Part shown: piece after piece, positions 1 to 33,418 of the stretch
Position numbering within the stretch: position 1 is the first letter of the stretch
Layout: the number at the start of each line of letters is the position of its first letter
Virus record (IMG/VR): IMGVR_UViG_3300027771_000051
Location: 1-33,418 of that record
DNA length: 33,418 bases
Origin: a virus
Reading direction: 5' to 3' (one strand)
The notes under the pieces: generated by a model
Seen by the model: the letters and a program-made list of their open reading frames with translations, nothing else
Databases searched by the model: none
What the model was told of the DNA's origin: nothing
Made by a program: the position numbers and the translations under genes

Positions 1-186
1 TGCTTGTCAGTATTTACACGGGTTGCGGTTTTCGCAGCGGTTTTCTTGTTTGCATTAGTCATTTGGGTAACTCCAATAGATATATCCACGCTAGCAGGAT
101 CACCCGAAAAGGAGGCTAGCGCGGTGGTAGTAAGTATTCACAATGTAAAACAGCAAGCCCCTAAGCTCGGGGCTGTATCATCATAG
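1..186 (+). CDS. Partial or small hypothetical membrane protein
   Basis: The frame is open from the first base of the window and stops at 184-186, so this may be the 3' end of a longer gene or a roughly 60-residue protein starting at the TTG at position 4. The N-terminal part is a hydrophobic stretch (VAVFAAVFLFALVIWV) that could be one membrane span, followed by a polar tail. I do not recognise a family. A 6-bp perfect stem (AGCCCC/GGGGCT, 156-174) lies inside the end of the frame. It has no T-tract and is a poor terminator. Base composition here is clearly less AT-rich than the terminase leader that follows. Coding status is uncertain because the true start is not visible. Confidence 0.35.
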   Translation, partial: CLSVFTRVAVFAAVFLFALVIWVTPIDISTLAGSPEKEASAVVVSIHNVKQQAPKLGAVSS

Positions 187-456
187 GCACGCGGAGGCAT
201 AACCTGTCAAATGTTTTTTAAATGCCAGCGTGAACAAGGGCCTGAGCGTTTTCTTATGTATAAGATTATTCACGTATATCGCCAAAACAGACACGCGCAC
301 GACGATATGACACGGGGCTTGGCTAGATATAGAAACCGGGCGCGTTGCATTTGGGAAGTGATTTGTCAATACCCCAAAAAGGTATCTATTAAAAACGAAA
401 GAATGTTGCGCGGCATGAGAAAAACGACCCCCACGCGGAAAATCTGCGCCCCCGCC

Positions 457-470
457 TATATATATATATA
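457..470. repeat. (TA)7 dinucleotide run
   Basis: Seven consecutive TA units sit exactly at the switch from the C-rich stretch (ending about 456) to AT-rich DNA. Such runs melt and slip easily. Any role, for example in promoter opening or as a recombination boundary, is inference. Confidence 0.8.
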
Positions 471-491
471 AACCACATGGAGGAAAGGGTA

Positions 492-506
492 CCCATAATC
501 TATGGG
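492..506. repeat. Inverted repeat upstream of terminase
   Basis: CCCATA and TATGGG form a perfect 6-bp stem around a 3-base loop, next to the palindrome GGGTACCC at 488-495. A run of six T lies about 17 bases beyond the stem, too far for a textbook intrinsic terminator. It could be a weak terminator closing the upstream unit or a protein-binding site upstream of the 598-626 promoter. Confidence 0.35.
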
Positions 507-597
507 GCAGTAAAATCTAGTATTTTTTAGCTCGCACTTAATATAAACATTAGACTAATAAATCATACTACTACACTATTAAGATATAAATTAACAT

Positions 598-626
598 TTG
601 TCTAACATTAATATATATGTTATAAT
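598..626 (+). promoter_or_regulatory. Sigma70-type promoter for the terminase (P1)
   Basis: TTGTCT (598-603) and TATAAT (621-626) are separated by exactly 17 bases, and TGT directly before the -10 box makes an extended -10. Transcription should start about 7 bases after the -10 box, at or next to position 633, which is the A of the terminase ATG. The mRNA would therefore be leaderless. The same design recurs at 2159 and 6416. Confidence 0.7.
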
Positions 627-632
627 AATGTT

Positions 633-2171
633 ATGTTAAACATTGAAGATAATTTTTTAGATTCATATATTGACCTACAACACCTTCTTACTCAAGAAGT
701 AAACCTTTCAGCCAACACAGATTTCCTCACATTTGTACGACTTGTAGCTCCAAGCATTGTCTCTGGTTGGAAGATGGGTAAACATATTGAACTAATCTCT
801 GAAAAGCTAAAGGATTTAGAGTCTGGAAAAATAAAAAGACTAATGGTCTTCCTTCCACCACGCTCATCAAAGTCTGTTATCTGTTCTAAGTTGTTTCCAG
901 CATGGTATATTGGTAGAAACCCAGAACATGAGATACTGACTGTCTCCCATAGTGACCAATTGTCTAGTGATTTTGGTCGATCTGTACGAGATGTGGTAAA
1001 TACTGAAGAGTTTGCTAAGATATTCCCCGGTGTCGCACTGCGTAGTGATGTTCGTGCAGCAGGTAAGTGGAAGACCACACAGAATGGTACCTACTATGCG
1101 GCTGGTGTTAGGTCACAGATTGCTGGACGTGGTGCTCATGTAGCAATTCTGGATGATGTGATGTCTGAAGAGGATTCATATTCAGATGCAGGTAGAAGAT
1201 ACATCAAAGAATGGTACCCTGCTGGTCTACGCACTCGTATTATGCCCAATGGTGCAATTGTTATTATTAATACACGCTACCATCATGATGATCTCTGCGG
1301 ATGGTTGCTACGACAGCAGGAAGACATGGGCGACTATGAGACAATCCCGTGGGAAGTAGTTAAAATACCTGCATGGCTAGACGAAGAGGCAGCAGACTTG
1401 CTAGATTTACCCGTAGGTGGTAGTTATTTTCCAGAATGGAAGTCCGATGCGATATTACGTATTGATGAACATGAGATCAAGGCCAGTAATGGTAGCAGAT
1501 ACTGGAATGCTCTCTATATGCAAGACCCTACCCCAGAAGAAGGTGGGTTAATTAAAAAGAAGTGGATTCAGGAGTGGGATCAAGAGGAACCGCCTACCTG
1601 TGAGTTTATTATACAGACTATGGACACTGCTTTTTCTACAAGCAACACGGCTGACTACAGTGTTATTCAGACATGGGGCATATTCTACATGTATGACCAA
1701 GATGAAGAAGGGATAGAGGACTATGCTTCTAACTTAATCTTACTTGGTAATGTCAAGGGCAGGTTTGAGTACCCAGAGCTTAGACGTATAGCACAGAAGC
1801 TGTACAATCAGTACAGACCTGATGTCTGCATGATTGAAAAGAAAGCAAGTGGGCAGTCTTTGATTCAAGACTTACGCAGATCAGGCTTACCCATTATGGA
1901 ATACATGCCAGATCGGGATAAGGTATCCAGAGTTTATGCAGCCACGCCTATCATGGAAGCAGGTCGGCTATGGCTACCCACCTCTAAGAAATGGGCAGAT
2001 GATCTAGTGGAAGAGTTAATACGTTTTCCAAATGCAGCCCATGATGACCAAGTAGATGCGCTAACTATGGCAGTGCATTATATGCGGGACTCTTGGAACC
2101 TTGCGCACCCTGACGATCCTAATTGGGATGAGCCAGTTAGAGAAAAGAAATCTACCTATTGGACATTTTAA
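633..2171 (+). CDS. terL: Terminase large subunit (TerL)
   Basis: ATP-driven DNA-packaging motor and headful/cos nuclease that docks on the portal. The 512-residue length is typical. The ATPase domain shows a Walker A variant PPRSSKS (75-81), a Walker B VAILDD ending at D174-D175 and a coupling motif INTRY (212-216). The C-terminal RNase H-like nuclease shows D331 (in QTMDTAF), E402 (in MIEKK) and D471-D475 (HDDQVDA), the expected acidic metal ligands. The ATG at 633 is the only usable start: an in-frame stop lies at 609-611 and no ATG, GTG or TTG follows in frame until codon 48. No Shine-Dalgarno sequence precedes it, and the predicted transcription start coincides with the ATG, so it may be translated from a leaderless mRNA. 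Confidence 0.97.
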   Translation: MLNIEDNFLDSYIDLQHLLTQEVNLSANTDFLTFVRLVAPSIVSGWKMGKHIELISEKLKDLESGKIKRLMVFLPPRSSKSVICSKLFPAWYIGRNPEHEILTVSHSDQLSSDFGRSVRDVVNTEEFAKIFPGVALRSDVRAAGKWKTTQNGTYYAAGVRSQIAGRGAHVAILDDVMSEEDSYSDAGRRYIKEWYPAGLRTRIMPNGAIVIINTRYHHDDLCGWLLRQQEDMGDYETIPWEVVKIPAWLDEEAADLLDLPVGGSYFPEWKSDAILRIDEHEIKASNGSRYWNALYMQDPTPEEGGLIKKKWIQEWDQEEPPTCEFIIQTMDTAFSTSNTADYSVIQTWGIFYMYDQDEEGIEDYASNLILLGNVKGRFEYPELRRIAQKLYNQYRPDVCMIEKKASGQSLIQDLRRSGLPIMEYMPDRDKVSRVYAATPIMEAGRLWLPTSKKWADDLVEELIRFPNAAHDDQVDALTMAVHYMRDSWNLAHPDDPNWDEPVREKKSTYWTF

Positions 2172-2187
2172 AATAGTGTGCTATAAT
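2159..2187 (+). promoter_or_regulatory. Sigma70-type promoter (P2) at the end of terL
   Basis: TTGGAC (2159-2164) and TATAAT (2182-2187) are exactly 17 bases apart with TGC before the -10 box, an extended -10. The -35 box overlaps the last codons of terL. The predicted start near 2194 leaves a leader of about 20 bases containing GGGG (2204-2207), suitably spaced from the ATG at 2214. Confidence 0.65.
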
Positions 2188-2213
2188 ATAGTGGGTTAGG
2201 TATGGGGAATTAA

Positions 2214-3110
2214 ATGTCTTTATTTGAACAAGCACAAAAAATAGTATCCGATATATTAGAAGAACGTAAAAAACCTATGCTTAGTGTTAGCATGGAAAGA
2301 ATGCAACCTATTATGCCTATGGCACAAGGAGGTGGTCTATCTACTGTTCAGAATAGTCTGAACATTAATGGTCAGCCACACAGACTAGCCTATATCAATC
2401 CTAGTGAAGAAAACTTGTTGACACAACTTGGTGGTAGTGGTAGAAAGATTGATGGTATCCCATCTTATTATTCTGAGGATGCAGACGCTGATGCTGATAA
2501 TACGGCAGCTAATGTTGGTATAGGTCCCGGTGACGGATCAGGCGATCCCGACGGCATTACTACGGATACAAATGAAGAGGGTATGACAACAGTTGGTAGT
2601 CCTACTACTGGTGGTCCTACCTTCACACCTCCTGAAGTTTTTGCTCAACGAAACCAACTCAATCGCAGCCCAAATAAAAGTATTTCGTTTGATCCTTTTG
2701 CAATAGCACTTGGGCTTGTCAATCCTACTCTTGGTTTTTTGGCAAAGGCTGCAAATCTAGGACCAAGTTTTGATATTAGTGTTCCCAATACTGGTACACA
2801 GGGCGGCTATGGTGATACAGGTAATCCCGGAAGCTCCGGTAACGCGCCGGGTGCAGGTGAAGATGATGGTACAGGTGGCGACGATGGTATCTATGCTGAC
2901 AACGGTATGATTAGAGAACAGATTGCAGCAGCCTCAAATCGTAAACCAGAAGAAGTAACAGTAGCCGAAGTTCAAGAAGTTAGAGAAACACTAACGAATA
3001 AACAACGAGTAGCTAATACAGGGATTAAAGAAATACTAGATCAAATTTATGGTAGTGGCAAAGGTGCAGGACTACTAGGCATTCCAACAAATAATACAGG
3101 AACAGCATAA
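2214..3110 (+). CDS. Conserved hypothetical protein between TerL and portal (GGL/INGQPH motif)
   Basis: A 298-residue protein of unknown function. A compact motif block runs from QGGGL (38-42) through INGQPHRLAYINP (51-63) and LGGSGRKIDGIPSYY (72-86). I recall similar blocks in marine phage virion-region proteins. The rest is low-complexity: an acidic Asp/Ala run (88-96), Gly/Asp-rich linkers (105-140 and 195-230) and a helical C-terminal segment (about 230-285). There is no signal peptide; a moderately hydrophobic stretch lies at 163-182. It follows its own predicted promoter and overlaps the portal start by one base (TAATG), so co-translation with the portal is likely. A packaging or portal-associated role is inference from position only. 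Confidence 0.85.
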   Translation: MSLFEQAQKIVSDILEERKKPMLSVSMERMQPIMPMAQGGGLSTVQNSLNINGQPHRLAYINPSEENLLTQLGGSGRKIDGIPSYYSEDADADADNTAANVGIGPGDGSGDPDGITTDTNEEGMTTVGSPTTGGPTFTPPEVFAQRNQLNRSPNKSISFDPFAIALGLVNPTLGFLAKAANLGPSFDISVPNTGTQGGYGDTGNPGSSGNAPGAGEDDGTGGDDGIYADNGMIREQIAAASNRKPEEVTVAEVQEVRETLTNKQRVANTGIKEILDQIYGSGKGAGLLGIPTNNTGTA

Positions 3111-5581
3111 TGGCAACCGAACGTAACCCTTTTGATATGATTCCCAAAGAGCAAAATAATGTTGTTCCTTTGGTAGAGCAAGGTGAGTCTGGAGCCAGTA
3201 TCGAAATTGATCCTGAAGGTGACGGTGTTATTGTAGATTTTACTGAAGCTGTAGGCATGGAAGCGACTGACGAAGTTGCTGAGTGGTACGGTGATTTAAC
3301 AGAAACATTAGAAGAAGAAGAACTTCTTGAGATTGGCCGCATGGTCATAGATAATTTTCAAGCAGATAAGGAGTCCCGTTCTGAATGGGAGTCTATGTTT
3401 GAACGTGGGTTTGATTTGCTAGGCTTAAAGCTAGAGCAGGGTTCAGAACCTTTTGAGGGCGCATGTACAGCAGTCCACCCACTACTAATTGAATCGGCTG
3501 TTAAGTTTCAGTCGAAGGCTTCACAGGAACTCTTTCCTGCAAGCGGTCCAGTAAAAGCAAATATTCTAGGAACAGCTACTCCTGAAAAGGAAATGCAAGC
3601 TAACCGTGTTCAGAACTTTATGAACTATCAGGTTACTGAGCAGATGCCAGAATACTTTGACGAATTTGAAAGAATGCTTTTCCATCTCCCCTTGATTGGT
3701 TCAGCGTTTAAAAAGATTTACTATAGCTCTACACTGAAGCGCCCTGTCTCAGAGTTTATTCCTATTGACCAGTTTTATATTTCTTACTATGCTACTGATC
3801 TTCGGAATGCTGACAGGTATACGCACGTAATCTATCGTAGTCCTAAAGATATTCAAAGAGATATCAATGCAGGAGTATATCAAGATGCTGATCTTCCCAC
3901 TCCTTCTCAATCAGGGATTACTTCTTTTGCAGAGAAGATTGATACTATTCTTGGTTTCAATCCTGATTATGATAATGATCCTCAGTATGTCTTACTGGAA
4001 CAGCATTGTTATCTAGACATTGAAGATGCTGATGAAGCACTTCCATATATTGTAACTGTTGAGCAGGATTCTCGACAGGTACTAAGTATTCGTAGAAACT
4101 ATGAGCAAGACGATCCTAACCGCGAGAAGCGGAGTCACTTTGTTCATTACAGGTTCGTACCCGGTTTTGGTTTCTACGGCCTTGGCTTAATACATTTCCT
4201 TGGAAATCTGACAATGAGTGCAACGGCAGCAATGCGGTCTCTCATAGATGCAGGTCAGTTTGCTAATCTTCCGGGTGGGTTTAAAGCCAAGGGTGTCAGG
4301 ATTGTTGGAGATAATGATCCAATCAGTCCGGGCGAGTTTAAAGAGGTTGAAGCAACAGGCATAGATTTATCAAAGGCTATTGTTCCCCTACCCTACAAAG
4401 AGCCTTCCTCAACTCTATACCAGATGCTACAGTTTGTAGCTTTGACAGGACAAAAGTTTGCAGATAGCACAGAGCAAGTTATCTCTGATGCTGCCTCTTA
4501 TGGACCCGTTGGTACAACTATGGCATTACTCGAAGCCAGTAGTAAGTTCTTCTCGGCTATTCATAAGCGAGTACATAAATCACAGAAGGATGAATTTAGA
4601 ATCCTTGCCAGTATTAACTATGATTACTTACCTGATGAATATCCATATGATGTCCCATTTGAGTCTCGTAGTATTTTCCGAAAAGACTTTGATGGTCGCG
4701 TAGATATTATCCCTGTATCTGATCCTAACATCCCATCCAATGCCCATCGTATGATGTTGGCTAACATGGCGTTACAGATGGCACAGCAGTCTCCACCGGG
4801 AATGTTTAACTTAGAAGCATTGAATAGAACTATTCTACATGCGGCTAACATGCCTAACCTAGAACAGATACTACCTCCTAAGATTGAGCCTCAAGCTATG
4901 GACCCTGTGTCTGATATTATGGCTGCAACAAAAGGTATCCCTATCGGGGCATTTCCCGGTCAGAACCATGATGCACATATCCAGACTAAGATGGCTTACC
5001 TTCAAGACCCTATGAACGGCTCTAATCCTATTATGGGTCGGCTTCGTCCTATTCTTGAAGCTAACATTCAGGAGCATTCTGTAATGAAGTATCAGGAACA
5101 GGTAGCAGGCATGACTCAGCAGTTGATGCAGGAGGCTGGACCGGATGCCGCACGTAACCCACAAGTAATTGAAATGGTTACAGCACAAGCCGCACAGCAG
5201 GTTCTCAATGCTAACATGGCTATGGGCATGGCACAGTCGCCAGAGCAGCAGCTAGTTGCACTTGAACAGGCCAAGGTAGAACTTGAGAAACAAAAACTTC
5301 AGAATGATACTGCTATTGCAGCGGCTGACATGGAACTGAAGAATAAGAAACTTGAACTTGAAGAGAACGATCAGATTATTGGTATGTTGAAAACCAACTC
5401 TACTGATAACTTCAAACGAGAGAAGGCCGGTCTAGATCGGAATAGTAAACAAGATATCAAAGCCCTTGAAGCTCTTACACTATTAGCTATCGAAGCTGAA
5501 AAGCAGCAAGGCAAAGAAAAAGAAAACACAACTCAAGAAATATTTGAATTTCTTAAACAGTTTCAAGGAGACAAACAATGA
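3110..5581 (+). CDS. Portal protein
   Basis: Forms the dodecameric ring at one capsid vertex through which DNA enters and leaves. At 823 residues it is large, as in P22- and SU10-type podovirus portals. Recognisable segments are FDLLGLKLE (101-109), FEGACTAVHPLL (115-126), ELFPASGPVK (140-149), the LPLIGSAFKKIYY wing segment and the GLGLIHFLGNLT helix. The last 110 or so residues are a Gln/Glu/Lys-rich helical coiled coil (about 711-823), which could form the portal barrel or an internal extension. The start follows AGGA and overlaps the previous stop by one base. The assignment rests on these motifs, the size and the terL-portal-scaffold-capsid order. The exact portal subfamily is inferred. 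Confidence 0.92.
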   Translation: MATERNPFDMIPKEQNNVVPLVEQGESGASIEIDPEGDGVIVDFTEAVGMEATDEVAEWYGDLTETLEEEELLEIGRMVIDNFQADKESRSEWESMFERGFDLLGLKLEQGSEPFEGACTAVHPLLIESAVKFQSKASQELFPASGPVKANILGTATPEKEMQANRVQNFMNYQVTEQMPEYFDEFERMLFHLPLIGSAFKKIYYSSTLKRPVSEFIPIDQFYISYYATDLRNADRYTHVIYRSPKDIQRDINAGVYQDADLPTPSQSGITSFAEKIDTILGFNPDYDNDPQYVLLEQHCYLDIEDADEALPYIVTVEQDSRQVLSIRRNYEQDDPNREKRSHFVHYRFVPGFGFYGLGLIHFLGNLTMSATAAMRSLIDAGQFANLPGGFKAKGVRIVGDNDPISPGEFKEVEATGIDLSKAIVPLPYKEPSSTLYQMLQFVALTGQKFADSTEQVISDAASYGPVGTTMALLEASSKFFSAIHKRVHKSQKDEFRILASINYDYLPDEYPYDVPFESRSIFRKDFDGRVDIIPVSDPNIPSNAHRMMLANMALQMAQQSPPGMFNLEALNRTILHAANMPNLEQILPPKIEPQAMDPVSDIMAATKGIPIGAFPGQNHDAHIQTKMAYLQDPMNGSNPIMGRLRPILEANIQEHSVMKYQEQVAGMTQQLMQEAGPDAARNPQVIEMVTAQAAQQVLNANMAMGMAQSPEQQLVALEQAKVELEKQKLQNDTAIAAADMELKNKKLELEENDQIIGMLKTNSTDNFKREKAGLDRNSKQDIKALEALTLLAIEAEKQQGKEKENTTQEIFEFLKQFQGDKQ

Positions 5582-5790
5582 TGAATAAAGGAAAAGGATA
5601 CCACGATCATGTAAAGCCTGATGTTAAAGGTGTTACTAATGGTTATCCTACACACGTACCGTATCCTAATAAAGATACGTTTGGTGATATGGTAAAGGAA
5701 GAGTCTTTCGGTGGTCGAACAAATCGAAGCGTTCTTAATCAGTTTGATGATTTTTCTTTTAAAGTTTCAGGACCAGCTAAACTTAAGTAA
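5578..5790 (+). CDS. Small hypothetical protein
   Basis: A 70-residue polar protein with no membrane span, cysteine or recognised domain. It starts within the portal stop (ATGATG overlap, 5578-5581) and its own stop overlaps the next ATG (TAATG), so three genes look translationally coupled. Its Gly/His/Lys-rich N-terminus (KGKGYHDHVKPDVKG) and acidic-aromatic C-terminus (FDDFSFKV) suggest a mostly extended protein. Function is unknown. Position suggests a head-assembly accessory. Confidence 0.7.
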   Translation: MMNKGKGYHDHVKPDVKGVTNGYPTHVPYPNKDTFGDMVKEESFGGRTNRSVLNQFDDFSFKVSGPAKLK

Positions 5791-5984
5791 TGACTATCTG
5801 GGACGAATTTGTTCAAACACTAAATGAAGAAATTAATAATCTAAGATTGTCTCTTGGTAATGGAAGTGCTGGTGACTACGCTGAGTATAGACAGATGGTA
5901 GGCACACTGGCAGGACTTGAATGGTCAAGAGATCGTTTAACTGATATTGTAAAGAAACGCATATACGACGAAGATGAGGAGTAA
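5790..5984 (+). CDS. Small helical hypothetical protein
   Basis: A 64-residue protein predicted to be almost entirely helical, with a heptad-like pattern (FVQTLNEEINNLRLSL) and an acidic end (YDEDEE). Its ATG overlaps the preceding stop. Small helical proteins of this kind sit between portal and scaffold in related phages as I recall them, but no function is established. Its 3' end carries the GAGGAG Shine-Dalgarno (5976-5981) for the next gene. Confidence 0.75.
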   Translation: MTIWDEFVQTLNEEINNLRLSLGNGSAGDYAEYRQMVGTLAGLEWSRDRLTDIVKKRIYDEDEE

Positions 5985-5985
5985 A

Positions 5986-6414
5986 ATGCAACAAGTAAAT
6001 TTAGGTAACTCTATTAAAAATGATCTTTGGATCACAGACCCTATTGAACAGCCGGACCCTGATGTATTACCATCACTTCCCGGTTTTCATATTCTAGTTC
6101 GCCCTGTTACGGTTAAGTCGCTAACCAAGGGTGGTATTATTATTCCAGACTCTACCAAAGAAGATATGGCTTATCTTACAACTATTGGTAAAGTTCTAAG
6201 CCTTGGTGATCTTGCATATGGAGATCAGGATAAGTTTCCTAAAGGTAGCTGGTGTAAAGAAGGGGACTTTGTTTGCTACGGTAAACATACAGGAACTAAG
6301 CTATTTTATAAAGGAGTACGGCTTATTCTATTGTTTGATGATCAGATCATGCTTCGTGTAGAAAACCCTGCTGATCTTGATCCTACATTTAACCTTAGTG
6401 CAGGATCAAGTTAA
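5986..6414 (+). CDS. GroES-like co-chaperonin
   Basis: Predicted lid for a GroEL chaperonin, comparable in role to phage T4 gp31. The GroES fold is visible from GFHILVRPV (33-41), through the mobile-loop GroEL contact GGIIIPD (49-55, equivalent to GGIVL of GroES) and the TIGKVLSLGD strand (66-75), to the KEGDFVCYGKHTGTKL strand pair (91-106) and the terminal strand ILLFDDQIMLRV (114-125). It is 142 residues against about 97 in bacteria, with a 30-residue N-terminal extension and a short acidic tail. The ATG at 5986 is preferred over the upstream in-frame ATG at 5974 because GAGGAG lies 4 bases upstream of it. No GroEL gene is in the window, so it presumably works with the host chaperonin. Its place just before scaffold and capsid suggests the client is a virion protein. 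Confidence 0.9.
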   Translation: MQQVNLGNSIKNDLWITDPIEQPDPDVLPSLPGFHILVRPVTVKSLTKGGIIIPDSTKEDMAYLTTIGKVLSLGDLAYGDQDKFPKGSWCKEGDFVCYGKHTGTKLFYKGVRLILLFDDQIMLRVENPADLDPTFNLSAGSS

Positions 6415-6415
6415 T

Positions 6416-6444
6416 TTGTAGATATAACAATACTATGATATAAT
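6416..6444 (+). promoter_or_regulatory. Sigma70-type promoter for the capsid genes (P3)
   Basis: TTGTAG (6416-6421) and TATAAT (6439-6444), 17 bases apart, with TGA before the -10 box (extended -10). A second TATAAT (6452-6457) lies downstream without a matching -35 box. The promoter begins two bases after the GroES-like gene ends and would drive scaffold, decoration and capsid genes, which need high expression. Confidence 0.7.
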
Positions 6445-6468
6445 ATATTAATATAATCGTTAAATCGT

Positions 6469-6483
6469 TTGTTTCGTAAACAA
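6469..6483. promoter_or_regulatory. Inverted repeat in the P3 leader
   Basis: TTGTTT and AAACAA form a perfect 6-bp stem around CGT, about 18 bases past the predicted P3 transcription start and just before the scaffold Shine-Dalgarno (CGGGAAAG). A short direct repeat of ATCGTT (6456-6461 and 6464-6469) adjoins it. It could be an operator or an mRNA hairpin tuning translation. Both ideas are inference. Confidence 0.35.
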
Positions 6484-6499
6484 CGGGAAAGAAAAAACA

Positions 6500-7429
6500 A
6501 TGATCGAAAAAGAAGAGTGGAGCGAAGTATCTGTTCCTAATGGTGAAGAGGAGAATGAAGTTGCGTATGAAATTGAAGAATCTTCTGAACAAGCTGTTGC
6601 AGTTTCTGCACCTAAAGAAAAAGAAGAAAAAGAAAAAAGCGGGACAGAGCTAGACGGAGTTGAAACGTCTGGCGCTCAGAAACGTATCCGACAACTTATT
6701 CGTCAGCGTAAAGAACGTGACGAACAAATTCATTCCCTTATCCAAAAAAATGAGGAATTAGAAACTAACCTCAAAACAAAGCATTCTGAAGTACAAGAGA
6801 TTAATAAACTAAGTCTCGATGCTTCGGAAAAGCAACTGACAGATAAAATTCAGTTGGCTCAAGCAGCTTACTTAGAAGCATTTGAAAACGGCGAGAAGGA
6901 AAAACTTCTTCAAGCTCAGACAATGCTCAATGAAGCGCAGGGCGATCTGAAGAATGTTTCCAGTGCTAAACGTAATTATGAAGCTGCTCCAGTAGAACAG
7001 CCAGTACAACAGCAAGTTGCTCCTAGACCTGCTGTAACTGATCCCAAGGCAGAAGAGTGGGCATCAGAAAATAATTGGTTTGGTACTAACAATGTTATGA
7101 CCGCAGCGGCACTAGCTATTGATGCGGAACTAAAGAATGAAGGTTACGATCCAAATGATAATGAATTTTATCAGGAGATTAGTAATAGAATGAAGAAATC
7201 TTTTCCTCAACAGTTTGGGGAAGATATTCAACGTGTGCAGGACAGTACGTTAAGTCCTGCTCAAGTGGTTTCGGGGGGATCGCGTTCCTCCTCATCCAGT
7301 TCTAGAAAGGTTAAGTTATCTCAAGAAGATATCCGACTAGCAGAGAAATGGAATATTCCACTTGAAAGATATGCTGCCGAAAAGCTCAAAGTAAATGGGG
7401 CTGACGGCGAATACACAAATATTAAATAG
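6500..7429 (+). CDS. Probable capsid scaffolding protein
   Basis: A 309-residue, highly charged protein with the usual scaffold layout: an acidic disordered N-terminus (1-55), a long coiled coil (about 58-155, QKRIRQLIRQRKERDEQI onward), a Pro/Gln linker, a conserved-looking block EEWASENNWFG followed by the MTAAALAIDAELKNEGYDP segment (about 185-220), and a Ser-rich stretch leading to a basic helical C-terminus (SSRKVKLSQEDIRLAEKWN). Scaffolds bind the capsid protein through such a basic C-terminal helix. Gene order (before decoration and capsid genes, behind its own strong promoter) supports the call. No prohead protease gene or fused protease domain is visible. Confidence 0.8.
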   Translation: MIEKEEWSEVSVPNGEEENEVAYEIEESSEQAVAVSAPKEKEEKEKSGTELDGVETSGAQKRIRQLIRQRKERDEQIHSLIQKNEELETNLKTKHSEVQEINKLSLDASEKQLTDKIQLAQAAYLEAFENGEKEKLLQAQTMLNEAQGDLKNVSSAKRNYEAAPVEQPVQQQVAPRPAVTDPKAEEWASENNWFGTNNVMTAAALAIDAELKNEGYDPNDNEFYQEISNRMKKSFPQQFGEDIQRVQDSTLSPAQVVSGGSRSSSSSSRKVKLSQEDIRLAEKWNIPLERYAAEKLKVNGADGEYTNIK

Positions 7430-7446
7430 AAGCGCGGAGAATTATT

Positions 7447-7935
7447 ATGACACGAAATGAAACACGTAGTAGTCAGCTTAGAGAGAATAACACACAGGAA
7501 GAAGAATGGACCTTTGAAGAGCCTAACGCTTTAGCTATTCCAGATCATGTTCAAGCACGATTTGATAGTGAAGAAATGGCTTTACGTTGGATACGAATCT
7601 CCATCAAAGGCACAGACGACATCTCAAATGTAGGTAAGAAACTACAAGAGGGATGGGTTTTCGTAACTCCTGATGAAGTTCCTGAAATGTCGATTACATC
7701 CTTCGTAAGGGAAGACGGTCGTTACCAAGGCACAGTCTGTCGTGGAGACTTGGCATTAGCAAAAATGCCAGCAGGCAAGGTAGCAGCCAAACGGAAACAC
7801 TATGAGAATAAGGCTGGTGATATGATGCAAGCCGTAAACGCGCAGCTTATGAACAGTTCTGATTCTCGTATGCCAATTTCCAACAATAGTAAAACCACAG
7901 TAACGAAAGGACGAAGACCCAATTTTCAGGGTTAG
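7447..7935 (+). CDS. Hypothetical protein of the capsid operon
   Basis: A 162-residue protein between scaffold and decoration genes, behind a CGGAGA ribosome site. The central part (about 25-105) looks folded (RWIRISIKGTDDISNVGKKL, GWVFVTPDEVPEM, VCRGDLALAKMP) and is followed by a helical segment and a polar, basic tail. I recall proteins with this GW-V-P-DE pattern beside capsid genes in marine podoviruses but know no function. It may be a minor head protein or assembly factor. No membrane span or catalytic motif is evident. Confidence 0.75.
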   Translation: MTRNETRSSQLRENNTQEEEWTFEEPNALAIPDHVQARFDSEEMALRWIRISIKGTDDISNVGKKLQEGWVFVTPDEVPEMSITSFVREDGRYQGTVCRGDLALAKMPAGKVAAKRKHYENKAGDMMQAVNAQLMNSSDSRMPISNNSKTTVTKGRRPNFQG

Positions 7936-7962
7936 CGTCTTTAACTTTTAAGGAGATGACAC

Positions 7963-8577
7963 ATGTCTACTACTAAAGCATTTCGTGGTTTTGTCCCTGC
8001 TCGTAAGAGAGGCGGCGCTTATAATAATGAGGCCGTCACCGATATGATTACGCTTACCTCAACAGGTCAGGCGCAGTCACCTAGTAACAACATTTTCACA
8101 GGCGATCCGGTAGTACTTCCGGGAGCAAACTTTGCTACAATCTCGCCATTTATTGCCGGTACCTTGAAGCCTTCGGGCGTTTTCATGGGCTGTCAGTATG
8201 TTGAAAATGGAGAACAGAAGTTCTCTCGTTTTTGGAATGGGGCAATATCCGCCACGGATATTAAATTCTTTGTTATTACTGATCCGGCACAGACTTACTA
8301 CATTCAGTGTTCTTTGACTCTTTCTGCTGCTGAAGCAGCGATTGCTAGGAATTATACTGTTACAGTTAGTTCTACCGCTAGTTCGGGCAGCACGGTAACT
8401 GGACAGTCCAGCTATTACCTGATGGCTAGTTCTGGTGCTGAAACCGAGCTTGCTGCTCGTGTTGTTGGCCGCGCTCAGTATCCTGACGAAGGTAATAACG
8501 ACGCTTTTCCAATTGTCGAAGTTTGGCTTAACACCCATCGGGATCGTTATGTCACTGCTACGGCATCAACGGCTTAA
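7963..8577 (+). CDS. Putative head decoration protein
   Basis: A 204-residue, mostly beta-rich protein directly upstream of the capsid gene and behind a strong AAGGAG site. The pattern FRGFVPARKRGGA (7-19), FTGDPVVLPG (45-54), GVFMGCQYVENGEQKFSRFW (72-91), TDPAQTYYIQC (106-116) and the final VGRAQYPDEGNNDAFPIVEVWLN stretch matches my memory of the small proteins found next to the capsid gene in many marine and SU10-like podoviruses, usually annotated as decoration or virion structural proteins. Low charge and no signal peptide fit an outer or inner capsid-surface protein. The exact role is inferred from position. Confidence 0.7.
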   Translation: MSTTKAFRGFVPARKRGGAYNNEAVTDMITLTSTGQAQSPSNNIFTGDPVVLPGANFATISPFIAGTLKPSGVFMGCQYVENGEQKFSRFWNGAISATDIKFFVITDPAQTYYIQCSLTLSAAEAAIARNYTVTVSSTASSGSTVTGQSSYYLMASSGAETELAARVVGRAQYPDEGNNDAFPIVEVWLNTHRDRYVTATASTA

Positions 8578-8592
8578 TAGGGAGGATTAATC

Positions 8593-9510
8593 ATGGCTAT
8601 TAATAGAGCTAGTATATCAAAAGAACTCCTTCCGGGCTTAAACGCCGTTTTTGGAATGGAGTATGGAGAGGTTAATAACGAACACGAACCTCTTTATGAC
8701 ATTGAAAATTCTGATCGTGCATTTGAAGAAGAAGTACTATTCACTGGGTTTGGCTCTGCGCCGACCAAGGGTGAAGGTGCTGCTGTTTCTTATGATGACG
8801 CTCAGGAAAGTTACACTGCCCGTTATACGGCTGAAACTATTGCACTTGCTTTCGCGGTTACGGAAGAAGCAATGGAAGACAATCTGTATGACACCTTTGC
8901 CAAGCTTCGTGCGCGCGGTCTCGCTCGTGCGATGGCAAATACCAAGCAGGTCAAGGCGGCTGCGCTTTACAATAATGGCTTCACGGCTACTATTGGTGAT
9001 GGCGCTGCATTCTTCTCTGCTGCTCATCCGACCATCTCTGCTGGTAATCAGTCCAACCTTCTTGGTGCTGCCGATCTTTCGGAAGCCACTCTTGAGGCGT
9101 CTCTGACTGCTATTCAGAAGATCGAGGATGATCGTGGTATTCTTATTGGTGCCAGCGCGGTATCGCTGCATGTTCCCGTTGATTCGTGGGCCATTGCAGA
9201 TCGCGTTCTAAGCAGCCCCGGTAACACTCAGACGAGTGCTGCACAGGCGAACCCGAATACGAACGCTATTAACGCGACTCGTCACTTGGGTATGGTTCCT
9301 GAAGGCTACTACATCAATCGTCGGTTTACCGATACTGATGCGTGGTTTGTCAAGACGGATGTTCCGAACGGCACTAAGATGTTTGTTCGTACTCCGCTTC
9401 AGACGAAGATGGAACCTGACTTCGATACTGGAAACATCCGATTTAAGGCTCGGGAGCGTTATAGCTTCGGTGTCTCTGATTGGCGTGGCTGGTTCGGTAG
9501 CGCAGGTTAA
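8593..9510 (+). CDS. Major capsid protein (HK97 fold, Mu gpT-like)
   Basis: A 305-residue shell protein. The N-terminus (1-50) resembles the N-arm of Mu gpT-like major head subunits. The E-loop/P-domain helix region is visible as YTAETIALAFAVTEEAMEDN (78-97), followed by FFSAAHP (140-146), the long helix SEATLEASLTAIQKIEDDRG (163-182), and a C-terminal beta segment with KMEPDFDTGNIRFKARERYS (272-291) and the end DWRGWFGSAG. It follows a strong GGGAGGA ribosome site. A hand count gives 33 G/C in 60 bases at 8881-8940 (55%), richer than most neighbours and consistent with distinct codon choice in a highly expressed gene. A stem-loop follows the gene. Confidence 0.92.
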   Translation: MAINRASISKELLPGLNAVFGMEYGEVNNEHEPLYDIENSDRAFEEEVLFTGFGSAPTKGEGAAVSYDDAQESYTARYTAETIALAFAVTEEAMEDNLYDTFAKLRARGLARAMANTKQVKAAALYNNGFTATIGDGAAFFSAAHPTISAGNQSNLLGAADLSEATLEASLTAIQKIEDDRGILIGASAVSLHVPVDSWAIADRVLSSPGNTQTSAAQANPNTNAINATRHLGMVPEGYYINRRFTDTDAWFVKTDVPNGTKMFVRTPLQTKMEPDFDTGNIRFKARERYSFGVSDWRGWFGSAG

Positions 9511-9519
9511 TTAAGATAG

Positions 9520-9552
9520 AAGGAGAGAGTGACTAAGTGTTGCTCTCTCTTT
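9520..9552 (+). terminator. Stem-loop after the capsid gene (terminator or attenuator)
   Basis: AAGGAGAGAG (9520-9529) pairs with CTCTCTCTTT (9543-9552) to give a 10-bp stem with one G-U pair and a 13-base loop, starting 10 bases after the capsid stop. A pyrimidine-rich but broken T-tract follows (CGACTCTTTATTT). It is likely a partial terminator that makes capsid mRNA more abundant than downstream messages, or an mRNA-stabilising 3' hairpin. Confidence 0.6.
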
Positions 9553-9580
9553 CGACTCTTTATTTATAAAGGAATTAAAT

Positions 9581-9940
9581 ATGGGTACAAATATTAAAGT
9601 TGCTCAAAATGTAAGTAGCGACGGTGCTATTATTACTGGCTTCAGATATGTAGACAGTAACTTAACTGTTGGAGCAAACGGTGGTGGACCAGTTCCTCAA
9701 ATAACTCGTGTTATGGCTATCCATACATTTGCTACTCTTGCTGGTGAAATTGTTATTACTGGTTCAAATCAAATTACTAACAAGACTGCCAAGGGTACGG
9801 CTATTCGATATCGTGTAGGCGCTTTAGATTCTAATGATATGTATATTGGAGATATGGGTGTTGGTGTTTATGGTGTACTTAGTGTTGCCAACTCAGGTAC
9901 TGGCACTATGACTCCCACGATTACATTATATGTAGGCTGA
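9581..9940 (+). CDS. Hypothetical small virion-region protein
   Basis: A 119-residue, Gly/Thr/Val-rich, predicted all-beta protein without cysteines or membrane spans, preceded by AAAGGA. Alternating hydrophobic stretches (RVMAIHTFATLAGEIVITG, AIRYRVGALDSNDMYIGDMG) suggest a beta-sandwich. Between the capsid and first connector genes, a minor decoration, cement or tail-spike accessory role is possible. I do not recognise a named family. It is the first gene after the post-capsid stem-loop, so its expression probably depends on read-through. Confidence 0.75.
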   Translation: MGTNIKVAQNVSSDGAIITGFRYVDSNLTVGANGGGPVPQITRVMAIHTFATLAGEIVITGSNQITNKTAKGTAIRYRVGALDSNDMYIGDMGVGVYGVLSVANSGTGTMTPTITLYVG

Positions 9941-9941
9941 T

Positions 9942-10637
9942 ATGCCTTCTTATTCTTATCTGAAGACCGACATTATCAACACAACTGAAAATGATTCGAT
10001 TGAGTTTGCGGATCAGATTCCTAAGTTGATTGAAAAAACAGAACTACGTCTTACTAAAGATTTAGACGATGTTGGTTTAGATGAGTATACCGCTATTTCA
10101 TATGTAGCGACTAATGCCAGTATTGCACTTAATGATCGAGTGCGTATTATTCGTAATGTAAACTACACCACAAGTATCAGTGTAACTGGAGTTCCATCTT
10201 CCTCGAAGGTAAACTTGTTACAAAGAACTTATGAGTATGCTACAGACTACTGGCCTATTGCTACATCTACAGGAACTCCCCGTTACTATTCACGGAAAAC
10301 GAATGGATCAATTTACATTGTACCAACACCTACATCAGCTTTGTCAGGTATTGTTCAAACTGCTTCACGGCCTTTAGCTCTTGCTTCGGCAACAGGCACA
10401 AGTGTGACAGTTTCAAATTATTACAGCGAGTATTGCTATAACGCTTTATTTTATGGTTGTATGTTAGAAGCCACTATGTACATGAAAGATTGGAACACTC
10501 TTCCAGTTTGGCAGGGACAGTATGACAACGCAGTAACTGCACTACGTAATCAGGCTCGTAGAACTAGACAAGACGATATGGAAACCGCTGCTAGTCCTGC
10601 TGGTGGACCCAATACACTTATACAAGGAGCAAGCTAA
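9942..10637 (+). CDS. Head-tail adaptor (connector) protein
   Basis: A 231-residue protein of the kind that docks under the portal in SU10- and P22-like phages. It has an N-terminal helical region (SYSYLKTDIINTTEN, ADQIPKLIEKTELRLTKDLD), a beta core (RIIRNVNYTTSISV, LLQRTYEYATDYWP, GTPRYYSRKTNGSIYIVPTP) and a C-terminal helical segment (YNALFYGCMLEATMYMKDW onward) with a Gln/Arg-rich end. The PRYYS-IYIVPTP block is the clearest family mark. It starts one base after the previous stop and its own stop overlaps the next ATG. Together with the protein at 13874 it would form the head-closure complex. Confidence 0.75.
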   Translation: MPSYSYLKTDIINTTENDSIEFADQIPKLIEKTELRLTKDLDDVGLDEYTAISYVATNASIALNDRVRIIRNVNYTTSISVTGVPSSSKVNLLQRTYEYATDYWPIATSTGTPRYYSRKTNGSIYIVPTPTSALSGIVQTASRPLALASATGTSVTVSNYYSEYCYNALFYGCMLEATMYMKDWNTLPVWQGQYDNAVTALRNQARRTRQDDMETAASPAGGPNTLIQGAS

Positions 10638-10933
10638 TGGCATTAAAAGGCAATCAAAAAAAATTAGATGTAGACAATGACGGCAAAATAACTAAAAAAG
10701 ATTTTGATACAATAAATGCAAAGCCAAAGCCTAATCCAAGAAGAAGCTCTGTTAATACAGAAACTGGTGCTACTCGTGGAGCAGGTGAAGAAATGGTACG
10801 TGCTAAAAAAATGGGTGGTGGTCAAGTAATGAAGTATAAGAAGGGCGGCATTGTTTATAAACAAGGTGGCGGCGTTATTAAAGCTAATAGCGGTGGTCAA
10901 GGTATTGTTGACTCAGGCTATACTAAAGTATAA
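10637..10933 (+). CDS. Small basic protein with an EF-hand-like loop and Gly-rich tail
   Basis: A 98-residue protein. Residues 11-22 (DVDNDGKITKKD) fit the 12-residue EF-hand/dockerin calcium loop exactly: Asp at 1, 3 and 5, Gly at 6, Ile at 8, Asp at 12. The C-terminal half is a basic Gly-rich tail with MGGGQVMKYKKGG (59-71) and QGGGV (76-80). No partner EF-hand is present in the chain, so calcium binding would require dimerisation or would be weak. The AAGGAG ribosome site is good. First gene of a run of small basic genes between two connector genes. A virion role is inferred. Confidence 0.8.
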   Translation: MALKGNQKKLDVDNDGKITKKDFDTINAKPKPNPRRSSVNTETGATRGAGEEMVRAKKMGGGQVMKYKKGGIVYKQGGGVIKANSGGQGIVDSGYTKV

Positions 10934-11163
10934 TGGCTACAAGTCGCGCCAGCATTAGACAGCAGGTTACTAAAGGCGGTCGAAAGAAAAAGAAAAAGAA
11001 ACCGCCGCTTGGTTCTGGTAAACGATTTAAAGATACAGTTTCTAATTTAAAAAAACGTGGGGCTAGAAACCCTAAAGCTTTAGCAGCATACATTGGAAGA
11101 AAAAAGTACGGTGCTAAGAAATTTGCTGCAATGGCTGCAAAGGGAAAAAGGAGAAAATCATGA
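10933..11163 (+). CDS. Small, very basic conserved protein
   Basis: A 76-residue protein, about one third Lys/Arg. It has a poly-basic patch (GGRKKKKKKPP, residues 15-25) and a C-terminal conserved-looking block NPKALAAYIGRKKYGAKKFA, followed by a basic end. I recall this GRKKYG block in many phage small proteins, often fused to other modules, without known function. Strong positive charge suggests DNA or capsid-interior contact. The gene overlaps its neighbours on both sides (TAATG upstream, 4 bases downstream). Confidence 0.8.
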   Translation: MATSRASIRQQVTKGGRKKKKKKPPLGSGKRFKDTVSNLKKRGARNPKALAAYIGRKKYGAKKFAAMAAKGKRRKS

Positions 11164-11357
11164 AGAAGACTTATTTAAGAGGGCCGCACAGTTTGCTGGC
11201 CTATCCTGCTGACCTTAATGCTATTACTGGTAAGCCTACTGGTCAGGGTTTCGGTGCTGCACGCAAAGGTCCGTCTGTTGTAGGTAAGCCTGAGAATGTA
11301 GTTGTAGATTATTCTATGGATGAAAAAGTTATTTATACAGAAAAAGCTGGAGAGTAA
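11160..11357 (+). CDS. Small hypothetical protein
   Basis: A 65-residue protein starting inside the previous stop region (overlap 11160-11163) behind AAGGAG. Motifs are RGPHSLLAYPADLNAITGKP (6-25) and GKPENVVVDYSMDE. It has no membrane span or cysteine. I do not recognise a family. It lies in the run of small genes between the two connectors and is probably co-translated with its neighbours. Confidence 0.7.
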   Translation: MKKTYLRGPHSLLAYPADLNAITGKPTGQGFGAARKGPSVVGKPENVVVDYSMDEKVIYTEKAGE

Positions 11358-11359
11358 TT

Positions 11360-11992
11360 ATGGCTATTGCAGGTAGAATAGGAAAAAAAATATTAGACGT
11401 TGCTGGTGGTACAAGATATACTGGTAAAAAACCTACAGGACAAAGAGCAAAAGATATTACAGAGGTAGCCTTAACAGGCGGCACAAAAGGAAGAAGAACT
11501 GGAGCGGCTACAAGAAATCGCGCTACTGGCAAACTATCTGGTTTAAGTGCTGGAGGCAAAAATTCCGTTGGTAATGATGCAAAAGCTGCTAGGAGATTAA
11601 GAAAAGGCGCTCTAGGAACTGCTGCAATTGTAGGTGGCGCTGCTGCTCTTTCAAGTAAAGGTGACGAAGAAGCTAAAGCTAAAGATACGTCTAAAGTACA
11701 AGACACATCTAAAACTAAAAAACAAGGTCAGACTGCTTTTGAAAAAGCTTTTCGTCAAGCTAGGCGTGAAGGTAAGAAAACTTTTACGTTTGAAGGTAAA
11801 AAGTATACTACTGATCTTAGAAAACCTAAACAGCCTTCTCCTCGATCTAAACCTAAAGCACCTATTAAAAAAGCATATGGCGGTAAAGTCATGAAGCGTA
11901 TGGGCGGTGGAAATACAATGTATCGTAAAAGCGGCGGTAGTGTAGGTGAGCAACTTGTTGCTGCTTGTTATAAAGATAAGGGAGCATCTTAA
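11360..11992 (+). CDS. Basic low-complexity protein with C-terminal GGG motif
   Basis: A 210-residue, Lys/Arg-rich protein. The N-terminal region (1-80) is basic and Gly/Thr-rich. A short Ala/Gly/Val stretch (84-98, ALGTAAIVGGAAALS) is too weak to be a sure membrane span. A charged linker (100-125) follows, then a basic block QTAFEKAFRQARREGKKTFT (124-143) that looks like the conserved part, then a Pro/Lys-rich segment and YGGKVMKRMGGG (173-184), echoing the tail of the protein at 10637. Two bases separate it from the previous gene. Probably virion-associated. Function unknown. Confidence 0.75.
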   Translation: MAIAGRIGKKILDVAGGTRYTGKKPTGQRAKDITEVALTGGTKGRRTGAATRNRATGKLSGLSAGGKNSVGNDAKAARRLRKGALGTAAIVGGAAALSSKGDEEAKAKDTSKVQDTSKTKKQGQTAFEKAFRQARREGKKTFTFEGKKYTTDLRKPKQPSPRSKPKAPIKKAYGGKVMKRMGGGNTMYRKSGGSVGEQLVAACYKDKGAS

Positions 11993-11993
11993 A

Positions 11994-12839
11994 ATGGCTA
12001 GAAAACCAGAAAGTGCTAAAGCAATAAAAGATAGAAAAATAAAGAAAGAAAAAAATCTATTAAACAAACTTAATAGAATTAATAAAAGAATAGAAAGCGG
12101 TAAATTTAAAGGCGTAACTTTAGAAACTCAAAGAAGACTTAAAGCTAACGTAGAAAAAGATATTGAAAAAATTGATAAGGCTTCTGCTGGTATGTTAGCT
12201 ACAGCGCCAAGCTCTCCTGTTGTAAAAGCTGTAAAACAAGCAGAACGTATTGCAACATCAAATCTTGCTTTAGCAGGGTTAAGTGACCGAGACAAAGCTA
12301 AAGCAAGAATTGTAACAGGTAGGAATAACGCAAATACTCTAAGCAGAGGCCCTGATGTTTCTCCAGAAACAGGTAATCAACGAACAGCTAGAATGGGACA
12401 GCCTAAGACAAACAATCGTAGATTTAATGCAAGAACAACTACACCTTCACAAAAATTTTCAGGACTAATGGCTGGTTCGCCCTCTTTACCAAATACTCTT
12501 CGTGGTTCAGATGCACCGTTGCCTCGTTCTAAAGAAACTGTTGATGAATATGCAGAAGCTTTTGCCTCACCTGATGCTGGTAAGATGTTTGATCTTTCTG
12601 AAAAAAACCGTCGTAAAGATATGAATATGCTAGAGCGCGGTTTTGATTCTCTTAAATTAGCAGGAGAACGTGCTTCTGCTGATAGAAAGAAACGTGGGCT
12701 TAGTGACTACGATATGAATGAAGATGTTTTTGGTAGCCGATCAGGTGGCGGTATAAAAAAGACTATAAAAAAGAAAAATTCATCTGTTCGTAAACGTGCA
12801 GCAAAAAGAGGCTTTGGTGTCGAAACTCGTGGAAACTAA
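11994..12839 (+). CDS. Basic hypothetical protein
   Basis: A 281-residue protein. The ATG at 11994 (GGGAG 8 bases upstream) is preferred to a GTG at 11946 that would overlap the previous gene by 47 bases. Residues 1-60 are an Arg/Lys helical segment. The middle (about 95-190) is polar, and 190-235 holds an amphipathic helix (VDEYAEAFASPDAGKMFDLS). The C-terminus carries SGGGIKKTIKKK (250-261) and ends strongly basic. The GGG followed by basic residues recalls other genes in this block. No enzyme motif is seen. A structural or DNA-contacting virion role is inferred. Confidence 0.75.
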   Translation: MARKPESAKAIKDRKIKKEKNLLNKLNRINKRIESGKFKGVTLETQRRLKANVEKDIEKIDKASAGMLATAPSSPVVKAVKQAERIATSNLALAGLSDRDKAKARIVTGRNNANTLSRGPDVSPETGNQRTARMGQPKTNNRRFNARTTTPSQKFSGLMAGSPSLPNTLRGSDAPLPRSKETVDEYAEAFASPDAGKMFDLSEKNRRKDMNMLERGFDSLKLAGERASADRKKRGLSDYDMNEDVFGSRSGGGIKKTIKKKNSSVRKRAAKRGFGVETRGN

Positions 12840-12987
12840 TTTTGATAACCTTCCTGAAGAAGTAGGAATAAACTGGGATATAATGCGTCCAGTAGAAAAA
12901 GATTATAAAAGTTGGAATGACTACTGGTCTGCCTTTGCTGACTACATGGTAGAAAAATATAAGTATACTAACTGTAGGAAAAAATAA
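12817..12987 (+). CDS. Small acidic-aromatic hypothetical protein
   Basis: A protein of about 56 residues overlapping the end of the previous gene by 23 bases. I chose the GTG at 12817 because AAAGAGG (12805-12811) lies 5 bases upstream. Other in-frame GTG codons at 12796 and 12829 are possible. The core LPEEVGINWDIMRPVEKDY and WNDYWSAFADYMVEKY is rich in Trp, Tyr and acidic residues, in contrast to its basic neighbours. It could be a partner of one of them. Function unknown. Confidence 0.6.
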   Translation: MSKLVETNFDNLPEEVGINWDIMRPVEKDYKSWNDYWSAFADYMVEKYKYTNCRKK

Positions 12988-13328
12988 TGTCTTTATCTGA
13001 TTCCGAAAAGAAAAAACTTAAACGCTATAGTTTAAGCGGACTTAATAAACCAAAGCGTACACCACAACATCCTACTAAAAAAGCTGTGGTTGCTATTCGT
13101 GATAAAGGCCGTATTAAAGTTATTCGTTTTGGCGATCAGAAAATGGGGCATAATTATTCTCCTGAAGCACGTAAGTCTTTTAAAGCTAGACATGGTAAAA
13201 ATATTGCTAAAGGAAAAACTAGCGGAGCTTACTGGGCTAATAAACTTTTTTGGGCTGGACCTAGTGGTTCTAAAAAAAGCCCTCCCAAGTCGCAAAAATA
13301 TGTGCGCGGAATAAAGAAAAGAGGTTAA
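12987..13328 (+). CDS. Small basic conserved phage protein
   Basis: A 113-residue protein whose core (about 43-90: IKVIRFGDQKMGHNYSPEAR, then SFKARHGKNIAKGKTSGAYW) is a block I recall as recurring in phage and environmental proteins, with conserved FGD, RxSFxARH and SxAYWA elements. The basic C-terminal tail looks disordered. The RHGKNIAKGKTS stretch suggests nucleic-acid binding, but no experiment I know supports it. TAATG overlap with the previous gene. Confidence 0.8.
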   Translation: MSLSDSEKKKLKRYSLSGLNKPKRTPQHPTKKAVVAIRDKGRIKVIRFGDQKMGHNYSPEARKSFKARHGKNIAKGKTSGAYWANKLFWAGPSGSKKSPPKSQKYVRGIKKRG

Positions 13329-13329
13329 C

Positions 13330-13482
13330 ATGAAAAAAGCAGTAGACGCTCCTAAAGGTTTTCACTGGATGAAAGCTGGTAAAGGATTTAAACTTATGAA
13401 AAATCCTAAGACTGGATTTGCTTCACACAAAGGTGGATTTAAAAAAGCAAGTTTTGATGTTCAGATGGTTCATAAGAAGTAA
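13330..13482 (+). CDS. 50-residue conserved small protein
   Basis: ATG at 13330 to TAA at 13480-13482, one base after the previous gene, with the GAGG of its end (13321-13324) as ribosome site. The protein begins MKKAVDAPKGFHWMKAG and continues with FKLMKNPKTGF, HKGGF, ASFDVQMVHKK. I recall the PKGFHWM-KLM-HKG-VQ pattern as a small conserved protein in marine phages. It is basic, without membrane span. It is coupled to its neighbours in the run of small genes. Confidence 0.7.
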   Translation: MKKAVDAPKGFHWMKAGKGFKLMKNPKTGFASHKGGFKKASFDVQMVHKK

Positions 13483-13490
13483 GACACACA

Positions 13491-13874
13491 ATGGCAGTTG
13501 CAAAAAAACGTGACCCTGCTAAATGGGCTAGGGCAAAAGCCAGAGCTAAAGCTAAGATGGGCGGTAAGCATTCTGCTAGAGCTATGCAGCTTGCTGTTAA
13601 ATATTATAAAGACTCTGGTGGAAGTTATAAAGGTAAGAAGAAAGCTAGTAATAAATTATCAAAGTGGACAAAGCAAAAATGGAAAACAAAGTCAGGGAAA
13701 CCAAGCAGCAAGACAGGGGAGAGATATCTTCCAGAGAAAGCAATCAAAGCCCTGTCGTCAAAAGAATATGCTGCGACCACGAAAGCAAAGAGAAAAGCGA
13801 CTGCTGCGGGGAAGCAATACTCCAAACAACCTAAACGTATTGCACGTAAGGTTAAAAGATATAGGAAAACATAA
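13491..13874 (+). CDS. DUF5872-like basic protein
   Basis: A 127-residue protein, over one third Lys/Arg. The N-terminal half (1-50) is an Ala/Lys/Arg helix. Residues about 55-125 match my memory of DUF5872: KWTKQKWKTKSGKPSSKTGE (58-77), RYLPEKAIKALSSKEYAATT (78-97), then a GKQYSKQPKRIARKVKRYR end. Function is unknown. The domain occurs in phages, giant viruses and bacteria. Codon style shifts to more AAG/GGG/CCC over the DUF5872 part (hand count 47% G+C at 13681-13740), hinting at a separately acquired module. TAATG overlap with the next connector gene. Confidence 0.8.
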   Translation: MAVAKKRDPAKWARAKARAKAKMGGKHSARAMQLAVKYYKDSGGSYKGKKKASNKLSKWTKQKWKTKSGKPSSKTGERYLPEKAIKALSSKEYAATTKAKRKATAAGKQYSKQPKRIARKVKRYRKT

Positions 13875-14548
13875 TGGCTGTATCAGGTACATATAATTTT
13901 AACCTTGATATTGACGAGGTTATTCAAGAAGCAATGGAAATGATCGGGGGAGAAAATACTCTCGGTCATGAACCTGCTTCTGCTCGTCGTTCTATTAATA
14001 TTATGTTGAAGGATTGGCAAAATCGTGGTATACTGTTATGGAGTACGAGTGTTTCTTCTGTAACAGTTGTAGCTTCTACTGCTGTATATAATTTATCTAG
14101 TAACACTATTGATGCTCTTGAAGTAGTTTTAAATAGAGATGCTACTGATTTACAACTAACACGTATTACATCAGAAGAGTATTTATTAATACCTAATAAA
14201 ACACAGACAGGAAGACCTTCTCAGTATTCTATTCGTAGAAGCAGAGATAATCCCGTACTATCCGTTTGGCCTATTCCAGATAATTCCACAGACATTTTAA
14301 AAATAGAAACAATCAGCGAACTGCAAGACGTTAATAAGTCAGCAGAACAAAACGCTGATCTACCTAAAAGATTTTTTCCTTGTCTTACGGCAGGGTTATC
14401 TTATTACATGTCAATGAAACGAGCAGGAGTACCCTCTGAACGTATCAATATGTTAAAAGTTAATTATGAAGAAACACTTGCTAGAGCGTTGGAAGAAGAT
14501 CGTGAAAGAGCAAGTTTGTTTCTTCGTCCGAAACTTGGATATATTTAA
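13874..14548 (+). CDS. P22 gp4-like tail accessory/connector protein
   Basis: A 224-residue protein expected to bind the portal ring or first adaptor and close the head. Family marks in order: IDEVIQEAMEMIGGE (13-27), SARRSINIMLKDWQNRGILL (36-55), the beta region VYNLSSNTIDALEVVLNRD (71-89), the EEYLLIPNK-GRPSQYSI segment (101-120), LSVWPIPD (129-136), and the helical C-terminus with SYYMSMKRAG and LEEDRERASLFLRPKLGY. This layout matches gp4-type head-tail connectors of podoviruses. It is separated from the other adaptor (9942) by 3.2 kb of small genes, which is unusual. Confidence 0.85.
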   Translation: MAVSGTYNFNLDIDEVIQEAMEMIGGENTLGHEPASARRSINIMLKDWQNRGILLWSTSVSSVTVVASTAVYNLSSNTIDALEVVLNRDATDLQLTRITSEEYLLIPNKTQTGRPSQYSIRRSRDNPVLSVWPIPDNSTDILKIETISELQDVNKSAEQNADLPKRFFPCLTAGLSYYMSMKRAGVPSERINMLKVNYEETLARALEEDRERASLFLRPKLGYI

Positions 14549-14703
14549 TGACTATAGCAGAAGCTATTATAAAGTCATGGCCTGTATTTTTAGGAATAAT
14601 TACTTTAATTATTGTACTAGCAAAAATGCACGGTAATATAGAAATATTAAAAGAAAAAGTAAAAACTTTGTTTGAACTTTGGAATAGTAAAAATGGCAAC
14701 TGA
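14548..14703 (+). CDS. Tiny membrane protein with coiled coil (holin-like candidate)
   Basis: ATG at 14548 overlaps the previous stop (TAATG); stop TGA at 14701-14703. The 51-residue protein has one clear membrane span (about 10-26, SWPVFLGIITLIIVLAK) followed by an amphipathic charged helix (IEILKEKVKTLFELWN). Its layout matches the protein at 32801 next to the endolysin. It could be a second holin-type or pinholin protein, or a membrane anchor used in DNA entry. It overlaps the next gene by 11 bases in another frame. Confidence 0.65.
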   Translation: MTIAEAIIKSWPVFLGIITLIIVLAKMHGNIEILKEKVKTLFELWNSKNGN

Positions 14704-14968
14704 TAAAAATGCACTAGCTATGTGTGACGTATGTGGATGGGTTTATCCGCATAGACTTATGCAAGAAAATAGTTATGGCCTTATTGTTTGTCCAGAAGAC
14801 TTTGAAGGAAATTTTGATTTAAAGAATCACCCACAAAATAAAATTCCTGATGTTCGAGACAACCCTTCCATACGTGATCCTAGACCTGACACAGGCGGCA
14901 GAAATTTAACATGGAATCAAGCAGCAACTACTTGGGATTCAACAAATGAGCATTGGCAACTAATATGA
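14693..14968 (+). CDS. Small zinc-knuckle-like protein
   Basis: A 91-residue protein starting at ATG 14693; an upstream in-frame TTG at 14672 would only add seven residues inside the previous gene. The N-terminus carries C11-x2-C14 and, after YGLIV, C33-x2-D36, so the fourth zinc ligand expected of a CxxC...CxxC ribbon is Asp, unless H20 takes part. The rest (40-91) is polar with a conserved-looking HPQNKIPDVRDNPSIRDPRP segment and a Trp-rich end. I recall relatives beside tail genes in marine phages. Function unknown. Stop overlaps the fibre ATG (ATGA). Confidence 0.75.
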   Translation: MATDKNALAMCDVCGWVYPHRLMQENSYGLIVCPEDFEGNFDLKNHPQNKIPDVRDNPSIRDPRPDTGGRNLTWNQAATTWDSTNEHWQLI

Positions 14969-17900
14969 CAGACTTAACAGGAAAATTAATTTCGGGAACA
15001 TATAAGCAGTTATTGCTTATTGATAGTAGCACTGATAATGATGGTGTTAGTACATCTGCTGTGTATGTTCAAACAGGTGATGGCACTAATACTGCACTAA
15101 AAGTTGCTACAAATAAAGTTATTGCTCAAACTGCCTTTCTTGTAGACGGTACAGCAACAGTTAAAAGCGATTTAATTGTTGGCAATAAAGTATGCGCTTC
15201 TGCTTTCTTTGGTGATGGTTCTAATCTTACAGGTCTAACCGCTAGTATTGGTGGAGACATTAGTGTTAGTTCTATTACTGTAGCTGGTAATGTTAATGTT
15301 GGTGGTAGCATTCAAGTTGTAAACAATGTATCAGTTAGTGGCGATTTTAATGTAGCTGGTGATGTCTCACTTGGTGGTACTTTATCACAAACAGGTGTAG
15401 CAACTTTTGCAAGTAATGTTACAGTAGGTGGAAAGCTTGTTGTAGAAGGTGATGTCTCAGTTAGTGGTCAGCTTGATGTTAATGAAAACGCATCTATTGG
15501 TGGTACGTTAGCTGTAACTGGCACGGCTGCTTTTACAAGCAAGTCTACATTTAGTAATGATGTGTCAGTTAGCGGTAGGATTGATACTGCTTCTTCAGTC
15601 TCTATTGGCTCAGTTCTTGATGTAACTGGTGTAGCTAACTTTGCAACAAATGTTAGTGTAAGTGGTAATGTTAATGTAGTTGGTAATGTAACGGCGTCAG
15701 CTTTTTATGGTGATGGTTCTAACTTAACTAATGTTGAAGCAAGTCTTGGTAATCTTCCAGACAATGTTTCTATATCAGGCTTTCTAAATGTTGGCGGTAA
15801 TGTTTCTATTACAGGTAGTTTAGTTGTTACCAGCGAAGTATCTATTAATTCTAATACTAATATTAACGGAACACTTACAGTAGCAGGAGCAGTAAGTCTT
15901 GCATCTACATTAAGTGTGGGTAGTAATGCAACTTTCTTAGCTGATACTGCATTTAAAACAAATGTATCCGTTAGTGGTAATACAAATCTTGGCGGCACGG
16001 TGACTGTTGGTGGAGCAGTTAGTCTTGCATCAACTCTAAGTGTAGGAGGTGCAGCTAATTTTGCATCTACAGTTACTATTACTGGAGCCGTAAGTCTTGC
16101 CTCTACTCTTAGTGTAGGTGGTGCAGTTAATCTTGCATCTACAGTAACAGTTGTAGGTGCAGCTACATTTAAAAATAATGTATCTGTAAGCGGCAATACT
16201 AACCTTTTAGGTACTGTTACAATTGGTGGCGCAGTTAGTTTGGCCTCTAGTCTTAGTGTAGCTGGTGCTGCTAACTTTGCTAATACTGTTACTATAGCAG
16301 GCGCTGTTAGCCTTGCCTCTACTCTTAGTGTAGGCGGCGCTACAAACTTTGCATCTACAGTAACTGTTGTAGGAGATGCTACATTTAAACGTCATGTGTC
16401 TGTTAGTGGCAATATGGATGTAGCAGGTAATGTGTCTGTTGGAGGTACTATCGTTGCTACAGGCGGCATTACGTTTGATGGAGATATATCAGTAAGTGGT
16501 GATGTAAACATTGGCGGTACTTTAACAGTAGCAGGAGCGGTAAGCCTTGCATCTACACTAAGTGTTGGAGGCGCTTCTAATTTTGCCTCTACAGTTACAG
16601 TAGTAGGTGCAGGTACTTTTAAAAATAATGTATCAGTTAGCGGTAATCTAGATGTAGCAGGTAATACATCTGTTGGTGGAACACTGTTTGTTACAGGTGC
16701 AGGTACATTTGATAGTACTGTTTCAATTAGTGCTGGATTAGTTGTCGGCGGAACTGCGACAGTTGTTGGAGCAATGAGCATTGGTGGTGCATTAAGTGTT
16801 GGTGGAGCAACTAATTTACTTAGCACTGTTACCATAACAGGTGCTACAGGATTCCTAAGTACTGTTAGAGTAAGTGGTGCTGCAACAATGGCTAGTACAC
16901 TTGATATAGCAGGAAATACATCTGTTGGTGGAACACTGTTTGTTACAGGTGCTGCTACATTTGATAGCACTGTTTCAATTAGTGCTGGCTTAGTTGTAGG
17001 CGGAACAGTTACAATTTTAGGTGCAAATGTTCAAGCAACAAATGCTAGAGTATGTGCTTCAGCTTTTTATGGTGATGGTGCTAACTTAACTAATGTGCCG
17101 AGTGGAGCAGTTGCTGGTAATATTTCTGTATCCAATGCTATTATAGGCGGTACTCTTAGTGTAGTCGGTGCTGCTCATTTACAAAGTACATTATCAGTTG
17201 CTGGAGCAGGTACATTTGCATCAACAGTAACAGTTGTTGGAGCAATGAGCGTTGGTGGTGCCTTGAGTGTAGGAGGTGCTACTAATTTACTTAGCACAGT
17301 TACAGTAGCAGGAGCCACAGGTTTCTTAGGAACTGTTCGAGTTAGTGGCGCAGCTACAATGGCTAGTACACTAGATGTGGCTGGTAATGTATCGGTAGGC
17401 GGTACTTTGTTTGCTACGGGCGGTGTTACATTTGATGGAGACATATCAGTAAGTGGTGATGTAAATATTGGTGGTACTCTTACAGTAGCAGGAGCAGTAA
17501 GTTTAAACTCAACTCTTAGTGTTGGTGGAGCAACTAATTTAAAAAGCACAGTTACAGTTGCAGGTGCCGCAGGTTTCTTAGGAACTATGAGAGTTAGTGG
17601 TGCTGCAACAATGGCTAGTACACTAGATGTAGCAGGTAACACATCTGTTGGTGGAACACTGTTTGTTACAGGTGCTGGAACATTCGATAATAATGTATCT
17701 GTTAGCGGTAACTTAGTGGTTGGAGGTACAGCTACTGTTGTTGGAGCCATGAGCGTTGGTGGTGCCTTAAGTGTTGGTGGAGCAACTAATTTACTTAGTA
17801 CAGTTACCATAACAGGTGCTACAGGATTCCTAAGTACTGTTAGAGTAAGTGGTGCTGCAACAATGGCTAGTACACTTGATATAGCAGGAAATACATCTGT

Positions 17901-18861
17901 TGGTGGGACGCTATTTGTTACAGGTGCAGGTACATTTGACAACAATGTATCTGTCAGCGGTAACTTAGTGGTTGGAGGTACGGCTACTGTTGTTGGAGCA
18001 ATGAGTATAGGCGGTGCGTTAAGTGTTGGCGGAGCTACTAATTTACTTGGTACAGTTACTGTTGCAGGTAATGCAGGTTTCTTAGGAACTGTTAGGGTAA
18101 GTGGAGCTACATCTCTTGATGGAGCACTAGTTGCTACGGGCGCAGCTACATTTGAAAATAATGTATCTGTTAGTGGTAACTTAGTAGTTGGAGGTACAAC
18201 TACTGTTATAGGTGCTATGAGCGTTGGTGGTGCCTTGAGTGTAGGAGGTGCTACTAACTTACTAGGCACTGTTACAGTTGCTGGTGCTGCGGGTTTCTTA
18301 GGTACTGTAAGAGTTAGCGGTGCAACATCATTAGAGGCAGGATTAGTTGTTGGTGGTAAAGCAGAGCTTAACGATGATGTGTGTGTTAGCGGTAATTCAC
18401 AATTAGTCGGTACTCTTAAAGTTACAGGTGCTACAACTATAACAGGCAACTCAGGTTTCTTGGGAACAGTTAGAGTAAGTGGTAATGTATCACTTGAAGG
18501 ACAGCTACAACTTACTGAATCGGCTGCTGCCGCTGTTGAAACGACAGCTATTAACGGTATTACTTCTGTATCTCTTAACTTTGGTACAGCACAAAACTTC
18601 TTTACTTCTGTTACTGCTGCACATACTCTTGCTAGACCTACCAATGCTAGAGTAGGACAAGTTGGTAGTATTTTCTTGCATCAGCAAGGAGGCAGTGGAA
18701 CAGTATCGTACAATGCTTGTTGGAACTTTATTGGTGGCACAGCACCTACATTCTCAACAACCGATGATGCTGTAGATAGACTAGATTATATTATTCTTTC
18801 TGTATCAAGTGATGGCACTGCTGAAAATATTCAGGCCGTTATGACACAAGCTTATAGTTAA
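14965..18861 (+). CDS. Hexad-repeat tail fibre protein
   Basis: A 1298-residue appendage protein. ATG 14965 overlaps the previous stop; an in-frame TTG at 14953 is less likely. Residues 1-75 look like an attachment domain (LTGKLISGTYKQLLL, VYVQTGDGTNTALKV). Residues from about 95 to 1190 are almost unbroken hexads of the form [VILFM]-x-[GS]-[TAN]-x-x, for example VGGTLF VTGAGT FDSTVS, the signature of a beta-helical or beta-prism shaft. Three copies of ASAF(F/Y)GDG(S/A)NLT interrupt it, the first at about 78-89. The C-terminal 105 residues (after SLNFGTAQNF) form a separate globular domain that also ends the protein at 21964, probably the host-contact or trimerisation tip. No S74 endosialidase-type chaperone is attached. 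Confidence 0.88.
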   Translation: MTDLTGKLISGTYKQLLLIDSSTDNDGVSTSAVYVQTGDGTNTALKVATNKVIAQTAFLVDGTATVKSDLIVGNKVCASAFFGDGSNLTGLTASIGGDISVSSITVAGNVNVGGSIQVVNNVSVSGDFNVAGDVSLGGTLSQTGVATFASNVTVGGKLVVEGDVSVSGQLDVNENASIGGTLAVTGTAAFTSKSTFSNDVSVSGRIDTASSVSIGSVLDVTGVANFATNVSVSGNVNVVGNVTASAFYGDGSNLTNVEASLGNLPDNVSISGFLNVGGNVSITGSLVVTSEVSINSNTNINGTLTVAGAVSLASTLSVGSNATFLADTAFKTNVSVSGNTNLGGTVTVGGAVSLASTLSVGGAANFASTVTITGAVSLASTLSVGGAVNLASTVTVVGAATFKNNVSVSGNTNLLGTVTIGGAVSLASSLSVAGAANFANTVTIAGAVSLASTLSVGGATNFASTVTVVGDATFKRHVSVSGNMDVAGNVSVGGTIVATGGITFDGDISVSGDVNIGGTLTVAGAVSLASTLSVGGASNFASTVTVVGAGTFKNNVSVSGNLDVAGNTSVGGTLFVTGAGTFDSTVSISAGLVVGGTATVVGAMSIGGALSVGGATNLLSTVTITGATGFLSTVRVSGAATMASTLDIAGNTSVGGTLFVTGAATFDSTVSISAGLVVGGTVTILGANVQATNARVCASAFYGDGANLTNVPSGAVAGNISVSNAIIGGTLSVVGAAHLQSTLSVAGAGTFASTVTVVGAMSVGGALSVGGATNLLSTVTVAGATGFLGTVRVSGAATMASTLDVAGNVSVGGTLFATGGVTFDGDISVSGDVNIGGTLTVAGAVSLNSTLSVGGATNLKSTVTVAGAAGFLGTMRVSGAATMASTLDVAGNTSVGGTLFVTGAGTFDNNVSVSGNLVVGGTATVVGAMSVGGALSVGGATNLLSTVTITGATGFLSTVRVSGAATMASTLDIAGNTSVGGTLFVTGAGTFDNNVSVSGNLVVGGTATVVGAMSIGGALSVGGATNLLGTVTVAGNAGFLGTVRVSGATSLDGALVATGAATFENNVSVSGNLVVGGTTTVIGAMSVGGALSVGGATNLLGTVTVAGAAGFLGTVRVSGATSLEAGLVVGGKAELNDDVCVSGNSQLVGTLKVTGATTITGNSGFLGTVRVSGNVSLEGQLQLTESAAAAVETTAINGITSVSLNFGTAQNFFTSVTAAHTLARPTNARVGQVGSIFLHQQGGSGTVSYNACWNFIGGTAPTFSTTDDAVDRLDYIILSVSSDGTAENIQAVMTQAYS
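16781..16970 (+). repeat. Long direct repeat in fibre gene, copy A
   Basis: About 190 bases starting TTGGTGGTGC and running through the CCATAACAGGTGCTACAGGA and TGGCTAGTACACTTGATATA segments recur at 17756 with few differences. The copies are offset by 975 bases (325 codons), so the frame and hexad phase are kept. Confidence 0.8.
17756..17945 (+). repeat. Long direct repeat in fibre gene, copy B
   Basis: Second copy of the block at 16781-16970, differing at scattered, mostly third-codon positions. Recombination between copies would delete or duplicate exactly 325 codons without a frameshift. Confidence 0.8.
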
Positions 18862-18872
18862 AGGACTATTAA

Positions 18873-21089
18873 ATGGTATTTCAAAATATAATGATGGGTG
18901 CGTCAGGACAATCAACTGGCTATTCTATTAACCAATCAATTAGATTTAATACAGGCGACAGTCCTTTTCTTACTAGGACGCCCGATAGTGCATCTAATCG
19001 CCGTACTTGGACTTATAGTGTTTGGTGGAAGCTTAACACTTTAGCCAGTAGTACTAGTGGTGGATATAGAATACTTCAAGCTGGCAGCACAGAGTTTGGG
19101 TGGTCTGATGGTGATGATAAAATGTATTTAATTGATGGTAGTATATTAAGAGCAACTACTCAAGTTTTTCATGATCCTACAGCATGGCAGCATATTGTTT
19201 TAGCAGTTGATACTACAGATGGAACAGCAGCAGATCGTGTTGCAATTTATATTAATGGTGTAGAAGTTACCAGTTTTAGTACGTCAAACAATCCCGATCA
19301 AAACTTTGAATTTGATGTTAATGCTGCAGAAGCGCAAAACATAGGTAAAGAAGGTAGTAATTTTATTGATGCTTACATAGCTGAAATATATTTAATTGAT
19401 GGAACAAAAGCAGCTCCAACAGCTTTCGGAGAGTTTGATGCTAATGGAGTATGGGTGCCAATAGAGTATGCAGGTAGTTTTGGAACCAATGGTTTTCATA
19501 TTGATGGGCGAGACAGTTCTGATTTAGGAGATGACGAGTCAGGCAATGGTAATGATTTCACCTCGTCTGGGCTGACCGCTGCTGATCAGGTGGCCGATTC
19601 GCCTACTGAGAATTACTGCACTTGGAACGCTGTAGATGCTGGGAGCGGCACACTGTCAGAAGGCAACACGGTGCTAACTGGATCATCAGACAGAAGCGGC
19701 ACGTTCGGTATGTCTAGCGGCAAGTGGGCTTGGAAGATTACGACCGCTGCATCAACAGCGTTTGGTGTGGTGCAGGGTAGCTTGACCGGAACTGAAAGCA
19801 CCTACACGGCTACAAGCGGTGAAGTCTTGGAGTTTGAGTTTAATGCAGATACGGGCGTACTAGAAAAAAGCGTAGATGGCGCTTCGTATTCCGGTGTAGC
19901 CACGGGCCTAACGTCTGGCCCATACTTCCCGTTAGCGAAGGGTGCCTGTACTGCCGACTTCGGAGCTTCTGGATTTACGGTAGATGATTCCACCTTTAAG
20001 TATCTCAACACATCCAACTTAGCCGCACCTGCCGTTACCGATGGGTCCGAGTACTTTCACACACAACTGTACACAGGCAATGGGTCCAGCGGCCTAGCCA
20101 TCACCAATGATGCTAATTTTGGAGACTTCAAGCCCGACTTATTGTGGATAGCTCCCAGATCAAATGGTGACAACCATGTTTTTTGGGATGTTGCTAGAGC
20201 AGTTACATCTCGACTTAAATCAAACAGCAACGCCGCACAAGATACTGATAGCACGGCGCTGGTTACGTTTGAGTCAGATGGCTTTGATCTTGATACCACC
20301 GATGCAAACTTTAACGGCTCTGGCCGAACCTATGTTGGTTGGCAGTGGCATACCCAAGGCGCTGCGGGAAGCAGCAATACTGACGGCAGTATAAATACAG
20401 CGACGACATCTGTTAGTCAGGAAGCAGGATTTTCAATTTCAACTTATACGGGAACGGGTTCTAATGCTACTGTTGGACATGGGATAGGGGTTGCTCCAAC
20501 AGTTCTTTGGATTAAACGCAGAGACAGTTCGGCTGATTGGGCTGTATATCATGTAGGTTTAGCCAGCACATCTAAGTTTTTAAAACTTAACTCTAATAGT
20601 GCGGAAGGATCATCATCCGCTTATTGGAATACTACAGCACCTTCATCCACTGTTTTTAGTATTGGAACAGACGCTTCCGTTAATGCTTCAAGTGGAACTT
20701 ATGTTGCGTATTCTTTTGCAGAAGTTGCAGGATATAGTAGATTTGAAAAGTATACAGGAAACGGAAATAACGACGGGCCGTTTATTAACACAGGTTTTCG
20801 TCCTGCTTGGATTATGGTAAAAGAACACACTAGCTCAGATGACTGGGTTATTTATGATTCTACTCGTGATCCAATTAATCTTGCGGGTCGAGTATTACGA
20901 GCAGATAGTACCGCCGCAGAATTTGATGGTCGTGGCACTTCTGATCGCGCTATGGATATGCTTTCAAACGGATTTAAATTTCGCTCCTCTAACGCAACAA
21001 TGAATGGCAATGGTGTTGGTTATGTCTACATGGCCTTTGCAGAAAACCCGTTTGGCGGCAATGGTGTAGCTCCAGCGACAGCAAGATAG
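18873..21089 (+). CDS. Mosaic tail fibre with LamG-like and SPRY-like domains
   Basis: A 738-residue appendage protein. Order: a concanavalin/LamG-like domain (about 20-185, including SIRFNTGDSPFLTR, RTWTYSVWWKL and WQHIVLAVDTTDG), a SPRY-like domain (about 225-380, ADSPTENYCTWNAVDAGSG and MSSGKWAWKI), then three related modules of about 105 residues, each opening with YTGNGS or YTGTGS and containing a (L/I)WI or WIMVK strand and a GxxYVxW/MAFAE-like end (about 395-490, 508-625, 630-738). Both sugar-binding-type folds and repeats suit receptor recognition. The SPRY-like part is encoded by markedly GC-richer DNA (about 19557-20160). The ATG follows AAAGGAC. No enzyme motif is seen. Confidence 0.82.
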   Translation: MVFQNIMMGASGQSTGYSINQSIRFNTGDSPFLTRTPDSASNRRTWTYSVWWKLNTLASSTSGGYRILQAGSTEFGWSDGDDKMYLIDGSILRATTQVFHDPTAWQHIVLAVDTTDGTAADRVAIYINGVEVTSFSTSNNPDQNFEFDVNAAEAQNIGKEGSNFIDAYIAEIYLIDGTKAAPTAFGEFDANGVWVPIEYAGSFGTNGFHIDGRDSSDLGDDESGNGNDFTSSGLTAADQVADSPTENYCTWNAVDAGSGTLSEGNTVLTGSSDRSGTFGMSSGKWAWKITTAASTAFGVVQGSLTGTESTYTATSGEVLEFEFNADTGVLEKSVDGASYSGVATGLTSGPYFPLAKGACTADFGASGFTVDDSTFKYLNTSNLAAPAVTDGSEYFHTQLYTGNGSSGLAITNDANFGDFKPDLLWIAPRSNGDNHVFWDVARAVTSRLKSNSNAAQDTDSTALVTFESDGFDLDTTDANFNGSGRTYVGWQWHTQGAAGSSNTDGSINTATTSVSQEAGFSISTYTGTGSNATVGHGIGVAPTVLWIKRRDSSADWAVYHVGLASTSKFLKLNSNSAEGSSSAYWNTTAPSSTVFSIGTDASVNASSGTYVAYSFAEVAGYSRFEKYTGNGNNDGPFINTGFRPAWIMVKEHTSSDDWVIYDSTRDPINLAGRVLRADSTAAEFDGRGTSDRAMDMLSNGFKFRSSNATMNGNGVGYVYMAFAENPFGGNGVAPATAR

Positions 21090-21098
21090 GAACAGATT

Positions 21099-21668
21099 AT
21101 GTGGAAATATAACGATAAAACAATTCGTGAAAATAAAGGGTGGACCGATGATAACGGAGTACAGCATCCTAGAAATTGGATGGTTTGGTCAGCAGACGAA
21201 AAAGCTGCAAGAGGTCTTACTGAGATAACTATTCAATCAAAACCTGATGACTTGTTTTATTGGGTAACTGGTCCTAATAATGATGGTTCGTGGACTTCAA
21301 CTGAACGTGCTATTGAAGATGTAAATGAAGTAGACAGTAACGGTAATGCTCTTTTAGATGAAGACGGCAATCAACTTGTAGCACTTGGTCTTAAATCACA
21401 GTATATCTCACGAACAAAATCCACACAAGGCTCCTTACTTTTTCAGACTGATTGGGCATATATTCGTAAAGCAGATGACGGTACTGTTATTCCTACGGCT
21501 ATTCAAAATTATAGAAATGCAGTTAGAATTGCTGCAACTGCAATTGAAAAAGATATTACAGATTGTTCTACAATGGATGAGTTTAAAGCATTGTTTGTAA
21601 TACCTGTTGATAGTAACAATATTCCAACAGGTAATGCTCCAATATATGATTGGCCTAAAGGACTTTAA
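21099..21668 (+). CDS. Tail fibre assembly-like protein
   Basis: A 189-residue protein after the mosaic fibre. The N-terminal half contains a conserved-looking WTDDNGVQHPRNWMVWS (15-31) and TGPNNDGSWTSTERA segments. The C-terminal half, KSTQGSLLFQTDWAYIRKAD then a IQNYRNAVRIAATAIEKDI helix, matches the pattern of phage tail-assembly chaperone domains (LL-x-TDW...YR-x-x-LR). Such proteins fold or attach fibres and are usually encoded directly behind them. It could also be a minor virion part. Start at the ATG behind AGGA. Confidence 0.65.
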   Translation: MWKYNDKTIRENKGWTDDNGVQHPRNWMVWSADEKAARGLTEITIQSKPDDLFYWVTGPNNDGSWTSTERAIEDVNEVDSNGNALLDEDGNQLVALGLKSQYISRTKSTQGSLLFQTDWAYIRKADDGTVIPTAIQNYRNAVRIAATAIEKDITDCSTMDEFKALFVIPVDSNNIPTGNAPIYDWPKGL

Positions 21669-21962
21669 ATGAAATATATTTTAACATCTATTTTAATAAC
21701 TTTATGGTTTGTATCTCCAGCGTCAGCACAGATGTTTTGTTTTACTGAAGGTGCTAAAGATATTGAAAAAAGCATACAAGAATATAATGAAGAATTTGTT
21801 TTTTCAGGAGTAACTACAGCAGGAACTCCTATTACTATTTATAAAGGTAAGGATACTTTTACAATTCTTTTTATAACTAATGAAGGAAAGCTTTGTACTG
21901 GACCTGACTATACAGGAAACATAATTCCAAAACTAAAACTTAACAACGAAAAAGGTACTTAA
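21669..21962 (+). CDS. Small exported protein with Sec signal peptide
   Basis: A 97-residue protein with a textbook signal peptide: K2, hydrophobic core ILTSILITLWFV (4-15) and cleavage motif ASA (18-20) before Q21. The mature part of about 77 residues has two cysteines, C24 and C76, positioned for a disulfide, and a small predicted beta domain (FVFSGVTTAGTPITIYKGKD, FTILFITNEGKLC). It immediately follows the fibre-assembly gene. A periplasmic or surface role is indicated by the signal. Candidates are superinfection exclusion, receptor masking or lysis control. I do not recognise the family. Confidence 0.75.
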   Translation: MKYILTSILITLWFVSPASAQMFCFTEGAKDIEKSIQEYNEEFVFSGVTTAGTPITIYKGKDTFTILFITNEGKLCTGPDYTGNIIPKLKLNNEKGT

Positions 21963-21963
21963 C

Positions 21964-22893
21964 ATGGCCTCAACTTTTACAACAAACATTAGGCTGACTA
22001 AACAAGGTAATGGTGATAATCCTAATACTTGGGGACAAGTTCTCAATGATGGTGTTATTAGTCTTGTTGATGAAGCTGTTGCTGGCTATACCACTGTAAG
22101 TTTAGGTAGTGCTGCAACTGTTACACTAACAGAAAATCAAGGATCAGGGGATCAAGCAAGGTCTGCTATCATACAGTTTTCTGGATCAATAGGAACTGCT
22201 CATACATCTATCTTTGTTTTGATTCCTAATAATTCTAAAACCTATGCAATTAGAAATGCAGTATCAACCAATGCTGCAACCAATGCGGTGATCCTACGTG
22301 TTGCTGGCAACGCTGGTGTTACAGTTGCTAATGGCGGTAATAGTTATTTCTTTACTAATGGTACATCTGTTTTTCAGCTAGACTCTACTGGTCTTGGACT
22401 AGGAACTGCGGCTCTACGTAATGTAGGTGTATGTGCTACAGAAGTTCCTGATACCTCTCTTGGTGATATTCGTTATGTAAAAGTATCAGCTACAGATACC
22501 ATCACTGCTGCTAAAACATTTAATGCTACAGTAGCTTATGGCGATGCAGCAATGATTAAAGTATCTAGTGCTGTTAAATCTTTTATTACAACTCTTACTG
22601 ATGCAGCTTCTGTTGTTTCAGATGCTGATACTGGTAATATTTTCTTAGTAACATTGGGCGGCAACAGAACTTTAGCTGCGCCTAGTAATATGGATGCTGG
22701 GCAGTCGGGCCACTACTATTTAATTCAGGACGCTACTGGTAATCGAACAATTAGTTTTAACTCTGTATTTAAATTTGCCGGAGGAACAGTACCTACCGCA
22801 ACATCTACATCAGGATCAACTGATATTCTTTTTTATACGGCTAGAAGTGCTACCACAATTGATGCGGTAATGCTTAACAATATGACTAGATAA
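21964..22893 (+). CDS. Tail appendage/fibre protein
   Basis: A 309-residue protein. The N-terminus (FTTNIRLTKQGNGDNPNTWG, 5-24, then LNDGVISLVDEAVAGY) is a block I recall at the start of many marine phage fibre proteins. A beta-rich region follows (45-140), then a linker (IRYVKVSATDTITAAKTF, about 169-186) and a C-terminal domain (about 215-309: NIFLVTLGGNRTLAAPSN, GQSGHYYLIQDATGNRTISF, then FKFAGGTVPT) that shares its pattern with the tip of the hexad fibre at 14965. It overlaps the gp10-like gene by one base (TAATG). It may be an adaptor joining fibre to tail or a second receptor-binding protein. Confidence 0.78.
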   Translation: MASTFTTNIRLTKQGNGDNPNTWGQVLNDGVISLVDEAVAGYTTVSLGSAATVTLTENQGSGDQARSAIIQFSGSIGTAHTSIFVLIPNNSKTYAIRNAVSTNAATNAVILRVAGNAGVTVANGGNSYFFTNGTSVFQLDSTGLGLGTAALRNVGVCATEVPDTSLGDIRYVKVSATDTITAAKTFNATVAYGDAAMIKVSSAVKSFITTLTDAASVVSDADTGNIFLVTLGGNRTLAAPSNMDAGQSGHYYLIQDATGNRTISFNSVFKFAGGTVPTATSTSGSTDILFYTARSATTIDAVMLNNMTR

Positions 22894-25061
22894 TGACAAG
22901 TAAACTTGCAAAGTTTGAATTTCAGCAGGGTTTCCATAGGGAGACCACCCAGTTTGCTGAAGGTGATAAATGGTTTGACGGTAATCGGGTGCGTTTTCGC
23001 GCTCAGAAACCTGAAAACATGCGAGGATACACGACTAGAGTAACCACAGCTTTTGACGGTTCAGCTAGAGATTTAAGAACATGGCGTGATTCAGATAGGA
23101 TTGCCCGTGCTATATTTGGTACACCAGATAAACTATACGAAATGGATGGAGATAGTTTACATGATATTACTCCTATTACTTCTACTGTAACTTTAGCAGG
23201 TGTTTTTGGAACAAGTGTTGGATCAACAAGAGTATGTGTGTCTGATACAGGGCATGGAAGGGTAGCTGGTGATTATGTTTTATTTACTTCTGCTTCTGTT
23301 TTTGGTGGCAATGTTAGTTTAACAGGAAATGTTTATCCTATTATTTCTGTTGCCAGTGCTAATGTTTTTACAATTGATGTAACATCAGCAGCCGGTGCTA
23401 CTTCAGCAGCTACTGGAGATGCTACTTTTAACTACTATATTCCTACTGGTGCATCAGTAGCTACTAAAGGTTTAGGTTATTCTGCTGCTATATTTAATTC
23501 CACACCTCCTACTTCGGTAGGGATAAGTAAAATATCAACTACAGAAAGTAATGTGCTAGTTACTATATCATGTGCTGCTGCTCATAATGGTACTGCGGGA
23601 GACTTTGTAGTATTTAGACCTGCTAATACAAGTGTTACTCCTGTTACAGTAGGTGGTAATTTAATTCTATCTAAGCCATTTATTATTAATAGTGCAGGAA
23701 CAACAGTTAGTATAGGTGGTCCAGAGTTTACTATTGTATCTGTTGCCAGTACTCAGCTTATCATAAGTTCTCAGACGGCAGCTAGTGCAGCAAGTGCCAT
23801 AACAGCCGATATTAATATGACTGCATTAATTTATCAGCAGTCTGTTGGTAGAGGATGGAACAGTCCTTCTTCTCTAGATGCTAGTAATATTAATTTAACA
23901 CTAGCTAACTGGAGTATTGATAACTACGGTGAGGATATTGTTGCAAATAGAAAAGGTAGTAATATTTTCTTTTTCGACAGTGATGCAAGTACAACACCTT
24001 TACACGCAACAACTGTTACAACTTCTCCTATTAGTGTAAATTCTATTATTGTATCACCTAATGATAGACATTTAGTTGCTCTGGGATGTAACTCTTATGT
24101 AGCCTCTGCCACAATTAGTGGACCGTTTGATCCTATGCTTGTTCGTTGGTCAGATCAAGATGATAGAACAAACTGGGTTCCTTCCTTATCTACAACTGCC
24201 GGTGAAGTTGTTCTAACAGACGGTACAGAAATTGTAGGTTCAGTAAGATCAAAAAATGCTATTAACATTTGGACTGATAACTCACTATGGACAATGAGCT
24301 TTGCAGGACCACCATTTGTTTTTAACTTTGAGCAGGTAGGTTCTAACTGTGGATTAATAGGACAGCACGGTGCTGTTGATTACAACGGTGTAACATACTG
24401 GATGGGAAATGATAACTTTTATTCGTTTGCTGGTCAAGTTCAAACATTAGATTGTACTGTAAGAAGATTTATTTTTGATAGGCTTAATCAAAGTTATACT
24501 GATAAAGTATTTGCTGGAATTAATTCTGAGTTTCAAGAAATTATCTGGCTTTATCCTTCTATTGGTAGTACTGAGTGTGATAGCTATGTTATCTTTTCTC
24601 CTGAAGAAGGGTACTGGGTCTATGGGGATATGATCTTTACTACCTTTGCAGATAGAGAAGTGTTTGGTAATACGATTACAACTGGTGCTACAGTTGGCGG
24701 TAACTTAGTATATGACAATGAGCCATCTGGTGTCTTTACTGCAAATGGTGAAACACTTACTTCATTTGTAGAGTCAGGTGATTTTGATATTGATGATGGC
24801 AATGCCCTCATGTATATGAGCAGACTTATTCCTGATTTTGATTTAAGCGGTGGTAAAATCAAATTAAAACTTATTACTAAACAGTATCCAGAGAGTACTG
24901 AAAAAACTACAAAAGAATTTGATGTGACAGAAACAACTCAAAAAGTTGATTTAAGGTCAAGAGGAAGGCAAGGGGTAGTAAGGGTATCTTGTGATTCAAA
25001 TAATGCTAGTTGGAGATGGGGATCAATTCGACTAGCTGTCCAAGGGGATGGTGGAAGATAA
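22893..25061 (+). CDS. P22 gp10-like tail hub/DNA stabilisation protein
   Basis: A 722-residue protein predicted to form the distal tail ring (nozzle) below the gp4-like connector and keep DNA in the head. Family marks: QQGFHRETTQFAEGDKWFDG (11-30) followed by NRVRFRAQKPENMRGY (31-46), LHDITPI, then in the second half WSDQDDRTNWVPS, AINIWTDNSLWTMSFAGPP, VTYWMGNDNFYSFAG-LDCTVRRFIFD (about 497-528) and FQEIIWLYPS. The region about 105-290 is a Ser/Thr/Ala-rich beta insertion that makes it longer than P22 gp10 (472 residues). The order gp4-like, fibres, gp10-like and the ejection-protein genes downstream support the call. Confidence 0.82.
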   Translation: MTSKLAKFEFQQGFHRETTQFAEGDKWFDGNRVRFRAQKPENMRGYTTRVTTAFDGSARDLRTWRDSDRIARAIFGTPDKLYEMDGDSLHDITPITSTVTLAGVFGTSVGSTRVCVSDTGHGRVAGDYVLFTSASVFGGNVSLTGNVYPIISVASANVFTIDVTSAAGATSAATGDATFNYYIPTGASVATKGLGYSAAIFNSTPPTSVGISKISTTESNVLVTISCAAAHNGTAGDFVVFRPANTSVTPVTVGGNLILSKPFIINSAGTTVSIGGPEFTIVSVASTQLIISSQTAASAASAITADINMTALIYQQSVGRGWNSPSSLDASNINLTLANWSIDNYGEDIVANRKGSNIFFFDSDASTTPLHATTVTTSPISVNSIIVSPNDRHLVALGCNSYVASATISGPFDPMLVRWSDQDDRTNWVPSLSTTAGEVVLTDGTEIVGSVRSKNAINIWTDNSLWTMSFAGPPFVFNFEQVGSNCGLIGQHGAVDYNGVTYWMGNDNFYSFAGQVQTLDCTVRRFIFDRLNQSYTDKVFAGINSEFQEIIWLYPSIGSTECDSYVIFSPEEGYWVYGDMIFTTFADREVFGNTITTGATVGGNLVYDNEPSGVFTANGETLTSFVESGDFDIDDGNALMYMSRLIPDFDLSGGKIKLKLITKQYPESTEKTTKEFDVTETTQKVDLRSRGRQGVVRVSCDSNNASWRWGSIRLAVQGDGGR

Positions 25062-25336
25062 TGGCAAGATACCCTACTTTATTTAAAAGAAGTTATTTTA
25101 AAGATGCTACTGAAATGTACAATGGTATTCAAAGATGGGGATCAGTTTTAGTACAAGAATTAAACTCAAGAGATTTACAAGTTAATAGTAAACCATCTAC
25201 AAATATTTATACTGTTGTTACAGTAACAGAAATCGGTAGACCACAGAAAGGTGACATAGCATATTCAGCAAGCTCTGGTAAGTTTAAAGGATATGTTAGT
25301 TTAGGAGCAGAGACATCATGGCAAAATCTGAATTAG
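25061..25336 (+). CDS. Small conserved tail-region protein
   Basis: A 91-residue protein. The start is ATG 25061, which overlaps the previous stop (TAATG); the longer in-frame version from 25010 lies inside the gp10-like gene. The N-terminus is helical (YPTLFKRSYFKDATEMYNGI), and the C-terminal half is a compact beta block, TVVTVTEIGRPQKGDIAYSA followed by GKFKGYVSLGAETSWQNLN. I recall the P-x-GD-x-AYS...FKGYV...W-x-x-LN pattern in many marine phages, function unknown. Probably a minor tail component. Confidence 0.75.
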   Translation: MARYPTLFKRSYFKDATEMYNGIQRWGSVLVQELNSRDLQVNSKPSTNIYTVVTVTEIGRPQKGDIAYSASSGKFKGYVSLGAETSWQNLN

Positions 25337-25521
25337 GCACACATTTTAGTTTAGTAAACGATAGCACGTATTTTGGTAATCTTAATACGGGGCAGTTTAT
25401 TGATCCTACTCGTCATAACTTAAATGAAAAGAACCAAACATTTGGGAATATAAAGAAAGTACAGTATAATAGTAATGCTTACTTAGGTTCTCCTGAATCA
25501 GATTATGGACAGAACAAATGA
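25318..25521 (+). CDS. Small hypothetical protein
   Basis: A 67-residue polar protein that overlaps the previous gene by 19 bases and the next by 4 bases (ATGA). It is Asn/Tyr/Ser-rich (FSLVNDSTYFGNLNTGQF, NAYLGSPESDYGQ) without membrane span or cysteine. Both overlaps suggest translational coupling. A possible promoter lies inside it (25442-25470). No family recognised. Position suggests a minor tail or ejection-complex part. Confidence 0.65.
   Translation: MAKSELGTHFSLVNDSTYFGNLNTGQFIDPTRHNLNEKNQTFGNIKKVQYNSNAYLGSPESDYGQNK
25442..25470 (+). promoter_or_regulatory. Possible internal promoter before the ejection genes
   Basis: TTGGGA (25442-25447) and TATAAT (25465-25470) are exactly 17 bases apart but lack the TGn extension of the other three. 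It lies within a small coding region, 48 bases before the ATG at 25518. The spacing match may be chance. Confidence 0.4.
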
Positions 25522-26330
25522 ACATGCCAGTAGATCAAGCTATGCAGTATAGAAACATGGCTAATGAACAGCCTATGGAGGCCATGAGAGTAGCCCAAGG
25601 TGTGCCTAACCCTATGACGGGTATGCCTAATCCAGCGGCTCCTGTGCAAGCTCCTATGGCTCCTCAAGCACCTTCTGGACTAGCTGGTATGCCTATGAAT
25701 ACACAGGCTCCTATCCCTGTTCCTATTCCTATGTCAGGTAGAGATATAGCAGATATAGATATAAAGCAAAAGTTACATGACGTTTTCTTTACTACGCTTC
25801 CTAGTAAAGACTCACTAGCTTCTTTAGTTGTGAAAGAACAATTTGACCGTGCAGCCATAGATTTAACTGAACCAATAGAAACACAGTATAGTTTAATTGA
25901 TACTCAAGCAGCGTCTAATTTTGCTGATATGGTTAATTTGGAAAATACTAATCCTCCGGCATTTAATGCTAGATATGGCGGTGGTATTATGGGACTAAAG
26001 GCTGGCGGAGAGTTCTCAGGCAGAGTTGAAGGAGACGGTGGTGGCATGGAAGATAATGTATACATGCCTATTGTTGAACGAGCTATGGGACAGCAAGTAG
26101 GTACACTTGACAATCCTAAACAAGTAGGCACCTTAGCAGTCAGTCCTTCTGAGTACGTAATTGATAGTCATACAATGGCAGCACTGGGAAATGGTAATGC
26201 AGATGAAGGCGCAGATGTCATGGATAATGTTGTAAAAGATATTCGTAAAGATGCTTATGGAAATACTAGACAGCCTAATGAAATTAATGGCTTGGCTTCC
26301 TTGACATCTTCAATAAATGAGAGGACATAA
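25518..26330 (+). CDS. Probable internal virion protein with GGG and SEYVIDSH motifs
   Basis: A 270-residue protein. Residues 1-75 are Met/Pro/Ala/Gln-rich low complexity (PNPMTGMPNPAAPVQAPMAP), 78-140 helical, and 150-270 hold the conserved-looking part: YGGGIMGLKAGG (153-164), FSGRVEGDGGGMEDN (166-180), VGTLAVSPSEYVIDSHTMAA (203-222), LGNGNADEGADVMD (223-236). I recall a closely similar module (G-x-V-x-G-x-G...D...LSxGEYVIP...LGNGS...GA) in internal virion proteins of marine phages. It heads the ejection-protein block. The function of the module is unknown. Confidence 0.75.
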   Translation: MNMPVDQAMQYRNMANEQPMEAMRVAQGVPNPMTGMPNPAAPVQAPMAPQAPSGLAGMPMNTQAPIPVPIPMSGRDIADIDIKQKLHDVFFTTLPSKDSLASLVVKEQFDRAAIDLTEPIETQYSLIDTQAASNFADMVNLENTNPPAFNARYGGGIMGLKAGGEFSGRVEGDGGGMEDNVYMPIVERAMGQQVGTLDNPKQVGTLAVSPSEYVIDSHTMAALGNGNADEGADVMDNVVKDIRKDAYGNTRQPNEINGLASLTSSINERT

Positions 26331-26332
26331 CG

Positions 26333-28330
26333 ATGGGTTTCCTATCTTCACTATTTGGTAGCTCCAAGAGTCAGCCACAAGTTCAAACAGTACAACAGAC
26401 ACAAAAGCTACCTTCTGAAATTTCTGGAAAGGTTGCAGAGGTTGCAGACGAAGCTAAACGTCTTTATGAAGAACGTGTAGCTGAAGGTTATGTTCCTTAT
26501 GAAGGCGCAACTATTGCTCCGTTTACTCAACAGGAACTTGATGCTCAAGCAGGTATTGAAGGTCTTGTAGGCTTATCAGCGCCTCTTCAGCAGGAAGCCC
26601 TTGGTATTACACGCCAACAGGGAGAACAGTTTACAGGTGATATTGCACAGCAGTATATGAATCCTTATCAGCAAGCTGTTATTGATATTGAAAAACGCGA
26701 AGCTCAGAAAGATTTTACAAGTAGAATTTTACCGCAGTTTGAAAAACAAGCAGTAGATGCTGGCGGTATGAGTGGTCTAGGTTCTCGTGCAGGAGTACAG
26801 GCTGCATTGCTTGGTGAAGCTCAAGGTCAACGTCTTGGTGATATTCAGTCTAGAGGCTTACAATCAGCTTTTACTCAAGGTCGTCAAGAATTTAATGCTC
26901 AAAAAGCTAGAGAAGCGGGTCAAGCCGCGCAGCTTGCAAAAGCAGGTCCAGCTATGTTTGCTTCTGGTTTAGCAGAGCAGGGTGCTTTGACAGGTGTTGG
27001 TGAAGATCGTAGAGAACTAGGTCAGTCAGCTTTAGATGAAGCATACTTTAGATTTCTTGAAGAGCGTGGTGAACCACAGGCTGCGTTAGCAGAATATTCT
27101 AATACTATATATGGTAATCCTTTAAATACTATTCCTTCCATGAATAAACAAATTACTACTCCGGGACAGCAAGGTCCAAGTACAGGACAACAGTTACTAG
27201 GACTTGGTTTATCTGCTGCTAACATCTATGGTATGGGAGGCGGTTCTGCTTTTGGTGGACCGGGATTTAGCGGTAAAAATCTTTTTGGATTTAAACAAGG
27301 TGGTGGCCTATCTGATCTTGTACATAGACAGCAAGGTGGAGGTATGGGACTCGATTCTGTTTCTGAAGAAGACTCAGAAAAAATTAAAAATCAATTAGAC
27401 GCTACAGTTGCAGCACAAGAAACTCAACAGCCTGTAAATACACAGGTTAAAAATAGTAGTCCTGCAATAAATGCTATCCGAAATTTAATACCTAATGACT
27501 TTGCTATGACACGAGCATTAACTAATCCTGCTCTTCCATCAGGCGTAGAAACTGAAGAAAGTATAAGAGCAAGAACCGAAGGTACTAAGACATCTTATAG
27601 AGATGCTTTACAGGCAGACCTTGCTTCTCGTGAAGAATTAACAAAAGGAAGAACAGTAAGTAAAGAAAAGTTTGCCAGAGAACAAGCAGATAAATCTAGA
27701 AAAGCTTTGAAAGGCTACGATCCTGCTATATTATCTAATCTTGCTGCTGCTTTATTTAATCCAGACATTAGTGCTGGCGAAGGTCTTGCTATGGGCATTG
27801 AGGCAAGACAAGAAACTCTTAAAAAGAATAAAGCAGAACTGAGAAAAATTGATTCTAACTTAGCTATTGCTTTAGATGCTAACGAAGATATGTTGTTTGA
27901 ATCAGCTATATCAGGATTAGATAAAGAAACTGCACAGGCTATGGAGTTTATTAGAGGCGATGCAGAAGTGTTAGAACGTATTGCACAGATACCTGCCAAG
28001 CAACGAAAAGAAGTTGTAGATGCTATTGTGTCTGGTGCTACAATTGATGCTGCATTTGCAAAAGCAAGGGCATCTGGCAAAACTGCTAAAACACTTCCAA
28101 ATTTATCTGCTGTTCAAACAGAAATGAGTGCTGCACTAAATGTCAGAGGATTTGGATCACTTGTAGATGGGGCTTTTGTAGCTAGTGGTAAACTTTATGG
28201 TGATAAAAGAACTGCAGCCCGAGTTAATGAAGCACGTAGAAGTACAATTGAAGCTCTTAGAGAAAATCCAAGTCAGCCCGATCAGGCTTTAAAAATATTT
28301 AATTCAGTTCTTGATAGATTAAGCAAATAA
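26333..28330 (+). CDS. Internal virion (ejection) protein
   Basis: A 665-residue protein. The N-terminus MGFLSSLFGSS is amphipathic and may insert in membranes. Residues 30-260 are Gln/Ala/Glu-rich helices (FTQQELDAQAGIEGL, QQYMNPYQQAVIDIEKREA, LGSRAGVQAALLGEAQGQRL) of a type I recall at the start of podovirus internal core proteins. A Gly-rich hinge (282-345) contains MGGGS, KQGGGL (321-326) and QGGGMGL (334-340). Residues 400-665 are charged helices. Long helical, soluble proteins encoded after tail genes and before an even larger one fit the T7 gp14-gp16 or P22 gp7/16/20 type of DNA-ejection complex. Function is inferred from layout. Confidence 0.75.
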   Translation: MGFLSSLFGSSKSQPQVQTVQQTQKLPSEISGKVAEVADEAKRLYEERVAEGYVPYEGATIAPFTQQELDAQAGIEGLVGLSAPLQQEALGITRQQGEQFTGDIAQQYMNPYQQAVIDIEKREAQKDFTSRILPQFEKQAVDAGGMSGLGSRAGVQAALLGEAQGQRLGDIQSRGLQSAFTQGRQEFNAQKAREAGQAAQLAKAGPAMFASGLAEQGALTGVGEDRRELGQSALDEAYFRFLEERGEPQAALAEYSNTIYGNPLNTIPSMNKQITTPGQQGPSTGQQLLGLGLSAANIYGMGGGSAFGGPGFSGKNLFGFKQGGGLSDLVHRQQGGGMGLDSVSEEDSEKIKNQLDATVAAQETQQPVNTQVKNSSPAINAIRNLIPNDFAMTRALTNPALPSGVETEESIRARTEGTKTSYRDALQADLASREELTKGRTVSKEKFAREQADKSRKALKGYDPAILSNLAAALFNPDISAGEGLAMGIEARQETLKKNKAELRKIDSNLAIALDANEDMLFESAISGLDKETAQAMEFIRGDAEVLERIAQIPAKQRKEVVDAIVSGATIDAAFAKARASGKTAKTLPNLSAVQTEMSAALNVRGFGSLVDGAFVASGKLYGDKRTAARVNEARRSTIEALRENPSQPDQALKIFNSVLDRLSK

Positions 28331-28331
28331 A

Positions 28332-31300
28332 ATGTCTTCAGAATTAGCTACAAAAAGTGGTGACGAAATTTTTGAAGAGATATCAAGAAGAGTTGATGCG
28401 TCTTTAGATGTTGACTCTTCACCAACTAGTTTACCTATACCGACTGTTTCCACTACAACATCTTTAGATGAAGTACCTTTATATAAAAAAAGTGGTGACG
28501 AGATTTTTGAAGAGATATCAAGAAGAGTTGATGCGTCTTTAGGTGTTCCTGACGCTGCTCAACCTGTTGCTGCTCCTTCCGATCAGCCTGAATATACTAT
28601 GGATAGTCTCGATACTAATCGAGAATGGATTAAGAATGCTAAAACTTTTCATCAGCATTTAGAAGGTGAAGATTGGAAAGGCTCTGATAAAAACCTTGCC
28701 GAATGGTTTAAGCGTCGTCATGCCCAACTTAACAATGATATTGTCAATATGGGAGCAACCGCTTATTCTATAGATGATATGGACGATGCTACTAAAAAAT
28801 CTTTAGTAGATTCTATGGATATGTATGACGATACAGATAGTGATGTAGGTTCGGCTTTAAGAGCTTTACGTTATTCACTAACTGATCCTTTAAATTTAGC
28901 GGCTGTTGGTGTTGGAATTCTGACGGCTGGAGCGGCTACGCCTCTCTTAACACCTCTAGTTGGTGCATCTAGAGCGGCTGCTATTGCTAGTAGATTAGCA
29001 TTTAAATCTCAACTTAAAAAACAACTAATTGAAAAAGGTATAGGAAAAGAAGCGGCTGAAGAAATAATTAAGACAGGCGCGTCTAAAGAAGTTTCTGAAG
29101 AAGTAATAAAACAAGTAGTTAAGGACTCCGCTAAAAAGGTAGCTCTTACTACAGGTGGTACTGGTTTTGCAGGGGGTGCTGCCTATGGCGCAGCTATGGA
29201 CCTTGCAGATCAGTCTTTAGATTTAAACCTTGGTAGAGTCTATGATAATGATGTATATGAAAGATTTATTGCAGAAGGCATGTCTCCTGAAGAAGCGCGT
29301 GAACTATCAAAAGCTGATAGCATAGATTATAAACAATTAGCTTTAGTAACATTATTTAGCGGTGTTATAGGCGGAGGCGCTAACTTTGGTATTAGTAAAT
29401 GGGCTGCTAGGCGCATGAATAAAAAAGTTGGCAATGCTGCTGTACGTGCAGAAAGACTTGCCGAAGCTGAAGCTGAAGCCCTTGGACAACTAGTACCTTC
29501 AACAACCGTTGTTATGAGCAAAGTGCCACAGAAAATAGGTGATGATCTTACCGTAGCTTCACAAAAAGTAGAGGCTAATGGTAATGTAGTTGTTGAGGTT
29601 CCAATAGAAGAAGGCTTTGGAGAGGTAACAGGAGCAGCAAAGAAAAGATTAGAAAAAGCTAGAAAGGATAAACTTAAAGAAATTAGAAAAGGTATAGAAA
29701 ATAACCCAAATGTAAAGGACACTGTTGAAGAAGTTTTGCCTGATGGAAGTGTACGTTTTACAAGTAAGAAAAAAGCAACAGCCGGAATTGCTGAAACAGA
29801 AATAAATATTAATGGAAGAACTCTTGTTCAAAAAGTTTTAGCATCTACTCAACGTGCTTTAGGATCAGGTGCTGGTTTAGGACAAGCTCAGAAAAGAAGG
29901 CGGGAGCGTTTAGACGCTACTCGTATTTTATCTGAAAGATTAGTTGCAAGAAATCTTAGTCGATTGCAAACTGCCGTTAAAAAAGATTTGAATACAAAAG
30001 TTGAAAGTTTAGATAAAGAAACACTTACTTTAATAGATAATGGTTTTCGTGGCAATGCTGCTGCTCTTTCAACTCTTAGTTCTCGTGCGCCTAATATTTT
30101 AAAAGAAGTTAATTTAATGCGAGATAATGTTAAAGATTTTCAGCAACAATTAATAGATACAAAAGCAATAAAAAAAGACTCAGAACTTGAAACAAGAATT
30201 ACCCAATCAATAGATGGTGATACTGAACTATACGTTACTACAAGCTATGAAAAATTTGATAATCCTAATTTTTCTAAAGAATTTATTAAAACAATTGAAG
30301 GAGAAAAAGCTTTAAAGGATGCTAGACAATTATTTAGCAATCAGTATAGAAACATAGATGATGGTTATAAAGCAGCTAAAGAAGCTCAAGACGCTAAACA
30401 AACTTTAACCAAAGAACAAGATAGTTTAATTAGGCAAGTTGAAAAAGAACCAGAAGGATACATAAACCAACAGTTTGAAAAAATATTAACTGTTCACGAT
30501 GAGGGTGATTTATTTACAGCTTTTGGGCAGATAGACACACCCCAATCCGCTCTCAAAATCTTGTCTAAAAAGAAAGATATAAATGAAGTTATTCGTACAC
30601 TTATGGGCGAAAGTAAAAATCCATTTCAAAATTATGCTAATACTTTATCAAAGCTTATGCAGACCGTTGAAACAATTAATTATGAACAAGAGGTAGCAAA
30701 AGCTATTAGAGCAGGAGAAATTAAAGGTGCAGCAACAAACATTATTGCTGCTCAAGATATTACAAAATCATTAACATCTCGTATTCCTAGTCGAGCAGAT
30801 ATTACTAGACCGTTACAAGAAACATCACCAGATATTACAAGTCCACTTGAAGGTTTATTTGCTACTCCTCAAACTCAATCTGCAATAGAACTTGGTAATG
30901 AATTTATTTCTAATTGGGGTAAAGTAGGACAAACTTATATGCTTGTTCAAGGCTATACTCGCGCAGCAAAAACTGTTTATAGTTCAACCGCAGTTGCGCG
31001 TAACTTTATTGGCGGTGGTTATATGGCTTTTGGTGCAGGATACCTAAACCCTAAAAATTTAAAAGCTATGAAAGATACTGCTAGGGGCATGGGGCTTTTT
31101 CCTGACGAGCAACTTCGGGCAGAATATGAAAAGGGTGTTGCTTTAGGGTACTATCAAGCGGGTATTGATTTAGGTACTTTTAGAGGTGCTTTGCAAGATG
31201 CAGGTAAAGAAGCTTTTTGGGATTTAAGTGATCCAATTTATCAAGGCAAAGGTTTTTTAAATAAAATTAAAGGTCGCGCAGGAAATTTAAATAGAAAAGC

Positions 31301-32801
31301 AATTACTTTTTATCAGTCTATGGATGATATGTGGAAAGGTTTTGCCAATGCTAATGAAAAAAGCAATCAACGTCAGATTTTAATAGATAAAGGAATTAAT
31401 CCTGACGAAGTTATAAGAACATTTAGATCAAGTGATGGTCTTCCTATTAAAATTACTAAGTTAGATGAAGAAGCTGCTGCTCAAGTAAACTTACACATGC
31501 AAAACTACAACGGTATCCCACAACTTCTTAGAAAAGCTAGGCAAGCTCCTCTTGCTGACTTTCTATCTTTTAAATATGAAATGATTAGAACGCAGGGTAA
31601 CATTCTTAAATCAGCTTTTAAAGATTTAAAAGAAGGTAGCGACCAAATGAAGCTTGGTGTTAAAAATGCTGATGGTTCTTTACAAGGCGAAGCACAAAGA
31701 AATTTAGGAAGAAAAAGATTTGGTTCTATTGTCGCCGCACAAGCTTCTGCTCCAGCACTAGCCCTAACATTTTCTACATTAATGGGTTTAGAAGAAAAAG
31801 AAAACCCTGATAATCCTTACACTAAAAGAGAAGGAATAGAATATTTTCTTCCTGATTTTGCTAAAGGCGCAGAATATCTTTATACAGACTATGATTCTAA
31901 AACAGGTAAAGGAATCAGAACCAGTTTAAGTTATATTAATCCTTGGGCAGCATCTCCACAAAATGATCCACTAAGGGCCGCACTAAGAGCCTCTAACCAA
32001 GGTGAGTATGTAGAAGGTGCTGTTGATGATGCTTTATATAGAGGAGCAGTGCAGCCTATTGTTGATAGTGTTGGTCCTAGTATGTTTTTTGAGGCTGTAC
32101 GATCATTGGCTACGGGCGAAGATGAATATGGCCGTCCGTTAAGTAGTTCTCCTTTATGGAACGATCAAGCTATAGCTAGATTAAAACAAGCTTCTAAAGG
32201 GTTTGAACCGGGTATTATAAAAAGTGGTAGAGATATTTATCAAGGTTATAAAGTTAAACGTACAAAATCTGGTCGAGAAATAAGTGGAGGATTTGCATTA
32301 ACTGCCGCAGCTACTGGCATTAAACCAGAATTTTTTGACATTGGCAGAGAAGTAGGATTTAAACTTAGTACATTATCACGAGATATGGGTAAATACGATA
32401 ATATATTTAACGAAATTGTTCGTGATAGAAGACCAAGAGATACTTCAGAATTTATAGATGCTTACAAAAAAACTTTAGAGCTTCAGTACAATAGATCAAC
32501 AGAAATATTTGATGCAATATCTCACGCAGAATCTGCTGGTTTAGATACGTCAGCTATAGTTAACTCTATTACTGACAATGGTTTATTTGAAAACAGACTT
32601 GATGAAAAAGTATTGATAAATTTAGTTGAAGGAGAGGGTACATTTCTACCTGCTCCCCCAAATGTAGATACAATTTATAAATGGAGTGAATCAATTAAAA
32701 ATTTATATGGAGGAAAATACACACCTCCAGTTGAGGATGTTTTATCTCAAATGATAGATATATACAGCCAGTATTCTGGCACTACAACAGGAGTACGATA
32801 A
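28332..32801 (+). CDS. Giant internal virion/ejection protein
   Basis: At 1489 residues, the largest protein in the window and similar in size to T7 gp16 (about 1,300). The N-terminus carries two copies of KSGDEIFEEISRRVDASL (about 8-25 and 53-70). Three Gly/Ala-rich hydrophobic segments (about 184-220, 268-293, 335-358) could span or line a membrane channel. The centre (about 360-860) is long charged helices. The C-terminal third has conserved-looking hydrophobic blocks (KTVYSSTAVARNFIGGGYMA near 880; APLADFLSFKYEMIRTQGN near 1075) that recall large polyvalent-protein-type domains. I see neither a transglycosylase catalytic motif nor a protease. A role in the DNA-ejection conduit is the best inference. 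Two-base gap from the previous gene and TAATG overlap with the next. Confidence 0.8.
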   Translation: MSSELATKSGDEIFEEISRRVDASLDVDSSPTSLPIPTVSTTTSLDEVPLYKKSGDEIFEEISRRVDASLGVPDAAQPVAAPSDQPEYTMDSLDTNREWIKNAKTFHQHLEGEDWKGSDKNLAEWFKRRHAQLNNDIVNMGATAYSIDDMDDATKKSLVDSMDMYDDTDSDVGSALRALRYSLTDPLNLAAVGVGILTAGAATPLLTPLVGASRAAAIASRLAFKSQLKKQLIEKGIGKEAAEEIIKTGASKEVSEEVIKQVVKDSAKKVALTTGGTGFAGGAAYGAAMDLADQSLDLNLGRVYDNDVYERFIAEGMSPEEARELSKADSIDYKQLALVTLFSGVIGGGANFGISKWAARRMNKKVGNAAVRAERLAEAEAEALGQLVPSTTVVMSKVPQKIGDDLTVASQKVEANGNVVVEVPIEEGFGEVTGAAKKRLEKARKDKLKEIRKGIENNPNVKDTVEEVLPDGSVRFTSKKKATAGIAETEININGRTLVQKVLASTQRALGSGAGLGQAQKRRRERLDATRILSERLVARNLSRLQTAVKKDLNTKVESLDKETLTLIDNGFRGNAAALSTLSSRAPNILKEVNLMRDNVKDFQQQLIDTKAIKKDSELETRITQSIDGDTELYVTTSYEKFDNPNFSKEFIKTIEGEKALKDARQLFSNQYRNIDDGYKAAKEAQDAKQTLTKEQDSLIRQVEKEPEGYINQQFEKILTVHDEGDLFTAFGQIDTPQSALKILSKKKDINEVIRTLMGESKNPFQNYANTLSKLMQTVETINYEQEVAKAIRAGEIKGAATNIIAAQDITKSLTSRIPSRADITRPLQETSPDITSPLEGLFATPQTQSAIELGNEFISNWGKVGQTYMLVQGYTRAAKTVYSSTAVARNFIGGGYMAFGAGYLNPKNLKAMKDTARGMGLFPDEQLRAEYEKGVALGYYQAGIDLGTFRGALQDAGKEAFWDLSDPIYQGKGFLNKIKGRAGNLNRKAITFYQSMDDMWKGFANANEKSNQRQILIDKGINPDEVIRTFRSSDGLPIKITKLDEEAAAQVNLHMQNYNGIPQLLRKARQAPLADFLSFKYEMIRTQGNILKSAFKDLKEGSDQMKLGVKNADGSLQGEAQRNLGRKRFGSIVAAQASAPALALTFSTLMGLEEKENPDNPYTKREGIEYFLPDFAKGAEYLYTDYDSKTGKGIRTSLSYINPWAASPQNDPLRAALRASNQGEYVEGAVDDALYRGAVQPIVDSVGPSMFFEAVRSLATGEDEYGRPLSSSPLWNDQAIARLKQASKGFEPGIIKSGRDIYQGYKVKRTKSGREISGGFALTAAATGIKPEFFDIGREVGFKLSTLSRDMGKYDNIFNEIVRDRRPRDTSEFIDAYKKTLELQYNRSTEIFDAISHAESAGLDTSAIVNSITDNGLFENRLDEKVLINLVEGEGTFLPAPPNVDTIYKWSESIKNLYGGKYTPPVEDVLSQMIDIYSQYSGTTTGVR
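28352..28412 (+). repeat. 61-bp direct repeat, copy 1
   Basis: Matches 28487-28547 at 59 of 61 bases by hand alignment, offset 135 bases (45 codons). It encodes the N-terminal KSGDEIFEEISRRVDASL segment of the giant internal protein. Confidence 0.9.
28487..28547 (+). repeat. 61-bp direct repeat, copy 2
   Basis: Second copy, differing by two A-to-G changes, one silent (GAA/GAG) and one changing Asp to Gly. The high DNA identity points to recent duplication or ongoing gene conversion. Confidence 0.9.
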
Positions 32802-33046
32802 TGCCTAACGATCCTACTATGATTTGGAATGCAATACTAAGCATAGCATGTGGCTCATTTGTATGGTGGGTGCGTGGCATTAGCCAACAGGTACAAGATA
32901 CTAAGCGGCGTATAGCCGACACACGAGAAGAAGCCGCCAAGACCTATGCTACTAAAGACGAGGTAGATAAAGACCTCAATAAAATTATGGCTAGGTTTGA
33001 TAGGCTTGAAGCTAAGTTAGATTCTTTTTTAATAAAGGTAAAATAA
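32801..33046 (+). CDS. Small membrane/coiled-coil protein, putative holin or spanin-like
   Basis: An 81-residue protein with one membrane span (about 8-24, IWNAILSIACGSFVWWV) followed by a charged coiled coil (VQDTKRRIADTREEAAKTYA, VDKDLNKIMARFDRLEAKLD). It directly precedes and overlaps the endolysin gene by one base, the usual place for a holin. The single span with a long cytoplasmic or periplasmic coil is also compatible with an i-spanin-like or fusion-regulating protein. Strong AGGAG site. Its layout repeats that of the 51-residue protein at 14548. Confidence 0.65.
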   Translation: MPNDPTMIWNAILSIACGSFVWWVRGISQQVQDTKRRIADTREEAAKTYATKDEVDKDLNKIMARFDRLEAKLDSFLIKVK

Positions 33047-33418
33047 TGTTAGAGAATTTGTTTTTTACTGCTAAGGAAATGGCCTGTCATGGTACAGGTG
33101 AATGCGAGATGGACGATAACTTCATGGAGAAGTTAATATCAATTCGTAAAAAGTTTAATACTCCTATGATTATCAATTCAGGTTACAGACATATAGCTCA
33201 TAACTCTGCTATCAACGGTGCGCCTAAGTCACCGCATATTTATGGTCGAGCAGTTGACGTAGCTGTGTCAGGTAAGGATGCTTACCGTCTAATTCGTATT
33301 GCAATGGAGATGGGAATGACCGGTATTGGTGTGGCTCAGAGAGGGCCAATCGAGAGAAGGTTCATTCACCTAGACGATATGAACGGTGAAGACCACCCTC
33401 GGCCTTGGGTGTGGAGTT
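33046..33418 (+). CDS. Endolysin, M15 family peptidase (truncated by window end)
   Basis: Starts at ATG 33046, overlapping the previous stop (TAATG) behind AAAGG, and runs off the window after 124 codons. The M15A (D-Ala-D-Ala carboxypeptidase-like) zinc site is visible: SPHIYGRAVD gives H64 and D71, and FIHLDD gives H108. INSGYRHIAHNSAINGA (43-59) is the usual SGYR substrate-side segment. The family cuts peptidoglycan peptide cross-links and serves as endolysin in many phages; the adjacent membrane protein supports that role. About 120-150 residues is typical for the family, so only the extreme C-terminus is probably missing. No signal peptide is present, so access to the wall would need a holin. 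Confidence 0.88.
   Translation, partial: MLENLFFTAKEMACHGTGECEMDDNFMEKLISIRKKFNTPMIINSGYRHIAHNSAINGAPKSPHIYGRAVDVAVSGKDAYRLIRIAMEMGMTGIGVAQRGPIERRFIHLDDMNGEDHPRPWVWS

Follow-up and report, generated by a model that had tools for sequence, protein, structure and literature searches.

Short C-terminal tags carried by proteins with unrelated bodies are the strongest feature of a gene island lying between two adaptor genes of an HTVC023P-type podophage, in the 33,418-nucleotide stretch of DNA analysed here (the window). We consider it an even question whether these tags act as an encapsidation signal that loads basic, probably DNA-associated and ejected cargo, in the manner of the phage T4 internal proteins though C-terminal and unrelated to them.

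A variable island between two adaptor genes

The island comprises nine ORFs on one strand, separated by gaps of 1–8 nt or overlapping by 1–4 nt through TAATG and ATGA junctions, with the 44-nt overlap of s5 and s6 as the exception (Table 1). This agrees with the preliminary description, which saw tightly packed small genes between two connector genes: both flanking products exceed the curated cut-off of Pfam SU10_adaptor PF24175 (50.2 and 38.4 bits vs 27), and adaptor A also matches phrog_2941 (virion structural protein, 2e-10). The characterization of the nine genes as tiny and mostly basic holds for charge, as seven of the nine products carry a net +11 to +36 per 100 aa and only s3 (+3) and s6 (-2) are not basic, but not for size, since s4 and s5 reach 210 and 281 residues. 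The gene order and junctions suggest late expression and co-translation of the island.

Table 1. Coordinates of the island genes, their flanks and notable segments in the window.
Feature	Coordinates	Strand	Product	Matches and homologues
Acidic gene upstream of MCP	6500..7429		-6 per 100 aa	
Adaptor A, left flank	9942..10637	+	tubular-tail-A / SU10_adaptor family	Pfam SU10_adaptor 5.5e-13
Island	10637..13874	+	nine ORFs	
s1	10637..10933	+	98 aa, +11/100 aa	
s1 T2-type tag	10892..10930		last 13 aa	
s2	10933..11163	+	76 aa, +36/100 aa	'GRKKYG' family
s3	11160..11357	+	65 aa, near neutral	homologues in 28 other loci; pN<pS
s3 conserved core	11232..11273			
s4	11360..11992	+	210 aa, +17/100 aa	
s4 motif	about 11735..11833			
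s4 T2-type tag	11933..11989			
s5	11994..12839	+	281 aa, replaceable N-terminal body (1–178)	
s5 C-terminal module	12528..12836		residues 179–281	
s5 T1-like end	12789..12836			
s6	12796..12987	+	63 aa, not basic	homologues in 10 other phage loci; pN<pS
s7	12987..13328	+	113 aa, +24/100 aa	phrog_7595 domain
s8	13330..13482	+	50 aa, +22/100 aa	'PKGFHWM' family
s9	13491..13874	+	127 aa, +30/100 aa	phrog_14910 2.6e-31
Adaptor B, right flank	13874..14548	+	phrog_12985 / SU10_adaptor	Pfam 2.3e-9; phrog_12985 3.7e-25

The 25 complete homologous islands that we compared have conserved flanks and variable length (0.75–5.4 kb) and gene content. Island ORFs of relatives average +15 charges per 100 aa, vs +1.7 for the other ORFs of the same contigs. 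The preliminary description had named variable and unlinked occurrence in relatives as the outcome that would speak against its proposal; the content is indeed highly variable, but the position is strongly linked. Its premise that connector genes usually lie close together does not carry over to this group, as every complete island keeps its adaptors 0.75–5.4 kb apart. PhiGT1 and Bcep22 each possess two adjacent tubular-tail-A/adaptor genes in one genome (PMC10386132); the window phage also has two such genes, but parted by the island. The island-bearing phage group consists of abundant marine viruses of bacteria.

Related contigs carry homologues of s2, s3, s6, s7, s8 and s9 in the equivalent slot, and for these genes pN is far lower than pS; s2 has homologues in 11 other loci, nine of which were compared and give pN values of 0.22–0.34 vs pS values of 0.66–0.97. 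s2, s7, s8 and s9 form the first of two layers of the island, made up of short basic domains that purifying selection keeps conserved. The GTG start of s6 is uncertain, and the conserved core of s3, KPTGQGFGAARKGP, is similar to tag T1. Residues 6–89 of s7 match nearly the whole phrog_7595 profile (1.5e-26), and the same domain is joined to predicted XkdF-type capsid proteases in Vibrio phage ICP1 Gp125 and Aeromonas 2L372X gp100, with the two parts in either order and the Aeromonas fusions in myophages. It is also present in qdvp001_133, a gene in the same portal-to-MCP slot. s7 is a stand-alone member of this domain that differs from the fusions in being a separate basic protein without a protease, and a Pfam scan recognised no protease among the window genes scanned.

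The s9 product consists of an N-terminal 'SARAMQ..YYK..GG.Y' domain followed by the phrog_14910 domain (residues 48–126). Domains of this type are fused to the s7 domain in one relative (L157) and likewise adjoin s8 in HTVC103P; an HNRLY tag ends s9 in relatives L039 and L075 and is absent from the window s9. DUF5872 (PF19197), previously listed among the island proteins, has to be dropped: no window ORF matches it even at E<=1, and s9 is a phrog_14910 member. The DUF5872-like gene of the relative HTVC023P scores 0.0018, below the Pfam cut-off. Small lysine-rich marine phage families of the DUF6321 and DUF5872-like kind occur in the same slot or module in relatives, although neither Pfam family is matched by any window ORF. 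A literature search on DUF5872 returned one paper, about an algal virus. Foldseek searches of the PDB gave only weak SH2-like and integrase matches for the s7 model (pLDDT 78), which were not used, and no match for the s9 model (pLDDT 82); a sequence search of solved structures, with both adaptors and with profiles of s7 and s9 as queries, returned nothing significant.

C-terminal tags on unrelated bodies

The second layer consists of the products of s1, s4 and s5, hypervariable proteins in which unrelated bodies end in common C-terminal tags, with the forms GG...LVAACY / IVDSGY and AAKRGFGVET in the window; the preliminary description had overlooked these tags. HTVC023P has basic genes upstream of its adaptor, and some of their products have RGFGAAR-like and RGVGAAIRG-like ends. 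s1 has an EF-hand/dockerin-like loop, DVDNDGKITKKD, close to its N-terminus, followed by GGG.V linkers and the T2-type tag. Its best score against Pfam EF-hand and dockerin families is 17.6 bits, under the cut-offs of 25.4 (EF-hand_1) and 22.9 (Dockerin_1), and such loops occur in 5 of 358 ORFs only, which rules them out as a general island trait. s4 has relatives (pN/pS about 0.4–0.6), contains the motif FEKAFRQARREGKKTFTFEGKKYTT and ends in the T2-type tag GGSVGEQLVAACYKDKGAS; the motif alone matches unrelated proteins, as well as DGIA-tagged proteins of other phages. The C-terminal module of s5, which ends in the T1-like RKRAAKRGFGVETRGN, is 86–90% identical to its counterparts in L109–L111, whereas the N-terminal body has no match to these loci at E<=10, a pattern of body replacement. 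In the module, pN is 0.17 vs a pS of 0.43, and 0.15 vs 0.40; in the body, the values are 0.16 vs 0.22, and 0.30 vs 0.32.

Among pairs of island proteins, similarity is restricted to the C-terminus in 185 cases vs 6 for the N-terminus, and shuffling the last 45 residues reduces the C-terminal-only count to 0–3 pairs. The corresponding non-island control gives 128 vs 35 of about 17,000 pairs. Because the matches vanish in this composition-preserving shuffle, we reject a low-complexity artefact, and tail shuffling together with a scan of cellular genomes rules out a chance origin of the tags. Tag patterns occur in 100 of 245 island ORFs vs 4 of 818 other ORFs, counts to be read with the patterns having been drawn up after seeing the same data, the DGIA search alone being independent. 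A tblastn search of a phage collection with a T1 tag peptide, a query that was perhaps masked, gave no match, and the Pag-Yong1 tag matched in that phage group only. Our search of the open-access literature returned nothing on shared C-terminal phage tags or on DUF6321/DUF6496.

Tags T2 and T3 occur together in no locus (T2 vs T3 vs both, 21 vs 12 vs 0), and each is confined to one side of an MCP branch with 100/98 support, none of 500 label shuffles giving a value as low. Plain inheritance would likewise make T2 and T3 follow the capsid clade. Several genomes carry two to four tagged genes, whose tags are alike in protein and differ synonymously in DNA (94% aa and 82% nt identity over 17 aa in L075; 77% aa and 69% nt in L082). 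Recent copying of tags within genomes is disfavoured by nucleotide identities of 54–82% in most within-genome pairs, with L068 (93% over 14 codons) as the exception.

A sister clade, with MCPs 50–60% identical, repeats this pattern with another tag. The sequence DGIAxRGxTKG lies exactly 3 residues before the stop in 70 of 84 cases, and the 65 tagged bodies fall into 46 families. An adaptor gene is found downstream in 54 of the 70 cases and MCP upstream for 35, the commonest neighbour being phrog_12985, the family of adaptor B. A scan of 257 Gb of cellular genomes gave only 3 matches to this sequence pattern, whereas viral contigs gave at least 120. The tagged proteins have an average charge of +10 per 100 aa, milder than that of s2, s7 or s9.

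Putative cargo loading and its alternatives

The proposal of the preliminary description that these proteins are basic virion cargo is partly supported. It fits the sequence data because charge is retained while sequence changes, the capsid/adaptor module surrounds the slot, other phages have the s7 domain joined to predicted capsid proteases, and the common C-terminal tags of unrelated island proteins track capsid lineage. The island would be a late-operon cargo slot whose small polycationic products are recruited to the head or neck during assembly. Of these, s7, s9, s2 and s8 would resemble DNA-associated or internal head proteins in their behaviour. In s1, s4 and s5, the N-terminal body would carry the payload and the short tag would serve for recruitment, recognising a capsid-lineage-specific partner. 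The cargo would stay with the packaged DNA, help neutralise it and probably be ejected with it; once ejected, the rapidly changing bodies could interfere with host functions. From these sequence features we infer that the proteins dock to a partner in the virion, are packaged, bind DNA and are ejected.

Against cargo loading stand the presence of the non-basic genes s3 and s6 in the island and the only mildly basic character of the DGIA-tagged proteins. The exact slot is also not essential: in the more distant relatives HTVC027P and CRP-902, this island is absent between the adaptors, and the basic set of HTVC027P sits between portal and GroES. The examined section of the HTVC027P transcriptome paper gives no expression class for these basic genes.

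It is rather unlikely, in our view, that the island is an accessory-gene hot spot for small late proteins that work inside the infected cell and stay out of the particle, their tags being degradation, localisation or solubility signals. The highly variable, recombining content, the near-neutral s5 N-terminal body and the unrelated genes annotated as PurM and peptidase M15 in the comparable interval of HTVC023P would suit a hot spot; a location that is constant in two clades, between the capsid genes and those for adaptors, a tag class that tracks capsid lineage, the fusion of s7 to a predicted capsid protease and the near lack of tags among other genes of the same contigs would not. Nucleoid binding, host takeover and counter-defence are the cellular roles proposed under this explanation. 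We find it improbable that the tagged proteins are flexible minor parts of the neck or tail, whose tags attach them to the adaptor or portal ring and whose bodies are not payload but spacers or plugs: the adaptor gene that follows most DGIA-tagged genes, and that also closes the island here, favours such a role, but the 46 unrelated body families of the sister clade, the swapped s5 bodies and the two to four tagged genes of several genomes are hard to square with a fixed structural part. A role as basic partners of an acidic scaffold in prohead assembly, later removed or degraded and mostly absent from mature virions, is very doubtful, for although the s7 protease fusions, the acidic gene upstream of MCP and the incorporation of T4 internal proteins together with the core point that way, Pfam and PHROG profile searches detected no scaffold homology for island proteins, and the capsid genes next to the island vary far less in content than the island does.

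Cargo loading by a terminal peptide has a precedent in T4, whose internal proteins IPI, IPII and IPIII are small, basic, mutually divergent and poorly conserved, with only a short targeting sequence in common; this sequence is N-terminal and cleaved in head maturation, and the proteins are located in the virion (PMC3012670, PMC9026906). The island similarly has basic, diverse bodies joined by a common short terminal sequence, but its tags are C-terminal, in a podophage and without known processing, and its proteins are putative virion components, whereas virion location is shown for those of T4. Our literature search found no virion proteomics of pelagiphages or relatives of these phages.

More broadly, and tentatively, any protein encoded in the capsid–adaptor interval with its clade's tag may be packaged in the particle and passed on to the host. 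A large and abundant group of aquatic podophages would then share a C-terminal address-tag system, and their injected proteins would be interchangeable and for the most part uncharacterised. If the tags are encapsidation signals, many 'hypothetical lysine-rich' marine phage families would become one testable system, and the T4 strategy of a constant address with variable cargo would have arisen in another lineage and at the opposite end of the protein. Such tags would also single out, by sequence alone, a large set of hypervariable proteins as candidates for injection by phages that are difficult to cultivate, and they could be used as they stand to direct proteins into phage heads. Should the proteins stay outside the particle altogether, it would still have to be explained why dozens of unrelated proteins encoded in one fixed interval share a C-terminal tag. 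The cargo-loading peptide of encapsulins is a short C-terminal sequence on unrelated proteins that is recognised by an HK97-fold shell; with no sequence similarity claimed, the island tags are also short C-terminal peptides on unrelated proteins.

Layout of the island

The window, an IMG/VR virus record of 33,418 bases, encodes a capsid protein with 54% identity to its counterpart in Pelagibacter phage HTVC023P, and its portal and GroES neighbours match those of that phage in type, which identifies the window as a fragment of an HTVC023P-type podophage. The phage-encoded GroES-like co-chaperonin of the head module is conserved in cultured relatives. The preliminary description placed nine small ORFs between two connector genes, and nine same-strand ORFs (s1–s9) indeed fill this interval, joined by TAATG/ATGA overlaps or 1–8 nt gaps except for a 44-nt s5/s6 overlap; the window ends have no effect on the island. 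The flanking SU10_adaptor proteins are two tubular-tail-A-type adaptors (A and B). PhiGT1 and Bcep22 also carry two tubeA genes (PMC10386132), which are adjacent there whereas the island separates them in the window. The 1302-aa protein following adaptor B consists of near-repeats (VSVSGN..VGGTLTVAGAVSLASTLSVGG), is highly variable in length among relatives and is probably fibre-like.

Coordinates of the features and net charge of the island proteins
Feature	Position	Net charge per 100 aa
GroES-like co-chaperonin	5974-6414	
Adaptor A	9942-10637	
Island (s1–s9)	10637-13874	
s1		+11
s1 calcium loop	10667-10702	
s2		+36
s3		+3
s4		+17
s5		+11
s6		-2
s7 (modelled)	12987-13328	+24
s8		+22
s9		+30
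Adaptor B	13874-14548	
1302-aa repeat protein	14953-18861	

A scan with the window capsid protein yielded 80 related metagenomic contigs, with ORFs called by a simple gene caller. Complete islands between both adaptors number 25 including the window and span 0.75–5.4 kb and 3–11 ORFs, with conserved flanks. Mean net charge per 100 aa is +15 for island ORFs versus +1.7 for the remaining ORFs of these contigs, and 64% versus 13% exceed +10. HTVC023P, DSL-LC04 and Pag-Yong1 have similar basic genes upstream of a phrog_12985-type adaptor, HTVC027P has its set between portal and GroES, and CRP-902 has no such genes between its adaptors; these positions indicate that the basic-gene set is mobile yet kept within the head/connector module.

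Conserved small domains and tagged variable proteins

The island is built of two layers, conserved small domains and tagged hypervariable proteins. Purifying selection is clear for s2, s7, s8 and s9 (s9 in the five closest relatives: pS 0.60–0.81 versus pN 0.10–0.17). The s7 protein belongs to phrog_7595 (profile match 1.5e-26). In Aeromonas phage 2L372X, a 307-aa protein combines this domain (8.6e-11) with an XkdF-type protease (Pfam S78_2, 2e-20) C-terminal to it; its gene lies in a head-gene cluster with terminase on one side and capsid genes on the other. The order is reversed (protease at residues 36–160, s7 domain at 185–265) in Vibrio phage ICP1 Gp125, an annotated capsid protease within the predicted capsid morphogenesis cluster gp122–126 (PMC7567579). 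Foldseek with the s7 model matched an XkdF protein, ICP1 ORF125 and a Tunisvirus protein, s7 and s9 are fused in one related contig (L157), and 32 of 79 loci have an s9 homologue close to s7. Together, these fusions, matches and neighbourhoods tie s7, and s9 through s7, to head assembly, a claim that leaves aside the destination of the free proteins. The structural match to the marseillevirus protein (Tunisvirus fontaine2 V9SE36; E 4e-3, probability 1.0) hints that such small domains may be common to giant viruses too.

Many island proteins end in one of a few patterns preceded by GG-V linkers: T1 (GxGxAxRG[YFG]G), T2 (GG...LVASLYD), T3 (HNRLY) or T4 (ERNPYNYxPRAI). Window proteins s1 and s4 have T2-like ends and s5 a T1-like one. 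BLAST pairs among 176 island proteins of ≥80 aa, which are not independent, match at the C-terminus only in 185 cases versus 6 at the N-terminus only, and shuffling the last 45 residues reduces the former to 0–3; the corresponding counts for non-island proteins are 128 and 35 of ~17,000 pairs. Of the 245 island ORFs, 100 carry one of these patterns, which were drawn up from the same data, versus 4 of 818 other ORFs. T2 (21 loci) and T3 (12 loci) never occur together, and their loci lie on opposite sides of a capsid-tree branch with 100/98 support. The s9 proteins of L039 and L075 have the HNRLY tag and window s9 is untagged, so one kind of body can occur in both forms. In DSL-LC04 (L091:15016-15243), a T1-like tag (AGRGMGCATRGGGAV) stands at the N-terminus of a small protein whose gene closely precedes that of the adaptor.

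Body replacement was seen directly for s5. Full-length relatives occur in L105–L108; L109–L117 have mainly the C-terminal module in common with the window (~103 aa, 86–90% identical in L109–L111), and the window N-terminal body matches none of their bodies at E≤10. Small custom databases underlie some of our E-values, including those of this comparison and of the search that placed the s7 domain in Gp125. Against L105 and L108, pN/pS is ~0.7–0.9 in the N-terminal body and 0.4 in the C-module. The N-terminal halves in L109–L117 are rich in short tandem repeats (AKNPDAVSVRNLPKP, GMLVGEPKRS) whose copy number differs between contigs. The only part that s4 has in common with many proteins is the motif FxxAFxxARxxGxKTFxWxGKxYTT.

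A C-terminal tag in a sister clade

We started from a DGIA-type motif that we take to occur in other phages, and the Pag-Yong1 sequence DGCAKRGRTKGRFI supports it. The DNA pattern encoding DGIAxRGxTKG matched at least 120 times in viral contigs versus 3 times in 257 billion bases of cellular genomes. Among the matches listed, the motif ends exactly three residues before the stop in 70 of 84 in-frame occurrences. Sixty-five bodies group into 46 families; DUF6321-like bodies (two proteins) and the s4 motif (several) connect these proteins to the islands. The commonest neighbour, again among the matches listed, is phrog_12985, the adaptor B family. An adaptor gene lies 0–3.1 kb downstream of 54 of 70 tagged genes (only upstream, 2; contig edge, 11; none, 3), and the capsid gene, located for 35, is upstream. 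Since enrichment within 1 kb is modest (23 of 70 versus 436 of 3130 for any ORF), our claim is limited to the interval from capsid to adaptor and does not extend to immediate adjacency. The capsid proteins of the listed phages are 50–60% identical to that of the window, with a median mutual identity of 82% and 28 clusters at 90%, which defines a sister clade and not phages in general. At the sequence level, the tag pattern is thus replicated outside the clade of the window, in one sister clade.

Possible destination of the island proteins

Phage T4 internal proteins are basic, present at ~300 copies each and carry a 10–19 residue targeting sequence, and their bodies vary among relatives, one countering a host nuclease (PMC3012670, PMC9026906). 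The island resembles them in its constant short address, variable basic bodies and head-module location, but its tags lie at the opposite protein end. We therefore rejected membership of the T4 family, homology not being demonstrated; the island proteins may function similarly. Loading into the head or neck is the most likely reading, to which we give an even chance. Loaded proteins would then likely be ejected, and their charge makes DNA neutralisation plausible. An accessory hot spot acting in the infected cell is a less probable explanation, a role as neck glue is doubtful, and a prohead core is very improbable.

Some island or tagged proteins contain a single EF-hand/dockerin-like calcium loop (DVDNDGKITKKD, DLTGDGKVTRAD) close to the N-terminus that stays below Pfam cut-offs; s1 of the window has one, and others occur in L006, L040, L044, L050, L086, L087 and L279.
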